Shown: positions 1-64,000 of the stretch, piece after piece
Layout of the letters: the number at the start of each line of letters is the position of its first letter
Numbering within the stretch: the first letter of the stretch is position 1
Made by a program: the position numbers and the translations under genes
Notes under the pieces: generated by a model
What the model was told of the DNA's origin: nothing
Seen by the model: the letters and a program-made list of their open reading frames with translations, nothing else
Database searches by the model: none
Source: Mesorhizobium sp.
GTDB taxonomy: Bacteria > Pseudomonadota > Alphaproteobacteria > Rhizobiales > Rhizobiaceae
Direction of reading: 5' to 3'
Assembly (NCBI RefSeq): GCF_017306585.1
Contig: NZ_JAFKIC010000108.1
Coordinates: forward strand, 40,834 to 104,833
Length of the DNA stretch: 64,000 nucleotides

Positions 1-1
1 T

Positions 2-322
2 GTCGAGTTGCCCAGCGGCTGTGCATCATCGCTCAGGGTCTGGCACAGCCACGAGGACGAACTCATCCTTGTGTTGAAAGGCGAGGCGACACTGATCACG
101 GACCAGGGGGAGCAACTCGTTCGTGCCGGACAGGCCATCGGCTTTCCCGCGGGCGAAGCCAATGGCCATCAGATCGTCAACCGTGGCGAAACCCCGGTCG
201 TCTTCGTCGAAGTGGCGAGTTTTGCCGAAGCCAACGTATCGACCTATCCGGACGACGACCTGCTGCAGATACCGGACGGCCGCGGCCGCCGGTTCGTGCG
301 CAAGGACGGCACTCCTTACTGA
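2..322 (+). CDS. Cupin domain protein (5' truncated by window edge)
   Basis: The reading frame is open from the first bases of the window and ends at a TGA at 320-322, so only the C-terminal ~106 residues are present. The pattern WHSHEDELILVLKG, then a Gly-rich strand and a FPAGEANGHQIVNRG segment, matches the two conserved motifs of a small single-domain cupin (cupin_2). The His and Glu residues HSHEDE and the later GHQ would bind a metal. Ten bases separate it from the downstream lyase gene, so it is probably co-transcribed with the catabolic operon. The specific activity cannot be read from the sequence; such proteins are often isomerases, dioxygenases or sensors. Confidence 0.75.
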   Translation, partial: VELPSGCASSLRVWHSHEDELILVLKGEATLITDQGEQLVRAGQAIGFPAGEANGHQIVNRGETPVVFVEVASFAEANVSTYPDDDLLQIPDGRGRRFVRKDGTPY

Positions 323-332
323 GGCCGGTATC

Positions 333-1853
333 ATGCAATCCAAGGTTTCTCCGCGCCTTGCCGAGCCGCTGGCTCCCGAGATCCTCGATCTCGTCTTCCG
401 GCCGCGCATCGAACGGGAGCTTGCTCTCGGCATCGACGATCTGTGCGCGGTCAACGAGGCGCATCTCGTGATGCTCGCCAGGATGGGTCTGATCGAACCG
501 GCGGTGGCGCGCGGTCTGGCCGGGACGCTGTCCGCAATCCGCAGTGATGGCGACGGGGCGATCCCGCGCGATCCGGCGCGGGAGGACGGTTACTTCAACT
601 TTGAAGCGGTTCTGATGAAGCGCGCTGGCTCGGATGCTGGTGGGCGCCTGCATCTCGCGCGCAGCCGCAACGACATCAACGCAACGCTCGATCGGCTGGC
701 GATGCGGCGGATAGTCCTGGATCTCCTGGGCAAAGTCATCGCGCTGCGTCGCGCTCTGCTGCATCGGGGACAGAGCTTTGCCGACGTTCTCATGCCCGGC
801 TACACACATATGCAGCCGGCGCAGCCGATCACGTTCGGGTTCTATCTGACGGGCATAGCGCAGGCCCTGGCTCGCGACGCATCGCGCCTGTTCAATGCCT
901 ATCTGGCCGCCGATACGTGTCCTCTCGGAGCGTGCGCCTTCGCGGGCACCTCCTTCCCGATCGACAGGCAGCTGGTCGCCGACCTGCTTGGTTTCAGCGC
1001 CGTCCATGTCCATGCCCAGGACGCGGTGGCTTCACGCGACTATGCCTGGGAGGCAGCCGCCGCCGTCCTCGGCATGGCGGCCAATTGGGGGCGGTTCGCG
1101 CAGGACATGTACATCTGGGGCACGCAGGAATTCGGCCTCGTCCGCATACCCGACAGCATCGCCGGCACGTCGAGCATCATGCCGCAGAAGAAGAACCCGG
1201 TCGCGCTTGAATATCTGAAGGCGAGTTCCGGCGAGGTGATCGGCGGGCTCAACGCCACATTCGCAATTTTGAAGGGTGGGCATTTCAGCCATGCCGGCGA
1301 CACCGGCCGCTCCTCCCTGGCGCCGCTCTGGCCGTCGCTGCGCCTCGCCGGCAATGCGCTGGCGATCAGCCGTCTGGTCGCCGAAAAGATCGAGCCCGAC
1401 GTCGAGACGATGCGGCGGCGCGCCGCTGCCGGCTTCTCGACCGCCACCGATCTTGCCGACTGCCTGGTGCGTGAGGGGCACCTGTCGTTCCGCCAGGCGC
1501 ATCATGTCGTGGCGGACCTGGTGAGGGATGCGCTGGAGCGTAACCTGCAACCCCACGAGATGGGTCACGAGGACGTGCTTGCCGCGCTCACAAGAGTGCT
1601 CGGCCAGACCGTCGAGATGTCGCATGAGGCCGTCATCTGGGCGCTCGATCCACGCCGCTCGGTCGAGGTCCGGCGATCGACCGGCGCGGCCTCACCAGCC
1701 GAGACGCGGCGCATGATCGCGGCGGCCTCCGCTGAGGTCGATCGTGATCAAGCCAGGCTCGACGCGCTTCACCAGCATCTCGCATCGGCGCGCAAACAGT
1801 TGAACGAACAACTCGACACGCTTCGGCAAGCCAGTGGCCCTTCGCCAGACTGA
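333..1853 (+). CDS. Argininosuccinate lyase / fumarase superfamily C-N lyase
   Basis: This 506-residue protein carries the family signature GTSSIMPQKKNP at about residues 278-289, the flexible loop with the catalytic Ser. An SRNDIN-type substrate motif (ARSRNDINATLDR) and the MPGYTHMQPAQPIT box also match ArgH. It is longer than ordinary ArgH (~460 residues), mainly through a C-terminal extension after the ArgH fold. The ATG at 333 is chosen because the protein then starts just before the conserved N-terminal region; the frame is open further upstream but overlaps the cupin gene. Its neighbours are FAD amine dehydrogenases and not arginine-synthesis genes. I infer a catabolic lyase releasing fumarate from an N-succinyl-type compound, similar in idea to ethylenediamine-disuccinate lyase, rather than the biosynthetic argH. 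Confidence 0.85.
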   Translation: MQSKVSPRLAEPLAPEILDLVFRPRIERELALGIDDLCAVNEAHLVMLARMGLIEPAVARGLAGTLSAIRSDGDGAIPRDPAREDGYFNFEAVLMKRAGSDAGGRLHLARSRNDINATLDRLAMRRIVLDLLGKVIALRRALLHRGQSFADVLMPGYTHMQPAQPITFGFYLTGIAQALARDASRLFNAYLAADTCPLGACAFAGTSFPIDRQLVADLLGFSAVHVHAQDAVASRDYAWEAAAAVLGMAANWGRFAQDMYIWGTQEFGLVRIPDSIAGTSSIMPQKKNPVALEYLKASSGEVIGGLNATFAILKGGHFSHAGDTGRSSLAPLWPSLRLAGNALAISRLVAEKIEPDVETMRRRAAAGFSTATDLADCLVREGHLSFRQAHHVVADLVRDALERNLQPHEMGHEDVLAALTRVLGQTVEMSHEAVIWALDPRRSVEVRRSTGAASPAETRRMIAAASAEVDRDQARLDALHQHLASARKQLNEQLDTLRQASGPSPD

Positions 1854-1966
1854 GGCGGCAAGCGGTCGACCTTTGGAAGAATCGGTTCGTTCCGACACGT
1901 CATTTGGAAAAGTCTTCGACAGAACGGCCGCTAGCTTGGTTCCAGGCAATTTCGAGTTATGATCCG

Positions 1967-2269
1967 ATGACAGGCAACAGCGCAGGACAGTTCATACGCT
2001 TGGGCGAGACCGGCAGGACGCCGGTCGCGATCCGCATCGACGGTGAAAGTGTCGCTTGCCTCCGAGGCGACACGCTGCTGACCGCCTTGCTGCTGCACGG
2101 CCGGCTTCTGCGTCATTCCGAATTCGGCGACGGGCCACGTGCCGGCTTCTGCAACATGGGCGCCTGCCAGGATTGCTGGCTGTCGCTCGGCTCGGGCGAA
2201 AGGGTTCGTGCCTGCACCACGCAGGTCCGGGACGGCATGGATGTACTGACGCGCGAGGCGACATTATGA
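1967..2269 (+). CDS. (2Fe-2S)-binding small subunit of an HcnA/OoxA-type amino-acid dehydrogenase
   Basis: The product is a 100-residue ferredoxin-like protein. Four cysteines at residues 62, 67, 70 and 83 (GFCNMGACQDCW and RACTT) have the plant-type [2Fe-2S] spacing found in the small subunits of cyanide synthase HcnA, opine oxidases and D-hydroxyproline dehydrogenases. The ATG at 1967 is preferred over an in-frame start at 1904 because it begins close to the conserved fold, although no strong Shine-Dalgarno is visible for either. Its stop overlaps the start of the next gene (ATGA), a sign of translational coupling. It is expected to carry electrons between the two FAD subunits and the respiratory chain. 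Confidence 0.85.
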   Translation: MTGNSAGQFIRLGETGRTPVAIRIDGESVACLRGDTLLTALLLHGRLLRHSEFGDGPRAGFCNMGACQDCWLSLGSGERVRACTTQVRDGMDVLTREATL

Positions 2270-3702
2270 TGGCCGGCAGCGATCGGATCGTCGTGGTGGG
2301 CACCGGCCCGGCAGGTTCACGGGCAGCGCAAACCCTCTACGGGGCCGGATGCCGCAATCTTACGGTCATCAGCGAGGCGCCGGCGAGCGGTGGCCAGATC
2401 TACCGGCGACAGCCCGTTGGCTTCGAGCGTCCGCCGTCCAGTCTCTATGGTGAGGATGCGCCGAAGGCCGTGCGCCTGCACGGCATGTTCGATGCCCTTG
2501 CCGGCAAGATCGATTATCGGCCCAACACGCTGGTCTGGAACATTTTCGACGGTGCCGTGCATACGCATGATGGCGCCAGCACGGACAGGCTGGAATTCGA
2601 CCGGCTGGTGCTGAGCACCGGCGCGATGGACCGGGTCATCCCGATCCCGGGATGGACCTTGCCTGGCGTATTCACCCTCGGCGGCTCACAGATCGCGCTC
2701 AAGAACCAGGCCTGCTCTATCGGCCGCGCCGTGGTCTTCGCCGGCACCGGGCCGTTGCTCTATCTCGTCGCCTATCAATACGCCAAGGCCGGCGCCAATG
2801 TCGTGGCGGTGCTCGATTCCGCTTCCTATTTCGACAAGGTTCGTGGCGCGGCGTGGATGGCGCGGTCGCCAAAGATGCTGCTGCGCGGCCTTGCCTATCG
2901 CCGCTATCTGGCGCGCAAGCGCGTCATGTTGCGCGAAGGGGTACGCCTGCGCGCGGTCGAGGGCGCCGACAATGTCGAGGGCATTCGTTTCACGACCGGC
3001 GGCCGGGACGAGTTTGTCCAATGCGACGCCGTCGGTCTCGGCTTCGGCCTGACCCCCGAAATGCAGCTCGCGGAAATCGCGGGGTGCCGCACCCGCTTCG
3101 ATGCGGACAACCGGCAATGGGTGATTGCGCATGACGGCCAGGGTCGCGCAGGCAATGGCATCTATGTCGCGGGCGACGGCAGCGCGATCGGTGGCGCCGA
3201 TGTCGCCGAACTCGCCGGCGAGCGCGCGGCGCTGGCGTTGCTGGCCGATATCGGCTTGCCAGCTTCGAAAACGCGGCTGCGCCAGATCGAGCGCGCTTCC
3301 GGCCGCCTGGCCGGCTTTCGAAAGGGTGTTGAAACGAGCTTCCCGTTCCCGGCCGCCTGGATCGACGAGGCACCGGACGAAACGATCCTGTGCCGCTGCG
3401 AAAACGTGAGCTTTGGTGAGGTCCGGGCCGCGATTGCCCGGTTCGAACCGCGCGAGGTCAATCGGCTTAAGGCCCTTGCACGGCCAGGCATGGGACGCTG
3501 TCAGGGCCGCGTCTGCGGGCCGGTGCTGGCCGAACTGCTTTCGGCGGTGACCGGACGGCCGCTCGAGCAGGTCGGCAAGCTGCGCGGGCAGGGGCCCGTC
3601 AAACCGATCTCCTATGGGAGCACGTGCGGCCAGGCCGATCCGCAGGTCCACGCCTGGATGCTTGCCGGTGAAAAAAGTGACGCAGATGACCAAAGCCTTT
3701 GA
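2266..3702 (+). CDS. FAD/NAD(P)-binding subunit with C-terminal [2Fe-2S] domain (HcnB/OoxA-like)
   Basis: The 478-residue protein has an N-terminal Rossmann motif VVVGTGPAGS, a central pyridine-nucleotide-disulfide oxidoreductase fold with a second dinucleotide motif, and a C-terminal BFD-like iron-sulfur domain. In that domain the cysteines at residues 376, 378, 412 and 417 (LCRCEN and GRCQGRVCG) are all intact. This layout is that of HcnB and of the alpha subunits of octopine, nopaline and D-hydroxyproline dehydrogenases. It overlaps the small subunit upstream by four bases and the DAO-type subunit downstream by 17 bases, so the three are surely one operon and probably one complex. The substrate is not evident. 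Confidence 0.87.
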   Translation: MMAGSDRIVVVGTGPAGSRAAQTLYGAGCRNLTVISEAPASGGQIYRRQPVGFERPPSSLYGEDAPKAVRLHGMFDALAGKIDYRPNTLVWNIFDGAVHTHDGASTDRLEFDRLVLSTGAMDRVIPIPGWTLPGVFTLGGSQIALKNQACSIGRAVVFAGTGPLLYLVAYQYAKAGANVVAVLDSASYFDKVRGAAWMARSPKMLLRGLAYRRYLARKRVMLREGVRLRAVEGADNVEGIRFTTGGRDEFVQCDAVGLGFGLTPEMQLAEIAGCRTRFDADNRQWVIAHDGQGRAGNGIYVAGDGSAIGGADVAELAGERAALALLADIGLPASKTRLRQIERASGRLAGFRKGVETSFPFPAAWIDEAPDETILCRCENVSFGEVRAAIARFEPREVNRLKALARPGMGRCQGRVCGPVLAELLSAVTGRPLEQVGKLRGQGPVKPISYGSTCGQADPQVHAWMLAGEKSDADDQSL

Positions 3703-4849
3703 AACGGAAGTCGTCGTCATTGGCGGTGGCATAGCCGGCGTCTGTTCGGCCTACTATCTCGCAAGGCGCGGCGCGCGGGTCGTCCTGTTCGAACGCGGCG
3801 CGGTCGGCGCTCAGGCCAGCGGCGTGAATTTCGGCGGCCTGCGCACCAATGGCCGCGCCGAGCCTGAACTGCCGCTCAGCCTGCGTGCGCGCGCTCAATG
3901 GCAGAAGATCGAAACACTCGTCGGCGACAACTGCGAGACGGAGATCACCGGACATGTCGAAATCTGCGACCGGCCAGAGCACATGGCGGCCGTGGAACAA
4001 TGGGCTGGCATGGCCGAGACCCATGGCGTCGGGGCGCAATTGCTGAGTGCCGCGGACGTTGCGCGGCGCTTCCCCTGGATCGGCACCAAGGTGTTGGGCG
4101 GATGTTTCGTCGCCGGCGACGGCGCGGCGAACCCGCGGCTCGTCACGCCGGTCTTCGCCATCGCCGCGTGCAAGCTGGGCGTCGACATCCGCGAACATGA
4201 TGCTGTCCGGACCATTCGCCATGATGGGGGATGCTTCCAGATCGAAAGCGAATCCGGGACCGGGGTGCGCGCGCCGATCCTGGTCAATGCCGCCGGCGCC
4301 TGGGGGGCGCGTCTTGCCGCGCAGTTTTCGGAGGTCTTTCCACTCGACGTGATGGCGCCGCAAATGGTGGTCAGTGAGCCATTCGCGCGCGTGGTGACGT
4401 CGACCGTCGATTACCCTGTCAACGGACGCTTCTTCTACGCAAGGCAGATCGGCAGGGGCAATTTGCTGTTTGGCCGGGGCCCCGGCCGCGCCGATCTCGA
4501 TCTGGGTCGCGCCAGATACGTTCCGCAGAACCTGTTCGATGCTTCGCGCATCGCCGTCGACGTGCTGCCCTTTCTGCGCGGGCGCAATTTCATCCGCACC
4601 TGGGCCGGTGTCGAGGGCAAGTCACCGGATTCGCTTCCATTCCTGGGCAAGAGCCGCGCCATCGATGGATTGATTCATGCCTTCGGCTTTTCCGGGCATG
4701 GCTTCCAGCTCGGTCCCGGTATCGGCGAGGTGGTCGCCGAACTGGCGCTCAACGGCCGCACCTCCACCCAGATCGAGGGTTTCGACCCCTATCGGTTTGC
4801 CAAGCATTCCGGTGCCATGGGCAACGCACCGCTGATCCAGACCGGCTGA
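3686..4849 (+). CDS. FAD-dependent oxidoreductase, DAO family (HcnC/OoxB-like catalytic subunit)
   Basis: This 387-residue protein begins with the FAD-binding motif VVVIGGGIAGVCSAYYLARRG and ends with the DAO-family motif GHGFQLGPGIGEVVAEL. It should be the catalytic subunit that oxidises an N-substituted or D-amino acid. The ATG at 3686 lies within the end of the preceding gene, preceded by a purine-rich stretch (GGTGAAAAAAGTGA); an in-frame upstream start at 3614 would add a basic tail unlike the family. It completes an HcnABC-like trio but without any cyanide-specific evidence. Glycine betaine, sarcosine, opine or D-hydroxyproline derivatives are all possible substrates. Confidence 0.87.
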   Translation: MTKAFETEVVVIGGGIAGVCSAYYLARRGARVVLFERGAVGAQASGVNFGGLRTNGRAEPELPLSLRARAQWQKIETLVGDNCETEITGHVEICDRPEHMAAVEQWAGMAETHGVGAQLLSAADVARRFPWIGTKVLGGCFVAGDGAANPRLVTPVFAIAACKLGVDIREHDAVRTIRHDGGCFQIESESGTGVRAPILVNAAGAWGARLAAQFSEVFPLDVMAPQMVVSEPFARVVTSTVDYPVNGRFFYARQIGRGNLLFGRGPGRADLDLGRARYVPQNLFDASRIAVDVLPFLRGRNFIRTWAGVEGKSPDSLPFLGKSRAIDGLIHAFGFSGHGFQLGPGIGEVVAELALNGRTSTQIEGFDPYRFAKHSGAMGNAPLIQTG

Positions 4850-4873
4850 AAGCCTGCCGCGACGAAGACGCGA

Positions 4874-5419
4874 TCAGGCAACCCGCCGCAACTCTTCCGC
4901 AGGCGCCTGCAAGGACGCCGTTGCCGGGGACGAAGGCTCGTTCTTGATCTCGCGCAACACCACGAAACTGTCGAAGCGCGAGAAGGATACCTCGCCATCG
5001 AGCAGCTCGCGCGAGATGACTTCATAGGCGGCGACATCCCTGCAATCAAAGCGCAGCATGTAGTCGTACGGGCCGCACAGTCCGAAGCAGTTGGTGATTT
5101 CCGGATGGTGCTTGATCCGGCGCTCGAAGGTCTGGAAGTCGGCCGAGCCATGGTTTTTCAGCGACACCGCGGCAAAGACCGTGACGTTGGGAAAGAGGCG
5201 GGACCAGTAGATCTGGGCGCGGTAGCCGGTGATCAGCCCCATTTTTTCCAGCCGGCGCAAGCGTTTATGGCAGGGGCTGGCGGAAATGCCGACCAGCGAG
5301 GACAGTTTGAAATTCGTGATCCGGCCATTTTTCTGCAATTCCGTGAGGATGCGCAGATCGATGCGGTCGATCTTGCCGGGAAGGCCTGCGAATTCCGGTT
5401 TCATAGGCACCATGTTCAT
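4874..5419 (-). CDS. Lrp/AsnC family transcriptional regulator
   Basis: The 181-residue product has an N-terminal winged helix-turn-helix (DRIDLRILTELQKNGRITN, then LSSLVGISASPCHKRLRRLE) and a C-terminal RAM ligand-binding domain around FAAVSLKNHGSADFQTFE and CFGLCGPYDYML. A Shine-Dalgarno AGGAG lies nine bases before the ATG. It is transcribed toward the dehydrogenase operon, convergent with it, and divergent from the LysR gene with a 125-bp gap. Regulators of this family commonly sense an amino acid, so it probably controls the adjacent uptake and oxidation genes. The C-terminal ~20 residues are low complexity. Confidence 0.9.
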   Translation of the reverse strand: MNMVPMKPEFAGLPGKIDRIDLRILTELQKNGRITNFKLSSLVGISASPCHKRLRRLEKMGLITGYRAQIYWSRLFPNVTVFAAVSLKNHGSADFQTFERRIKHHPEITNCFGLCGPYDYMLRFDCRDVAAYEVISRELLDGEVSFSRFDSFVVLREIKNEPSSPATASLQAPAEELRRVA

Positions 5420-5544
5420 TGTCTTTTTCTCCTGACGAGGCTCAATTGCTGCAGGCTTTCACGCCTGCCAGCCAGTCGGTCTGCTGGGCCGTGCCAGAAT
5501 GAGAGGACGCCCAAGGCTTGCAATCGAAAAAAGGTAACGCCTGA

Positions 5545-6447
5545 ATGAGCGCCAGACATGCAGACACCGTCAGGCTGCCTTGGCTCAACACGCTGGTGGC
5601 GTTCGAAGCGGCATCGCGCCTCGGCAGTCTGACGCTTGCGGCCTCGGAGTTGAACCTGACGCCCGGCGCGGTGAGCCGGCAGATCAAGCTGCTCGAACAG
5701 TCGCTCGACGTGACGCTGTTCCAGCGCAGTCACAACGCCATCGAACTGACCGACGCGGGCCGGGCCTTTCTCGGCCACGTCAAGAACGCGCTGGCCGAAA
5801 TCCGCAAGGGCGCGCGCGAGGTTTCGGGACAGGCCGCCAAGCTCACTATCCGGGCGCCGCTGACGCTGACGCAGCGCTGGCTGATCCCCAGGCTAGAGCA
5901 CTATCATCATGACCACCCCGGAGTTGACCTGCGCTTTCGCACCATAGGAACGGCCGGCAGCGACAGGATCGATGTCGAGATCAAGTATGCGCGCGGCTCG
6001 CCGCCGGCGACAGAGGTCGAGGGCGAGATGTTTCTGGCCGACAACACGGCACCCATCTGCCGGCCTGAACTCCTGAGCCGCCTTGGCATCCTGACCGATC
6101 CCATCCAGGTCCTGTCCCTGCCGATCCTGCAAGACACGGCGGATGCCTGGTCGTGGCGTCAGTGGTGCAAGGGCGCGGCGATCCCCTTCGAACCGCTTGG
6201 CCGAAGCATGGTCTTCGACACGGACGAAGCCGCGATCGACGCCTGTCTTTCCGGACTGGGTGTCGCCCAGGCCAACACGGCCTTCGTCGATCCCTTGCTA
6301 CGGTCGGGCAGCATCACGCGGCTTTGCCCGCAGATCGAGGTTTTGCTCGGAGCCTATTATGCCGTGGTCCATACGTCCGGACGGGTGGCCGATGCGTTCG
6401 TGGCATGGCTCAAGAGCCAGGGGCGCGGCGCGGAGTTGGTAAAATAA
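5545..6447 (+). CDS. LysR family transcriptional regulator (GcvA-like)
   Basis: The 300-residue protein has a classical LysR N-terminal helix-turn-helix (SLTLAASELNLTPGAVSRQIKLLEQ, about residues 30-55) and a periplasmic-binding-like effector domain. The N-terminal phrase LPWLNTLVAFEAASRLGS is typical of the GcvA/AmpR/TrpI branch. It starts 125 bp from the divergent Lrp gene and lies 159 bp before the amino-acid ABC transporter, on the same strand. The transporter operon is its most likely target; a short inverted repeat in the intervening gap could be the binding site. Confidence 0.9.
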   Translation: MSARHADTVRLPWLNTLVAFEAASRLGSLTLAASELNLTPGAVSRQIKLLEQSLDVTLFQRSHNAIELTDAGRAFLGHVKNALAEIRKGAREVSGQAAKLTIRAPLTLTQRWLIPRLEHYHHDHPGVDLRFRTIGTAGSDRIDVEIKYARGSPPATEVEGEMFLADNTAPICRPELLSRLGILTDPIQVLSLPILQDTADAWSWRQWCKGAAIPFEPLGRSMVFDTDEAAIDACLSGLGVAQANTAFVDPLLRSGSITRLCPQIEVLLGAYYAVVHTSGRVADAFVAWLKSQGRGAELVK

Positions 6448-6494
6448 ACTGCCGGCCAGACCGGGAAAGCAGACATTTTTTGCCGCCCGCCAAT

Positions 6495-6510
6495 GTTCGT
6501 TTGACCGAAC
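6495..6510. promoter_or_regulatory. Candidate operator (inverted repeat) upstream of amino-acid ABC operon
   Basis: The sequence GTTCG, six bases, CGAAC forms a short perfect inverted repeat about 100 bp upstream of the substrate-binding-protein start, in the gap after the LysR gene. The flanking bases partly extend the symmetry. A LysR or Lrp dimer could bind here. The arms are only five bases long, so a chance occurrence is possible. Confidence 0.3.
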
Positions 6511-6606
6511 GTGGCTGGCTTTCGGCCTACTCTCGCAAGGGTTCCACGCAAGATGCCCGTCCGGGCGGCAATGCGAGGCGCGACAAAAACGAGAGGGTGA
6601 ACGAAG

Positions 6607-7479
6607 ATGAACATGAAGAGACGAATGCTGCTTGTCTCCGCCGCGATGCTTGTCGCCGGGGCCAGCACGGTCCTTGCGGCCGACCAGCGTGTGGTGAAGC
6701 TCGCGACCGACGGCACCTACGCGCCATTCAACTACACCGATCCGTCGGGCAAGCTCGTCGGGTTCGAGCCCGATCTGGTCGATGACATCTGCAAGCGCAT
6801 GAACGTCAAATGCGAATGGGTCATCCAGAATTTCGACGGCATGATCCCCGCTCTCAACGAAAAGCGGTTCGACGCCATCCTCGCTTCGCTTTCGATCACC
6901 GACGAACGCGCCAAGGCGGTTGATTTCTCCATCCCCTATTATGCCGGCCCGACGCGTCTGATCGCGTCCGGCGACGGCAAGCTCGGCCAGTTCAAGAGCG
7001 GTGAAGGTTCGACCATCCTGCTCGGCTCGATGAGCGACAAGGACAAGGCCGTCATCGGCGACGTGGCGGCCGCGCTCAAGGATGCGACCGTCGGCGTCGA
7101 GCGGGCATCCACCCATGCGAAGTTCTTCGAGGAGACCTTTCCAGGCGTCAAGGTGAAGATCTACGACAAGGGCGAGAACATGATGCTCGACCTCGTCGCC
7201 GGCCGCATCGACGCCGCCGTCGACGGAGCCGGCTCCACTCTCAATTTCATCAGCGAGCAGGAAAAGGCCGGCAAGAAGTTCGTCGCCTTCGGCCCAGCCC
7301 TCAAAGGAGGCGCTCTCGGCAAGGGTGTGGCCCTGGCCTTCCGCAAGGGCGAAGAGACGGAATTGCGCGAAGAGTTCAACAAGGCGATCCGTGAGGCGAC
7401 GGCCGATGGCAGCATCTCGAAGATGAGTGTCAAATGGATCGGCGTTGACGGCTCGATTCCGGAAAACGCCGCAAAATGA
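6607..7479 (+). CDS. Amino-acid ABC transporter, periplasmic substrate-binding protein
   Basis: The 290-residue protein opens with a Sec signal peptide (MNMKRRMLLVSAAMLVAG then ASTVLA, cleavage near residue 25). A family 3 solute-binding fold follows, with the motifs VKLATDGTYAPFNYTDPSG, LVGFEPDLVDDICKRM and AILASLSITDERAKAVDFS. This is the lysine/arginine/ornithine/octopine-binding branch. The next gene starts within its stop codon (ATGA). The operon of binding protein, two permeases and an ATPase is complete. The ligand is probably a basic amino acid or opine-like compound used by the neighbouring oxidases, which is an inference. Confidence 0.92.
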   Translation: MNMKRRMLLVSAAMLVAGASTVLAADQRVVKLATDGTYAPFNYTDPSGKLVGFEPDLVDDICKRMNVKCEWVIQNFDGMIPALNEKRFDAILASLSITDERAKAVDFSIPYYAGPTRLIASGDGKLGQFKSGEGSTILLGSMSDKDKAVIGDVAAALKDATVGVERASTHAKFFEETFPGVKVKIYDKGENMMLDLVAGRIDAAVDGAGSTLNFISEQEKAGKKFVAFGPALKGGALGKGVALAFRKGEETELREEFNKAIREATADGSISKMSVKWIGVDGSIPENAAK

Positions 7480-8195
7480 ATCCTCTGCACCTTCTCGCCT
7501 TCGGCCCGACCGGCTGGGGCGATGAACTGGCCTATGGTGCCGCGATGACCCTGGTCATCGCGGCATTGGGCTTCGCCGGCGGGCTCGTCCTGGGCCTGCC
7601 GATCGCGGCGGCGCGGCTATCGTCGAACGTTGTGCTGCGGGCGATTTCGGGGGTCTATGTCACCGTCGTGCGCGGCGTGCCCGAACTCCTGGTGATCTAC
7701 CTCCTGTTTTTCGGCGGTGGCCAGTTCTACCGCTATGTCGCCGATGCACTGGGCTATTCCGGCGCGGTCGCCGCCGACGCCTTCAGCGCTGGTGTTCTGG
7801 CCGTCATCCTGATCTGCGCGGCCTACAGCGCCGAGGTGTTTCGCGGCGCGTTCCAGGCCATTCCGAAAGGACAGATCGAGGCCGCCAACGCTTTCGGCAT
7901 GACGCGCTCCACATTGTTTTGCCGCATCAAGCTGCCGCAGATGCTGCGCTATGCCCTGCCATCCATCGCCAATGTCTGGCAGCTGGTTTTGAAGGACACC
8001 GCGCTGGTCTCGGTGACGGGGCTGGTCGAGCTGATGCGCACCATCGATGTCGCCGCCGGCTCCACCCGCAGCCCGTTTCTGTTCTACATGACCGCCATCC
8101 TTATCTTTCTCGCCTTCACCGCCGTCTCGAACAAGGCTTTCGAAGGTGCTGAACGCCATTTCAGCCGCTCTGTCATCGGGGGCTACGGCAAATGA
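7476..8195 (+). CDS. Amino-acid ABC transporter permease (HisQ/OccQ type)
   Basis: This 239-residue integral membrane protein has the conserved His/Glu/Gln/Arg/opine permease region (SGVYVTVVRGVPELLVIYLL near the N-terminus) and the EAA loop (VFRGAFQAIPKGQIEAANAFG) that contacts the ATPase. About five hydrophobic helices are visible. It overlaps the binding protein upstream and the second permease downstream by four bases each, so translation is coupled. It pairs with the next gene to form the heterodimeric channel. Confidence 0.92.
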   Translation: MNPLHLLAFGPTGWGDELAYGAAMTLVIAALGFAGGLVLGLPIAAARLSSNVVLRAISGVYVTVVRGVPELLVIYLLFFGGGQFYRYVADALGYSGAVAADAFSAGVLAVILICAAYSAEVFRGAFQAIPKGQIEAANAFGMTRSTLFCRIKLPQMLRYALPSIANVWQLVLKDTALVSVTGLVELMRTIDVAAGSTRSPFLFYMTAILIFLAFTAVSNKAFEGAERHFSRSVIGGYGK

Positions 8196-8887
8196 GATGG
8201 GACGTCTTCTTCGGATCGTTTCCGACCTTGCTTTCGGCGCTTCCGGTGACGCTGGAACTGGCTGTGATCTCGATCACGCTTGGGTTCCTGCTGGCGGTGC
8301 TGCTGGCGGCGGCACGGCTTTCGGGGCTGCGCGCTCTTGCGGCGCTCGCCTATGCCTATGTCTACGTCATTCGCGGTACGCCGCTCCTGGCGCAGGTCTT
8401 CTTCGTCTATTACGGGCTTGGCCAACTCGACGCGATGCGCAACTCCATCCTGTGGCCTGTCTTTCGGGAGGCCTATGCATGCGCGCTCATCGCCTTGTCG
8501 CTGAACACGGCGGCGTATGGCAGTGAGATCATCCGCGGTGGATTGCTCTCGGTCCCGCGTGGGCAGATCGAGGCCGCCAAGGCGTTCGGCCTCAGCCCCA
8601 CGCAGAGGTTTCGCCACGTGGTGTTCCCGCAGGCCTTGCGGGCGATGCTGCCAGCTTACGGCAATGAGCTGATCCTCATGCTCAAAGGCACGTCGCTCGC
8701 CAGCACCATCACCATCATCGAGCTGACCGGCCAGGCGCGCATCCTGGCCTCGGAGACCTACGCTCCCATCGAGGTCTTCCTGGCGGCGGGCGCCATCTAT
8801 CTCGGCCTCAACGTCGTGCTCAGTTTCGGGGTGCGGCTGCTCGAAGGCCGGGTGCAGCGCAGCGGGGGCTTCGCCATGGAAGGCTGA
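8192..8887 (+). CDS. Amino-acid ABC transporter permease (HisM/OccM type)
   Basis: The second permease is 231 residues long. It has the same family signatures as its partner: a VYVIRGTPLLAQVFFVYYGLG segment and an EAA loop (IIRGGLLSVPRGQIEAAKAFG). Hydrophobic helices alternate with short loops through the whole length. The start overlaps the stop of the upstream permease by four bases. A 129-bp gap follows before the ATPase; I see no gene or clear terminator in it. Confidence 0.92.
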   Translation: MRWDVFFGSFPTLLSALPVTLELAVISITLGFLLAVLLAAARLSGLRALAALAYAYVYVIRGTPLLAQVFFVYYGLGQLDAMRNSILWPVFREAYACALIALSLNTAAYGSEIIRGGLLSVPRGQIEAAKAFGLSPTQRFRHVVFPQALRAMLPAYGNELILMLKGTSLASTITIIELTGQARILASETYAPIEVFLAAGAIYLGLNVVLSFGVRLLEGRVQRSGGFAMEG

Positions 8888-9016
8888 GGCGAACTGCCTT
8901 GCCATTCCAGCCGCGCTGAAGCCCAGCCGGCGAAGCCGCCCGGTCCAACAGACAAACAAGGCCTGTTCCAGCAATGGCGTGCCGCGCCGCCCAGCCAGCC
9001 ATACAGGAGGAAACCG

Positions 9017-9805
9017 ATGAATAAGACAGAACTGCCTGCAAGCCAGCCCGGGCTCGCGGTGCCGACGATCGAGTCACGGGATTTGCGCAAGAGCTTCGGC
9101 GCCGTGGAGGTACTCAAGGGTGTTTCCTTCAAGGCTTACGAGCATCAGGTGATTTCGATCATCGGCGCCAGCGGGTCGGGCAAAAGCACGTTCCTGCGCT
9201 GCCTGAACTTCCTTGAGGCACCGAGTTCCGGTGAGATAGACTTCAAGGGCCGAAGTCTGGAGATTGGTGGCGGTAGAGCGCCGACGCGGATCGAGATCGA
9301 GGGGCTGCGCCGCCGCACCGGAATGGTGTTCCAGCAGTTCAATCTGTGGTCGCACTGGACCGTGCTGGAGAACATTATCAAGGTTCCCATCCACGTGCAC
9401 GGCGTGCCACGCCAGCAGGCCGTTCAACGGGCGATGGATCTGCTGGCCAAGGTTGGCCTGCGGGAGAAGGTCAACGCCTATCCGGCATCGCTGTCAGGAG
9501 GCCAGCAGCAGCGCGTCGCCATCGCGCGAGCGCTTGCCGTCGAGCCGGAACTCCTGCTGTTCGATGAACCAACCTCGGCGCTGGATCCCGAACTGGTCGG
9601 CGAGGTGCTGGCCGTGATCCGCGCGCTCGCCAAGGAGGGCCGCACCATGCTGGTTGTCACGCATGAAATGAGCTTTGCCCGCGAGGTATCCGACAAGGTC
9701 GTGTTCTTCCATGACGGGCGCATAGAGGAAGAAGGTCCCCCGGCTGAAGTCCTGCGCCAACCGCGCAGTCCCCGGCTCGGCGCGTTCCTGAAGTCCGTTC
9801 GCTAG
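9017..9805 (+). CDS. Amino-acid ABC transporter ATP-binding protein (HisP/OccP type)
   Basis: The 262-residue ATPase shows a Walker A (IGASGSGKSTFLRC), Q-loop (VFQQFNLW), ABC signature (LSGGQQQRVAIARAL), Walker B with Glu (LLLFDEPTSALD) and switch His (VVTHEMSFA). A strong AGGAGG ribosome-binding site lies about seven bases before the ATG at 9017. It completes the polar amino-acid importer. Histidine, arginine, octopine and nopaline transporters share this subfamily. Confidence 0.93.
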   Translation: MNKTELPASQPGLAVPTIESRDLRKSFGAVEVLKGVSFKAYEHQVISIIGASGSGKSTFLRCLNFLEAPSSGEIDFKGRSLEIGGGRAPTRIEIEGLRRRTGMVFQQFNLWSHWTVLENIIKVPIHVHGVPRQQAVQRAMDLLAKVGLREKVNAYPASLSGGQQQRVAIARALAVEPELLLFDEPTSALDPELVGEVLAVIRALAKEGRTMLVVTHEMSFAREVSDKVVFFHDGRIEEEGPPAEVLRQPRSPRLGAFLKSVR

Positions 9806-9849
9806 CTAGCTGTGTCGGTGGGAGGCGACCCTGGCCTGGAGCAGTCGGA

Positions 9850-10185
9850 GTGCCGCCGACGAGGCTGAAACCGGGCAAGAATGCGGTCTATGCCCGCAAG
9901 GACAAACCTCTGGCGTCTTCCCATTGTCCCGGGACGAGCGGGCCGCGCGATGTCATGACCGCTTCGCGCGACGCCATGATCATCGCCAGCATGGTATCGG
10001 TCGGGCTTGGCGCGGCGTTCGTCTCGCGATCCGTGCGCTGCATCCGGTTGCCGAACGTCGTCTATCGCCCCTGTCGGATGTGGCTCCAAAGGCCGAACTC
10101 GCCGTGGCGTTCCGGCGGAGATGCCTCGAGCGTGGTCAACAATTTCATCGCGCTGGCTCGCAGACTTTCCAGGTCGACCGTGTAG
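9850..10185 (+). pseudogene. Decayed C-terminal fragment of a LysR-type regulator
   Basis: Between the ATPase and the next FAD oxidase lies a stretch whose translation switches frame twice yet keeps a recognisable LysR effector-domain end. Frame 1 gives SMVSVGLGAAFVSRSVR and RLPNVVYRP. The next segment reads best one frame over as LSDVAPKAELAVAFRR, and then frame 1 resumes as DASSVVNNFIALARR before a TAG. The likely lesions are a lost C in the run at about 10058-10061 and an extra base near 10121. No HTH region is present upstream. I read it as the remnant of a second LysR gene; sequencing error is the alternative for the frameshifts but not for the missing N-terminus. Confidence 0.5.
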
Positions 10186-10260
10186 TGCTGACCGGCACTT
10201 CATGCGTTGCCGGCGTCGAAGCGGCCAACCGGGCCGCGCGCCTCGAAGGGACATTACTCC

Positions 10261-11607
10261 TTGACGACTTTTCCGTTCACCGAAGCCACTCCCGTCCAGT
10301 TTCAAGACCCGCTGCCGAAGACCTCGGACGTCGTGATCATCGGCGGTGGCGTCATCGGCGTGACCACGGCGCTGTTCCTGGCGCGGCGCAACATCTCGGC
10401 GACCTTGCTGGAGAAGGGGCGCATCGCGGCCGAGCAGTCCTCGCGCAACTGGGGCTGGATCCGGCAACAGGGCCGCGATGCCGACGAACTGCCGATCGTC
10501 ATCGAGGCGCGCCGGCTGTGGCGGCAATTGGCCGAAGAGTGCGGCGAGGACATCGGGTTGAGGCAGACCGGCGTTACCTATCTTGCACGCACCGACAAGG
10601 AGATGGCCGACTTCGCGGCATTCCTGAAGATCGCCGAGGCCCATGGCGTCGATACGCGTCTGCTCGACAGCGGTGAGGCAGCCAGACTGATCCCGGCCAT
10701 GTCGCACGCCTTCAAGGGCGCCATGACCACGCCGTCGGACATGCGGGCCGAACCCTGGGTCGCCGTACCCGCGCTCGCCCGCCTGGCCGCCAGGCAAGGC
10801 GTCACCATCATCGAGAATTGCGCGGCCCGCATGCTCGACATCGCGGCGGGGCGTATCAGTGGTGTCTGGACAGAGAAAGGCCGTATAGCCACGTCGAACG
10901 TCCTCGTCGCCAGTGGGGCATGGACCTCGCTCTTCCTGCGCGTGCACGGCGTTTCGATCCCGCAGCTCAGTGTGCGGACAACCGTCGCGGCGACCGCGCC
11001 GATGCCGGAAATCCACGCGGGCGCCGCCGCGGACGAACATATCGCGTTCCGGCGCCGGCAGGATGGCGGATACACGCTGGCCGCAGGCGGCAGTCACCTG
11101 CTTTATGTCGGGCCGGACGCGTTCCGCCATGCTCTGAAATATCTGCCTGCCTTGAAACTAAATCCCTTTGGCACGCGCTATTCGCCGGCGGCGCCTCGCG
11201 CCTATCCAGACAGTTGGACGACCCCGCGCAGATGGGATGCGGACAAGGAAAGCCCGTTCGAGCGGATGCGTGTTCTCAATCCAGCCCCGGAGGCCAGTGC
11301 CCTTCGCGCCATCGACAGGGAATTCAGGCGGCTCTTTCCGCAGTTCAAGACTGTGCCGCTGAAGGCAAGCTGGGCGGGCATGATCGATGCGATGCCAGAC
11401 GTGGTGCCGATCGTCGATCGCGTCGCGGCGGTCCCGGGACTGGTCGTCGCCACCGGAATGAGCGGCCATGGCTTCGGCATCGGGCCCGGCATGGGCCGCG
11501 TGCTGTCCGATCTGATCCAGGGCAACGAGACGGGGCACAATCTCCACAGGTTCCGCCATGCCCGCTTCAGCGACGGCAGTCCGATCCGCCCCGGGCCTTC
11601 CCTTTAA
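10261..11607 (+). CDS. FAD-binding oxidoreductase, D-amino-acid dehydrogenase/DAO family
   Basis: The 448-residue protein has the FAD motif DVVIIGGGVIGVTTALFLARR near residue 20. It also has the SSRNWGWIRQQGRD signature seen in many rhizobial D-amino-acid oxidoreductases, and a closing GMSGHGFGIGPGMGRVLSD motif. A TTG start at 10261 is chosen because an AAGGGA ribosome-binding site precedes it by about ten bases; the frame is open back to 10207 without conserved residues. It follows the ABC transporter and the LysR remnant, and probably oxidises an amine or D-amino acid linked to that uptake system. Confidence 0.85.
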   Translation: MTTFPFTEATPVQFQDPLPKTSDVVIIGGGVIGVTTALFLARRNISATLLEKGRIAAEQSSRNWGWIRQQGRDADELPIVIEARRLWRQLAEECGEDIGLRQTGVTYLARTDKEMADFAAFLKIAEAHGVDTRLLDSGEAARLIPAMSHAFKGAMTTPSDMRAEPWVAVPALARLAARQGVTIIENCAARMLDIAAGRISGVWTEKGRIATSNVLVASGAWTSLFLRVHGVSIPQLSVRTTVAATAPMPEIHAGAAADEHIAFRRRQDGGYTLAAGGSHLLYVGPDAFRHALKYLPALKLNPFGTRYSPAAPRAYPDSWTTPRRWDADKESPFERMRVLNPAPEASALRAIDREFRRLFPQFKTVPLKASWAGMIDAMPDVVPIVDRVAAVPGLVVATGMSGHGFGIGPGMGRVLSDLIQGNETGHNLHRFRHARFSDGSPIRPGPSL

Positions 11608-11733
11608 AGGGGCAATCTTGCCCGGTTGGCGGGAACGAGACGAACCTTGTCGGGTTTCCGGCTCCTTTACGGCCGGAGCCGCCGCCTCTCCGATCAAATC
11701 CAGGCTTTGGCGGATGAAGTCCTCACATCGATC

Positions 11734-11762
11734 TTGACATCTCCGGAACTCGCGCTCTAGCC
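11734..11762 (+). promoter_or_regulatory. Predicted sigma70-type promoter of the sugar ABC operon
   Basis: A perfect TTGACA box at 11734-11739 is followed at the right spacing by a weak -10 around 11757-11762 (CTAGCC or TAGCCT). The expected start point would fall at about 11769, inside the palindromic operator. The -10 is poor, so the exact hexamer is uncertain. Confidence 0.45.
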
Positions 11763-11767
11763 TGTGG

Positions 11768-11793
11768 CGTAATCGGTTACGTAACCGATTACG
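11768..11793. promoter_or_regulatory. 26-bp perfect palindromic operator, probable LacI-family binding site
   Basis: The 13-base arm CGTAATCGGTTAC is followed immediately by its exact reverse complement, giving a gapless 26-bp palindrome with a central CG. That is the usual form of a LacI-family operator. It sits 22 bases before the binding-protein ATG and overlaps the predicted transcription start. The regulator is very probably the LacI-type gene at the end of the same operon (15460-16461), so repression would be autoregulated and relieved by the transported sugar. Confidence 0.85.
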
Positions 11794-11815
11794 GATCAAA
11801 CAAGTGGAGGAGAGC

Positions 11816-12787
11816 ATGAGCAAGGGTTCAAACGCGTCCGGTCTCGATCTAGGCCGCTTCTCGCGTCGTCAGTTTCTCAAGACCAGCGCCTTGGCCGCGG
11901 GCGCGCTGGCGCTGCCGCTCGGTCCGGCATTTGCCGCCGACAAGCCGAAGGTCGGACTGGTCATGAAGTCGCTCGCAAACGAGTTCTTCAAGCAGATGCA
12001 GGCCGGCGCCGAGGACTATGCGGCCAAGAACAAGGACAAGTTCGATTTCGCCGCCGTCGGCATGAAGGACGAGCGCGACTTCGCCGCCCAGGTCGACGCG
12101 ATCGAGAACTTCATCACCCAGAACTACAACATCATCGTCGTGGCGCCCGCCGATTCGAAAGCCATGGTCACCCCCATCGCCAAGGCGCTGAAGGCCGGCA
12201 TCAAGATCATCAACATCGACGTCTCGCTCGACGACGAAGCCAAGAAGAAGGCCGGCATCGATCTCGCCTTCTTCGGCCCGGACAACCGCGCCGGCGCCAA
12301 GCTTTCCGGCGATGCTCTCGGCAAGGCGCTGGGCAAGGGTGGCAAGGTCGTCATCCTCGAAGGCAATCCGGAGGCCGACAACGCCAAGGAACGCAAGCTC
12401 GGCTTCGATGACGCGGTCAAGGAAAACGGCCTCGACCTCCTCGATTCCAAGACGGCGCATTGGGAGACCGAGGAAGCCAACACGCTGATGACCAACTTCC
12501 TCACCCAGCACCCCGACATCCAGGGTGTCATGGCGGCCAACGATTCGATGGCGCTTGGTGTCGTCAAGGCGATCGACGCGGCCGGCAAGTCCGGCCAGAT
12601 CAAGGTCGTCGGTTTCGACAACATCCCGGCGGTCGGGCCGCTGCTCAAGGCGGGCAAGATGCTGGCCACAGTCGAGCAGTATGGCGCGCAGATGGCCGCC
12701 ATGGGCATCGATTACGGCCTGCGTGAGCTCGCCGGCGAGAAATTCTCCGGCTGGGTCAAGACCGACATCAAGCTGATCACCGCCTGA
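11816..12787 (+). CDS. Sugar ABC transporter substrate-binding protein (ribose type, RbsB-like)
   Basis: The 323-residue protein has a twin-arginine type leader (FSRRQFLKTSALAAGALALP then LGPAFA) followed by a periplasmic-binding-protein type 1 fold. Typical stretches are VGLVMKSLANEFFKQMQAGA and VMAANDSMALGVVKAIDAAG. The ATG at 11816 has a GGAGGAGAG ribosome-binding site; an in-frame GTG at 11804 lies within that site. It is the first gene of a four-gene operon with ATPase, permease and LacI regulator. Tat export of a sugar-binding protein is less usual than Sec export. The sugar is not identifiable from sequence. Confidence 0.92.
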   Translation: MSKGSNASGLDLGRFSRRQFLKTSALAAGALALPLGPAFAADKPKVGLVMKSLANEFFKQMQAGAEDYAAKNKDKFDFAAVGMKDERDFAAQVDAIENFITQNYNIIVVAPADSKAMVTPIAKALKAGIKIINIDVSLDDEAKKKAGIDLAFFGPDNRAGAKLSGDALGKALGKGGKVVILEGNPEADNAKERKLGFDDAVKENGLDLLDSKTAHWETEEANTLMTNFLTQHPDIQGVMAANDSMALGVVKAIDAAGKSGQIKVVGFDNIPAVGPLLKAGKMLATVEQYGAQMAAMGIDYGLRELAGEKFSGWVKTDIKLITA

Positions 12788-12911
12788 GGCGAGGGGGAAC
12801 GCCGGCTCTCCCTCCGGCGTCCGCTTGTCTTATCATCGCCGCCGGCATCTCCGGCGGCGATGGCGGCACGCTCGGCCGTCCGGTGAAGAGCGCAATTCAG
12901 GATTCCGCTGC

Positions 12912-14414
12912 ATGGACGATGCCATCCTCTCCCTGGAAAGGGTCGGAAAGATATTTCCCGGCGCCGTGGCGTTGAGCGACGTGTCGCTATCGGTCGCGCG
13001 CGGCGAGACCCACATCATCCTGGGTGAGAACGGCGCCGGCAAGTCGACGCTGATCAAGCTTCTCGCCGGTATCTATCAGCCCGACAGCGGGTCGATCGCC
13101 TTCAACGGCGCGCCCTACCAGCCCAGGACCCCGCACGACGCGCAGCAAAGCGGCATCCGCATCGTGCATCAGGAACTGAACCTTCTGCCCTATCTCAGCA
13201 TCGCCGAGAACCTGATGCTGGAAAGCCTGCCGCGGCGTGCCTTCGGTATTGTCGACGGCAAGGCGCTGAACAGCCGCGCCGTGGCGCTGTTGAAAGAGGT
13301 AGGGCTCGACATCGACCCCAGAACCCGTGTCGAAGCGCTCGGCGTGGCACAGATGCAGCTGGTCGAGATCGCCAAGGCACTGAGCTACGACAGCAAGCTG
13401 TTGGTGCTCGACGAACCGACGGCGACGCTGACCCCCCCGGAGATCGAACGGCTGTTCGCCATCATCAAGCGGCTGAAGGCCAAAGGCGTCACCATCATCT
13501 ACATCTCGCACCGGTTGCATGAGGTGTTCGAGATCGGCGACAGGGTGACGGTGCTTCGTAACGGCAGGCTGGTCTCGACCCGCGACCTCCAGGGCCTCAC
13601 CGTGCCCGACCTGGTGCGCATGATGATCGGCCGCGACATCGCCGACGAATACGGTTTCGATGCCTCGATCGTGCTAGGCCCGGTGGCGCTCAGCGTCGCC
13701 AATCTGAAGCGGGACGCCGCGACGCCCGCCATTTCCTTCGATGTGCGGCATGGTGAGATCCTGGGTGTCGCCGGTTTGGTCGGCAGCGGCCGCACGGAAG
13801 CCATGCGCGCGCTGTTCGGCGCCGATCCCAAGCTCGACGGCGTTGTCGAGATAGACGGCAAGCCGGTGGCGATCACCGCGCCCAAGGATGCGGTGCGCCA
13901 TGGGCTGAGCCTTCTCACCGAAGACCGCAAGGGGCAGGGCCTGCTGCTCGACATGCCAGTCGACAAGAACATCACCATCACCGATCTCGGCAAGGTTTCG
14001 CGCAACGGGCTGATCCGCCGCCGGGCGGAGGCCGCTGCCGCCAACGATCTGGTCGGGCAGCTGCGCGTCAAGGCAAGCTCCATCGAACAGGCGGTGCGCA
14101 ACCTCTCCGGCGGCAACCAGCAGAAGGTGGTACTGGCCAAATGGCTTTTCCGGGGCACCTCGACCCTGATCCTCGACGAGCCGACGCGCGGCGTCGATAT
14201 CGGCGCGCGGCGCGAAATCTACCAGCTGCTATGGATGCTGGCGGCGGCGCAAAAAGGCATCATCATGGTCTCGTCGGACCTGCCCGAGTTGATGGGCATG
14301 TGCCATCGCATCATCGTCTTTTCCAAAAACAGGATCGTCGGCGAAGTGCCGCGCGCCGCGTTCGACCAGGAACACATCCTGTCGCTCGCCTATCAGGAGT
14401 ATGTGCGACCATGA
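12912..14414 (+). CDS. Sugar ABC transporter ATP-binding protein, tandem ABC domains (RbsA-like)
   Basis: The 500-residue protein contains two nucleotide-binding domains, as expected for RbsA/MglA/XylG. Domain 1 has LGENGAGKSTLIKLLAGIY and LLVLDEPTATLTP. Domain 2 has a degenerate Walker A (GLVGSGRTEAM), the signature LSGGNQQKVVLAKWL and LILDEPTRGVDIGA. An ATG at 12912 with a weak AGGA upstream is preferred to the open-frame TTG at 12825, whose extra residues are Arg-rich and not conserved. The stop overlaps the permease start by four bases. Confidence 0.93.
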   Translation: MDDAILSLERVGKIFPGAVALSDVSLSVARGETHIILGENGAGKSTLIKLLAGIYQPDSGSIAFNGAPYQPRTPHDAQQSGIRIVHQELNLLPYLSIAENLMLESLPRRAFGIVDGKALNSRAVALLKEVGLDIDPRTRVEALGVAQMQLVEIAKALSYDSKLLVLDEPTATLTPPEIERLFAIIKRLKAKGVTIIYISHRLHEVFEIGDRVTVLRNGRLVSTRDLQGLTVPDLVRMMIGRDIADEYGFDASIVLGPVALSVANLKRDAATPAISFDVRHGEILGVAGLVGSGRTEAMRALFGADPKLDGVVEIDGKPVAITAPKDAVRHGLSLLTEDRKGQGLLLDMPVDKNITITDLGKVSRNGLIRRRAEAAAANDLVGQLRVKASSIEQAVRNLSGGNQQKVVLAKWLFRGTSTLILDEPTRGVDIGARREIYQLLWMLAAAQKGIIMVSSDLPELMGMCHRIIVFSKNRIVGEVPRAAFDQEHILSLAYQEYVRP

Positions 14415-15427
14415 GCGAGACGTCCCAACCCGTCGCGGCGGCGCCCGTGTCACTGGCCCGGGCCAAATTCCTGCGCTTTCTTGTGCGCGATGCCGGCGTG
14501 CTTCTGGCGCTGGTGCTGATCACTTTGTTCTTCTCGGCCACCGCGCCCTATTTCGCCACCTCGGGCAATGCGCTGAAGATCTTCGTGCAGATCGCCATCA
14601 ACACGGTGCTCGCCGCCGGCATGACCTTCGTCATCCTCACCGGCGGCATCGACCTTTCGGTCGGCTCGGTGCTGGCGCTGTGCACCGTCGTCGGGGCAAC
14701 GGTCATGATCGACGAAAACCTGTCGCCGGCCGTCGCCATCACGCTGGCGCTGCTGACCTGCATGGCGACCGGCGCGGTCTGCGGCTTCCTCAACGGCTGG
14801 ATCTCGACGCGCTGGAAGATTCCCTCCTTCATCGTCACGCTCGGCATGCTGAACATGGCCGCGGGCGCGGCCCGCGTCGTCAGCGATAATTCGACCATCA
14901 CCGGCCTGCCGCAGAGCTTCGTCGATTTCGGCAATCTCATCATCGGCGGCTTCCTGCCCTCGATCTTCCTGGTCGCGGTGCTGGTGATCGCCGCCGGCTG
15001 GTTCGTGCTGCGCTTCACCGTCTTCGGCCGCATGATCTTCGCCGTCGGCACCAATGACGAGGCGGTGCGGCTGTCCGGCCACAATCCGGATTTCTACAAG
15101 GTCGCCGCTTTCACCATCAGCGGGCTGACGGCCGGCATCGCGGCCATGGTCTATCTCCTGCGTCTCAACATCGGCAGTCCGATCGCGGGCGTCGGTTACG
15201 AACTCAACGCGATCGCCGCCGTCATCATCGGTGGCACCAGCCTCAGCGGCGGCAAGGGCTCGATCATCGGCACGCTGGTCGGCGCCTGCATCCTGCAGGT
15301 GCTCTCGACCGGCCTGCAACTGCTCGGCGTCGGCGATAATTTCAAACCGATCGTGATCGGCCTTGTCATTGTGCTCGCCGTCATCCTAGACGCATACCGG
15401 GAGAGGTTGTTGCGCAGAATCCGCTAA
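14411..15427 (+). CDS. Sugar ABC transporter permease (RbsC-like)
   Basis: This 338-residue membrane protein of the BPD_transp_2 family has about eight to ten hydrophobic helices. Conserved segments include FVILTGGIDLSVGSVLALC, NGWISTRWKIPSFIVTLGML and AVIIGGTSLSGGKGSIIGT. The start is set by the ATGA overlap with the ATPase gene. With the tandem ATPase and the binding protein it makes a complete carbohydrate importer. Confidence 0.93.
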   Translation: MSETSQPVAAAPVSLARAKFLRFLVRDAGVLLALVLITLFFSATAPYFATSGNALKIFVQIAINTVLAAGMTFVILTGGIDLSVGSVLALCTVVGATVMIDENLSPAVAITLALLTCMATGAVCGFLNGWISTRWKIPSFIVTLGMLNMAAGAARVVSDNSTITGLPQSFVDFGNLIIGGFLPSIFLVAVLVIAAGWFVLRFTVFGRMIFAVGTNDEAVRLSGHNPDFYKVAAFTISGLTAGIAAMVYLLRLNIGSPIAGVGYELNAIAAVIIGGTSLSGGKGSIIGTLVGACILQVLSTGLQLLGVGDNFKPIVIGLVIVLAVILDAYRERLLRRIR

Positions 15428-15459
15428 GGGACGTTTGCAGGGAAAGTGGACAAAGGACC

Positions 15460-16461
15460 ATGACGACGATTGCCGATGTCGCGCGCTATGCCGGTGTATC
15501 CGTCGCCACCGTCTCGCATGTGATGAACCGCACGCGCCATGTCGAGCCGGAAACGGCCGAGCGCGTGCGCGGCGCGATCGCCGCATTGCGCTACAGCCCG
15601 AACTCCCTGGCGCGCAGCCTGCGGCGCGGAGAGACCAAGACCATCGGCCTGCTCGTGCCCGACAACGCCAATCCCTTCTTCGCCAGCGTGGCGCGCCAGA
15701 TCGAGGATGCGGGCTTCGTCGCCGGCTACACGGTGATCCTGTGCAACTCCGACGGCAGCGCCGAGAAGGAGGAACGTTATCTCCAGGTGCTGATGGCCAA
15801 GCAGATCGATGGGCTGATCTTCGCCGGTTCGTCCGATCACGCTCGCGTGTTCTCGAGCCTGTTGCCCAACGTGCCGGCGGTGCTGCTCGACCGTGAGATC
15901 CACTCGGTCAACGTCGATTCGGTGCTCGTCGATCACGATCATGGCGGCTATCTCGCCGGACGGCATCTGGTTGGCCTTGGCCACAGAAAATTCGGCGTCA
16001 TCGGCGGACCGCGGGATTCGAGCTCCAGCCCCGCCCGCCTGCAGGGCTTCGTCCGGGCGCTCGAAGAAGCCGGCCTCGACCTGCCAGGGTCGTCGGTGGT
16101 CGATTCCGACTATCATTTCGTCGGCGGCCGTGTCGCGATGGAGCAGTTGATGGCGCAGGCGCCCGATATCACTGCGCTTTTTGCCTGCAACGACCTGATG
16201 GCGATGGGCGCGCTGACGGTGCTGCGCGGCCGCGGGCTGCGCGTTCCCGATGAGATGTCTATCGTCGGCTTCGACGACATACCCTATGCCGTGACGACGT
16301 GGCCGCCATTGACGACGATCGCACAGCCGGTGGAGAAGATCGGTACGCTTGCGGTGAGCCTGCTCATGCAGCGTCTCGGAGAGCCGGAAGCGCCCTCGCG
16401 CCGCGAGATCCTGGCGCCCGCGCTTGTCGAACGCGAAAGCTGCGCGCCGGCACGCAAGTAA
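15460..16461 (+). CDS. LacI family transcriptional regulator
   Basis: The 333-residue protein opens with a textbook LacI helix-turn-helix (TTIADVARYAGVSVATVSHV then MNRT) and hinge helix (SPNSLARSLRRGETKTIGLL). The sugar-binding core includes the closing motif SIVGFDDIPYAVTTWPPLTT. AAAGGA precedes the ATG by about five bases. It sits 32 bases after the permease in the same orientation, so it should be the specific repressor of the operon and should bind the 26-bp palindrome upstream of the binding-protein gene. Confidence 0.94.
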   Translation: MTTIADVARYAGVSVATVSHVMNRTRHVEPETAERVRGAIAALRYSPNSLARSLRRGETKTIGLLVPDNANPFFASVARQIEDAGFVAGYTVILCNSDGSAEKEERYLQVLMAKQIDGLIFAGSSDHARVFSSLLPNVPAVLLDREIHSVNVDSVLVDHDHGGYLAGRHLVGLGHRKFGVIGGPRDSSSSPARLQGFVRALEEAGLDLPGSSVVDSDYHFVGGRVAMEQLMAQAPDITALFACNDLMAMGALTVLRGRGLRVPDEMSIVGFDDIPYAVTTWPPLTTIAQPVEKIGTLAVSLLMQRLGEPEAPSRREILAPALVERESCAPARK

Positions 16462-16522
16462 CGTCACGCACGAGCGCAAATCCTTAACGCGATTTTTATC
16501 TCGCTGCCCTAACCACTATGCC

Positions 16523-18526
16523 ATGGCACGGCATTTCGAGCTGCGGGTGGCAGGCTCCATTCTCGAGGGGCAGGGCGGAGCCGTCGAAGCCGGTATTCTG
16601 CGCGATCAACTGGCCGATCTGAGGAAGGGTGTCTTCATCTCCATGCCGATCGGCACGGTGCTGTCGGCGCTGATCCTGGCCGTGCAGATGCTGTCGGGTG
16701 GCGGTATCGCGGCGGTGTTATGGTTCGCGGCGGTCAGCACGCTGAATTGCGCGCGCATTGCGTTGGCCCTTGCCCGATTGGGCGCGCCCGACAGCAGGCC
16801 GAAGGCAGTCCGCAACCGGCTTTCTCTTTATGGAATGCTGGCCTTTGGCTCGGGCATCGCCTGGTCTTGCCTGGCCCTGCTGACGAACGGCTACACCACG
16901 CCCCAGGCATCGCTTTACCTGATCGTGCTTGCCGGCACGTCGGCGGGTTCGGTGACATACGGAACCTCCTACGCACCGGCTTCGATAAACTTCATAACGC
17001 TGCCGCTTCTGATCGCGGTCGGATGCATCGCGGCGAAGGGCGGCATTGAGAACTACGTCCTGGCCTTCACCGTACTCCTCTTTCTTGCCGGTATGGTGAG
17101 AAGCGCGATGCTCGGGCAATCCCGTTTCAGGGAAACGAGCCGCCTCAAATACGAGGCGAGGGCCTTCGCCGCCGAGATGGAACAAAACTCCAGGCGCGAT
17201 CCGCTGACGAACCTGCTCAACAGGCACGGGCTCGAACACGCAATATCCCGGCTGGGCTCTTCCGACGGCCCGTTCGTGGCCATGCTCATCGACCTCGACG
17301 GCTTCAAATCCGTCAACGATACCTATGGCCACAACATTGGCGATGGCCTGCTGGTCAAGGTCGCGCTCAGAATAGAGGACCATGCGCCGAAGGGAGCCGT
17401 CATCGCGCGTATCGGCGGCGACGAGTTCGTCCTGCTTTTTCCAGCCGGCGCCTCTCTGCATTCACCCGAGGCACTTGCAGCCGCCATCATCGCGGCCATT
17501 GCGAACCCCGACCCGGACCTGGCTTCGGTGCGTGTCGGCGCATCGATCGGAATCTACCAGTCGGACAAGCCGAAACTGACCGACATGCTGCTCCGGGCGG
17601 ACTTCGCGCTTTACGCGGCCAAGCGCAGCGGCAGGAACGAATACTGTCTCTTCGATGCAGAACTCGACGAAGCGCTCGAACGCAAGCACTGCATCGAACG
17701 GGATCTGCGCAGCGCTATCGAAGCCGGCACGCTTTGCTCATGGTTCCAGCCCCTGGTTCGGCTGGACAATTATGCGGTGGTAGGATTCGAGGCCCTGCTG
17801 CGCTGGCGGCACGCGATCCACGGAGCCATCTCCCCGCCCGAGATCGTCACCGCCGCACGCGAGACCGGTCTGCTGTCGCTGCTGACCGAGACGGTGTTCC
17901 GCAATAGCTGCGCCATGATCGAGGATCTGGCGAAGGCCGGACGTAACGATGTCCGGGTCGCCATGAACCTGTCGCCCCGCGAGCTCGAGGCCGGCAATGT
18001 CGACGACATGATACTGGACATCGTCAAGGCCAGGAACGTTCCCACGGCAATGCTCGAGATCGAGATCACCGAGGAAGCACCGGTCGATCGCGACAGGGTC
18101 GACGAGAAGGTCGGGCGTCTCGCGGATGCGGGCATATCGATCGTGCTCGATGATTTCGGCACCGGCTTCTCGACCCTGGTCTCGCTGAAGGACAGCCGCA
18201 TCCGCAAGATCAAGATCGACAAGGACTTCGTGCGCGACCTCGCCAAGTCCGTGGAGGATCAGGCGCTGGTCAAGGCCGTGATCGATCTCGGGCGCACGCT
18301 GGGCATAGAAGTCATGGCGGAGGGCGTCGAGACGGACGCCGATCGCATGATCCTGCGATCGCTCGGCTGCACGGTCGCCCAGGGCTTTCTCTTCTCCGCC
18401 GCGCTTCCCAGGCATGAAGCGCTTGCCTTCGACGCGCGGCTTTCCAGCACGTCCGTCGCCGCGGAAGCCCTGTTCGATCCCGCGCAGATCGCGCTGCGCA
18501 ATCCGCACAGCGGCAGCGCGGCTTGA
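16523..18526 (+). CDS. Membrane GGDEF-EAL protein (diguanylate cyclase/phosphodiesterase)
   Basis: The 667-residue protein makes or degrades cyclic di-GMP at the inner membrane. Residues ~35-210 hold about six hydrophobic segments. The GGDEF domain follows with the intact active site RIGGDEF at residues 298-302, but no RxxD inhibitory site is seen before it. The EAL domain has E423 in FEALLRW, plus MNLSPREL, EITEE, DDFGTG, KIDKDF, AEGVE and AQGFLF, so all phosphodiesterase residues appear intact. ATG 16523 is the likely start; an ATG at 16424 would overlap the LacI gene. It stands alone and does not seem tied to the sugar operon. Confidence 0.92.
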   Translation: MARHFELRVAGSILEGQGGAVEAGILRDQLADLRKGVFISMPIGTVLSALILAVQMLSGGGIAAVLWFAAVSTLNCARIALALARLGAPDSRPKAVRNRLSLYGMLAFGSGIAWSCLALLTNGYTTPQASLYLIVLAGTSAGSVTYGTSYAPASINFITLPLLIAVGCIAAKGGIENYVLAFTVLLFLAGMVRSAMLGQSRFRETSRLKYEARAFAAEMEQNSRRDPLTNLLNRHGLEHAISRLGSSDGPFVAMLIDLDGFKSVNDTYGHNIGDGLLVKVALRIEDHAPKGAVIARIGGDEFVLLFPAGASLHSPEALAAAIIAAIANPDPDLASVRVGASIGIYQSDKPKLTDMLLRADFALYAAKRSGRNEYCLFDAELDEALERKHCIERDLRSAIEAGTLCSWFQPLVRLDNYAVVGFEALLRWRHAIHGAISPPEIVTAARETGLLSLLTETVFRNSCAMIEDLAKAGRNDVRVAMNLSPRELEAGNVDDMILDIVKARNVPTAMLEIEITEEAPVDRDRVDEKVGRLADAGISIVLDDFGTGFSTLVSLKDSRIRKIKIDKDFVRDLAKSVEDQALVKAVIDLGRTLGIEVMAEGVETDADRMILRSLGCTVAQGFLFSAALPRHEALAFDARLSSTSVAAEALFDPAQIALRNPHSGSAA

Positions 18527-18545
18527 CCGCGGCCGCGATCGCTGC

Positions 18546-19868
18546 TCAGTCGGCTGCCCGATCGCCCACGGAACGCTTTCCGTCGATCCAGAGCGCAAGC
18601 AAGGTGCAGGCAGCGCCCGACAGCAGATAGGCGCCGGCGGCGATCAGGCCGAAATTGCCTGCCAGCAGGAGTGCCGCGAGCGGCGCGAAGCCGGCGCCGA
18701 ACATCCAGGCCAGGTCCGAGGTTATCGCCGAGCCCGTATAGCGATGGTGCCGCGAGAAGCTCGACGCCACAACGCCTGACGATTGGCCGAAGCTCAGCCC
18801 CAGCAGGATGAAGCCCAGCACCATGAACAACGCTTCGCCCACCGTGCCGCCGTTCAGAAGCTGCGGGGCGAAGCCGCTGAATGTAGCGATGGCAATGGCC
18901 GAACCGCCGAGCAGGGCGCGGCGTCCAACGCGATCGGCCAGCGGGCCGGATGCGACGATGGCCGCGATGCCGAACAGGGCGCTCACCGCCTCGATCAGCA
19001 GGAAGCGCGCCGGCCCCTCATTGGTGAACAGGAACACCCAGGAGAGCGGAAACACCGTCACCATGTGGAACAGGGCGAAGCTTGCCAGCGGCGCGAAGGC
19101 GCCGATGACGACGTTGCGGCCCTCGGTCTTGACAGTTTCGCGGATGCGCGTCGGCTGCAGGTCGCCGCTCTCGTACAATTTCGAGAATTCCGGCGTCACC
19201 ACGATGCGCAGCCTGGCGAACAGGGCCACCACATTGATGGCGAAGGCGACAAAGAAGGGATAGCGCCAGCCCCACGAGAAGAAGTCGTCGGCCGACAGGT
19301 TGGCGACGAAGAAGGCAAAGAGCAGGCTGGCCACGATGAGGCCGATCGGGGCGCCGAGCTGCGGGATCATGGCGTAGATGCCGCGCCGGTTATGCGGTGC
19401 GTTGAGCGCCAGCAGCGAGGGCAGGCCGTCCCAGGTGCCGCCGAGCGCCAGGCCCTGTCCGATACGGGCAAGCGCCAGAAGCCAGACCGCTACGGCGCCG
19501 ATTTCTCCGGAGGCGGGAAGAAACGCGATGGCGACCGTCGATGTGCCGAGCAGGAACAGGGCGATCGTCAGCTTCGCCCCACGGCCATAGGCACGGTCGA
19601 CCGCCATGAACAGAACCGTGCCGAACGGGCGCGCGATGAAGGCCAGCGCGAAGATGGCGAATGAGTAAAGCGTGCCGGCCAGCGGGTCGTGGGTGGGAAA
19701 CACCAGCTTGGGGAAAACGATGACGGACGCGATCGCGTAGACGAAGAAGTCGAAGAACTCCGACGTCCTGCCGACGATCACGCCGACCGCGATGTCGCCC
19801 GCGCTGACCTGGCCATGATGCGAGCCGATCAGCTCGCTGTTCGTTTCGGCAGTCGAAGTCTGAGCCAT
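18546..19868 (-). CDS. MFS transporter, metabolite:H+ symporter type
   Basis: This 440-residue protein has about 12 hydrophobic helices. The MHS-subfamily signatures are present: VGRTSEFFDFFVYAIASVIV in helix 1, FIARPFGTVLFMAVDRAYGR, and [20 protein letters not shown]. KgtP, ShiA and ProP are relatives, so the cargo is probably an organic acid or zwitterion. The start is set at 19868 (MAQTSTAET); upstream in-frame codons to 19967 lack conservation. It is convergent with the GGDEF-EAL gene and divergent from cyoA. Confidence 0.9.
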   Translation of the reverse strand: MAQTSTAETNSELIGSHHGQVSAGDIAVGVIVGRTSEFFDFFVYAIASVIVFPKLVFPTHDPLAGTLYSFAIFALAFIARPFGTVLFMAVDRAYGRGAKLTIALFLLGTSTVAIAFLPASGEIGAVAVWLLALARIGQGLALGGTWDGLPSLLALNAPHNRRGIYAMIPQLGAPIGLIVASLLFAFFVANLSADDFFSWGWRYPFFVAFAINVVALFARLRIVVTPEFSKLYESGDLQPTRIRETVKTEGRNVVIGAFAPLASFALFHMVTVFPLSWVFLFTNEGPARFLLIEAVSALFGIAAIVASGPLADRVGRRALLGGSAIAIATFSGFAPQLLNGGTVGEALFMVLGFILLGLSFGQSSGVVASSFSRHHRYTGSAITSDLAWMFGAGFAPLAALLLAGNFGLIAAGAYLLSGAACTLLALWIDGKRSVGDRAAD

Positions 19869-20077
19869 CTTGTCCGTTGCCAACGCGTGGAATGAAATCT
19901 CCGGGACGCAATTCCAGCCATCCCATTGTGCGCTGCACACTGCGCCAAAGCCAGGCCGACTGGGCATTGGACAAATTGTCCAATGTCACCGCGCCGCCGG
20001 CGGCAGTAGCCCTTTGATCGATACCGCACTGCAACATTCACCATAGGGTTGCCGCGGTCGACCGAGGGCAGCGTCTG

Positions 20078-21259
20078 ATGAAACGATTTGGAGCCTTGCT
20101 TCTGTTCCCCCTGGCCGGGCTGCTGAGCGGTTGCGACCTGGTCGTGCTCGCGCCGGCGGGCGACGTCGCGGCCCAGCAGCGTGACCTGCTCGTGGTCTCG
20201 ACCCTCTTGATGCTGATCATCATCGTGCCGGTGATGGCGCTGACCGTCTTCTTCGCCTGGCGCTACCGGCAGTCCAATGCCTCCGCGACCTATGCGCCGG
20301 ACTGGGACCATTCGACGAAACTGGAACTGGTGATCTGGGCTGCCCCCCTGCTCATCATCATCTGCCTTGGCGCGCTGACCTGGCTCGGCACGCACCTGCT
20401 CGATCCCTATCGCCGCATCGACCGCATCGAGCCCGGCCAGCCCGTCACCCAGAACCATAAGCCGCTCAGGGTCGAGGTCGTGGCGCTCGACTGGAAATGG
20501 CTCTTCATCTATCCCGACTACGGCATTGCGTCCGTCAACGAGCTCGCCGCTCCGGTCAACCAGCCGATCGATTTCCGCATCACCTCGTCGGCGGTGATGA
20601 ATTCCTTCTACATTCCCGCCCTTGCCGGGCAGATCTACGCCATGCCCGGCATGGAAACGAAGCTGCACGCCGTCATCAATCAGGCTGGCACCTATAGTGG
20701 CTTCTCGGCCAACTACAGCGGCGCCGGTTTTTCCGGCATGCGCTTCGCCTTCCATGGCATGTCCGATGATGCCTTCGGCCAGTGGGTGGCGCAGACCAGG
20801 ACCGCCTCGGCCAAGCTTGATCGCGACAGCTATCTCGACCTGGAAAAACCGAGCGAGAACGAACCCGTCCGCCACTATGCCTCCGTCGATCCCGACCTCT
20901 ACGGCGCCATCCTCAATCTGTGCGTCGAGCGCGGCAAGATGTGCATGAGCGAGATGATGTCGATCGACGCCAAAGGCGGCCTCGGCCTGGCGGGTGTGCG
21001 CAACACGCTGCCGCTGCAATATGACAAGGTCGCCCGACGCGGCGCCATCTTCGGAAACGACCCGTCCTATGTCGCCAGCATCTGCACGGCGGAAGAGGCC
21101 GCCGCCGTTTCTCGCGCGTCGCGCGAGGACTGGCCGACATACTGGCCGGCCAAGAACCTGTCGCCGCTGCGCGGGGCGGGTTTGCTGCGGCCGGGAACAG
21201 ACAGCCGGAGCGCCGAGGCGGATACGTCGCCGCTCGGCATGCTGCGGCGTGAATTGTGA
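20078..21259 (+). CDS. cyoA: Cytochrome o ubiquinol oxidase subunit II
   Basis: The 393-residue lipoprotein has a signal peptide ending in a lipobox (LAGLLSGC, Cys near residue 17), two transmembrane helices and a periplasmic cupredoxin-like domain (VVALDWKWLFIYPDYGIASV and FYIPALAGQIYAMPGM). The CuA ligands of cytochrome c oxidases are absent, as expected for a quinol oxidase. It opens the cyoABCD operon, 10 bases before cyoB. A 209-bp gap separates it from the divergent MFS gene. Confidence 0.95.
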   Translation: MKRFGALLLFPLAGLLSGCDLVVLAPAGDVAAQQRDLLVVSTLLMLIIIVPVMALTVFFAWRYRQSNASATYAPDWDHSTKLELVIWAAPLLIIICLGALTWLGTHLLDPYRRIDRIEPGQPVTQNHKPLRVEVVALDWKWLFIYPDYGIASVNELAAPVNQPIDFRITSSAVMNSFYIPALAGQIYAMPGMETKLHAVINQAGTYSGFSANYSGAGFSGMRFAFHGMSDDAFGQWVAQTRTASAKLDRDSYLDLEKPSENEPVRHYASVDPDLYGAILNLCVERGKMCMSEMMSIDAKGGLGLAGVRNTLPLQYDKVARRGAIFGNDPSYVASICTAEEAAAVSRASREDWPTYWPAKNLSPLRGAGLLRPGTDSRSAEADTSPLGMLRREL

Positions 21260-21269
21260 GAGATAGCCG

Positions 21270-23267
21270 ATGCCCGATACGCTGACCAAGTTCATTTTCG
21301 GCCGCCTCACGCTCGAGTCGCTGCCGCTGCACGAGCCGATCGTGGTGGCCACCTTCATCGCGGTGGCGCTCGGCGGCATCGCCCTGCTTGCCGCGATCAC
21401 CTATTTCAAGCTCTGGACCTATCTCTGGCGCGAGTGGTTCACCAGCGTCGACCATAAGAAGATCGGCATCATGTACATGGTGCTGGGCCTCGTCATGCTT
21501 TTGCGCGGCTTCTCCGACGCCATCATGATGCGGCTCCAGCAGGCGATCGCCTTCAACGGCTCCGAGGGTTATCTCAACTCGCACCATTACGACCAGATCT
21601 TCACCGCGCATGGCGTGATCATGATCTTCTTCGTGGCGATGCCTTTCGTCACCGGCTTGATGAACTTCGTCGTGCCGCTGCAGATCGGGGCGCGCGACGT
21701 GTCGTTCCCCTTCCTCAACAATTTCTCCTTCTGGATGACGGTCGGCGGCGCCGTTCTGGTCATGGCCTCGCTGTTCGTGGGCGAGTTCGCCCGCACCGGC
21801 TGGCTCGCCTATCCGCCGCTCTCCGGCATCGGCTACAGTCCTGACGTCGGTGTCGATTATTACATCTGGGCGCTGCAGGTGGCGGGCGTCGGCACGACGC
21901 TGTCCGGCATCAACCTGATCTGTACCATCATCAAGATGCGCGCGCCCGGCATGACGATGATGCGCATGCCCGTCTTCACCTGGACATCGCTCTGCACCAA
22001 CGTGCTGATCGTGGCGTCCTTCCCGGTGCTGACGGCCGTGCTCGCCATGCTGTCGCTCGACCGCTATGTCGGCACCAACTTCTTCACCAACGACTTCGGC
22101 GGCAACCCGATGATGTATGTGAACCTCATCTGGATATGGGGTCACCCGGAAGTCTACATCCTCATCCTGCCGCTGTTCGGCGTCTTTTCCGAGGTCACCT
22201 CGACCTTCTCCGGCAAGCGCCTGTTCGGCTACACCTCGATGGTCTACGCCACGGTGGTCATCACCATCCTGTCGTATCTGGTCTGGCTGCACCATTTCTT
22301 CACCATGGGCTCCGGCGCCAGCGTCAATTCCTTCTTCGGCATTACCACGATGATCATCTCGATCCCGACAGGGGCGAAGATATTCAACTGGCTGTTCACG
22401 ATGTATCGCGGTCGCATCCGCTTCGAACTGCCGATGATGTGGACGGTGGCATTCATGCTGACCTTCACCGTCGGCGGCATGACCGGCGTGCTGCTTGCGG
22501 TGCCGCCGGCCGATTTCGTGCTGCACAACAGCCTGTTCCTGATCGCGCATTTCCACAATGTGATCATCGGCGGCGTGCTGTTCGGCCTGTTCGCCGGCAT
22601 AGCCTACTGGTGGCCGAAAGCCTTCGGCTTCAAGCTCGATCCGTTCTGGGGCAAGGTCTCCTTCTGGTGCTGGGTGGTCGGCTTCTGGTTCGCCTTCATG
22701 CCGCTCTATATCCTCGGCCTGATGGGTGTGACGCGCCGCATGCGTGTCTTCGACGATCCCTCGCTGCAGATATGGTTCGTCATCGCCGCCTTCGGCGCGG
22801 TGCTGATCGCCGCCGGCATCGCCGCCTTCCTGATCCAGATCTTCGTCTCCATCCGCAAGCGCGAGGCCCTGACCGATCCGACCGGCGATCCCTGGGATGG
22901 CCGCACGCTCGAATGGGCCACCTCTTCGCCGCCGCCCGCCTACAACTTCGCCTTCACGCCGGTCGTGCGCGACAACGACGCCTGGTGGGACATGAAGAAG
23001 GCCGGCTACGTCAGGCCGCTCTCCGGCTTCAAGCCGATCCATATGCCCAGCAACACCGGCACCGGCATCATCCTGGCGGGCTTCAGCGTCGCGCTCGGCT
23101 TCGCCATGATCTGGTACATCTGGTGGCTGGCGGCGCTGAGCTTCGTCTGCCTCATCGCCACCGCCATCGGCCACACCTTCAACTATAACAGGGACTTCCA
23201 CATTCCGGCGGCTGAAGTCACGCGCACCGAAGAGGCCAGGACCGCGCTCCTCGCCGCTCAGGGTTAG
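21270..23267 (+). CDS. cyoB: Cytochrome o ubiquinol oxidase subunit I
   Basis: The 665-residue heme-copper oxidase core subunit matches the ~663-residue CyoB length. Heme and CuB ligands are visible in [11 protein letters not shown] (low-spin heme His), [13 protein letters not shown] (CuB His with the cross-linked Tyr), [10 protein letters not shown] (two CuB His) and [11 protein letters not shown] (heme ligands). It reduces oxygen to water while oxidising ubiquinol and pumping protons. Many transmembrane helices fill the length. It lies between cyoA and cyoC with short gaps. Confidence 0.97.
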
Positions 23268-23276
23268 GGGTTGAGC

Positions 23277-23903
23277 ATGGCATCGACGGCAACAATGGCC
23301 GGCACCGAACCGGTCTTCCACCTGGAAGAAGAGCATGCGCATGCCGAGGGCAGCAGCACCATGCTCGGCTTCTGGCTCTACCTGATGAGCGACTGCCTGA
23401 TCTTCGCGATGCTGTTCGCCGCCTATGGCGTGCTCGGCGGCAATTACGCGGCCGGCCCCGCGCCCAAGGACCTGTTCGACCTCAATCTGGTGGCGGTCAA
23501 CACCGCCATGCTGCTGTTCTCCTCGATTACCTATGGCTTTGCCATGCTGACCATGGACAAGGGCCGCGTGGCGGCAACGCAGGCCTGGCTTGCCGTGACC
23601 GGCCTGTTCGGCCTGGCGTTCCTGTCCATCGAGCTCTACGAATTCGCGCACATGATCCATGAGGGCGCCACGCCACAGCGCAGCGCCTTCCTGTCGTCCT
23701 TCTTCACCCTGGTCGGCACGCACGGCCTGCACGTCACCTTCGGCATCGTCTGGCTGGTGACGCTGATGGTGCAGGTCGCGAGATTCGGCCTGATCGAAGC
23801 GAACCGCCGCCGGCTGATGTGCCTCTCGATGTTCTGGCACTTCCTCGACGTCATCTGGATCGGCGTCTTCACCTTCGTCTATCTGATGGGAATGTTGCGA
23901 TGA
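23277..23903 (+). CDS. cyoC: Cytochrome o ubiquinol oxidase subunit III
   Basis: The 208-residue subunit has about five hydrophobic helices and the subunit-III motifs FWLYLMSDCLIFAMLFAAYG and LVGTHGLHVTFGIVW. ATG 23277 is chosen for its AGGGG ribosome-binding site six bases upstream; a TTG lies two codons earlier. Its stop overlaps cyoD by four bases. Confidence 0.95.
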   Translation: MASTATMAGTEPVFHLEEEHAHAEGSSTMLGFWLYLMSDCLIFAMLFAAYGVLGGNYAAGPAPKDLFDLNLVAVNTAMLLFSSITYGFAMLTMDKGRVAATQAWLAVTGLFGLAFLSIELYEFAHMIHEGATPQRSAFLSSFFTLVGTHGLHVTFGIVWLVTLMVQVARFGLIEANRRRLMCLSMFWHFLDVIWIGVFTFVYLMGMLR

Positions 23904-24277
23904 GCACTCACGATCATGCCGCCGATCACGGCCACGCGCATGGCGGCGCCGCGCACGGATCGCTGAAAACCTATCTGATCGGTTTCGTCCTGTCGGTAAT
24001 CCTGACCGCCATTCCATTCTGGCTGGTCATGACCGGCGCCATCGACAACAAGCAGGCCACGGCGATCGTCGTCATGGCCTTCGCGGCGGTGCAGATCGTC
24101 GTTCACATGGTCTTCTTCCTGCACATGAACACCGCCTCGGAAGGCGGATGGTCGATGCTGGCGCTGATCTTCACGCTGATCCTGGTGGTCATCGTGCTGA
24201 CCGGCTCGCTCTGGGTGATGTACCACCTCAACGCCAACATGATGCCGGGCCTTCACGACATGCGCGAAATGCCATGA
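23900..24277 (+). CDS. cyoD: Cytochrome o ubiquinol oxidase subunit IV
   Basis: This 125-residue small subunit has a His-rich N-terminus (STHDHAADHGHAHGG) and three transmembrane helices with the family pattern SLKTYLIGFVLSVILTAIPF and QIVVHMVFFLHM. It helps assemble the CuB centre in the family. It overlaps cyoC upstream and the surf1 gene downstream by four bases each. No cyoE (heme O synthase) follows. Confidence 0.93.
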   Translation: MSTHDHAADHGHAHGGAAHGSLKTYLIGFVLSVILTAIPFWLVMTGAIDNKQATAIVVMAFAAVQIVVHMVFFLHMNTASEGGWSMLALIFTLILVVIVLTGSLWVMYHLNANMMPGLHDMREMP

Positions 24278-25077
24278 GCCCCGCGCCGGGCACCGGGAGG
24301 ATTGTCGCGGGAGAGATCGCGCAGGGTGCTTCCGCGTCGCCCAAGGATGCCGGCAGATCACCGGCAACGCGCCTTGCTTTCGTCCTGCTCGGGCTCTTCG
24401 GCGTGCTGGTCTTTGTCGGGCTCGGTATCTGGCAGTTGGAAAGGCGGATCTGGAAACTCGACCTGATCGCCCGTGTCGACCAACGCATCCATGCTCCGGT
24501 CGTCGATGCGCCGGGTCCGCGGGACTGGTCGGGCATCACCGCCGCCGGTTACGAATACAGCCATGTACGATTGGCCGGGCAGTTCATGGGCGGCGCCGAC
24601 ACTCTGGTGCAGGCGGTGACCGAGCTCGGCGGCGGCTATTGGGTGCTGACGCCGATGCGAACCGACCGCGGCTTTATCGTGCTGGTCAATCGCGGCTTCA
24701 TTCCCCAGGAGCGCAAGGCGGAGTTCGAGCGCGGGAACGGCACTCCCGCCGTGCCGGTCGTCATCGACGGCCTGTTGCGGATCAGCGAGCCCGGCGGTGG
24801 CTTCCTGCGCAACAACTACGCCGCGGGCAATCGCTGGTATTCGCGCGACGTTGCCGCCATCGCGGCAGCGCGTGGCCTGACTGATATCGCGCCTTACTTT
24901 GTCGATGCCGAGGCCGCCGGTGTGGACAATTGGCCGCGCGGAGGCCTGACCGTCGTGACTTTCCGCAACAGCCACCTCGTCTATGCTTTGACCTGGTTCA
25001 CGCTCGCTGCCATGCTCGCCATCGCCCTGGCCCGGCCGGCGATCGGTGGCCCCAGGCGGCAAGGACCGGCAGGATGA
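24274..25077 (+). CDS. SURF1 family oxidase assembly protein
   Basis: The 267-residue protein has the SURF1 arrangement: one N-terminal transmembrane helix (FVLLGLFGVLVFVGLGIWQL then ERR), a periplasmic domain with VLTPMRTDRGFIVLVNRGFIP and NYAAGNRWYSRD, and one C-terminal helix (HLVYALTWFTLAAMLAIALA). SURF1 proteins assist heme insertion into heme-copper oxidases. It is fused by ATGA overlaps to cyoD upstream and the sensor kinase downstream, so it probably serves this quinol oxidase. Confidence 0.92.
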   Translation: MSPAPGTGRIVAGEIAQGASASPKDAGRSPATRLAFVLLGLFGVLVFVGLGIWQLERRIWKLDLIARVDQRIHAPVVDAPGPRDWSGITAAGYEYSHVRLAGQFMGGADTLVQAVTELGGGYWVLTPMRTDRGFIVLVNRGFIPQERKAEFERGNGTPAVPVVIDGLLRISEPGGGFLRNNYAAGNRWYSRDVAAIAAARGLTDIAPYFVDAEAAGVDNWPRGGLTVVTFRNSHLVYALTWFTLAAMLAIALARPAIGGPRRQGPAG

Positions 25078-26426
25078 GCGTCTCGACGCCAACGCTTCAC
25101 AACGAGAAATCCTTCGTCGCGGCATCCCTTGCGGCCAAGGGCGGCGCGGCGGCTGACCCGGACGCGGCGAACCGCAAGAACCTGCTCCTGCTCATCCAGC
25201 TGCGCTGGCTAGCGGTGGCCGGCCAGGTGTTCACCATCCTGGCGACGGAGTACTGGTTCGAAATTCCGCTGCCGCTGGCGGAAATGGCCGGCGTCGTGAT
25301 TTTCCTCGTAGGGCTGAACATCTTCAGCCTGCTGGCCTTGCGCGGCCAGCGCCCGATCAGCAATGCGCAGTTGTTCGTCGCGCTCATCTTCGACATGGCG
25401 GCGCTGACGACGCAGCTTTACCTCAGCGGCGGCGCTTCCAACCCCTTCGTGTCGCTCTATCTCCTGCAGATCACACTGGGCGCCGCGCTGCTGACGCCGT
25501 GGTCCACCTGGATCCTGGTGGTGGCCGCGTCGGCCTGCTTTGTCTTCCTCATCTTCCAGTCCCTGCCGATCGCCATTCCGCACCACGGCGGCAGCGATCT
25601 TCTGGCCCTGCATATCCAGGGCATGTTCATCTGCTTCGTGCTGGCGGCGGGCCTGATCGTGATCTTCATGACGCGCATCAACCGCAATCTGCGCGAGCGC
25701 GATGCCTATCTCGCCGATTTGCGACAGCGCTCCGCCGAGGAGGACCATATCGTGCGCATGGGCCTTCTGGCGTCGGGCGCCGCGCATGAGCTGGGCACAC
25801 CGCTTTCGACCATCTCCGTCATCCTGTCCGACTGGCGCCAGATGCGCTCCGTCACCCGCAACCGCGAACTGGCCGGCGACATGGCCGAAATGCAGGCGCA
25901 GATCGAGCGCTGCAAGAGCATCGTTTCGGGCATTCTCATGTCTTCGGGCCAGGCAAGGGGCGAAGGCACGATCCGCACCAGCATTCGCCATTTCCTCGAC
26001 GATCTTGTCCAGGAGTGGCGTGTCAGCCGCCAGCCGGCCAATCTGGACTACAGGAACGGTTTCGATCCCGACGAACAGATCGTGTCCGACACGGCGCTGA
26101 AGCAGGTCATCTTCAACGTCTTCGACAATGCGCTTGAAGCATCGCAGCACTGGGTCGGCGTGTCAGCCGAAAGGCAGGGCGAGAAACTGGTGATTTCGGT
26201 GCGCGACCGCGGGCCGGGTTTTGATGCGGGTGTTCTGGCCGCGCTTGGCCAGCCCTATATGTCGAGCAAGGGACGGCCGGGCGGTGGCCTCGGCCTGTTC
26301 CTCGTTGTCAACGTCGTGCGGAAACTGGGAGGAGATTTTTCGGCACGCAACATGGAGCAGGGCGCCCGTGTTACCCTTTCGCTGCCTTTGGCGGCACTGA
26401 CCGATGGAGATGATCATGAGACCTGA
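25074..26426 (+). CDS. actS: Redox-sensing histidine kinase (RegB/PrrB/ActS type)
   Basis: The 450-residue kinase has about six transmembrane helices, then an H-box with H238 in ASGAAHELGTPLSTIS, and an ATPase domain with N-box and GRPGGGLGLFLVVNVV. Two RegB redox features are present: the ubiquinone-binding motif GGASNPF at residues 119-125, and a Cys (C280 in IERCKSIVSG) at the position of the RegB redox cysteine. It overlaps surf1 by four bases and its partner regulator by 11 bases. It probably couples the quinone-pool state to control of respiration, here including the adjacent oxidase. Confidence 0.93.
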   Translation: MSVSTPTLHNEKSFVAASLAAKGGAAADPDAANRKNLLLLIQLRWLAVAGQVFTILATEYWFEIPLPLAEMAGVVIFLVGLNIFSLLALRGQRPISNAQLFVALIFDMAALTTQLYLSGGASNPFVSLYLLQITLGAALLTPWSTWILVVAASACFVFLIFQSLPIAIPHHGGSDLLALHIQGMFICFVLAAGLIVIFMTRINRNLRERDAYLADLRQRSAEEDHIVRMGLLASGAAHELGTPLSTISVILSDWRQMRSVTRNRELAGDMAEMQAQIERCKSIVSGILMSSGQARGEGTIRTSIRHFLDDLVQEWRVSRQPANLDYRNGFDPDEQIVSDTALKQVIFNVFDNALEASQHWVGVSAERQGEKLVISVRDRGPGFDAGVLAALGQPYMSSKGRPGGGLGLFLVVNVVRKLGGDFSARNMEQGARVTLSLPLAALTDGDDHET

Positions 26427-26952
26427 TCGATCCCTGTTCATCGTCGAGGACGACGACACTTTCGCCCGAACGCTCAAACGTTCGTTCGAGAAGCGCGACT
26501 ATGACGTTGTGGTCTGTCACGGCCGGGAAGAACTGCTCAGTGCCCTCGAGAGAGCCGTTCCGGCCTATGCTGTGGTCGATCTCAAACTTGGCGCCGGCGG
26601 ATCCGGGCTGGAATGCGTCAAGTTGCTCAGCGCCCGCGATGCGTCCGTGAAGATCGTCGTGCTGACCGGCTTCGCCAGCATCGCCACCGCCGTCGAGGCG
26701 ATCAAGCTCGGCGCGAGCCATTATCTGGCGAAGCCCGCCAACACAGACGACATCGAAGCCGCCTTCGGCCGCAGCGAGGGCGATGTTTCCGTGCCGGTCT
26801 CCAGCCGTCCGACCTCGATCAAGAACCTCGAATGGGAGCGTATCCACGAAACCCTGGTCGAGACCGGCTTCAACATTTCCGAAACCGCGCGCCGGCTCGG
26901 GCTGCACCGGCGCACCTTGGCGCGCAAGCTCGAGAAGCGCGTGATCAGGTAG
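26416..26952 (+). CDS. actR: Response regulator (RegA/PrrA/ActR type)
   Basis: This 178-residue regulator has a receiver domain with acidic pocket IVEDDDTF, phospho-acceptor D55 in VVDLKLG, a Thr in VVLTGFAS and Lys in LAKPAN. A Fis-type C-terminal helix-turn-helix follows (FNISETARRLGLHRRTLARK). The linker is proline-poor but otherwise RegA-like. The ATG at 26416 with GGAG six bases upstream is preferred to the ATG at 26404. RegA homologs globally control respiration, CO2 and nitrogen fixation genes. Confidence 0.93.
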   Translation: MRPDRSLFIVEDDDTFARTLKRSFEKRDYDVVVCHGREELLSALERAVPAYAVVDLKLGAGGSGLECVKLLSARDASVKIVVLTGFASIATAVEAIKLGASHYLAKPANTDDIEAAFGRSEGDVSVPVSSRPTSIKNLEWERIHETLVETGFNISETARRLGLHRRTLARKLEKRVIR

Positions 26953-27080
26953 CCGGCGGCATCGCGAACCTATCGGATCGGCCTTGCCGCTTGCTGGCTC
27001 GGCACCTGAGCATTCGAAGGCTTTCCCAGGCGGCCCCGGATGCCTATCTGTCTGGGCAGGCACGGGAACAGGAAACAGGC

Positions 27081-28346
27081 GTGGCGCAACGATCGGGCAG
27101 TGCTGATCTCCCCCTTCATGGCGGGCGCGTGCCGAAATGGCTGGGCGAACGCATGACGCGTCTTGGCGCCGTCATGTGCGAGGCTGTTATCCACCACTAT
27201 GGCCGCGACGAATTGCTGCGGCGGCTGGCGCATCCGTTCTGGTTCCAGTCCTTCGGCTCCGTCATGGGTATGGACTGGCATTCTTCCGGCATCACCACCA
27301 GCGTCATCGGCGCTCTGAAGCGCGGGCTGACGCCGCTCTCCGGCGAACTCGGCATCCATGTCTGCGGCGGCCGTGGCGCGCATTCGCGCCGGACGCCGCA
27401 CGAACTGACGGCGATCGGCGAGCGCATCGGCTTCGACGGAGCGCGGCTGGCGACCGTCAGCAGGCTTGTCGCCAAGGTCGACAGCGCCGCCGTGCAGGAC
27501 GGGTTCGACCTCTATCTGCATGGCTTCATCGTTACCGACGACGGCGACTGGGTCGTGGTGCAGCAGGGCATGAACGGTGACAGCAAGGTGGCCCGCCGCT
27601 ACCACTGGCTGTCCGAAGGCCTGAAGAGCTTCGTCGACCAGCCTCACGCCGCGATCGAGGGCGCCAACCAGGGCGAGATCGTCAACCTGACCGATCACCG
27701 CGCCGAGGCTTCGAGACAGGGACAGTTGAGCCTGCTGCAGGACCTTGGCCCCGACCGCATCCTGCGGGAGTTCGCCGCGCTGGATGCCGATGGAGCCGCA
27801 CCGGCGCCCGCGCAGCCCTTGCTGCCGCATCTCGTCATGCCGGCTCACCATGATGTGCGCGAAAGCGATATCGTCATGCGCCGCCTGCACGGAAACATGG
27901 CGGCTGCCGCCGAACGCGGTCCGGAGGATTTCTCGGACCTGCTGCTGGTGCCAGGGGTTGGCGCTCGGACCGTGCGGGCGCTGGCGCTCGTCGCCGAGGT
28001 CGTCCATGGCGCGCCTTGCCGGTTCTCCGATCCCGGCCGTTTCTCGATCGCCCATGGCGGCAAGGACAGGCATCCCTTTCCGGTGCCGCTCAAGGTCTAT
28101 GACGAGACAATCGGCGTCATGAAGTCGGCCGTGCGGAAGGCAAAGCTTGGCCGCGAGGAGGAAATCGGCGCCTTGAAACGCCTCGACGATCAATCGCGGC
28201 AGGTCGAGAAATACGTCACCGGCCCGAGCCTGAAGGAAATCGTCGCCGGCGAATTCGACCAGTCGCATCTGCTCGGCGGCCGCAGCGTCTTCGGTTGGGA
28301 GCCGCCGCCGGATCAGGCGGCGGGCGCGCAAGGCAAGAAGGCCTGA
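27081..28346 (+). CDS. DUF763 domain-containing protein
   Basis: The 421-residue protein matches the DUF763 family, whose function is unknown. The N-terminus reads SADLPLHGGRVPKWLGERMTR as in other members, and a conserved GIHVCGGRGAHSRRTPHEL segment follows. Near residues 290-310 the sequence LLLVPGVGARTVRALALVAEV resembles a helix-hairpin-helix DNA-binding motif. The next block, ACRFSDP-like, is followed by the conserved GRFSIAHGGKDRHPFPVP. A GTG start at 27081 with AGGAAACAGG upstream fits the family start; there is no in-frame ATG close by. It lies 128 bp after actR. A DNA transaction role is a guess. Confidence 0.85.
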   Translation: MAQRSGSADLPLHGGRVPKWLGERMTRLGAVMCEAVIHHYGRDELLRRLAHPFWFQSFGSVMGMDWHSSGITTSVIGALKRGLTPLSGELGIHVCGGRGAHSRRTPHELTAIGERIGFDGARLATVSRLVAKVDSAAVQDGFDLYLHGFIVTDDGDWVVVQQGMNGDSKVARRYHWLSEGLKSFVDQPHAAIEGANQGEIVNLTDHRAEASRQGQLSLLQDLGPDRILREFAALDADGAAPAPAQPLLPHLVMPAHHDVRESDIVMRRLHGNMAAAAERGPEDFSDLLLVPGVGARTVRALALVAEVVHGAPCRFSDPGRFSIAHGGKDRHPFPVPLKVYDETIGVMKSAVRKAKLGREEEIGALKRLDDQSRQVEKYVTGPSLKEIVAGEFDQSHLLGGRSVFGWEPPPDQAAGAQGKKA

Positions 28347-28380
28347 GAGTTCGCTCAAGCCGGAGCCCGGTCTTCACGCT

Positions 28381-29166
28381 CTACTTCACGCCGATACCGG
28401 CGGTCAGGCCACCATCGATCCTGTAGTCCGCGCCGGTGCAGAAGCTGGCCTTCGACGAGCAGAGGAACGCGATCAGTTCGGCAACTTCCTCCGGTTCGCC
28501 GATGCGTCCCAGCGGATGCGCCGCGCCGAAGCGCCTGTATGCCTCCTCGATATCGACTTCACTGCCCCCGTCGCCACGTGCTGCCCTTTCGAGGATCGGC
28601 GTGCGGATCGAACCCGGACTGACCGAATTGACGCGGATGCCCGACGCCGCGTAATCGAGAGCCAGGGAGCGCGTGAGCGTGTGGATCGCGCCCTTGGTCG
28701 TCGCATAGGCCGCGACGTTCTGCTGGCAGGCGAAACCTTGCACCGAAGCGACGTTGACGATGGCTCCGCCGCCGCGCTTGATCATTTCCGGGATGCCGAA
28801 ATGCGCGGTGAGGTAGATCGACCCGACATTCACGGTCATTGCCCGATTCCAGGTCTGCCAATCCGTCGTCGTTGCTGTTCCGTAGGGATGGACGGCCGCC
28901 GAATTGACGATGACGTCGATGCCGCCGAAACGCGCGACACCCGCCGCGACCGCATCACGCACCTGATCCGAAACCGAGACGTCGACCGTGCGCACCAAAG
29001 CGTCTGCTCCCGCTCTGGCCAGGCTTTCCTGCATCGCGGCGTTCGCCCCCTTGTCGATGCCGCAGGCGATGATCGCGGCGCCTCCGGCCGCAAGGCGGCT
29101 CGCGGTTGCCAGGCCAATGCCCGTGGTTCCCGTCACCAATGCCACCTTGCCTTCGAAATCCTTCAT
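28381..29166 (-). CDS. SDR family oxidoreductase
   Basis: The 261-residue enzyme is a classical short-chain dehydrogenase. It has the nucleotide motif [10 protein letters not shown], the NSAA motif (VNSAAVH, a variant of NNAG), catalytic S141, Y154 and K158 (YATTK), and a closing [11 protein letters not shown]. The ATG at 29166 has GAAGGAG eight bases upstream; upstream in-frame ATG and others are less likely. It is divergent from the mannonate dehydratase gene by about 100 bp. A D-mannonate/fructuronate-type reductase role is plausible from that neighbour but not proven. Confidence 0.88.
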
Positions 29167-29267
29167 CGCGGCATCTCCTTCATTCGCCATCGCGGGCCTG
29201 CTCTTTGTTTGACACTCGTCTTGCTCGACCAATAAGTTGCCGGTCTTACGCAAAAAGGAAAGTGGTA

Positions 29268-30452
29268 ATGGAACAGTGTTGGCGCTGGTATGGTCCGGAT
29301 GATCCGGTCACCCTCGATCATGTCAGGCAGGCCGGCGCCACGGGCGTGGTCTCGGCTCTCCACCACATCTACGACGGCAGGGCCTGGCCGGAGGCCGACG
29401 TGCTCGAGCGCAAGCGGGTCATTGAAGACGCCGGCCTGACATGGTCCGTCGTCGAAAGCATACCGGTGCACAATTCATTCAAGATCGGAACGCCGGACCG
29501 CGAACGCTACGCCGGCTATTACCGCGACAGCATCCGCACGCTTGCCAAAGCGGGCATCCACACGGTCTGCTACAATTTCATGCCGGTCGTGGACTGGACG
29601 CGCACCGACCTGATGTATCGCCTCCCGACCACCGGCTATGCGTTGCGCTTCGATGCCGTCGATTTTGCCGCCTACGATCTCTTCGTGTTGAAGCGCAGGA
29701 ACGGCGAGGCGAGCTATACACCCGCACGCGTTGCCGAGGCCGAGCAACGCTTCAAGGAATTGACGTCAGAGCAGGTCGAGCGGATCGAGCGCAATCTGAT
29801 CGCCGGCCTGCCGGCGACCGAACGCACTTATGACAGGGACGGCTTTCGCGATGCGTTGGCCGACTATGACGCGATCGGACCGAAGGAGTTGCGCGACAAC
29901 CTTGCGTGGTTCTTGCGAGAGATCATCCCGGCTGCCGAAGAGGCCGGCGTGCGCATGTGCATCCATCCCGACGATCCGCCTTTTTCGCTTTACGGCCTGC
30001 CGCGAGTCGTTTCGACAGCCGAGGATGCGCGTTTCATCCTGAGTGCTGTCGACAGCCAGGCCAACGGGCTAACCTTCTGCACCGGCTCCTACGGCACGCG
30101 CGCCGACAACGACATCGTCGCCATGGTCAAGGAATTCGCCAGCCGGATCCATTTCGTCCACCTGCGCAACATCACCATCGAGGACGACGGTTCTTTCTAT
30201 GAAGCCGAGCATCTCGAAGGCGGCACCGACATGGCGCATGTCATCCTGGCCTTGATGCAGGAGGAGGCGCGACGCCGTGGCGAAGGGCGCGGGGATTGGC
30301 GCATTCCGATGCGTCCGGATCACGGGCATCTGCTGGCCGACGACATCGGCAAGAAGAAGATCAATCCGGGCTATTCGCTTATCGGGCGGCTGAAGGGCCT
30401 CGCCGAACTGCGCGGCATCATGCGCGCCGTGGAGCAGTTTGGATTGGCATGA
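29268..30452 (+). CDS. uxuA: Mannonate dehydratase
   Basis: The 394-residue protein is a UxuA-type TIM-barrel enzyme that converts D-mannonate to 2-keto-3-deoxygluconate. Characteristic stretches are [58 protein letters not shown] and [12 protein letters not shown]. The start at 29268 has AAGGAAAG upstream. It lies divergently beside an SDR gene, which suggests a small hexuronate-use module. About 150 bp of non-coding, convergent space follows it. Confidence 0.93.
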
Positions 30453-30603
30453 GGAGATCGCCGAGGCAATCCGAATGGTGGGTCTCGGGGTTCTCATGGT
30501 CTTCCGCCGCTGTCCGCCCGCCAATCCGGCGATGGAAACCCGACAAAGCCAGGGCCATTCTTGTAGGCCGAAGTCGGTGCTTCCAAGGCGGCAAGTCGCC
30601 CCG

Positions 30604-31920
30604 TCACCACATCATGAACGAGGCGACATCCGCGTCTGAAACCTTGCCGGCATTCACGTCGGCGATCGCCTGGTCGACGATCGCGATGCCCTCGGCCACT
30701 TCGTCTTCGGTCAGCGTCAGCGGCGGCATGAATTCGAGCACGTTGGCTTTCAGCCCGACATAGGAAAAGGCCGCGCCGAGTTCATAGCCGCGATAGATGA
30801 TCTTGGCCGTCGTCGTGGCCGGCACCGGCTCACGCGTCGCGCGGTCCTTGACCAGGTCGACGCCGATGGCGAGCCCGCGCCCGCGCACATCGCCGATGAT
30901 CTCGTGTTTTTCACCGAGCGCCCGCAGTGCGTTGGAGAACAACGCGCCGGTCCGCGCCGAACGTTCGACAAGGCCTTCGCTCTCGATCGTCTTCAGCACC
31001 GCATTGCCGGCCGATGTCGCCACCGGGTTGCCTGCCGTGGTCTGCAGGGCGAAGGCGGGCGCGTGGTCCATGATCTCCCGCGGACCGACAACGGCCGACA
31101 GCGGCAGCCCGCCGCCAATGCCCTTGCCGAACACGACGAGGTCCGGTGCCAGCCCTTCATGCTGAAAGCAGTGCATCATGCCGCTGCGAGCGAGCCCGAC
31201 CTTGACCTCATCGACGACGATCTTGATGCCATGCTTGCGGCAACGCTCCTGCAAGGCTTTCAGGAAACCCGGCGGCGGCACGATCAGCCCGCCGTCCGAC
31301 ATCAATGGCTCGATGAATATGGCGGCGACCTGATGCGGCGGACAGGTGGTCTCGAACTGGTAATCGAGCAGCGCGAGCACGTCCTCGCCGCTGAAGGTCG
31401 GACGGAACGGATCGGGGTAGGGCAGCAGCACCACGCCCGCGCGCGGCAGCGTATGCGTCATTGCCGTGTGGCCGCTTATGCCCATCGAGCCCGAAAGGTT
31501 GCCGTGATAGGAGCCGATGAAGGAGATGAAGCGCGAGCGGCCGGTCGAGGCCTGAAGCACACGCACCGCGCAATCATTGGCGTCCGAGCCGGAATGGCCG
31601 AACCAGACGCGCCGTTCGCCGTCTCCCGGCGTGATCGCGAGCAGCCGCTCGGCCAGCGACACGGCGGGTTCGTTCGGATAGAGCAGCAGGCTGGCGCCTG
31701 CCATGTCGCGGACCGAGGCTTCCACCGCCTCGACGATGGCCGGGTGGCCGTAGCCGAGCACCGCCGGGCCAGCCGAGCCCGACAGGTCGAGCAGCGAACG
31801 GCCGCCTTCCTCGATCAGCCGGTTGCCCTTGCCGCCGACGACGCTGAGCGGCGAGAAGCGCAGCTTGCCGATCTGCGCGATCGCCGCCGCATCGCGTTCG
31901 CGCAGGCTGAGGTTGCTCAC
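30604..31920 (-). CDS. Class III PLP-dependent aminotransferase
   Basis: The 438-residue enzyme shows the class III layout. It has the glycine-rich phosphate site HSGSDANDCAVRV, a DEVKVGLARSG segment with the pyridine-binding Asp, the PLP lysine in VFGKGIGGGLPLSAV, and a conserved TTAGNPVATSAGNAVL. The start is GTG at 31920, set by a GGAGG ribosome-binding site seven bases upstream and a GTGA overlap with the preceding gene. It is the last gene of a leftward operon with a glutamine-synthetase-like ligase and two hydrolases, so it probably transaminates an amine or omega-amino acid intermediate. Confidence 0.9.
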   Translation of the reverse strand: MSNLSLRERDAAAIAQIGKLRFSPLSVVGGKGNRLIEEGGRSLLDLSGSAGPAVLGYGHPAIVEAVEASVRDMAGASLLLYPNEPAVSLAERLLAITPGDGERRVWFGHSGSDANDCAVRVLQASTGRSRFISFIGSYHGNLSGSMGISGHTAMTHTLPRAGVVLLPYPDPFRPTFSGEDVLALLDYQFETTCPPHQVAAIFIEPLMSDGGLIVPPPGFLKALQERCRKHGIKIVVDEVKVGLARSGMMHCFQHEGLAPDLVVFGKGIGGGLPLSAVVGPREIMDHAPAFALQTTAGNPVATSAGNAVLKTIESEGLVERSARTGALFSNALRALGEKHEIIGDVRGRGLAIGVDLVKDRATREPVPATTTAKIIYRGYELGAAFSYVGLKANVLEFMPPLTLTEDEVAEGIAIVDQAIADVNAGKVSDADVASFMMW

Positions 31921-32702
31921 CTGACCGCCTCCGTGTCGTGCACCGGCAGCGCGGCCGCCAGCCGGTCCGCCCATTCCTCGATGCCCGCCCGGTTCGCCAG
32001 CAGGTCCTGCCTTATCTCGATGAGGACGGCGGGGATGCCGCGATCATCGCCGTGGATCGGTACGGCGTAATCGGCGTCGCGGCTGATCACATAGGGCACG
32101 TTGGCCGCGACGTTGAGCTCGGGATCCGTGCGCAGGCCCGACAGGATCGCCTCGGCAAGACCGACAGCATGGTCATGCAGAATGCCCGCATGCCACGGCC
32201 TGGCCACACCCAGGAAAACCGGCGTGAAGGAGTGGATCGTTACGATCCGCGTCGGCCTGTTCTCGGCGATGCGGCGATCGAGATGCGCCGCCACGCGGTC
32301 ATGGAATGGCGAAAACATGATTTCGGCGCGCCGGTTGCGCTCCGCCGGGTCGATGCCGGAATTGCCGGGAATCTCGGTTGCTTCCGACAGCACCGGAATG
32401 CTGCCCGCGCTGCCCAGAGGCCGGTTGAGGTCGATCAGCAGCCGAGAGTAGCCGCTGAGAAAGGCGGCCGCGTCGAGCCGTGCCGACAGAAGCCGTGTCA
32501 CCTCGGCGGCGCCGATATCCCAGGCGATGTGGCGCTGCAGATGAGCAGCATCCAGGCCGAGCCGGCCATACTCGGCCGGCATGTGGTTGGACGCATGCTC
32601 ACACAACAGGACGATATCGGAACGGCCATGCTCGTTGAGGGCCTCGACCGCGTCCGGCCAGTCCTTTTCAGGAGGCAAGTCTTTTTCAGGCTGGGCGGTC
32701 AT
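31917..32702 (-). CDS. N-formylglutamate amidohydrolase family protein
   Basis: This 261-residue protein belongs to the FGase (HutG-type amidohydrolase) family. Conserved metal-binding features are visible: IVLLCEHASNHMPAEYG, DIGAAEVTRLL, SRLLIDLNRP, IVTIHSFTPVFLG and VLIEIRQDLL. The ATG at 32702 shares a base with the stop of the upstream ligase gene. No other histidine-degradation genes are nearby, so the substrate is more likely an amide or gamma-glutamyl compound formed in this pathway. That assignment is inference. Confidence 0.87.
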   Translation of the reverse strand: MTAQPEKDLPPEKDWPDAVEALNEHGRSDIVLLCEHASNHMPAEYGRLGLDAAHLQRHIAWDIGAAEVTRLLSARLDAAAFLSGYSRLLIDLNRPLGSAGSIPVLSEATEIPGNSGIDPAERNRRAEIMFSPFHDRVAAHLDRRIAENRPTRIVTIHSFTPVFLGVARPWHAGILHDHAVGLAEAILSGLRTDPELNVAANVPYVISRDADYAVPIHGDDRGIPAVLIEIRQDLLANRAGIEEWADRLAAALPVHDTEAVR

Positions 32703-34024
32703 CAATAGAGCGTCCGGTAGAGATCGCAGATGGCGGCTGGATCGAGGCCGGCCAGACGCCCGGCTTCATGGCGCTTCAGGCCGACGAAGGTCTCGATGAA
32801 GACAGGCGCGAACCATCCCGTGACGGTCTTGTCGGCGAGAAGCGCGTCCAGCGCCGCCGGCAAGGTTTCCGGCAGCCGCACAAGGCCAAGCTTTGCCCGT
32901 TCTTCGTCGCTCATCAGCGTCGGGTCGCCGGTCACCAGCGGCGGCGATGGCATGTCCGCCTTCAGCCCTTCCAGTCCCGCGCGGATGATCGCCGCCAGCG
33001 ACAGGTAGGGATTGCCGGTGGCGTCGGCGGCGCGGTATTCGACATTGTACTGGCGTGCAGGGTCGCGACCGCCGATGGTCACTGTCGGACAGATGCGCAG
33101 CGATGCCTCGCGGTCACGGTCGGCGAGCCAGGTGTAGGACGAGCTCCAGCTGTGCGGCTTCAGCCGGTAGAAGGACGACACGCTCGACGCCGTCATGGCG
33201 GTGATCGCGGGCAGGTGGCGAAGCACGCCGGCACAGAAGGCGCCGGCCTTGGCGGACAGCCCGCCGGGCTTTGCCGCGTCGTAGGTCACCGGCTTGCCGT
33301 CCTGGTCGACGAAGCTAAAATGAATGTGCACGCCATTGCCGACGGCATCGGGGGCGATCTTGGGCGCGAAGCTCGCGCGCCAGCCCGCGTTGCGCGCCAC
33401 CTCGCGCGTTATTTCGCGGATGGCGACGGCGCGGTCGGCCGCCGTCAGCGCATCGGCCGGCTCGTGCGTCACCTCGAACTGCTCGTTGCCGAATTCCGCT
33501 ATGACCACTTCGGGTCCGACGCCAGCTTCCTCGAGCGCCGCCATCAGATTGGGGGCGAACGGGTCGGTGCGGCGCAAGGCAGCGAAGGACATCGAGTGCG
33601 CCGGCGCGAAGCTGCCGTCGGCGATGTGGAATTCATGCTCGAAGGCGGCGATGACGGAGAGGCCGGTCGCGGCTTTCAGTTCCGCCAGCGCGTCCTTGAG
33701 CATCGTGCGCGTGCAGCCGAGCCAGGGGCTGCCGTCGAGTTCGACGATGTCGCCGGCCACCATGTCGAAGGGCGTCGCCGTTCCGGTTTGCGTGGTACGG
33801 AACCGCGCCTTGGGATCAGGGATCAGCCGCAGGTCGCCCGACGAGCCCCATGGATTGGGATCGACGATGGAGTTGAACGGCGTCATCGACAGATTGGCCT
33901 GCAGCCAGCCGACACCGGTCGCGGCGGTTTTCTGCAGCCTGCTTTCGACGACGAAGCGTCCGCGCGTGACGGCGGAGAGATCCGTCGTGACGACGGCGAC
34001 GAGAGACTCGACAGCAGATGTCAT
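32702..34024 (-). CDS. Glutamine synthetase family ligase (GlnA/PuuA-like)
   Basis: The 440-residue protein is a glutamine-synthetase-fold enzyme, with the metal/ATP motifs AAFEHEFHIADG, NGVHIHFSFVDQDG, TIGGRDPARQYNVEYRAAD and NPYLSLAAIIRAGLEG. It is shorter and divergent from GlnA, and the neighbours are catabolic. I expect a gamma-glutamyl-amine ligase, as in the Puu polyamine route or methylamine use, rather than nitrogen assimilation. The ATG at 34024 overlaps the upstream isochorismatase stop by four bases. Confidence 0.87.
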   Translation of the reverse strand: MTSAVESLVAVVTTDLSAVTRGRFVVESRLQKTAATGVGWLQANLSMTPFNSIVDPNPWGSSGDLRLIPDPKARFRTTQTGTATPFDMVAGDIVELDGSPWLGCTRTMLKDALAELKAATGLSVIAAFEHEFHIADGSFAPAHSMSFAALRRTDPFAPNLMAALEEAGVGPEVVIAEFGNEQFEVTHEPADALTAADRAVAIREITREVARNAGWRASFAPKIAPDAVGNGVHIHFSFVDQDGKPVTYDAAKPGGLSAKAGAFCAGVLRHLPAITAMTASSVSSFYRLKPHSWSSSYTWLADRDREASLRICPTVTIGGRDPARQYNVEYRAADATGNPYLSLAAIIRAGLEGLKADMPSPPLVTGDPTLMSDEERAKLGLVRLPETLPAALDALLADKTVTGWFAPVFIETFVGLKRHEAGRLAGLDPAAICDLYRTLY

Positions 34025-34668
34025 GCCGTTTTTCCCAAGGCGTTGAAGCGGTCGACAACAGTGTCGGTATCCGCGACCCAGCAATAACCGCCGAAGGCCT
34101 TCAGCGCGATGTCATGGCGTTCCTGGGTAATGGTGGCGCAGGCATCCGAGACGCAAGTGACGAGATAGCCGCGGTCGGCGCCGTCGCGCACCGTCATGTC
34201 GACGCATTGGTCGGTAAGCACGCCGACCACGACGAGATAGCGGATGCCGAGATTCTTCAGGAGATAATCGACATTGGTCGAGTTGAAGAGGCCAGACGAT
34301 GTCTTCGGCAGCATGATCTCGTCGCCGACCGGCGCCAGCGATGCAACCGGCAGGCCCTCGGGAAGGCTTGGCGCGACATGGATCGGCGTCAGCTTGTGGT
34401 CGAGCGAACGGTCGCGTCCGTCCTCGGTCAGGCTCTGGATGATGGTATGCAGCACTTCCACGCCATTGGCGCGCGCCGCAGCCAGCAGGCGCTCCTGGTT
34501 GGGGATCGTCTGCGAGGATGTCTGACGGTAGAAATAATGGTCGGGACCACGCTCCGGATGCGAGGGATCCGCACCCGGTTCCAGCCAGATGCGCTGCATG
34601 TCTACCAGCAGCAATGCCGTCTCGCCGGCACGGAAGGCTTCGTCTCGCTTGGGTAGAGGCTGGGTCAT
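34021..34668 (-). CDS. Isochorismatase-like cysteine hydrolase
   Basis: The 215-residue hydrolase has the family catalytic triad: D23 in LLLVDMQRIW, K122 in MLPKTSSGLF and C155 in GVLTDQCVDMTVRDGADRGY. Relatives cleave amides such as N-carbamoyl compounds, nicotinamide or ureidoacrylate. It overlaps the regulator upstream and the ligase downstream by four bases each. Together with the amidohydrolase and aminotransferase it points to breakdown of an amide-containing compound. Confidence 0.9.
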   Translation of the reverse strand: MTQPLPKRDEAFRAGETALLLVDMQRIWLEPGADPSHPERGPDHYFYRQTSSQTIPNQERLLAAARANGVEVLHTIIQSLTEDGRDRSLDHKLTPIHVAPSLPEGLPVASLAPVGDEIMLPKTSSGLFNSTNVDYLLKNLGIRYLVVVGVLTDQCVDMTVRDGADRGYLVTCVSDACATITQERHDIALKAFGGYCWVADTDTVVDRFNALGKTA

Positions 34669-35603
34669 GCTTTGTCGTCCTGCTTTGCTGATTTGGGTCC
34701 AGGTATCTTGCGGGGTCCGGAGACAGGACGTCCGCTGTCGTCTTGCGGATCGCTGTCCAGCGTCACCGAATTGGCGTGCCGCACCTTCTCGATCCTCTCG
34801 ATGCGGGCGCGGGCGTCGTCGCCCAGCGTCGAAACGATATGGGCGGTCAGCGCTTCCATCTGCGCGATGGCCGGCGCCAGCGTGTCATAGGGCGAGGCGA
34901 CCTCGAGCGGACTGACGATGGTGACCTCGGCGAGATCCGATATCGGCGACAGCCATTGGTCGGTGAAAAGCAGGATGCGCACATCGAGCGCGGCCGCCTG
35001 CCTCGCATAGGCCATGACGTCGAGCTGGTAGCGGCGATAGTCGAACACGACCAGCACGTCGCGGCGGCCGAGATCGGCCAGCGTGTCGAATGTCTGCGGC
35101 GAGAGTACGCCGAGATCGCGCACCCCCGAACGGAACTGCACGAGGTATCCGGCCAGCATGCCGGCGATGTGGCGGCTGAACCGGCCGCCGAGCAGCACGA
35201 TCTCGCCCTTGGCCTCCATAAGCAGGCGGGCGGCCCGCTCATAGGTCTGGACCGGGGTCGCGGCGGTGGCCTTCTGCAGCGCCGCGGTGACGGAATCGAG
35301 ATAGGTCAGCACGGCGCTGTCGCTGGAGCCGCTCTGACGCTTGGCCTCCATCATCAACAGCGGCGAATGCAGCCTGGCTTCTACCTCGGCCAGCAGCTTC
35401 GCCTGGAAATCGGGAAAGCCCTCATAGCCGAGCTTGACGACCAATCTGACCACGGTCGGGTCGCTGACGCCGGCGCGCCGGGCAAGCGAGGAGGCGGTGC
35501 CGAGGCCGGAGGTCGGATAGTCGGTCAGGAGCAGCCGGACGATCTTCTCTTCCGACGGCGTCAGCGCCAGATCCCCGCGCATCAGAACATCGCGTATCGC
35601 CAT
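34665..35603 (-). CDS. RpiR family transcriptional regulator
   Basis: The 312-residue protein has an N-terminal RpiR HTH_6 domain (LTPSEEKIVRLLLTDYPT and ASSLARRAGVSDPTVVRLVV) and a C-terminal SIS domain (EIVLLGGRFSRHIAGMLAGY and DVLVVFDYRRYQLD). SIS domains usually bind a phospho-sugar, but rhizobial RpiR members also control amino-acid catabolism. It is the first gene of the leftward operon and diverges from the FAD-oxidase gene over 155 bp. A 23-bp inverted repeat in that gap is the likely binding site. Confidence 0.9.
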   Translation of the reverse strand: MAIRDVLMRGDLALTPSEEKIVRLLLTDYPTSGLGTASSLARRAGVSDPTVVRLVVKLGYEGFPDFQAKLLAEVEARLHSPLLMMEAKRQSGSSDSAVLTYLDSVTAALQKATAATPVQTYERAARLLMEAKGEIVLLGGRFSRHIAGMLAGYLVQFRSGVRDLGVLSPQTFDTLADLGRRDVLVVFDYRRYQLDVMAYARQAAALDVRILLFTDQWLSPISDLAEVTIVSPLEVASPYDTLAPAIAQMEALTAHIVSTLGDDARARIERIEKVRHANSVTLDSDPQDDSGRPVSGPRKIPGPKSAKQDDKA

Positions 35604-35675
35604 TGGCCTCCCCGAAAATGCGTGTTGGGCTCTCAGCCTCGTTGTGTTGAGTTTATTACAGGGATTTTAATTCAG

Positions 35676-35698
35676 GTCAACAATGAAGAGATGTTGAC
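35676..35698. promoter_or_regulatory. Candidate RpiR operator (inverted repeat) in divergent promoter region
   Basis: GTCAACA, nine bases, TGTTGAC forms a perfect 7+7 inverted repeat. The right arm overlaps a consensus -35 box TTGACA at 35694-35699 reading toward the FAD oxidase gene. A third near-copy of the half site (TGTTGAG) lies at 35645-35651. The position between two divergent operons and the overlap with a promoter element suit repression by the adjacent RpiR protein. Confidence 0.55.
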
Positions 35699-35758
35699 AT
35701 AGCTGGAAGAGTAGCCTTAGCTTGTCGGAAAGCAGCCAAGAGACTGTGGGGAACAACC

Positions 35759-36924
35759 ATGCGAAACGGAAACGACGTCCTCGTCGTTGGTGCCGGTATT
35801 GTTGGGTCGAGCACCGCCTACCATCTGGCCAAGGCCGGTGCGAACGTCACGCTGATCGAGCAGACCCATCCCGCCGGCGGGCCTTCGGGCAAGTCGTCGG
35901 CGCTGCTGCACGCTTTCTACCTGATGCCGGAACTTTCGCAGCTTTCCATCCGCGGCCGCGAGATACTGGTGTCGTTGCCGGAGATCGCGGGCGAGGGGTC
36001 CTTCGTCACCGAAATCGGCATGATGTGGGTCTGTGGCAGGGATAACGAGGCCAGCTGGAAGGCGGCGGCCGAACGCATCCGCGGCGAAGGCGCGCGCATC
36101 GAGACCTTGTCGCCGCAGGCCTTCGCCGACGCGGCGCCGGACTTCGCGCTGGACAATGTGGCGCTGGCGCTGTGGGAGCCCGAATACGGCTATGCCGACG
36201 CCTTCGGCGCCACCAACGCCATTGCCCGGGCCGCGCGGGCGCATGGCGCGAAAATCCTGCAGAACACGCTTGTCGAGGGGCTTCGGCGACAGGGAGACCG
36301 CATCACCGGCGTCACCCTGACCGATGGGACGGTGCTGGAGGCCGATACGGTCGTGCTGGCCGCAGGGCCATGGACGCGCCGCCTGCTGGCGACGGTGAAT
36401 CTCGATCTGCCCCTGCATGTCGAGCGTCATCCGATGGCCGTTCTCGATGCCGCCGGCCAGGCGCGCAAGGTCATGCCCTTCGCCTGGTGCGACGACATCT
36501 CCTGCAACTACGCGCGGCCTGACAATGACGGTGTCATCCTGGCCGGCACCTGGGCCGGCGGCGGCACCGGCTTGCGTCACGAACATGCCGGCCGCCCGCG
36601 TTTCGTCGAGAATCCGGACAGCTACATGGAGGGCGTCGAAGAGTCCGAATCCGTCGAAATCCTGGAAACCTTCGCCACCCGCGTGCCGGCCATGGCCGAA
36701 CTCGGCATCCGCCCCGGCTATGCGGGGCTCTACGATATGAGCCCCGACGACCTGCCGGTGATCGGCGCCATGCCTGGGGTTGACGGCCTTGTGGTGTCGG
36801 CCGGCTCCTCCGGCCACGGCTTCAAGACCGGGCCGGCGGTTGGCGAGGCGATCGCCAAACTCGTTACCGAGGGCGCTCAACCGATCCTGGCGCCGTTTTC
36901 GCCCGACCGTTTCAGGGCCGCGTG

Positions 36925-36925
<1 letters not shown>
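35759..36925 (+). CDS. FAD-binding oxidoreductase, DAO family
   Basis: The 388-residue protein begins with the FAD motif DVLVVGAGIVGSSTAYHLAK and ends with SAGSSGHGFKTGPAVGEAIA. A conserved GYAGLYDMSPDDLPVIG stretch near the C-terminus is typical of sarcosine/dimethylglycine-type oxidases. It starts the rightward operon and is followed with one base of overlap by the transporter fusion gene. It probably oxidises the imported amine or amino acid. A GGGGA sequence precedes the ATG. Confidence 0.88.
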
Positions 36926-38787
<1,862 letters not shown>

Positions 38788-38828
38788 CCCGCAACGACCA
38801 ACGATAAAGATCCAGAAGGAGAACCGAC

Positions 38829-40001
38829 ATGCCAAGCCTTCATCGCCTTCATCGCGCCGCTCTGTACGCCGCGGTGTTCGGCACGACGATCGTCGCCATC
38901 TCGACCGCTTCCGCCGAGGAGATCATCATCGGCGCAGCCACCGCGCAGACCGGCGTGCTCGCGCCCTATGACCAGCCGGCCCTTGCCGGCCTGCGCATGG
39001 CGCTCGACGAACTCAACGCCAAGGGCGGGCTCGCGGGCAAGTACACCGTCAAGCTGATGATCAAGGATACGCGCTCCGACACGGCGCAGACCGCCACCGT
39101 CGCCCAGGAACTGATCGATGCCGGCGCCAAGATCATGATCACGCCCTGCGACGCCGATCCCTCGATTTCCGCCGGCCAGCTGACCCAGCCGCTCGGCATC
39201 CCGACCCTGACGCTGTGCGGCTCCGCGCCCGTGCTGACCGGTGCGGTCGGCGACGTGATGTTCGGCACCTATCCGGCCGACAATGTCCAGGCGACGGCGG
39301 TTGCCGACTTCGCCGTCTCCGAAGGCAAGAAGAAGGTCTTCCTGCTGACCTCGCCTGACACCACCTACACCGCCAACCTGCCGGAGTATTTCGGCAAGGT
39401 GTTCGAAAAGAAGGGTGGCGCGATCGTCGGACGCGGCACCTTCACCATGGGCCAGCCTGACTTTTCGGCCGAGATCACCAACATCAAGGGCCTGGCCGAC
39501 AAGCCGGACCTGATCATGACGGCGGCCTATGAGCCCGATTTCCCGGCCTTCATCCAGCAATTGCGCGGCGCCGGCGTCACCATTCCGGTCTATGGCGCCG
39601 ACGCCATCGGCACGCCGACCATCAAGGCGCTCGGCAAGCTCGTCGACGGCGTCGTCTACACGGCCGCCGGCTACGCCGAGCCGGGCAGCAAGCTGGAGGC
39701 CTTCAACGCCGCCTTCACCAAATATGCCGGCCACGCGCCGGAATCGACCTACGAGGTCAATGGCTACGAGATCGGGCTGATCCTCGACCAGGCGGTGAAG
39801 ACCGCCGGCTCGGACGATCCCAAGGCCATCCGCGACGCCATCGCCAACCTCAAGGATTTCAAAGGCATCACCGGCAAGATCACCTATGCCGGCACCAACC
39901 GGATGCCGCTGCGGCCGGTGGCGCTGATGCGCTACGAAGGCGGTGAGGGCAAGCATGTCGAGACCCTGATCCCCGACGCATCAGACGTTCCGGCGCCGTG
40001 A
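38829..40001 (+). CDS. Branched-chain-type ABC transporter substrate-binding protein
   Basis: The 390-residue protein has a Sec signal peptide (to about ISTASAEE, cleavage near residue 30) and a LivK/AmiC-type type 1 binding fold. Motifs include IIIGAATAQTGVLAPYDQPA, ALDELNAKGGLAGKYTVKLM and FTMGQPDFSAEITNIKG. AAGGAGAA lies nine bases before the ATG. Members of this family bind branched-chain amino acids, amides, urea or aromatic acids, so the ligand cannot be fixed by sequence alone. Confidence 0.93.
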   Translation: MPSLHRLHRAALYAAVFGTTIVAISTASAEEIIIGAATAQTGVLAPYDQPALAGLRMALDELNAKGGLAGKYTVKLMIKDTRSDTAQTATVAQELIDAGAKIMITPCDADPSISAGQLTQPLGIPTLTLCGSAPVLTGAVGDVMFGTYPADNVQATAVADFAVSEGKKKVFLLTSPDTTYTANLPEYFGKVFEKKGGAIVGRGTFTMGQPDFSAEITNIKGLADKPDLIMTAAYEPDFPAFIQQLRGAGVTIPVYGADAIGTPTIKALGKLVDGVVYTAAGYAEPGSKLEAFNAAFTKYAGHAPESTYEVNGYEIGLILDQAVKTAGSDDPKAIRDAIANLKDFKGITGKITYAGTNRMPLRPVALMRYEGGEGKHVETLIPDASDVPAP

Positions 40002-40005
40002 TGTC

Positions 40006-40710
<705 letters not shown>

Positions 40711-40715
40711 GAAGC

Positions 40716-41597
40716 ATGATCGCGCAGCAGATCATCAATGCGGTGAGCCTCGGTGGCGTCTATGCGCTGCTGGCGCTCGGGCTGGCGATCGTCTTTTCCA
40801 TCGTCGGATTGATCAATTTCGCCCATGGCGAGTTGATGACCCTGTCGGGCTATGCGCTGCTGGCCGCGCTGGTCTTCGGCCTGCCGTTCCCGGTGGCGGT
40901 GCTGGTCGCCGTTTCCTGCGGCGCGCTCGCCGCCGTGGCCATGGAACGCGTTGCCTTCCGCCCGATGCGGGGCGCCAGCGTTACAAGCCTGCTGCTGACC
41001 AGCTTCGCCGTGTCCAGCCTTTTGAAAGTCGTCTTCCAGAACGGCATCTCGGCCCGGCCGCAGGCTGTCGCCATGCCGGGCTGGATGACAGGCGCCTTCT
41101 CCTTTGGCGATTTCACCATCGGCGTCGGCCCCAGCATCTCCATCGTCGTCTCGGCGCTGGCGCTGATTGCGCTGGAAGTCTTTCTGCGCCGGTCCGTCAC
41201 CGGCACGGCGATGCGCGCCGCCGCGGAGGATTTCAACGTCGTGCGGCTGATGGGCATTCCGGCCAGCCGCATCATCGCCACAGCTTTCCTGCTCTCGGGA
41301 CTGCTCGCCGGTCTTGCGGCGATGCTGTGGGTGGCGCAGCGCGCTTCCGTCGATCCGCTGATGGGCTTCACGCCCGTGTTGAAGGCCTTCATCGCCGCGG
41401 TCGTCGGTGGTCTCGGCAGCCTGCCGGGCGCTGTCGCCGGCGGCTTCCTGCTCGGCATCATCGAGGTGCTTCTGCAGGCGACGCTCCCGGCGGCGATCGC
41501 GCCTTATCGCGACGCGATCGTCTTGTCGGGCGTCATCGCCGTGCTGCTGTTGCGCCCGCAAGGCCTGATCCCGGCCGTCCGCGTCCAGCGAAGCTGA
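40716..41597 (+). CDS. Branched-chain amino-acid ABC transporter permease, LivH type
   Basis: The 293-residue permease has about eight helices and LivH motifs: GGVYALLALGLAIVFSIVGL, INFAHGELMTLSGYALL, and AAVVGGLGSLPGAVAGGFLL near the C-terminus. ATG 40716 is preferred over a TTG at 40707. It completes the importer with the LivM-LivG fusion, binding protein and LivF. Confidence 0.93.
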   Translation: MIAQQIINAVSLGGVYALLALGLAIVFSIVGLINFAHGELMTLSGYALLAALVFGLPFPVAVLVAVSCGALAAVAMERVAFRPMRGASVTSLLLTSFAVSSLLKVVFQNGISARPQAVAMPGWMTGAFSFGDFTIGVGPSISIVVSALALIALEVFLRRSVTGTAMRAAAEDFNVVRLMGIPASRIIATAFLLSGLLAGLAAMLWVAQRASVDPLMGFTPVLKAFIAAVVGGLGSLPGAVAGGFLLGIIEVLLQATLPAAIAPYRDAIVLSGVIAVLLLRPQGLIPAVRVQRS

Positions 41598-41609
41598 TCC
41601 GCGACTGCC

Positions 41610-42239
41610 ATGTACAGCAAGCCAGAGTTTGAACCGCTGTCGCGTGACGACGTCTTCGGCCTGATCGAGGCAGCAGCTTTCGCAACGGTGGTGACGGCGG
41701 GGCCGCAAGGGCTGGCCGTTTCGCATCTGCCGTTCGTGCTCGATCGGGGAAGGGGGAAGAACGGCACGCTGGTGTCGCATCTCGCCAGGGCCAACCCGCA
41801 CAGCGACCTGATTGCGCAGGGCCGCGAGACGGTTGCGGTCTTTCAGGGACCGCACGGCTATATCTCGTCCTCCTGGTATCCCCGCAATCCGGTGCGCGAC
41901 AGCGCCCCGACATGGAACTTCGCCGTCGTGCATTGCCACGGCCATCCCGTGCCGCTCGACGACCACGGCACTGCGCGGCATCTTCTGCAACTGGTCGACG
42001 TCCTGGAAAAGGATCGGCCTGACCGCTGGCGCATGCGCGAACTCGGCCCCGGCGGCATGGAGCGGCGGATACCGCACGTCGTCAGCTTCGACATGCCGAT
42101 CGAGCGCCTGGAGGCCAAGTTCAAGATGGGGCAGGACGAACGCCTCTACGACACATCAGGCGCGATCGAGGCGTTGGAGGAAAGCGATCCGGCGCTCGCC
42201 GCGATGATGAAGGCGCACAACGCGCATCGCAAGGACTGA
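41610..42239 (+). CDS. PaiB-like FMN-binding protein
   Basis: The 209-residue protein matches the PaiB family, founded on Bacillus PaiB and annotated as an FMN-binding negative transcriptional regulator. The motifs are MYSKPEFEP at the start, the ISSSWYP and SAPTWNFAVVHCHGHP region, and the FKMGQDE segment near the C-terminus. A flavin-reductase-like split barrel is expected. It lies 12 bases after livH and 17 bases before the ornithine-cyclodeaminase-like gene, in the same orientation. PaiB relatives are linked to polyamine metabolism, which fits the amine theme. Confidence 0.88.
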   Translation: MYSKPEFEPLSRDDVFGLIEAAAFATVVTAGPQGLAVSHLPFVLDRGRGKNGTLVSHLARANPHSDLIAQGRETVAVFQGPHGYISSSWYPRNPVRDSAPTWNFAVVHCHGHPVPLDDHGTARHLLQLVDVLEKDRPDRWRMRELGPGGMERRIPHVVSFDMPIERLEAKFKMGQDERLYDTSGAIEALEESDPALAAMMKAHNAHRKD

Positions 42240-42256
42240 CGGCGCAAGGAAACGGA

Positions 42257-43303
42257 ATGATACCCAATCTCAACATCGTGCCCTTCGTCAGTGTCGACCA
42301 CATGATGAAGCTGGTGCTGACCATCGGCGTCGAGCGTTTCCTGGTCGAACTCGCAGCCTATATTGAGGACGATTTCGGACGTTGGGAGCTGTTCGACAAG
42401 ACACCGCGCGTTGCCTCGCACAGCGCCGAAGGCGTCATCGAACTGATGCCGACCAGCGACGGCGAGGTCTACGGCTTCAAATATGTCAACGGCCATCCCA
42501 AGAACATGCGCGAGGGCCGCCAGACGGTCACCGCTTTCGGCATGCTCGCCGACGTGCACAACGGCTATCCTGTCCTGCTGTCCGAGATGACCATCCTGAC
42601 CGCGCTGCGCACGGCCTCCATGTCGGCGCTCGCGGCCAAATACCTGGCGCCAAGGGGCAGCACCTGCATGGCGCTGATCGGCAACGGTGCCCAGGCCGAA
42701 TTCCAGGCGCTGGCCTTCAAGGCCCTGCTCGGCGTCGACAAATTGAGGCTCCATGACATCGACCCGTCGGCAACCCGCAAATGCATGCGCAATCTCGCCG
42801 GCCTGGGCTTCGACATGACAGCCTGTGCCACCGCGCAGGAGGCGGTCGAGGGCGCCGAGATCATCACCACCGTCACCGCCGACAAGCAGTATGCCACCAT
42901 CCTGACCGACAACATGGTCGGGTCGGGCGTGCACATCAACGCGGTGGGCGGCGATTGTCCGGGGAAGACCGAACTCCACCGCGACATCCTGCTGCGCTCC
43001 GACATCTTCGTCGAATATCCGCCCCAGACGCGGATCGAGGGCGAGATCCAGCAGCTCGCGCCGGACCATGCCGTGACCGAGCTTTGGCAGGTCATGTCGG
43101 GCGCGGTGCGAGGCCGGCGCGATGCCGGCCAGATCACGCTGTTCGATTCCGTCGGCTTCGCCATCGAGGACTTCTCGGCCCTGCGCTATGTCAGGGACCA
43201 GCTCCAATCGACCGGCCTCTATCAGGAACTCGACATGCTGGCCGACCCCGACGAGCCGCGGGACCTGTTCGGCATGCTGTTGAGGGCCGCCAAGCAGGGC
43301 TGA
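42257..43303 (+). CDS. Ornithine cyclodeaminase / mu-crystallin family protein
   Basis: The 348-residue enzyme has the NAD-binding region MALIGNGAQAEFQALAFKA (Rossmann fold), the substrate-binding R/K region FKYVNGHPKNMREGRQTVT, and the conserved GSGVHINAVGGDCPGKTEL. The family includes ornithine cyclodeaminase, lysine cyclodeaminase and alanine dehydrogenases. It is in the same strand and close spacing as the transporter and PaiB genes, so it probably acts on an intermediate of the amino-acid or amine pathway. Confidence 0.92.
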   Translation: MIPNLNIVPFVSVDHMMKLVLTIGVERFLVELAAYIEDDFGRWELFDKTPRVASHSAEGVIELMPTSDGEVYGFKYVNGHPKNMREGRQTVTAFGMLADVHNGYPVLLSEMTILTALRTASMSALAAKYLAPRGSTCMALIGNGAQAEFQALAFKALLGVDKLRLHDIDPSATRKCMRNLAGLGFDMTACATAQEAVEGAEIITTVTADKQYATILTDNMVGSGVHINAVGGDCPGKTELHRDILLRSDIFVEYPPQTRIEGEIQQLAPDHAVTELWQVMSGAVRGRRDAGQITLFDSVGFAIEDFSALRYVRDQLQSTGLYQELDMLADPDEPRDLFGMLLRAAKQG

Positions 43304-43556
43304 GGGCGCCGGCGGACATTAGCCACTGCCCGGGCATGATCGCGGTCATCATCCGCTTTCCCGCGTGCGTGGAAAAATTGTTCGTCGTGGCCGCGACGAA
43401 GGGCCGATCGTTCCTTTTCCGATGATCCGAAGTCGATGAGACTTGCAAGCATCGATAGCGACTCCGGTCGTTCACGGTGCCTGCATGGTCAATCGGCTGG
43501 GTTTTCCGGTGGCGATTTCAAGCAATATCCGGAAAGGCCCAGGAAAGGAGCTTGAT

Positions 43557-44576
43557 ATGCCCAGAATAGTGCCAGTGCTTGATCTCAGCCGTCTTGAGCA
43601 AGGTGCGTCGGAGCGCCGGACGTTTCTGGCGGATTTGCGTTCGGCTTCGCGCGATATCGGCTTTTTCTATCTTGCCGGGCATGGCATTTCCTGGGCCGAG
43701 ATCAGCGAGGTGCTCACCGCCTCACGCCGCTTCTTTGCCTTGCCGGAGGCCGACAAGCTCGCGATCGAGATGGTCAAGTCCTCGCAGTTTCGCGGCTATA
43801 CGCGCGCCGGCGGTGAACTGACCAAGGGCAAGGAGGACTGGCGCGAACAGCTCGACATCGGTGTCGAGCGCCAGCCCATAGCGCAGGGGCCGGGCATTCC
43901 GCCGTGGACAAGGCTGCAGGGACCGAACCAGTGGCCGGCGGCATTGCCTGATCTGAAATCGGTGCTCATTGCATGGCAGGAGAAGGTCACTGCCGTGGCG
44001 ATCCGCCTGCTGAAGGCCTTCGCCCAGTCGCTCGACCAGCCGGAAGACGCGTTCGATGCGATCTATCGCGGCGAGCCCAACCATCGCATGAAAATCGTGC
44101 GCTATCCCGGCCGGGACGCGACCAGCAGCGACCAGGGTGTCGGCGCGCACAAGGATGGCGGCTTCCTGACGTTGCTGCTCCAGGATGACAATAAGGGGCT
44201 GCAGGTCGACTATGACGGCAGCTGGGTCGATGTGGACCCGATACCCGGCACGCTCGTCGTCAATATCGGCGAACTGCTCGAGCTCGCCTCGAACGGCTAT
44301 CTGCGCGCGACCGTGCATCGCGTCGTCACGCCACCCGCCGGCGTCGAACGCATCTCGGTGCCGTTCTTCTTCAGCGCCAGGCTCGATGCGACGATCCCGC
44401 TGCTCGGCCTTTCCGAGGAACTGGCCGCGCAGGCGCGCGGGCCCGCCAGCGATCCGGACAATCCGCTGTTTCGCGATGTCGGAGCCAATGTGCTCAAAAG
44501 CCGGCTGCGCTCGCATCCCGATGTCGCACGGCGCCACTATGCGGACCTGCTCGAAAGGGAAAGCCGGGTCGGCTGA
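43557..44576 (+). CDS. Isopenicillin N synthase-like Fe(II) oxygenase
   Basis: This 339-residue protein has the 2-oxoglutarate/Fe(II) dioxygenase fold. The iron triad is H198 and D200 (GAHKDGGFLTLLLQDD) and H254 (ATVHRVVTPP), and R265 (RISVPFF) should bind a carboxylate. The N-terminal DIOX_N part reads PVLDLSRLEQ, then GFFYLAGHGIS. The start at 43557 has an AGGAAAGGAG ribosome-binding site six bases upstream; the in-frame ATG at 43443 is less likely. A 253-bp gap precedes it, so it may have its own promoter. Confidence 0.9.
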   Translation: MPRIVPVLDLSRLEQGASERRTFLADLRSASRDIGFFYLAGHGISWAEISEVLTASRRFFALPEADKLAIEMVKSSQFRGYTRAGGELTKGKEDWREQLDIGVERQPIAQGPGIPPWTRLQGPNQWPAALPDLKSVLIAWQEKVTAVAIRLLKAFAQSLDQPEDAFDAIYRGEPNHRMKIVRYPGRDATSSDQGVGAHKDGGFLTLLLQDDNKGLQVDYDGSWVDVDPIPGTLVVNIGELLELASNGYLRATVHRVVTPPAGVERISVPFFFSARLDATIPLLGLSEELAAQARGPASDPDNPLFRDVGANVLKSRLRSHPDVARRHYADLLERESRVG

Positions 44577-44671
44577 GTGTTGCGGGCGGGAAATGACAGG
44601 ATTTTTGCTCTCTTACCCCGATCTTTAGAATGTCATTCGTCGTATTCAGACAGAAATCGGTTCAAAAGAGA

Positions 44672-44777
44672 AAAACCCGTTCGGTGTTCTCCTCCCATTT
44701 CGCTGAACGGTGTTCCCCTCTGAAGGTTATGACCTTCTTTTGGCCGGGCCGTTTTCGCGCCCGGCCATTTTTCTTTT
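44672..44777 (+). ncRNA. Candidate small RNA with CUCCUCCC-loop hairpin and terminator
   Basis: Between the oxygenase and SDR genes lies a structured stretch. A first hairpin pairs CCGTTCGGTG (44677-44686) with CGCTGAACGG (44701-44710), with two G-U pairs and the loop TTCTCCTCCCATTT. A second small hairpin pairs GAAGGT and ACCTTC (44722-44737). The third is a terminator: TGGCCGGGC (44741-44749) pairs with GCCCGGCCA (44759-44767) and is followed by a T-run. The C-rich loop is complementary to Shine-Dalgarno sequences. This matches the architecture of CcsR/cuckoo-type alphaproteobacterial sRNAs. No promoter was pinpointed. Confidence 0.55.
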
Positions 44778-44868
44778 CGCCCAGTGCGTTGTCCGCACCT
44801 TGCCGATCCGGCAAGCTTCGACACATGCTCAGCCATGGCCCACAGCCAACGGAGAGAAGGAAAATCCC

Positions 44869-45558
44869 ATGACATCCAATGTCGCCGTCATTGCCGGCGC
44901 CGGTTCCGGCCTGAGCGCCTCGCTGGCGCGCCTTCTCGCCAGCGAGGGCTTCCAGGTTATCCTGGCTGCCCGCAACATCGAAAAACTGGGCGATCTGCAG
45001 GCCGAGACCGGCGCTCGGGCCGTGACGACGGATGTTTCCGACCCCGCTTCGGTCGAGCGTCTGTTCGAGGCTGCCGACAAGGCCGGCCCGCTTTCGCTGG
45101 TGGTTTTCAACGCCAGCGGCCGCGCCCGCGGTCCGATCGCCGAGCTCGATCCGGAGGCGGTGCGGCAGGCGCTGCTGGTCGGCGCCTATGGCGGTTTCCT
45201 GGTCGGCCAGCAGGCAACCCATCGGCTTCTCGCCCAGGGTTCGGGGTCGATCTTCTTCACCGGCGCGACGGCAAGCGTGAAGGGGTTCGCGGGCTCCGCC
45301 GGTTTCGCCATGCCCAAGTTCGGCTTGCGCGGGCTGGCCCAGTCCATGGCTCGGGAACTGGCGCCGAAAAACATCCACGTTGCGCATTTCATCATTGATG
45401 GAGCGATTGCCTCGGCCGCGTCCGGACAGCCGTCCGAGCCGCCGGATCGCCGCCTGTCGCCGGATGCGATCGCGCAGGCCTATCTCGATATCCATCGCCA
45501 GCATCGCAGCGCCTGGACATGGGAACTGGAGCTCAGGCCCTGGGTCGAGAACTTCTGA
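44869..45558 (+). CDS. SDR family protein with Tyr replaced by Phe
   Basis: The 229-residue protein has an SDR Rossmann fold (VIAGAGSGLSASLARLLASE), a VFNASGRARGP segment and a GATAS strand. The usual YxxxK catalytic pair is FAMPK, so Phe146 stands in for Tyr while Lys150 remains. A known branch of short SDRs shows this change together with the ARELAPKNIHVAHFIIDGAI motif present here, so it may not be a simple reductase. The ATG at 44869 has GAAGGA upstream; the open frame back to 44710 runs through the sRNA terminator region. Confidence 0.85.
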   Translation: MTSNVAVIAGAGSGLSASLARLLASEGFQVILAARNIEKLGDLQAETGARAVTTDVSDPASVERLFEAADKAGPLSLVVFNASGRARGPIAELDPEAVRQALLVGAYGGFLVGQQATHRLLAQGSGSIFFTGATASVKGFAGSAGFAMPKFGLRGLAQSMARELAPKNIHVAHFIIDGAIASAASGQPSEPPDRRLSPDAIAQAYLDIHRQHRSAWTWELELRPWVENF

Positions 45559-45953
45559 TTTTGGCGGCTTTCACACAGCCCTGTGGGCGCGACAGCGAGG
45601 AGAGTCGACATTGCATGAGGATATCACTATATAGCGGCGGCCTCGATGGCGGATGTCCGCGAACGGTGACGTCGTCAGGCAGCTGTCGTAACAGCCAGTG
45701 AGATGCAAACGGACTGAAAGCCGTAAGAAGCAATTAGAAGCAGCCTCTCTCCGCGGGATAGGATTCCCGCAACGGTATCAGTCTCTTAGAATCAGAAAAT
45801 GTTCTCTCATCCTCGATTTCCTTCGGCTCTGTGGACCTTGGACGGCGTCGGCTTGCGAGCCGGTGACGACTCGGCTGGAATGGGAACATGCATCCTTCGC
45901 GGGATGTCGACGTTTATGATTACCAACCGGCTTTGCCGCCAGGGAACAAAAGT
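45559..45953. other. 395-bp intergenic region without a convincing gene
   Basis: This stretch separates the SDR gene from the 82-residue small protein gene. I found only short reading frames without ribosome-binding sites, for example a 28-codon one from 45614. A GCGGGA/TCCCGC inverted repeat occurs near 45750-45775. It probably carries the promoter of the small gene, but I cannot identify the boxes. Confidence 0.5.
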
Positions 45954-46202
45954 ATGAGTGAACATGCGATCGAGTTCTTGCGCGGATGGATTGGCGAGAA
46001 GGTTCACTGCCAGTCGCACGCCAGGATCGAAAAGCAGGCCGAGACACTGGCCCGCGAATGCGCCGCCAAGGCGGCCGAGGTCGGCATTCCGCTGGAAGAC
46101 ATCCAGGAAGAGGTCGGCGACATCCAGGAACTGATCGCTTCCCGGCTAGAGGAAGCAGCCGAGGCCGATGAACAGCAGGCATCAGGCGGCGCGACGAAAT
46201 AG
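45954..46202 (+). CDS. Small helical protein, probable DUF768 family
   Basis: The 82-residue product begins MSEHAIEFLRGWIGEKV and is otherwise predicted mostly helical and acidic toward the end (EEVGDIQELIASRLEEAAEA). The start motif and length resemble DUF768 proteins, which are largely confined to Mesorhizobium and have no known role; this match is from memory of the family and moderate. AGGGAA lies seven to eight bases before the ATG at 45954. A strong terminator follows after about 20 bases. Confidence 0.6.
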   Translation: MSEHAIEFLRGWIGEKVHCQSHARIEKQAETLARECAAKAAEVGIPLEDIQEEVGDIQELIASRLEEAAEADEQQASGGATK

Positions 46203-46224
46203 CGGCCGGCCAACCCATCTGATA

Positions 46225-46256
46225 CGAAAAAGCGGGCTGTTCGGCCCGCTTTTTCG
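46225..46256. terminator. Bidirectional intrinsic terminator between convergent genes
   Basis: The arm CGAAAAAGCGGGC, a six-base loop TGTTCG and the perfect complementary arm GCCCGCTTTTTCG form a 13-bp stem. The A-run on one side and T-run on the other let it work in both directions. It lies just after the small-protein gene (plus strand) and just after the P1 peptidase gene (minus strand). Confidence 0.85.
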
Positions 46257-46279
46257 TTACTGCCTGCGACCGGCCTTGT

Positions 46280-47398
46280 TCAGCCGAATTTTTCTCTCAA
46301 CCACGCCTTCGGCAATGCCGGCACGAAATTGCCGTCGCGCCCGGTCATGTCGTCATTGGCGACCAGGGCATTGAGGATCGATTCCTCGACGGTCTGGATC
46401 ACGGCGTCGAAAAACGGATCGATGTCGCTGTCTGGGATGAAATCGGCATTGGCCATGCGGCCTGGCTGGGCCAGCGCGGCGGCGGGATTGGCGGTCGAGA
46501 AGGCGAGGAAGATATCGCCCGAGCTATGGTAACCGAAGCCGCCGGTCATGGCGACGCCGAGTGGCACGCGGCGCGCGAGCCGCTTCATCTGGTGCGGCAG
46601 GAACGGCGCGTCGGTGGCGATGACGGCGATGATCGAGCCCTTTTCCGCGCGCGACGTGGCTTCGCGGATTGCCGGTTCGGTGAGTTCGGATTCGGCGCGC
46701 AGGCCACGGATGGTGAAATTGTGCCGCTTGCCGAAATTCGACTGCACGAAGGCGCCGACCGTGTAGGTGCGCCCTTGCCATGCGACGACCCTTGACGCGG
46801 TGCCGGAGCCGGCCTTGAAGCCGAAGGTGATCATGCCGGTGCCGCCGCCGACGCTGCCTTCCTCGAGCGCACCGCCGGCGGCGGCATCGAGAGCGTCCGC
46901 GACGTGCCCAAACGTCAGATGATGGCCGTTGATGTCATTGAGAAACCCGTCATAGGTCTCCGCCGCCACGGGCAGGCCCCAGGCGCTGTCGACGGCTTCC
47001 GGCAGCACCTTGCTCATCCAGCGCAGCGTGCCGTCACGCGATACACCGCAGGAGTGGGTGTTGGTGATGGTGATCGGGAAATTGAAGGCGCCGGTTTCCT
47101 CGATGATATGGGTGCCGGTCAACTCGCCATTGCCGTTCTGGCTGAAAACCCCGGCAAAGACCGGCGTCGCAAGGTCGGTGAGCGGCCTGGGCAGGATCGC
47201 GGTGACGCCGGTGCGCACAGGCCCCTTGCCGACGACAAGGGCACCATCGCCCGAGATCAACGTCTTATAGCCGACTGCGACGCCGCCCACGTCGGTGATC
47301 GCGTTGAACGGGCCCGGCGTGCCGTCGAAGCCGATGCCGAAGCTTCGGGCGCGGGGCTTGCCCGATGGTGTCGCCAGATGGTGCGGATTGTCGGTCAT
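46280..47398 (-). CDS. P1 family peptidase (DmpA/BapA-like aminopeptidase)
   Basis: The 372-residue protein belongs to the N-terminal-nucleophile P1 peptidases, which cleave themselves and release N-terminal D- or beta-amino acids. The self-cleavage site is in ALEEGSVGGGTGM, between Gly181 and Ser182, giving the catalytic Ser. Other family stretches are NAITDVGGVAVGYKTL, FPITITNTHSCGVSRDG and APFLPHQMKRLARRVPLGVA. No signal peptide is seen, so it is probably cytoplasmic. It lies two bases after xseA and shares its operon. Confidence 0.92.
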   Translation of the reverse strand: MTDNPHHLATPSGKPRARSFGIGFDGTPGPFNAITDVGGVAVGYKTLISGDGALVVGKGPVRTGVTAILPRPLTDLATPVFAGVFSQNGNGELTGTHIIEETGAFNFPITITNTHSCGVSRDGTLRWMSKVLPEAVDSAWGLPVAAETYDGFLNDINGHHLTFGHVADALDAAAGGALEEGSVGGGTGMITFGFKAGSGTASRVVAWQGRTYTVGAFVQSNFGKRHNFTIRGLRAESELTEPAIREATSRAEKGSIIAVIATDAPFLPHQMKRLARRVPLGVAMTGGFGYHSSGDIFLAFSTANPAAALAQPGRMANADFIPDSDIDPFFDAVIQTVEESILNALVANDDMTGRDGNFVPALPKAWLREKFG

Positions 47399-47400
47399 GA

Positions 47401-49011
47401 TCAGAACAGCGATCCCTGATTGCCTGGTTCCCTTGTCTTGGTAACTGGGGTCTTGGCGACTGGGGTCTTGGCTGCTGGCGCCTTGGCAGCGGGCCTGATG
47501 GCCGGCCTAGGCTCTCCCGCGCCGCTCGTTGCCACCGCATCCACCGTCCCGTCGGCGAACTCCAGCGTAAGCGCCATCCCCGATGCCACGTCGGCCGCCT
47601 GCTTGATGACCGCCCCGTCGGCATCCTTCACCAGGGCGAAACCGCGCGCCAGAACGGCCTTGTGCGAAAGCGTGGTCAGCAGGCGTTCGGCCTGGCTCAA
47701 CTGGCCGCGCAGGCGTTCGAGCCGCAGCGAGATCACCCTGTCTTGCCGCCTTGCCAATGTGGCCAGCGTGTCGGCCTGCAGTTTCTGCCGGCGGGAGATC
47801 GGCGCCGGCGACAGCCGCGTCGCCGTGCGCGAAAAGCGCGCCCGCCGTTCGCGCACGATGGCGAAGAACGCTGCCTGCGCGCGTGCGAGGTCGCGTCCGG
47901 TCAAGGTGCGGGCCTCGTTCATGCGCCGCGACAGCGTGGCCGGCGTCAGCCTTTGTCCCTGGAGGCGCGCCCGCTTGCGATCGACACTGACCGAGAGCGC
48001 CCGGCCGAGCCTGGATGTCGCCTCGTCGAGACGCCGGCGCGGCAGCGCCAGCAACTGATCGGGCGAGGGCAATGCGCGCGCCGCCGCACGGGCCGCCTGC
48101 CGCTTGCGTTCGAAGTTGCGCAGCACCGCGGCCTTGAGCCGTGCGCCGAGGCTGGCCAGCGTCGCCTCCAAGTCTGCCTTAACCGGCACGGCGAATTCGG
48201 CCGCCCCCGTCGGTGTCGGCGCCCGCACATCGGCGACGAGGTCGATCAGCGTCCAGTCGGTCTCGTGGCCGACGGCCGAGATTACCGGGATGCCGGAGGC
48301 GGCGACGGCGCGGGCCAGCGCCTCGTCGTTGAAACCCCAGAGATCCTCGAGACTGCCGCCGCCGCGCGCCACGATCAGCAGGTCCGGGCGCGCGATGGGG
48401 CCGTCCCAGGTCAGCGCGTTGAACCCGCTGACGGCATTGGTCACTTCCGCCCCCGCCGTCTCGCCCTGCACGCGCACCGGCCAGACCAGGACGTGCAGCG
48501 GGAAGCGGTCCTTGATGCGATGGATGATGTCGCGGATGACTGACCCGGTCGGTGAGGTGACCACCCCGATGACGCGCGGCATGAACGGCAGCCGGCGTTT
48601 GCGGCCCGCATCGAAAAGCCCTTCCGCCTGCAGCCGGCGCTTGCGCTCCTCCAGCAACGCCATCAGCGCGCCAGCGCCGGCCGGCTCCAGATTGTCGATG
48701 ACGATCTGGTAATTGGACTTGCCGGGATAGGTGGTGAGCTTGCCGGTGGCGATAACCTCCATCCCTTCCTCGGGACGGAACTTCAGCCGGCTCATCGTGC
48801 CTTTCCACACCACGGCGTCGAGCCGCGCGCGGTCGTCCTTCAGCGCGAAATAGGCGTGGCCGGACGAATGCGGGCCGCGATAGCCCGATATTTCGCCGCG
48901 CACCCGCACATTGCCGAAGACGTCCTCGACCGTGCGCTTCAGCGCGCCTGAGATCTCGCTCACCGTGTATTCGGTGGCGTTGGTGCGTGATTCGGATGCT
49001 GCTTCGCTCAT
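47401..49011 (-). CDS. xseA: Exodeoxyribonuclease VII large subunit
   Basis: The 536-residue protein has the XseA layout: an N-terminal OB fold ([20 protein letters not shown] and [20 protein letters not shown]), a catalytic domain with [20 protein letters not shown] and [20 protein letters not shown], and long coiled-coil helices rich in Arg. It degrades single-stranded DNA with XseB, which is not in the window. The C-terminus carries a short run of [13 protein letters not shown] repeats, a low-complexity tail. The start at 49011 is the expected family start. Confidence 0.95.
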
Positions 49012-49078
49012 CGGTCGATTGGGGGCCGGTTGGCGCCTCGCGTCAAGGCGCTCTGTCGGGTCTGCCCCCCGATCTGTC

Positions 49079-50035
49079 CTACCAGCCAGGCAGGATCTGG
49101 TTCGGCCTCGTCCGTTTCATCTTGGCAAAGGCGAGTGCGGCGAAGTCGAATGTTCCCGTCTCCTCGCCGAGCGGCACCGAGATGTTGTCGAGGCTTTCCG
49201 AGATATGGCGGGCCAGCGCGTCGACGATCTCGGGCCGCGAGGTCTGGCCGCGCATGATGCCGATGCGGCAGTCGGGCAGCGTTCCAAAACCGTCGGCTTC
49301 GCCCAGCACCCGCATGCCGGGCCTCAGCGCGCATTCTGGCAGCACCGAGATCGCCAGGCCGGACAGCACGGCCGCGGTAATGACGGTCGCCGAGAAACTG
49401 GTGAACAGGATGCGGTAGTCGCGGTTCTGCTGGTCCAGCACGTCGACGGCGGCGCGCCGCCAGATGCAGTTCGGCCGGCCGAAGGCCATGGGCAGGATTT
49501 CCTGCTCATGCGTCGCGTGGTTGGCTGAGGAGACCCAAAGCAGCGGCTCACGCCGCACCACTTCCGACTGGCCACGCACATCATTGTGCGTCACCAGCGC
49601 CAGGTCGAGATTGCCGCGTTTGATGTGCTCGACCAGTCCGGGCGTCGGCTCGCAGATGACGGTCAGTTCGACGCGCGGATTGGAGCGCGTGAAGCGGGCC
49701 ATGATCTCGGGCAGGAACCGGTCGGCGTAATCATCCGGCGTGCCGATGCGGATGGTGCCTTCGAGCCGCTGGTCGTCGAAGGCCGCCAGCGTCTCGCGGT
49801 TGAGATAGAGCAGCCGCCTTGCGTAGGAAAGCAGCTTGTCGCCTTCCTCGGTCAGCTTGTTGCTGCGCCCGTCTTTCTCGAACAGCGGCTTGCCGATCCG
49901 CTCCTCCAGCCGGCGCATCTGCATCGACACCGCCGACTGGGTGCGGTGCACTTCTTCCGCCGCGCGGGTGAAGCTGCCGGTGTCGGCGATCGAGATGAAG
50001 GTCTGCAACTGATCGAGATCGAGCGGCGCTTTCAT
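49079..50035 (-). CDS. LysR family transcriptional regulator
   Basis: The 318-residue protein has a LysR helix-turn-helix at residues ~5-65 ([35 protein letters not shown]) and a substrate-binding effector domain. The neighbourhood gives no sure target. It diverges from the DUF1127 gene over about 180 bp. That gap holds AT-rich sequence with weak symmetry (GGATTAATCAATC), a possible operator. Confidence 0.92.
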
Positions 50036-50214
50036 CGGAATGATCCATCATTGATGTTGATGCTAAAGATTAGAAACATTCGTTGGATTAATCAATCGGC
50101 CGATGGCAGATTGGCAGCATCCACATGAAGGCATGTGAATCGGAACCGGAACGGCGCTTCTCCCAGGCGCCGATTGCCTGGTTGCGTCCGCTCTGCTCCG
50201 AAGGAGAGATTGCC

Positions 50215-50505
50215 ATGACCACGATCGAATTCGCCTCCGAGACCTCGCGCATCACCTCGCGTCCGGCCGTCGCGACGCGCGTGGCCAACACCGCCGTCAA
50301 TTTCTACCGCGCCTGGAAAAATCGCCGCGCCTTCTATCGCCTGGGCGAAATGTCGGATGCCGAACTGGCCGATATCGGCCTGACGCGTGCCGACCTGCAT
50401 GTCGCCATCGATGTGCCCTTCGGCCGCGATCCGACGGCGATGCTGCGTGAGATCGCCAGCGATCGCGTCGAAACGATCGAGGATTTTGCCCGCAAGGTAG
50501 CCTGA
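50215..50505 (+). CDS. DUF1127 domain small protein
   Basis: The 96-residue protein carries the DUF1127 region WKNRRAFYRLGEMSDAELAD followed by IGLTRADL, a short Arg-rich segment. In alphaproteobacteria DUF1127 proteins can bind RNA, act in stress response and modulate phosphate or C1 metabolism. AAGGAG precedes the ATG at 50215 by about six bases. The 3' region folds into hairpins, including a terminator. Confidence 0.88.
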   Translation: MTTIEFASETSRITSRPAVATRVANTAVNFYRAWKNRRAFYRLGEMSDAELADIGLTRADLHVAIDVPFGRDPTAMLREIASDRVETIEDFARKVA

Positions 50506-50562
50506 TCGTCTGGATTTTGGGTGCCGTTGAACCTTTTCAGGATTCAGCGCGACCAAGGTTCA

Positions 50563-50607
50563 TGCAGGCTCCCCACTCCCTGCCGGTTCCCCGCCGGCCA
50601 GCCTGCA
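50563..50607 (+). ncRNA. Structured 3' UTR hairpin after the DUF1127 gene
   Basis: TGCAGGCT (50563-50570) pairs perfectly with AGCCTGCA (50600-50607), enclosing a smaller GCCGG/CCGGC hairpin and a C-rich stretch CCCCACTCCC. Such C-rich unpaired stretches can pair with Shine-Dalgarno sequences. In Rhodobacter an sRNA family (CcsR) lies directly after a DUF1127 gene, so a processed 3' UTR sRNA is possible. The consensus CCUCCUCCC is not present in full, so this call is tentative. Confidence 0.35.
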
Positions 50608-50611
50608 CATT

Positions 50612-50648
50612 GCCCGGTCCCTCTCCAGGACCGGGCTTTTCTTTTTTG
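50612..50648 (+). terminator. Intrinsic terminator after the DUF1127 gene
   Basis: GCCCGGTCC (50612-50620), the loop CTCTCCA and GGACCGGGC (50628-50636) form a perfect 9-bp stem. It is followed by TTTTCTTTTTT. It should end transcription of the DUF1127 message. The loop again is pyrimidine-rich. Confidence 0.85.
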
Positions 50649-50650
50649 AC

Positions 50651-50929
50651 TTAGAACTGATCGATTAACTCTGCCAGCCATTTATCGGCGAAAATGACAA
50701 TCCCGAAAGCCAACGAGCATACGGCAAATATTCCATAGCCGGCGCGATTGCTCTCGTCTAAGCGCTTCCATTGTGACGGAAGCGGTTTGCCATATTTCAA
50801 GGCGTCGCGAATGTCCCTGTAGCCTGGAGCATCGCGTGGATTAAGGAAGTCATATCGAAAAACTGAGTAGACAGCTCCGAGCAATGATGCACCCATCAAG
50901 CCGTTGACGACTATTTCACCTAAAGTCAT
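50651..50929 (-). CDS. Hypothetical membrane protein, 92 residues, lower GC than neighbours
   Basis: I do not recognise this protein. It has two hydrophobic segments, one N-terminal (IVVNGLMGASLLGAVYSVF) and one C-terminal (AGYGIFAVCSLAFGIVIFA), with a charged loop between. No clear ribosome-binding site precedes the ATG. The region is about 50% GC over three 60-base lines I counted, clearly below the flanking genes. It sits eight bases after the DUF937-like gene on the same strand. Recent acquisition is likely. Confidence 0.6.
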   Translation of the reverse strand: MTLGEIVVNGLMGASLLGAVYSVFRYDFLNPRDAPGYRDIRDALKYGKPLPSQWKRLDESNRAGYGIFAVCSLAFGIVIFADKWLAELIDQF

Positions 50930-50937
50930 TGCTGGAA

Positions 50938-51951
50938 CTACCGCCGGTCCATATCCCGCTTGAACTGGTCGAAGATGGTTTCGACGCCCTTCTGGTACTC
51001 GTCGCGTTGTTGCGCGCCGGTTTCGAACATCCTGCCGAACAGGTCGTCGAACGGGTTACGGGGCCTCCCGCTCGGATTGGTTTGCGGCTGCGGCGCCTGG
51101 CGTTGTTGTGATGGCTGTGGCGCCGGCTGGCCGCCGGGCAGGCCGAAGCCGCCGCCCTGGCGCAGCATGTCCTCGAAGATCTTTCCCAGCGGATTGTCGC
51201 CATAGGGGCTCTGTGTCTGCTGCGGTTGCGGCTGTGCACGGCCTTGCGGCTGCTGTTGCGCGCCACCGCCGAACATATCCTGCAGCACCTTGCCGAGCGG
51301 ATTGTCGCCATAGGGATTGGGAGCCTGCTGCGGCTGGCTTTGCGGCTGCGACGTTCCACCCCCGAACATGTCCTGCAGGACCTTGCCCAGTGGATTGTCC
51401 ATCGGGTTCTGCTGAGGCGGCGCCTGGCGCTGTTGCGGCGCCTGCATGCCTCCGCCTTGGCGCATCATCTGTTCGATGATTTCGCCCAGCGGATTGTTGC
51501 CGCCGCCGAAGCCGCCCGCGGCCTGCATCTGGTTGTTTGTCTGCTGGAACAGCCCGCCCATCATCATCGAGGCCATGGCCGGCAACATCTGCTGCAGGAT
51601 TTGCTGGTTCAAGCCCGTCGCCTGCGCGGCTTGCGCGGCCACGGCGCGCGACAGGTCTTTCGAGCCGAACAGATGGCCCAGAATGCCATTGCCCTCATCG
51701 ATGCCTTGCGGCGAAAAGGCCCGGGTCGCGTCGTCGAAGTATTTGGCGTGCTGGCCGCTCGCCATCGCCGTCATGAAAGCGCCGAGCCCGTAGGGATCGG
51801 CGGTGTTGCGCTGCAGTCCCTGCGAGAAGGCGGGTAGAAGCGCCTGGACCGCTGCCTGCGTCTGCTGCATCGAAAGCCCGTATTGTTGGGCAAGCGCCTG
51901 CATGCCATTGCCGTTCTGGGCCTGCGCCAGCATGTCGAACAGGGTGGGCAT
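50938..51951 (-). CDS. DUF937-like protein with Gln-rich C-terminal repeats
   Basis: The 337-residue protein starts with a DUF937-type helical domain (MPTLFDMLAQAQNGNGMQAL, QYGLSMQQTQAAVQALLPAF). The second half is Gln/Pro/Gly-rich and carries repeated units of the form NPLGKVLQDMFGGG at least twice in full, with degenerate forms NPLGEIIEQMMRQGGG and NPLGKIFEDMLRQGGG. The C-terminus returns to helical sequence (FDDLFGRMFETGAQQRDEYQ). Function is unknown; the repeats look like short amphipathic helices on flexible linkers. Confidence 0.75.
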   Translation of the reverse strand: MPTLFDMLAQAQNGNGMQALAQQYGLSMQQTQAAVQALLPAFSQGLQRNTADPYGLGAFMTAMASGQHAKYFDDATRAFSPQGIDEGNGILGHLFGSKDLSRAVAAQAAQATGLNQQILQQMLPAMASMMMGGLFQQTNNQMQAAGGFGGGNNPLGEIIEQMMRQGGGMQAPQQRQAPPQQNPMDNPLGKVLQDMFGGGTSQPQSQPQQAPNPYGDNPLGKVLQDMFGGGAQQQPQGRAQPQPQQTQSPYGDNPLGKIFEDMLRQGGGFGLPGGQPAPQPSQQRQAPQPQTNPSGRPRNPFDDLFGRMFETGAQQRDEYQKGVETIFDQFKRDMDRR

Positions 51952-52053
51952 CGGCTTCTCCTCCGGAAGTATCCTCTTCGGAGAAACCTAGTTCCTTTCA
52001 ATCGCCGATTGAAGCGGCTTTCTCATGCGAGCGGCCGCGACGATCTGGGTCGC

Positions 52054-53427
52054 TCAATAGGCGTATTCCATGAACACCGGCTCGATCGAACCGCCCCAGC
52101 GCGTATGGTAGGCCGAAAGCATCTCCTCGGCGCTGGTCGTGCCGCGCGCCACGACTTCGTCCAAAGTGTTGAGGAAGGAGGTCTCGTCATAGCCGTCGCG
52201 GTTCTTCCTGCCGCGGTTCTTCAGCCCTGTGCGCGAGATGGCCAGGACGTCGCGCGCGATCTCGCGCAGCGTGGTGTTGCGGAAGGGGGCGGAAATGCCG
52301 AGCTCAGGCACGGCATTGCGCATGGCCAGCACTTCCCCATAGGTCCAGCTCGAGGTCAGCGCCTCGGCCGCGTCGAGTGCCGCCTCGTCATAGAGCAGGC
52401 CGACCCAGAAGGCCGGCAGCGCGCAGATGCGCCGCCAGGGGCCCCCATCGGCGCCGCGCATTTCGAGGAAACGCTTCAGCCGCACATCGGGGAACAGCGT
52501 CGAAAGATGGTTCGCCCAGTCGCCCATCGTCGGCAGCCCGTCGGGCACTTCGTTGCGGGCGGCACCGGCCATGAACTGGCGGAAGGTGTGGTGCGTCATG
52601 TCGTGATACTGGCCGTCGCGAATGACGAAATACATCGGCACGTCGAGCGCCCATTCGACATAGTCGGCAAAACCGAAATCGGGCGAGAAGCAGAACTCCA
52701 GCAGGCCCGAGCGCTGGTTGTCGGTGTCGCGCCAGATGTCGCCGCGCCAGCTTTGCAGGCCGTTCGGCCGGGCCTCGGTGAAGGGCGAATTGGCAAACAG
52801 CGCCGTCGACAGCGGCTGCAGCTTCAGCGACACCTGCATCTTGCGGCGCATGTCCGCCTCGCTCTCGAAGTCGAGATTAACCTGGATCGTGCAGGTGCGG
52901 TACATCATGTCGAGGCCCTTGGTGCCGACCTTGGGCATGTAGCGCGTCATGATCTCGTAGCGCGACTTCGGCATTTTCGGCGTCTCGGCCAAAGACCATT
53001 TCGGGCTGCCGCCGAGACCGAGGAAGCGGATTCCCAAAGGTTCGGCGATCTCGCGCACCTGCGCCAGATGCGCGTTGCCCTCGCGGCAGGTCTGGTGGAT
53101 CGTCTCCAGCGGAGCGCCGGAAAGTTCGAACTGACCGCCGGGTTCCAGCGAGATCGCGCCCTGGCCGGTCGGCTCGACCAGACCGATGATGCGGCCGTCA
53201 TCGACGATCGGATCCCAGCCGAGCTTGTGCTGCATGCCTTCGAGGATGGCGCGGATGCCGCGTTCGCCGCCATAGGGCACCGGCTCGTTGCCATCGACAT
53301 AAAAGGGGAACTTCTCGTGCTCGGTGCCGATGCGCCACTTGTCGCGTGGCTTGTTGCCCTCGGCCAGGTGCGCGACGAGTTCGTCGAAGTCTTCGATCGG
53401 CCGGAAATCGGTTGTATCGCGCGCCAT
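52054..53427 (-). CDS. gshA: Glutamate-cysteine ligase (plant/alphaproteobacterial type)
   Basis: The 457-residue enzyme makes gamma-glutamylcysteine, the first step of glutathione synthesis. It matches the GCS2 family, with motifs WRIGTEHEKFPFY, GGQFELSGAPLETIHQTCRE, RYEIMTRYMPKVGTKGLDMM and the acidic YGGERGIRAILEGM segment near the start. The length fits the family. It stands alone between the DUF937-like gene and an intergenic repeat. Confidence 0.94.
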   Translation of the reverse strand: MARDTTDFRPIEDFDELVAHLAEGNKPRDKWRIGTEHEKFPFYVDGNEPVPYGGERGIRAILEGMQHKLGWDPIVDDGRIIGLVEPTGQGAISLEPGGQFELSGAPLETIHQTCREGNAHLAQVREIAEPLGIRFLGLGGSPKWSLAETPKMPKSRYEIMTRYMPKVGTKGLDMMYRTCTIQVNLDFESEADMRRKMQVSLKLQPLSTALFANSPFTEARPNGLQSWRGDIWRDTDNQRSGLLEFCFSPDFGFADYVEWALDVPMYFVIRDGQYHDMTHHTFRQFMAGAARNEVPDGLPTMGDWANHLSTLFPDVRLKRFLEMRGADGGPWRRICALPAFWVGLLYDEAALDAAEALTSSWTYGEVLAMRNAVPELGISAPFRNTTLREIARDVLAISRTGLKNRGRKNRDGYDETSFLNTLDEVVARGTTSAEEMLSAYHTRWGGSIEPVFMEYAY

Positions 53428-53445
53428 GCCTGTGCCCTCCGCACA

Positions 53446-53545
53446 TGACCCCGAAAATCGATCTTCGATTTTCGGAAGGGATCATGGGCCAAATAAAAAT
53501 GCTACAGCGTCCTTTGCGCCTCCGAAAGGACGCGCGGCGCTGTAG
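53446..53545. repeat. Rhizobial palindromic intergenic mosaic element
   Basis: Two palindromes stand in tandem upstream of gshA. The first is CCGAAAATCGA, a TCT loop and TCGATTTTCGG (53451-53475). The second spans 53502-53545 and pairs CTACAGCG with CGCTGTAG, with inner GTCCTTT/AAAGGAC pairing. Both arms and the order resemble mosaic elements that recur in intergenic DNA of Rhizobiales (RIME/ABC type), from memory. They may act as mRNA processing sites or be non-autonomous mobile units. Confidence 0.7.
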
Positions 53546-53652
53546 GACGGTCGAGCGACCGCCGGGCGGTAAATGGACGAAATGTCAGCAGCCGATCAAG
53601 CGAAAAATCCTGAGCCACAGGTCAAGAGGAATTGAAGATGACGACCGCTCTT

Positions 53653-53675
53653 CCTTCTCCCGCAAGGGGAGAAGG
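53653..53675. repeat. Short hairpin repeat downstream of rsmE
   Basis: CCTTCTCCC, a five-base loop and GGGAGAAGG form a 9-bp stem just after the stop of the minus-strand rsmE gene. The form CTTCTCCC-GCAA-GGGGAGAAG is common between genes in rhizobia. It lacks a clear T-run on the rsmE side, so it may be a repeat unit more than a terminator. Confidence 0.5.
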
Positions 53676-53683
53676 GAAGACCT

Positions 53684-54418
53684 CTACCAGTCTCCAATGG
53701 TAGCCTGCATCACGGCAAGCGCGGCCACCGCCGCCGTGTCGGCGCGCAGGATGCGCGGTCCGAGCGGAATGGCGGTAACGAAGGGGAGCGCGCGCAGCGT
53801 CTTGCGCTCGTCATCGGAAAAGCCGCCTTCCGGCCCGACCAGCAGTGCGAGCTTCTTCTCCTTCACCGCTTGCAAGGCCGGCAACGGATTGTTGGTCGAG
53901 GCATCCTCGTCGCAGAAGACCAGCCGGCGCTCCTTGTCCCAGCCGGTCAGCATGCGCTCGAATTTTTCCGCTTCACGGACTTCCGGCACGGCCAGTATGC
54001 CGCATTGTTCCGCGGCCTCGACGACATTGGCGCGCAGCTTGTCGATCGAGGGTTTCGGCACTTGCGTGTGCTGGGTGACGACCGGCTGCAAGACGCCGGC
54101 GCCCATTTCGACCGCCTTCTGCACGAGATAATCGAGCCTTCCCTGCTTCAGCGGCGCGAAACAATAGATGAGGTCGGGCAGGGGCGGCTGCGGCCTTTGC
54201 CGAACCAACACTTTCAGCCGAACCGAGCGCTTCGATTTCGCCGCTATGGCCGCCGACCACTCGCCGTCACGGCCGTTGAAGACAAGGATCTCGGCGCCTT
54301 CATCGAGCCGCAGCACATGCATGAGATAATGGCTCTGCTGCTGGCCGGGTTCGAATTCGATGTCGAGCCCCAGATCATCGGGGACGAACAGGCGTTGCAT
54401 CTTGTAATTTGCGCGCAT
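53684..54418 (-). CDS. rsmE: 16S rRNA (uracil1498-N3)-methyltransferase
   Basis: The 244-residue SPOUT-class methyltransferase shows the RsmE signatures: an N-terminal PUA-like part ([10 protein letters not shown], then [20 protein letters not shown]), [20 protein letters not shown], and the SAM-knot segments [15 protein letters not shown] and [20 protein letters not shown]. The start is set at 54418 ([11 protein letters not shown]); ATG at 54400 is the main alternative since no strong ribosome-binding site is visible. Confidence 0.93.
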
Positions 54419-54449
54419 CGCCGAGGAATGGTCGAGGCGGTCGTTGCCG

Positions 54450-55097
54450 TCAAGTCTTCGCTGATGGATGCCACACGGGCTGAAAACCATGGCGCAGGAC
54501 GCCAAGCGTCGTTTGCGGCGTCAGCACGACAAGCGGCTTGTCCTCGAATTGATCAAGCCTAAAAGGCGGACCATATCCGGCAAAGGACCATGCCGACGCC
54601 TTGCCACCGCGCAAGGCATAAGCGTTGCCGCCATCGGCAACCATAGCGCCATCCGGCAGGAGGCTAAGCTCATCCTTTGTCACCCCTTGCGGTTTGTCGC
54701 CCGACGCCAGCCGCTCCCTGTGCAGCCGCTTGTCCACCTGCGGCGCGCGCGGTTCTGCGATGCCGAACGCTTGGCCGAAGCGGCCGACAAATTCCTTGGC
54801 TCGCTCCCGCTGGCAGAAGAAGCAGGGCCGGTGCCCGGCGGCCAATGCCGTCACCTCGTCGAGGAAAAACAGTTCGGTCCAGCCGGCTTTCCCGCCCGGC
54901 CGGTTGCGGCCCATCGGCTCGCGCCGGACATTGCGGAACTGGCAGACGCAGATGATCCAGGCCTGAAGCGCCCAGCGCTTTTTTAACAGCGTCTTGGTCG
55001 CGGGATCGTGGATGATGCCGCGATTGCCGGTGAACAGACCGCGCTCGGGCACCGCGTGGATGGCGCCGAACGGATCGACCCGGTTCTGCAGTGGCAT
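54450..55097 (-). CDS. Conserved hypothetical protein with CxxC motif
   Basis: The 215-residue protein resembles a conserved but unnamed family in alphaproteobacteria. It starts [20 protein letters not shown] and contains [27 protein letters not shown] and [20 protein letters not shown], then CQRERAKEF. The CFFC pair and surrounding Arg/Lys could bind a metal, but that is only an impression. The ATG at 55097 has AGGAG seven bases upstream. It follows rsmE on the same strand by about 30 bases in genome order and diverges from the amidotransferase gene. Confidence 0.75.
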
Positions 55098-55185
55098 AGT
55101 TCTCTCCTGGGATACGCATCTTGGCTGGAATACAGGCGCCATGATATCGCTCCTGGCATCATTTTCATGTCAGCAGGGTTTTGCG

Positions 55186-55884
55186 ATGCGGGTGCTGGTG
55201 GTCCAGAACTACGACAATACCGGCCTCGGCCAGGTCGGTGCCGCACTGGTGGAAGCCGGTGCCGATCTCGACGTGCGCTCTCCCTATAAGGGTGATCCGC
55301 TGCCGGCCGACGCCGCCGGCCACGATGCCATGGTGGTGCTCGGCGGCGGGCAGAATGCATTGGCCGATGAGGAATATCCCTATTTCCCGGCACTCCTCGA
55401 ACTGACCCGCGATTTCGCCGGCAAGGATCGCTCCGTCCTCGGCATCTGTCTCGGCAGCCAGCTCGTTGCCCGCGCCTTCGGTGGCGAGAACCGCATCGGC
55501 GCCGCCAATGAGTTCGGTTGGCGCGGCGTGTCGCTGACACCGGATGCGAAGGCCGATCCGGTGCTGGCTGATCTGCCGGAGAAGTTCCCGATCTTCCAAT
55601 GGCACGATGACACGTTCGAGCTGCCGGAAAATGCCGTGCGGCTCGCCGGCAACGATGTCGCCGCGAACCAGGCGTTTCGCGTCGGCCGCGCCGTCTACGG
55701 CTTCCAGTTCCATTTCGAGGCCGACCGCCCGATGGTGAAGGATTGGAGCTCTTCCTTCGCGCCGACCATCGCCGCGCGCCATCCCGACTGGGCCGGCAAG
55801 CTCGATGGCGAGATGGCCCGCAACGGGCCGGACGCCGATGCCGCCGGTCTGGCGATCGCCCGCGCCTGGGTGGCGACGATCTGA
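55186..55884 (+). CDS. Type 1 glutamine amidotransferase
   Basis: The 232-residue class I glutamine amidotransferase has the nucleophile C88 in VLGICLGSQLVARAFGG and the His-Glu pair H176 and E178 in YGFQFHFEAD. Members of this GMP-synthase-like subgroup act on gamma-glutamyl compounds such as gamma-glutamylputrescine, or supply ammonia. The ATG at 55186 has a weak AGGG upstream. It is a single gene, divergent from the hypothetical protein gene. Confidence 0.9.
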   Translation: MRVLVVQNYDNTGLGQVGAALVEAGADLDVRSPYKGDPLPADAAGHDAMVVLGGGQNALADEEYPYFPALLELTRDFAGKDRSVLGICLGSQLVARAFGGENRIGAANEFGWRGVSLTPDAKADPVLADLPEKFPIFQWHDDTFELPENAVRLAGNDVAANQAFRVGRAVYGFQFHFEADRPMVKDWSSSFAPTIAARHPDWAGKLDGEMARNGPDADAAGLAIARAWVATI

Positions 55885-56166
55885 GCGACCTGTCCCCGGA
55901 GTTCCGCGTGGCATAATTGGCACGCAGCCGTGAAACCGGCTGGGGAAAACACCTTTCATGCTTGGCTTGTGTCCGCCCGCCATCCTAGAAGGCGCGCGCT
56001 CTGCATTGGCTGTGCAACCGGGATGAACCTTTTGTGTGACCCGTGCGACACACCGTCGATACAGAACACGCTTAGAAGCGCGAAATCGTCGAAACTTTGA
56101 GACGTATTTTTCGTTTCAACGCATTGGTAACCGTCCCATGCACAGATGCAGAAAGCTCAACAAGAG

Positions 56167-56307
56167 ATGACTTCCGTGAAAGCAGCGCTTCTGTCCTTTG
56201 CCATGCTGTCCGCCATCGTGCTCTGCGGTCTGGGTATCTATGCCGCTGACGCAGCCAATAACCACAACGCCGTCGACGGCTACGGCGTCACCGCTTCCCT
56301 CCGCTGA
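56167..56307 (+). CDS. Putative 46-residue small membrane or exported protein
   Basis: A short reading frame begins TSVKAALLSFAMLSAIVLCG, one strong hydrophobic helix, and ends NNHNAVDGYGVTASLR with no second helix. It could be a single-span membrane peptide or a secreted peptide (an AxA-like IYAADA site follows the helix). The ribosome-binding site is weak (AAGAG close to the ATG). The 282-bp gap upstream, together with codon use in keeping with the genome, supports a real gene, but it is not certain. Confidence 0.45.
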   Translation: MTSVKAALLSFAMLSAIVLCGLGIYAADAANNHNAVDGYGVTASLR

Positions 56308-56339
56308 GGCCGGCTTGCCCGCTTAGGGCGCGTCGAGGC

Positions 56340-57101
56340 TTACTTTATCGATATTTCCAGTATGCGTTTGTCCGCCCCGTCCACGACGAGGGCGGTAAGC
56401 ATGCCGGACTGCCAGGCAAGCGTGTCGACATTGACGCGGTTGGCCATGACTTCCGCTTCCGCTACCGGAGTGTGGCCGTGCACCACGATCTTAGGGAAGA
56501 GGCCGGTGTGGTCGTGGAAAACGTCGCGGATCCAGATCAGGTCCTGCGGATTCTGCTTGTCAAATGGAATGCCTGGTCTGATGCCGGCATGGCAGAAGAA
56601 GAAGTCGCCTGATGTCACCGAGAACGGCAGCGAGCGCAGGAAATCGACATGGCTTTGCGGCATGGCTTCGAGCAGGGCGGCGTGCCCGCGTCTGAGCGTC
56701 TCAGGTTTGCCGAACCAGCTGGCGTCGGCGGTCAGGGAAATTCCGTAGGACTCGGCGGTCTGAACGCCGCCATACCGCATGAAAAGCCCTTCCGGGTCCG
56801 GCGTGCGCAGAAAGTCCAGAAAGCCGACATCATGGTTGCCGGCAATCATGAGATTGCGCGGGTCGCGTTCTCGCGCCTCGATCAGAAAGTCGATGACGCC
56901 CCTGGAGTCGGGGCCACGGTCCACATAGTCACCGAGATGGATTATCCGCCAGTCGGGGACCGGCTTCCACTGCAATTCGCTTTCGATCCGCTGGTGCATG
57001 GCGGCGAGCAGGTCGAGCCGGCCATGCACGTCGCCGATCGCATAGAGGCGAACGCCCTCCGGCCCGTGCGCGTCGAGGAAATGGATGCCGGGTTCCGCCA
57101 A
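56340..57101 (-). CDS. Metallophosphoesterase (PP2A/PPP-like serine/threonine phosphatase)
   Basis: The 253-residue protein has the calcineurin-like metal motifs in order: GDVHGRLDLL (D24, H26), HLGDYVDRGPDSRG, MIAGNHDVGFLDF, and later VVHGHTPVAEAEV. These bind a dinuclear metal site for phosphoester hydrolysis, as in bacterial PPP-type protein phosphatases. It starts 34 bases from lldD on the same strand, so it may be transcribed with it, but a functional link is unclear. Confidence 0.92.
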   Translation of the reverse strand: MAEPGIHFLDAHGPEGVRLYAIGDVHGRLDLLAAMHQRIESELQWKPVPDWRIIHLGDYVDRGPDSRGVIDFLIEARERDPRNLMIAGNHDVGFLDFLRTPDPEGLFMRYGGVQTAESYGISLTADASWFGKPETLRRGHAALLEAMPQSHVDFLRSLPFSVTSGDFFFCHAGIRPGIPFDKQNPQDLIWIRDVFHDHTGLFPKIVVHGHTPVAEAEVMANRVNVDTLAWQSGMLTALVVDGADKRILEISIK

Positions 57102-57134
57102 CGTCTCGGTATCTCCGTGGTCAAGTGTCAGGGG

Positions 57135-58271
57135 CTAGCGCCGGAGCTGGTCCTTGCCCATGTCGGTGACCAGACGCTTTCCGCATAGAGCCAGCGTGAT
57201 GTCCATCTCCTTGCGGATGATTTCCAACGCTTTGGTAACCCCTTCCTTGCCGAGCGCGCCCAGGCCGTAAAGGAATGGCCGGCCGATATAGGTGCCCTTG
57301 GCGCCGAGGCAAAGCGCCTTCAGCACGTCCTGGCCGGAGCGGATGCCGCCATCCATATGCACTTCTATCTGATCGCCGACCGCATCGGCGATCTCTTCCA
57401 GCGCCATGATCGAGGACGATGCGCCATCGAGCTGGCGCCCGCCATGGTTGGAAACCACGATCGCGTCGGCGCCGGTCTTGGCCGCCATCAGCGCATCCTC
57501 CTTGTCGAGTATGCCTTTCAGGATCAGCTTGCCGCCCCAGCGTTCCTTGATCCAGGCCACATCCTTCCACGAAAGTTGCGGGTCGAACTGCTCCGTCGTC
57601 CAGGACGCCAGCGAAGAGACGTCGCCGACGCCCTTGGCATGGCCGACGATGTTGCGGAACGTACGGCGCTTGGTGCCGGCTATGCCAAGACACCAGCGCG
57701 GCTTCAAGGCCAGGTCCATGATGTTGGCCAGCGTCATCTTGGGTGGCGCCGACAGCCCGTTGCGGACGTCCTTGTGGCGCTGCCCAAGGATTTGCAGGTC
57801 GAGCGTCAGCACGAGCGCCGAACACTTGGCCGCTTTCGCCCGGTCGATCAGATTGAGCACGAAATCCTTGTCGCGCAGCACATAGAGCTGGAACCAGAAC
57901 GGCTTCTTGGTCGCCGAGGCGACATCCTCGATGGAACAGATGCTCATCGTCGACAGCGTGAACGGCACGCCGAACTCCTCCGCCGCCTGTGCGGCCAGCA
58001 TCTCGCCATCGGCATGCTGCATGCCGGTGAGGCCGGTTGGCGCCAGCGCCACCGGCATCGACACTTTCTGGCCGATCATGCTCGATTCCAGCGAGCGGTT
58101 GCTCATATCGACCAGCACACGCTGGCGGAACTTGATCTTCTGGAAGTCCTCCTCGTTGGCCCGGTAGGTGCTCTCGGTCCAGGCGCCTGAATCGGCATAG
58201 TCGAAGAACATCTTCGGCACGCGCCGCCGCGCGAGGTCCTTGAGGTCTGCGATGGTGAGAATGTCGCTCAT
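57135..58271 (-). CDS. lldD: L-lactate dehydrogenase (FMN-dependent, quinone-linked)
   Basis: The 378-residue enzyme is of the alpha-hydroxy-acid oxidase family. Signatures are FMN-binding LAPTGLTGMQHADGE, the active-site His in IVVSNHGGRQLDGASS, and phosphate-binding VHMDGGIRSGQDVLKALCLG with YIGRPFLYGLGA. It oxidises L-lactate to pyruvate at the membrane. The ATG at 58271 is preferred because it gives the family N-terminus (MSDILTIADLKDLARRRVPK) and has GGGGAA upstream. It lies after the GntR gene on the same strand by 25 bases. Confidence 0.95.
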   Translation of the reverse strand: MSDILTIADLKDLARRRVPKMFFDYADSGAWTESTYRANEEDFQKIKFRQRVLVDMSNRSLESSMIGQKVSMPVALAPTGLTGMQHADGEMLAAQAAEEFGVPFTLSTMSICSIEDVASATKKPFWFQLYVLRDKDFVLNLIDRAKAAKCSALVLTLDLQILGQRHKDVRNGLSAPPKMTLANIMDLALKPRWCLGIAGTKRRTFRNIVGHAKGVGDVSSLASWTTEQFDPQLSWKDVAWIKERWGGKLILKGILDKEDALMAAKTGADAIVVSNHGGRQLDGASSSIMALEEIADAVGDQIEVHMDGGIRSGQDVLKALCLGAKGTYIGRPFLYGLGALGKEGVTKALEIIRKEMDITLALCGKRLVTDMGKDQLRR

Positions 58272-58296
58272 GAGGGTTCCCCGCTGGATCAGTTGA

Positions 58297-59100
58297 TTAG
58301 GAGCGTCGGCGTGCCGGTTCGGTTTCACCGGCTTCCGATCGTTGCCGCAGCCGCAGACGCGAGACGCGCTGCCAGTCGCCGCTGCGCTCGGCTTCCGCCA
58401 TCGATCGCTCGACATAGGTGATGTGGTCCATGGCCGCCTGCCGTGCGCCGGCCGGATCGCCGGCCTTGACCGCGGCATGGATTGCCCGGTGCTGCGCCAG
58501 CAGCGCCTCGCGCGCGCCGGGCACGGTGAACACCAGCAACCGGTTCTGGAACACGCCTTCCGACAGCAGCCGGTAGCAGGAGCGCAGCGTGTGGAGCAGC
58601 AATATGTTGTGCGCGCATTCGCAGATCGCGTGGTGGAATTCGACATCGATCTCGGCCTCGTCGTCGAAATCGCCGGTGCGGTGCGCCTCGTCCATGCGCG
58701 CCATGATGCGGTCGAGCAGGGCCAGATCCTCCGGCGTCGCGCGGCGCGCGGCGTATTCGGCGGCGATACCTTCGACCTCGCGGCGATATTCCAGATAGTC
58801 GGTCACCGCCTTGCGATGCATCGAGATCAGGTCTGCCACCGGCTTGGTGAACAACTGGCCGATGATATCGGCGACATGGGTGCCCCCACCCGGCCGCGTA
58901 CTCAGCAGCCCGCGCCCTTCGAGCGCCTTCAGCGCATCGCGCAGGATCGGCCGCGACACATCGAACTGGCGCGCCAGCTCACGTTCGCCCGGCAGCCGGT
59001 CGCCCGTGCGCAGCACGCCCTCGAGGATGAGGCTCTCGATCTGCTGCACCACCTCGTCGGCGGTGCGCGAATGCTCGATCCTTGAAAAAATATCGCTCAA
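58297..59100 (-). CDS. lldR: FadR-type GntR regulator (LldR-like)
   Basis: The 267-residue protein has a GntR winged helix (SLILEGVLRTGDRLPGEREL, ARQFDVSRPILRDALKALEG) and an FCD effector domain with metal-binding His/Asp residues (EIDVEFHHAICECAHN). It lies directly upstream of lldD in one transcription unit, so it should respond to lactate. A 19-bp TGGT/CCA site upstream of this gene is repeated before glcD, suggesting it also controls glycolate oxidation. Confidence 0.88.
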   Translation of the reverse strand: MSDIFSRIEHSRTADEVVQQIESLILEGVLRTGDRLPGERELARQFDVSRPILRDALKALEGRGLLSTRPGGGTHVADIIGQLFTKPVADLISMHRKAVTDYLEYRREVEGIAAEYAARRATPEDLALLDRIMARMDEAHRTGDFDDEAEIDVEFHHAICECAHNILLLHTLRSCYRLLSEGVFQNRLLVFTVPGAREALLAQHRAIHAAVKAGDPAGARQAAMDHITYVERSMAEAERSGDWQRVSRLRLRQRSEAGETEPARRRS

Positions 59101-59156
59101 CGGACATGCCTGGAAGGTGAACCGGTGTCCCGTAGAATAAAGCCTGCGTCGTCAAC

Positions 59157-59175
59157 TGGTCAAATTATTTATCCA
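59157..59175. promoter_or_regulatory. Candidate GntR operator upstream of lldR-lldD
   Basis: TGGTCAAATTATTTATCCA has the TGGT and CCA ends of a FadR/LldR-type site. It lies 57 bases before the GntR start. The same 19-base site, in inverse orientation, occurs before glcD with 15 of 19 bases equal. Repeated spacing and ends make a shared operator likely. Confidence 0.55.
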
Positions 59176-59307
59176 ATTCGTCGGGCCCAGCCGCTTCCCG
59201 AATTCCGGACACGGATAATTCCCGGCTAAAGTCGCCGTTTGCGTCGTCTTGTGTTTCGCCCTAGAGGGACGCGATTGCACGCGAGGTCGAGAACAGGGGG
59301 ACCAGCC

Positions 59308-60630
59308 GTGTCGGACGAGACGTCCAATCTTGAATTCCAGCCGCGCACCCAGGGCAGCGTCATGGGCTTTCCGGCACATGAGGGACGTCCGGGCGCGCTT
59401 GGCGAGGTCCATGCTCGTCCGCATCCGCTGGTCGAGAAGCCGCGCGTGCTCGTCCAGCTCTCCTTCATGACCGAAGGAGGCTCCGCGGTCGACCATGCCG
59501 TCCTTTCGGAACTGTCGCGCCGCCTGGGCATCGCCGCTCCCGAGCGGCATGCCCGCCACCACGCCATGAAATGGGGCAAGGGCTCGTTGCGCTGGGAGCG
59601 GCATACCGAGTTTTCGACCTATCTGTGGGAAGGGCCGCTTTCCGAGAATGGCAGGGCCCAGGAGGACTCGCCCTTCGGCAACGGCTTTTCGCCACCCGGA
59701 ACCGTCATCTCCGGCATCCGGCTTGAAATCCGCAAATGGACGCAGGCCAGCGAGCGTCTGATCGCTGCTTTCGACCCGACCAGCCTCTGCTATTCGCTGG
59801 TCGAGCGGGGCGCGGCGGCCATCATCACCGACTTCCGCCAGGACGGCGACGGCATGACCCGCATGCTGGTGCTCGATCGCGGCCTGACACCGGCCAGCAC
59901 GGGCGCCCTGTCGCAGCGGCTGATCGACATCGAGACTTATCGCACGCTTGCCATGCTGGGGCTGCCGCTGGCGCTGACCTTGTCCGGCCGCGCCCGCCGC
60001 ATCGAGGACAGGCTGGCCCAGACAACGCTGGAAATGAAGGTAGCCCAGACCCGCGACAGCCAGACCTTGCTTGCCGACCTGACCGAACTGGCGGCCGAGC
60101 TGGAGGCCGACGCTGCCTCCAGCCTCTACCGTTTCGGCGCCAGCCGTGCCTATGACGGCATCGTCACGGAACGGCTGGAAGCGCTGGAGGAGGAGGCCGT
60201 TCAGGGCTATGACACCTGGGCGGGGTTTCTGCTGCGGCGCATGGCGCCGGCCATGCGCACCTGCCGCTCGGTCGAGGAGCGCCAGGCCAATCTGTCGCGC
60301 AAGCTCACCCGCGCCACCACGCTGCTGCGTACCTGGGTCGATGTCGAGGTCGAGAAGCAGAATCGCGACCTGCTCGCTTCCATGAACAACCGCGCCCGGC
60401 TGCAGCTGCGCCTGCAGCAGACCGTCGAGGGGCTCTCGGTCGCCGCTGTCTCCTATTATGTTGTCGGGCTGATCGGCTACGTCGCCAAGGGTGTCTCGGT
60501 GTTCGGCCATGCTTTCGCGCCTGAGGTCGTCACCGCTGCCTCGGTGCCGGTCGCCATCCTGCTCGTCTGGTGGGGCGTGCGCCGGGTGCGCAAGATGCAT
60601 TCCGAGCCGGCCAGGCACCCGGGCGAGTAG
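59308..60630 (+). CDS. DUF3422 family membrane-anchored protein
   Basis: The 440-residue protein matches DUF3422 (COG4949), conserved in proteobacteria and of unknown function. It begins with ALGEVHARPHPLVEKPRVLV and has WERHTEFSTYLW and LRIEDRL-like helical regions (AQTTLEMKVAQTRDSQTLL) predicted to form coiled coils. Two hydrophobic helices lie near the C-terminus (VAAVSYYVVGLIGYVAKG, VTAASVPVAILLVWWGV). GTG 59308 has AGGGGG upstream and fits better than TTG at 59239. Confidence 0.85.
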   Translation: MSDETSNLEFQPRTQGSVMGFPAHEGRPGALGEVHARPHPLVEKPRVLVQLSFMTEGGSAVDHAVLSELSRRLGIAAPERHARHHAMKWGKGSLRWERHTEFSTYLWEGPLSENGRAQEDSPFGNGFSPPGTVISGIRLEIRKWTQASERLIAAFDPTSLCYSLVERGAAAIITDFRQDGDGMTRMLVLDRGLTPASTGALSQRLIDIETYRTLAMLGLPLALTLSGRARRIEDRLAQTTLEMKVAQTRDSQTLLADLTELAAELEADAASSLYRFGASRAYDGIVTERLEALEEEAVQGYDTWAGFLLRRMAPAMRTCRSVEERQANLSRKLTRATTLLRTWVDVEVEKQNRDLLASMNNRARLQLRLQQTVEGLSVAAVSYYVVGLIGYVAKGVSVFGHAFAPEVVTAASVPVAILLVWWGVRRVRKMHSEPARHPGE

Positions 60631-60714
60631 CGGCAGATTGCCGCTGCGGAAGCTTGTCCCAAGTTTGATCGCGTAGTCCGCCCCGCGTCGGCATTTGCAA
60701 CGGACGCGCTTCAC

Positions 60715-60733
60715 TGGTAAAAGATTTTGACCA
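60715..60733. promoter_or_regulatory. Candidate GntR operator upstream of glcD
   Basis: TGGTAAAAGATTTTGACCA is a near-perfect inverted repeat (ACTGGT ... ACCAGT when flanking bases are counted) located 22 bases before the glcD start. Its reverse complement agrees with the site before lldR at 15 of 19 positions. This puts glcDE under the same regulator as lldD, by inference. Confidence 0.6.
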
Positions 60734-60755
60734 GTCAAGCGAGAGGAGGCTGCCG

Positions 60756-62252
60756 ATGTCCGGTCTTGCCATGCCGAAGCCAGACGACGCCACGATGCGC
60801 CGGCGCGACGAGATCGTCGCCGACATGCGCATCATTGTGCCGGGTGAGGGCGTGGTCGACGCGGCAAACGCCATGCGCGCCTTCGAGAGCGACGGCCTGA
60901 CCGCTTATCGCCAACTGCCGCTGGTCGTGGTTCTGCCTGAAACCGTGGCCCAGGTTTCCCGCGTGCTGAAATATTGCAACGACCGCAACATCCGCGTCGT
61001 GCCGCGGGGGTCGGGCACCTCGCTGTCTGGCGGCGCGCTGCCGCTGGAAGATGCGGTGCTGCTGGTCATGAGCCGCTTCAACCGCATCCTCCAGGTCGAT
61101 TACCCCAACCGCATTGTCGTCGCTCAGCCCGGCGTCACCAATCTCGGCATCACCGTCGCCGTCGAGCAGGAGGGCTTCTACTACGCTCCCGATCCATCCT
61201 CCCAGATCGCCTGCTCGATCGGCGGCAACGTCGCGGAGAACTCCGGCGGCGTGCACTGCCTGAAATACGGCCTGACCGCCAACAATGTGCTGGGCATCGA
61301 GATGGTGCTGATGAATGGTGAGGTGATGCGGCTCGGGGGAAACCACCTCGACGCAGAAGGCTACGACCTGCTCGGCGTCATGACCGGGTCCGAAGGCCTT
61401 CTCGGTGTCGTTACCGAAGTTACGGTGCGCATCCTGAAGAAGCCGGAGACAGCCCGCGCGCTTCTGATCGGCTTTCCGACCAGCGAGCAGGGCGGCCAGT
61501 GCGTGGCCGATATCATCGGCGCCGGCATCATTCCGGGCGGCATGGAAATGATGGACCGGCCGGCAATCCACGCGGCCGAGGATTTCGTCCATGCCGGCTA
61601 TCCCCTGGATGTCGAGGCGCTGCTGATCGTCGAGCTCGATGGCCCCGGCGTCGAGGTCGACCATCTCATCACCGCGGTCGAGGCGATCGCCATCCGCAAC
61701 GGCTCGACCACCTGCCGCATCTCGCAGTCCGAACAGGAGCGGCTGAGCTTCTGGGCCGGGCGCAAGGCGGCCTTCCCGGCGGTCGGCCGTATCTCGCCCG
61801 ACTATTACTGCATGGACGGCACCATCCCGCGCAAGGAACTGCCGCGCGTGCTGGCCGGCATGCGCGAACTGTCGGAGAAATACGGCCTCGGCGTCGCCAA
61901 TGTCTTCCACGCCGGCGACGGCAATCTGCATCCGCTCATCCTCTACGACGCCAACGTGCCGGGCGAACTCGACAAAGCCGAGAGTTTCGGTGCCGACATA
62001 TTGCGGCTTTGCGTCAAGGTCGGCGGCGTCTTGACGGGCGAGCACGGCGTCGGTGTCGAAAAACGCGACCTGATGCCGGAGATGTTCAGCCAGGTCGATC
62101 TCGACCAGCAGATGCGCGTCAAATGCGCCTTCGATCCCAACCACCTGCTCAACCCCGGAAAAATGTTCCCGCAACTGCGCCGCTGCGCCGAACTCGGCCG
62201 CATGCATGTGCATCGCGGGCAGTTGGCGTTTCCGGATATTCCGAGGTTTTGA
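60756..62252 (+). CDS. glcD: Glycolate oxidase subunit GlcD
   Basis: The 498-residue FAD-linked oxidase has the VAO-type FAD-binding domain (IRVVPRGSGTSLSGGALPLE, VAENSGGVHCLKYGLTANNV) and the C-terminal FAD-oxidase domain with NVFHAGDGNLHPLILYD and GEHGVGVEKRDLMPEMF. It oxidises glycolate to glyoxylate with GlcE and GlcF. AGGAGG precedes the ATG. GlcE normally follows at once; here the two are split by a DUF559 gene and repeats. Confidence 0.96.
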   Translation: MSGLAMPKPDDATMRRRDEIVADMRIIVPGEGVVDAANAMRAFESDGLTAYRQLPLVVVLPETVAQVSRVLKYCNDRNIRVVPRGSGTSLSGGALPLEDAVLLVMSRFNRILQVDYPNRIVVAQPGVTNLGITVAVEQEGFYYAPDPSSQIACSIGGNVAENSGGVHCLKYGLTANNVLGIEMVLMNGEVMRLGGNHLDAEGYDLLGVMTGSEGLLGVVTEVTVRILKKPETARALLIGFPTSEQGGQCVADIIGAGIIPGGMEMMDRPAIHAAEDFVHAGYPLDVEALLIVELDGPGVEVDHLITAVEAIAIRNGSTTCRISQSEQERLSFWAGRKAAFPAVGRISPDYYCMDGTIPRKELPRVLAGMRELSEKYGLGVANVFHAGDGNLHPLILYDANVPGELDKAESFGADILRLCVKVGGVLTGEHGVGVEKRDLMPEMFSQVDLDQQMRVKCAFDPNHLLNPGKMFPQLRRCAELGRMHVHRGQLAFPDIPRF

Positions 62253-62767
62253 TGAGGGCATCTCGAAGCTTAGGTTCCTCGCCCCCGCAAAGCGGGGGAG
62301 AGGTGGCTCGGGCGAAGCCCGAGACGGAGAGGGGGGCGGCCTATCAGCCAAGCCGGCGCTCGCCAGAAAAGATAGCCCGTGCGAGAAAGTTGCGCCACGG
62401 TGAGAATCAAGCGGAAGCAACTCTCTGGAATGAATTAAAGGCGAAAAAACTGGGCGGCTACAAATTCGTTCGCCAGATGCCCATTGGTCCGTATTTCGCG
62501 GATTTCGCCTGCCGAAGCCAAAGGCTGATCATAGAGCTGGACGGCAGCCAGCATGCGGACAGTTCATACGACAGGCGACGAGATGAATTCATGCGTGGCG
62601 AAGGCTTTTCGGTTTTGCGGTTCTGGAACTTCGATGTTCTGAAGAACACGAGGAGCGTTTGCGAAACGATCCTTGCGGTGTTTGAAGGGCGGCTCGCTGA
62701 AGATGTTGCCGCTGCGGACCTCAGGTTCGTTTTCGCGGCCAGGAAAATAGGAGACGGCACTCTATGA
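62252..62767 (+). CDS. DUF559 nuclease-like protein between inverted repeats
   Basis: The product is up to 171 residues. The core from about residue 38 is a DUF559 (Vsr/restriction-endonuclease-like) domain: ENQAEATLWNELKAKKLGGY, KFVRQMPIGPYFADFAC and RLIIELDGSQHADSSYDRRR, then FSVLRFWNFDVLKN. Putative active-site residues are the Asp of ADF, and Glu and Asp of ELDGSQH. The ATG at 62252 overlaps the glcD stop. A second choice is GTG 62303 inside the repeat, just after GGGGGAGAG. About 25 N-terminal residues (SSPPQSGGEVARAKPETERG) are encoded by the repeat. The stop is one base before the next repeat. Confidence 0.8.
   Translation: MRASRSLGSSPPQSGGEVARAKPETERGAAYQPSRRSPEKIARARKLRHGENQAEATLWNELKAKKLGGYKFVRQMPIGPYFADFACRSQRLIIELDGSQHADSSYDRRRDEFMRGEGFSVLRFWNFDVLKNTRSVCETILAVFEGRLAEDVAAADLRFVFAARKIGDGTL
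62273..62337 (+). repeat. Palindromic repeat copy R1 (left inverted repeat of DUF559 unit)
   Basis: This 65-bp element begins GGTTCCTCGCCCCCGC and ends with GACGGAGAGGGGGGC. It contains two hairpins: CCCCCGC/GCGGGGG and CTCGGGC/GCCCGAG. It overlaps the start of the DUF559 reading frame. The copy R2 on the far side is its near-perfect inverse. Confidence 0.9.
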
Positions 62768-62768
62768 G

Positions 62769-62832
62769 GCCCCCTCTCCGTCTCGGGCTTCGCCCGAGCC
62801 ACCTCTCCCCCATTTCATGGGGGCGAGGAACC
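62769..62832 (-). repeat. Palindromic repeat copy R2 (right inverted repeat of DUF559 unit)
   Basis: Read on the minus strand this 64-bp copy matches R1 apart from the loop of the first hairpin (ATGAAAT for GCAAAGC) and one G. The opposite orientation of R1 and R2, and the snug fit of the gene between them, look like terminal inverted repeats. Confidence 0.9.
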
Positions 62833-62867
62833 GATAATCGCAGAGGTCGCAGCCTTCACAAGCATGG

Positions 62868-62925
62868 TTTCCTCGCCCCCACAATATGGGGGAGAGGTGG
62901 CCGCGTAGCGGACGGAGAGGGGGCA
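62868..62925 (+). repeat. Palindromic repeat copy R3 (direct copy of R1, outside the unit)
   Basis: A third related copy lies 35 bp after R2 in the R1 orientation. It keeps GGTTTCCTCGCCCCC, GGGGGAGAGGTGGC and GACGGAGAGGGGGC, but the second hairpin arm is replaced by CGCGTAGCG. It ends 32 bases before glcE. Confidence 0.85.
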
Positions 62926-62957
62926 GCGCCGGCCTCTGTGGGGAAAGGCGCCAACCG

Positions 62958-64000
62958 ATGACCACCTTCACCCCAACCACTTCAGCCGAAGTTCTCTCCA
63001 CCGTCCAATGGGCGGCGGCTGAGGAATCCCCTGTCGAAATCCTCGGCCACGGCTCCAAGCGCGGCATTGGCCGTCCGCTTCAGACGGAGCACACGCTCGA
63101 CCTGTCGAAACTCTCCGGCGTCACCCTCTACGAGCCGGCCGAACTTGTACTGTCGGCGAAGGCCGGCACGCCGCTGGCCGAAATCGAAAGACTGCTGGCG
63201 GACAACGGTCAGCAGTTCGCGTTCGAGCCGATGGACTACGGTCCACTGCTCGGCGGCGAACCGGGCAAAGGTACCATCGGCGGTGTGCTTGGCGCCAACC
63301 TCTCCGGTCCGCGCCGGCTGAAGGCGGGTGCCGCGCGCGATCACGTCCTGGGCATCAACGTCGTGTCCGGACGCGGCGAGGCCTTCAAGTCCGGCGGCCG
63401 CGTGGTCAAGAATGTCACCGGCTATGACCTGTCCAAGCTGATGGCCAACAGCTGGGGCACGCTGGCCGTGTTCACCGACGTCACCTTCAAGGTGCTGCCT
63501 TCGGCCGAGACCGAGGTGACGCTTGCGGTCCGCGGCCTGCTCGACGATGCCGCGGCGAGCGCCATGGCCCTGGCGCTCGGCTCCAGCGCCGAAGTCTCCA
63601 GCGCTGCCCATCTGCCGGAGCGCGTCGCGGCGCGCGTGGCCGACGGTGCGCTCGGCAGCGATGCCGCCACGCTGCTGCGCGTCGAGGGCTTTGGTCCCTC
63701 CGTCGCCTATCGTGTCGGCGCGCTGAAGGGGCTGCTTGGCGGCGCCGGCGCTCTGGAAGAAATTTCGGGCGAGACCTCGCAGCGTGTCTGGCGAGATGTG
63801 CGCGATTGTAGGCCTTTCGCCGACGGCAGTGAGAAGCCGGTCTGGCGCGTGTCGATGGCGCCTTCGCAGGCGCATCAGATGGTGCTGACGCTGCGCATGC
63901 AGGCCGCCGTCAGCGCCTTCTATGACTGGCAGGGCGGGCTGGTGTGGCTGCGCATGGAGGAGGGCGATCCGGAGGCGGCCTTGCTGCGCGGGCTGTTGCG
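62958..64000 (+). CDS. glcE: Glycolate oxidase subunit GlcE (3' truncated by window edge)
   Basis: About 347 residues are present before the window ends. The FAD-binding domain is evident: VEILGHGSKRGIGRP, LLGGEPGKGTIGGVLGANLS, SGGRVVKNVTGYDLSKLMAN, and SWGTLAVFTDVTFKVLPSAE. GlcE is the second FAD subunit of glycolate oxidase. The ATG at 62958 lies 32 bases after repeat R3; a GGGGAAAGG stretch lies 10-20 bases upstream and is the only possible ribosome-binding site. GlcF should follow beyond the window. Confidence 0.94.
   Translation, partial: MTTFTPTTSAEVLSTVQWAAAEESPVEILGHGSKRGIGRPLQTEHTLDLSKLSGVTLYEPAELVLSAKAGTPLAEIERLLADNGQQFAFEPMDYGPLLGGEPGKGTIGGVLGANLSGPRRLKAGAARDHVLGINVVSGRGEAFKSGGRVVKNVTGYDLSKLMANSWGTLAVFTDVTFKVLPSAETEVTLAVRGLLDDAAASAMALALGSSAEVSSAAHLPERVAARVADGALGSDAATLLRVEGFGPSVAYRVGALKGLLGGAGALEEISGETSQRVWRDVRDCRPFADGSEKPVWRVSMAPSQAHQMVLTLRMQAAVSAFYDWQGGLVWLRMEEGDPEAALLRGLL

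Follow-up and report, generated by a model that had tools for sequence, protein, structure and literature searches.

A DUF559 nuclease gene between inverted boxC/TM-type repeats in Mesorhizobium as a probable representative of a widely distributed kind of small mobile DNA

Between glcD and glcE of a Mesorhizobium sp. contig, a gene for a Vsr-like DUF559 protein lies inside a pair of palindromic repeats, raising the question of whether gene and repeats form a mobile unit and what part the nuclease plays in it. In the window (the whole 64,000-nt stretch of DNA that was analysed), the features were located as listed in Table 1. An earlier note on this DNA had claimed two nearly identical repeats in opposite orientation around the gene and a further copy outside; both were recovered, the arms being 63 nt each, 92% complementary and spaced 434 nt apart, and the outside copy being partial and forming, with the right arm, a doublet whose tails point outward. 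The gene was also said to fill the space between the arms, which holds for its placement, but the gap between its stop codon (62765-62767) and the second arm is 2 bases instead of the one claimed. The in-frame ATG overlaps the glcD stop codon (TGA, 62250-62252), and because this start precedes the left arm, the arm would be translated if the ATG is used. The left arm comprises a first stem (62277-62286/62294-62303), a second hairpin (62307-62323) and a G-rich tail (62326-62335) that, read in reverse, equals the purine strand of its own stem at 10 of 10 positions. A search of the window palindromes against Rfam gave sub-threshold miRNA matches only, which were dismissed. The window repeat has 34 blastn matches (E ≤ 0.001) in its own genome; given these matches and the 0 of 2560 random anchors flanked in the first set described below, the layout is not attributable to chance.

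Table 1. Coordinates of the features at the glcD-glcE locus of the window
Feature	Position	Strand	Remarks
glcD, FAD-binding/oxidase subunit	60756..62252	+	upstream host gene
DUF559 (PF04480) nuclease-like ORF	62252..62767	+	171 aa from ATG 62252, start inferred
Left arm	62273..62335	+	two hairpins and G-rich tail facing the DUF559 gene
Right arm, inverted copy	62770..62832	-	tail facing the DUF559 gene
Third repeat copy, partial	~62860..62923	+	outside the DUF559 unit
glcE, FAD-binding	62958..64000	+	downstream host gene, continues beyond the window end

The ORF matches the DUF559 Pfam profile with an E-value of 7e-36 and 122.8 bits (cut-off 20.6), the domain spanning 62372-62683. In an alignment of 53 DUF559 sequences including that of the window, R16, E23, W27, D52, L60, E63, D65, G66, D75 and R91 are invariant and H69 is nearly so; the conserved acidic and histidine residues among them (E23, D52, E63, D65, D75 and H69) presumably have a catalytic role. 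Fold comparison returned 3hrl (E 3.7e-9, TMt 0.90), the homing endonuclease I-Bth0305I (E 4.4e-4) and Vsr (1vsr, E 0.03), the nearest fold being NGO0050 and the next I-Bth0305I. The gene is under purifying selection, with dN/dS of 0.05-0.16 among the six species compared (2 of 15 pairs, in which dS was saturated, were left out).

The arrangement is found well outside this locus. Inverted palindromic repeats surround DUF559 genes much more often than chance would allow, and the layout recurs across phyla. A gapped search found an inverted pair hugging 146 of 227 DUF559 loci. In the first set, from which 7 of 135 places with a domain score under 80 were removed, 75 of 128 loci were flanked (score ≥ 44, within 250 bp), compared with 0 of 2560 random anchors; within 400 bp, 0-2 of about 2100 random anchors were flanked. 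In the second set (3 duplicates removed from 102), the corresponding counts were 66 of 99 DUF559 loci and 2 of 332 other ORFs from the same loci. The BLAST inverted-repeat finder, which detected a one-sided doublet at 7 of 81 unflanked DUF559 genes versus 21 of 2120 random anchors, fused short doublets into a single palindrome and was replaced by an ungapped finder. With the latter, 135 of 227 DUF559 genes were flanked and 42 more had a one-sided doublet, versus 8 and 88 of 2147 controls, leaving 50 of the 227 (about a fifth) without such a repeat.

The arms share a design: a C-rich hairpin and, after it, a G-rich tail whose sequence tends to be the mirror of the hairpin's purine strand. A C-rich hairpin was present in 283 of 292 arms (9 lacked it, and 2 of the remaining 283 had a short tail) versus 216 of 1500 random stretches, and a stem score of at least 8 was reached by 263 arms versus 22 random stretches. 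Over 122 unique stems, the fit of a stem to its own tail averaged 0.798, compared with 0.719 for other tails (0 of 2000 permutations); the coupling is moderate, with 99 of the 122 stems exceeding the mean of other tails and a fit of 0.9 in 109 of 281 arms. Tails point inward in the window family and outward in Deinococcus and in the doublets of some genomes (e.g., G077). In E. coli, boxC-type repeats were already recognised in the 1990s. By this design the arms are examples of the boxC/PIT/intrastrand triplex motif mapped by Holder et al. 2015, and the window arm, like boxC/PIT/TMECO repeats, combines a hairpin with a mirror purine tail that could serve as third strand to its own stem. It is a relative of TMECO outside the strict TMECO string (CCCTCNCCCN3-6GGGNGAGGGN3GGGNGAGGG; PMC4666352), its second loop containing a 17-nt hairpin and its stem reading CCTCGCCCCC, whereas the E. 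coli repeat copy beside ycjD matches that string. According to that article, TMECO has 3610 copies in 262 proteobacterial genomes, with the K-12 copies intergenic and five inverted pairs among them; no transposase or integrase remnant is reported there in the surroundings, and a triplex was seen in vitro, while stable triplex formation in vivo was unsupported by the authors' data (PMC4666352). Unlike boxC/TMECO as published, the repeat here is tied to a DUF559 gene.

This tie extends to whole genomes, since repeat load follows the presence of DUF559, outside the window's class as well. The counts rest on samples of 96, 150 and 41 genomes that share some members, together with 59 E. coli chromosomes; a sixtieth record, H211, was incomplete and was left out, and the named-genome scan covers the best 80 of 579. 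Genomes were counted as having DUF559 at a best E-value below 1e-20, with weaker matches counted as without (12 genomes in the class, and by the same rule in the phylum sample). Within the class, at least two copies of the generic repeat pattern were found in 22 of the 26 genomes that match DUF559 strongly and in 3 of 70 others, a count that is not blind because the pattern was derived after inspecting the arms of class and genus loci. The less dependent count from outside the class was 8 of 9 versus 7 of 103. Exceptions occurred in both directions: the pattern was present without a strong match in those 3 class genomes and in 8 of 121 phylum-sample genomes, and fewer than two copies were found in 4 of 26 (class) and 4 of 29 (phylum sample) genomes with DUF559. 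The reversed-pattern control was near zero, except in G181 (18 vs 53) and G096 (8 vs 280). Among the E. coli chromosomes, uncorrected for kinship, those with ycjD had a median of 21 repeat places (range 14-33, 37 rows) and those lacking it a median of 4.5 (range 2-20, 22 rows), some ycjD-negative strains still having 14-20. The co-occurrence of gene and repeat that the earlier note proposed to look for exists for the repeat as a structural class, and the refuting outcome named there, a lack of association, did not arise on that basis; for the exact sequence within the genus the link is weak (MWU 0.005, or 0.07 after subtraction of up to three unit copies).

Comparison of loci indicates that the unit has moved as a block with defined ends, in the manner of an insertion sequence or MITE. 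In Deinococcus, two plasmids carry the arm-bounded block at different gene junctions of one hpa operon, the DUF559 proteins of D. proteolyticus and NW-56 being 87.5% identical; the unit therefore moved as a block. Where armed pairs could be aligned solely as a block (51 pairs), the alignment extended more than 60 nt past the arms in 1 pair on the left and in 0 on the right, and in 19 of the 51 both edges lay close to the arm ends. What Sinorhizobium carries between two genes is missing between the corresponding pair in Shinella. An unsystematic look at the displayed occupied and empty junctions of Shinella/Sinorhizobium and Deinococcus identified no target duplication. No clean empty site was found for E. 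coli ycjD, where the three ycjD-negative strains opened have a TetR/RND efflux cluster beside fabI, or for Azospirillum, where all 7 Azospirillum among 15 matching records contain the unit, with 98-100% of the query covered. For Sinorhizobium meliloti Ak57, unit and flanks were covered to at least 80% in 1 of 150 matching records, namely itself, giving no clean comparison.

At the glcD-glcE junction itself, the picture is one of age. Contrary to the claim that these genes normally abut, abutment is rare in the genus: one of 30 junctions read has a spacing of 3 bp and the other 29 span 65-1002 bp, mostly holding assorted repeats or other genes. The DUF559 unit occupies the identical place in 8 of 41 species (6 of the 30 junctions read, and 2 further genomes by coordinates), on which ground a recent insertion is rejected; a recent, polymorphic insertion gives way, with the purifying selection described above, to an old, long-settled and maintained resident. 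RAYT genes are likewise long-settled, maintained copies. A presumably RIME1-like doublet occupies many glcD-glcE junctions; RIME elements were reportedly described in rhizobia by Osteras in 1995, and the window repeats resemble them in being intergenic palindromic doublets of rhizobia.

REPIN-RAYT (TnpA-REP) systems consist of many-copy inverted palindrome doublets and a nuclease gene flanked by its own repeats. The window family likewise has many-copy inverted doublets and a nuclease gene between repeats, but its enzyme is a Vsr-like DUF559 protein instead of a Y1 HUH transposase, and its repeats carry a triplex-type tail. The earlier analogy with REP-associated transposases is upheld as a way of working by the flanking beyond chance, the repeat load that tracks DUF559 and the Deinococcus block at different places. 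The window unit probably belongs to a widely distributed kind of small mobile DNA that consists of a stand-alone DUF559 endonuclease gene and boxC/TM-type repeats, usually an inverted pair around the gene, and in which the nuclease would cut and host repair would copy. The repeats, with their C-rich hairpin and mirror purine tail, could in principle form an intrastrand triplex. We infer that DUF559 is the cutter: it would recognise its own repeats when they fold as a single strand or as a cruciform and cut them there, after which host repair or recombination would copy the enclosed DNA elsewhere, and the same enzyme may act in trans on gene-less doublets. The observations are best read as DUF559 nucleases mobilising boxC/TM-type repeats in a RAYT-like manner by a different chemistry, with the enzyme as the putative cause of their spread. 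That VsrA, a DUF559 protein of Caulobacter, is required for the SOS response in cells without the methylase ScmA (PMC12907096) counts in favour of this reading.

Other readings fare less well. The repeats might spread by other means, with the DUF559 gene inserting, as a homing-type parasite, into pre-existing inverted doublets. DUF559 belongs to the same fold family as EDxHD homing endonucleases (I-Bth0305I, its closest fold after NGO0050) and Vsr, and one study places a DUF559 gene in the EDxHD homing family (PMC9403480). Ten doublets picked from the 34 own-genome matches were also read; 9 are convergent, all are without a DUF559 gene, and by eye their spacers look unrelated to it, so that an origin of the short doublets by deletion from the DUF559 unit was rejected for the window family. 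Unlike EDxHD homing endonucleases, the window ORF stands free between repeats in the glcD-glcE junction, with no intron or intein; with a homing parasite there would be no reason to expect repeat load to follow DUF559, and Y1_Tnp, the sole other mobiliser tested, shows no link. We consider this reading unlikely. Rather less probable still is a role in repair or maintenance, with DUF559 as a Vsr-like or structure-specific enzyme acting on triplexes or hairpins, such that repeat-rich genomes need it and the linkage is functional. Purifying selection on the window gene fits such a role. The authors of the Caulobacter work interpret VsrA as an enzyme of mismatch repair, with a proposed function in VSP repair, and found that deletion of the other annotated Vsr-like gene had no effect (PMC12907096); another study tabulates a DUF559 gene among those responding in Deinococcus radiodurans without m4C (PMC6712171). 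A repair enzyme leaves unexplained the place of the gene between inverted copies, block edges tending to arm ends and the differing unit positions in one Deinococcus operon. That ordinary REP/REPIN elements are moved by RAYT (Y1 HUH), with DUF559 a bystander, accords with the REPIN-like doublet layout but is very improbable: a profile search found no Y1_Tnp (PF01797) match in the window's own genome, and in the class 5 of 25 repeat-bearing genomes have Y1_Tnp versus 16 of 71 others (p=1), leaving RAYT unsupported as mobiliser. Coincidence, by which repeats and accessory genes both accumulate between genes, suits a junction that is a hotspot also for other repeats and genes, but is the least credible reading given the controls, in which flanking was seen at 2 of 332 other ORFs and at none of 2560 random anchors.

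It is conceivable, though we hold it somewhat short of an even chance, that DUF559 proteins are the core enzymes of very small, unrecognised elements with triplex-forming ends, which made the boxC/TM repeats of Proteobacteria and similar ones in Deinococcus and Cyanobacteria by metal-dependent cutting and host repair, with no transposase. With boxC linked to DUF559, a family that E. coli K-12 encodes as YcjD, a long-standing puzzle becomes open to a knockout-and-count experiment. The link also suggests that palindromic repeat families can be maintained by Vsr-like nucleases just as by HUH enzymes, the likely signal being triplex-capable DNA, and that a class of formerly unexplained repeats is spread by the DUF559 family.

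An association between DUF559 (PF04480) genes and palindromic repeats, which the earlier note had proposed to look for across genomes, is firm: among the matches listed, 146 of 227 DUF559 loci were flanked by inverted repeats, compared with 0 of 2560 random anchors and 2 of 332 other ORFs. Loci were drawn from a genus sample (41 genomes, DUF559 match in 40), a class sample (96 genomes, one per family; match in 38), a phylum sample (150 genomes; match in 46) and a scan of named genomes, in which the best 80 of 579 matches were confirmed. In the first set, comprising the genus and class loci, a locus was counted as flanked when an inverted pair had an arm within 250 bp on each side; this held for 75 of 128 loci at a score of at least 44 and for 80 at a score of at least 34 (class 33/48, genus 47/80), while random anchors in the same loci gave none at 250 bp and 0-2 of ~2100 at a 400-bp limit. 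The second set gave 66 of 99, again among the matches listed, with its other ORFs supplying the 2 of 332. A second, ungapped finder flanked 135 of the 227 listed loci, with a one-sided doublet in 42 of the remaining 92 and neither arrangement in 50; on random anchors it returned 8 of 2147 flanked and 88 with a one-sided doublet.

Flanked loci were present, among the matches listed, in Mesorhizobium, Sinorhizobium, Bradyrhizobium, Sphingomonas, Variovorax, Luteimonas and Pseudoxanthomonas, and likewise in one Desulfobacteraceae MAG and one Chloroflexi MAG. A tblastn search with one DUF559 domain as query found DUF559 in 36 plasmid records. By eye, C/G-rich boxes lay on both sides in 4 of 4 Deinococcus plasmid loci opened and in all four cyanobacterial stretches inspected (L321, L335, L336, L338), from six records opened, of which L339 is a long fused ORF. 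Both A. brasilense loci inspected had a one-sided doublet only. The genome containing the window has five DUF559 genes, by eye three inside inverted pairs and two with a doublet directly upstream, and the repeats beside the five differ in sequence. Two DUF559 genes stand in tandem, ~1.1 kb apart, at L161 (G032:C24), each with separate arms, and, by coordinates, in G026:C2. Two contigs of the window's own draft genome (L001 and L002; G000:C361 and C242) start within such repeats, which therefore seem to break assemblies, and counts of DUF559 units in draft genomes may be too low.

Features of the DUF559 unit in the window
Feature	Position	Strand	Description
Left arm	62273-62335	+	C-rich hairpin, second hairpin, G-rich tail; tail toward gene
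Right arm	62770-62832	-	Inverted copy of left arm; tail toward gene
Third repeat copy	from ~62860	+	Further copy of the repeat, outside the unit
DUF559 (PF04480) gene	glcD-glcE junction	+	Flanked by inverted arm pair

In the window, the reported layout of a DUF559 gene between near-identical inverted repeats, with a third copy outside, was confirmed, the arms being 63 nt long and 92% complementary. An in-frame ATG, the putative start of the gene, overlaps the glcD stop, and the gene's own stop lies 2 bases short of the right arm. The glcD end was found in all 41 genus genomes, and the 30 glcD-glcE junctions inspected were 3-1002 bp long. Six of these contain this DUF559 unit (G000, the window's genome, and G007, G021, G026, G032 and G036), whereas others are occupied by lone repeats, by another kind of doublet or by unrelated genes; by coordinates, two further genomes (G002, G028) have the unit as well. 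The junction (window 62253-62957; L183-L212) is a hotspot in the genus for various palindromic repeats and small genes. The window copy is old and maintained, given its presence at glcD-glcE in 8 of 41 species and a dN/dS of 0.05-0.16 among the six genomes with inspected junctions (13 of 15 pairs computable).

The left-arm tail GGAGAGGGGG (62326-62335), when reversed, is identical to the stem's purine strand at 62294-62303, which would allow the arm to form a hairpin with a third strand. Across loci, a C-rich hairpin was present in 283 of 292 arms versus 216 of 1500 random stretches of equal lengths, and a stem score of at least 8 in 263 versus 22. Under a purine third-strand rule (G.G, A.A, T.A), tails fitted their own stem better than did the tails of other units (0.798 versus 0.719; 122 unique stems), the own tail exceeding the mean of the others in 99 stems and none of 2000 permutations reaching the observed fit. 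Own-tail fit was 0.844 in arms and 0.600 in random hairpins, and 109 of 281 arms attained 0.9; stem-tail coupling is therefore real but not perfect. The arms share this design, a C-rich hairpin with a purine tail as third strand, with the known boxC/PIT/TMECO repeats. Holder et al. (2015, PMC4666352) report that 262 genomes of proteobacteria together contain 3610 copies of TMECO, that the triplex is stable in vitro, though not demonstrated in vivo, that E. coli strains vary more than usual at these loci, and that remnants of a transposase or integrase are absent from their surroundings.

Repeat load also followed DUF559 across genomes. With one generic repeat pattern, counted in class and phylum samples that share ten genomes (the window's own included), at least two copies were present in 22 of the 26 class genomes whose DUF559 match is strong (E<1e-20) versus 3 of 70 others (p 1e-14), and in 25 of 29 versus 8 of 121 in the phylum sample. 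The difference held for class genomes of at least 3 Mb (17/19 versus 0/20) and beyond the window's class (8/9 versus 7/103), where G181, among the seven exceptions, gave 18 hits for the reversed control pattern too. Four of the 26 class and four of the 29 phylum genomes have a strong match yet fewer than two copies. Within single genera, G214 has four DUF559 genes and 212 repeats whereas G218 has none and 0, and G171 has two and 58 whereas G231 has none and 0. For the exact repeat family of the window, the link within the genus was weak: the family occurred in all 8 genomes carrying the close gene (at least 80% identity) versus 17 of 33 without (p 0.011), but the corresponding value for copy number, 0.005, became 0.07 once the unit's own copies (at most three) were removed. 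The PF01797 Y1_Tnp model, which covers both RAYT and IS200, had no match in the window's genome, and this sole alternative enzyme family examined showed no link with repeat content, occurring in 5 of the 25 class genomes that bear repeats versus 16 of the other 71.

E. coli K-12 carries an annotated DUF559 gene, ycjD, with a boxC copy between it and fabI (fabI-ycjD-sapF region, L213:3190-3761). Of the 5426 E. coli genomes compared, 3364 contain at least 80% of the ycjD region, and 60 rows taken across the ranking yielded 37 with ycjD and 22 chromosomes without. Joined matches to a ycjD plus boxC query, a rough proxy for boxC copies and uncorrected for relatedness, numbered 14-33 (median 21) with ycjD and 2-20 (median 4.5) without; five or fewer occurred in 0 of 37 versus 14 of 22. 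Some strains lacking ycjD retain 14-20, indicating that the repeats can outlast the gene. In three inspected strains that lack ycjD, a TetR/RND efflux cluster adjoins fabI.

Concerning movement, 228 pairs of DUF559 loci aligned solely as a local block, and both members were armed in 51. In these, the block edge was at most 15 nt away from the end of an arm on the left in 23, on the right in 30 and on both sides in 19. Only one pair had a block running more than 60 nt beyond the arms on its left side, and no pair had one doing so on its right side. In Deinococcus proteolyticus, a unit lies between hpaB and an oxidoreductase gene of the hpa operon, and the oxidoreductase-hpaE junction is empty; in Deinococcus sp. 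NW-56, a unit fills the latter junction. The surrounding genes are collinear, the units are 78.6% identical over 421 bp, ending at the arms, and the DUF559 proteins are 87.5% identical. In D. aetherius the unit separates a VOC gene from a hypothetical one, and in D. psychrotolerans a relative occupies the paaD-paaZ junction. The hpa and paa catabolic operons of Deinococcus (L332, L333, L334, L322) carry units at different junctions, with tails outward, in contrast to the inward tails of the window unit. In Sinorhizobium sp. K101, doublet, DUF559 and doublet separate two genes adjacent in Shinella sp. PSBB067, a difference that may reflect either gain or loss. Ten window-family doublets inspected in the window's genome, nine with inward tails as in the window unit, have 17-91 bp spacers without the look of derivation from a DUF559 gene. 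The mobile unit suggested earlier gains support from Deinococcus, where it occupies different junctions of one operon; for the window copy, a recent polymorphic insertion is not supported.

The predicted model of the window protein (mean pLDDT 78.7) matched NGO0050 (3hrl, E 3.7e-9), the homing endonuclease I-Bth0305I (3r3p, E 4.4e-4) and Vsr (1vsr, E 0.03). According to PMC12907096, the Caulobacter DUF559 protein VsrA is required for the SOS response in cells without the cytosine methylase ScmA; its authors favour mismatch repair, and the requirement also fits a DNA-damaging enzyme in vivo. DUF559 genes are among those responding in the Caulobacter scmA mutant (PMC12907096) and in a Deinococcus radiodurans m4C mutant (PMC6712171), and these two cytosine-methylation mutants hint at a link between DUF559 nucleases and DNA methylation. 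Among the open-licence papers listed for DUF559 and related subjects, no title or abstract opening made a link between DUF559 and palindromic repeats, and an earlier report elsewhere is possible. The simplest account, which we favour with moderate confidence, is that DUF559 is the enzyme mobilising these repeats; as a guess at the chemistry that draws on the protein fold, DUF559 might cut the folded strand, with host repair following.
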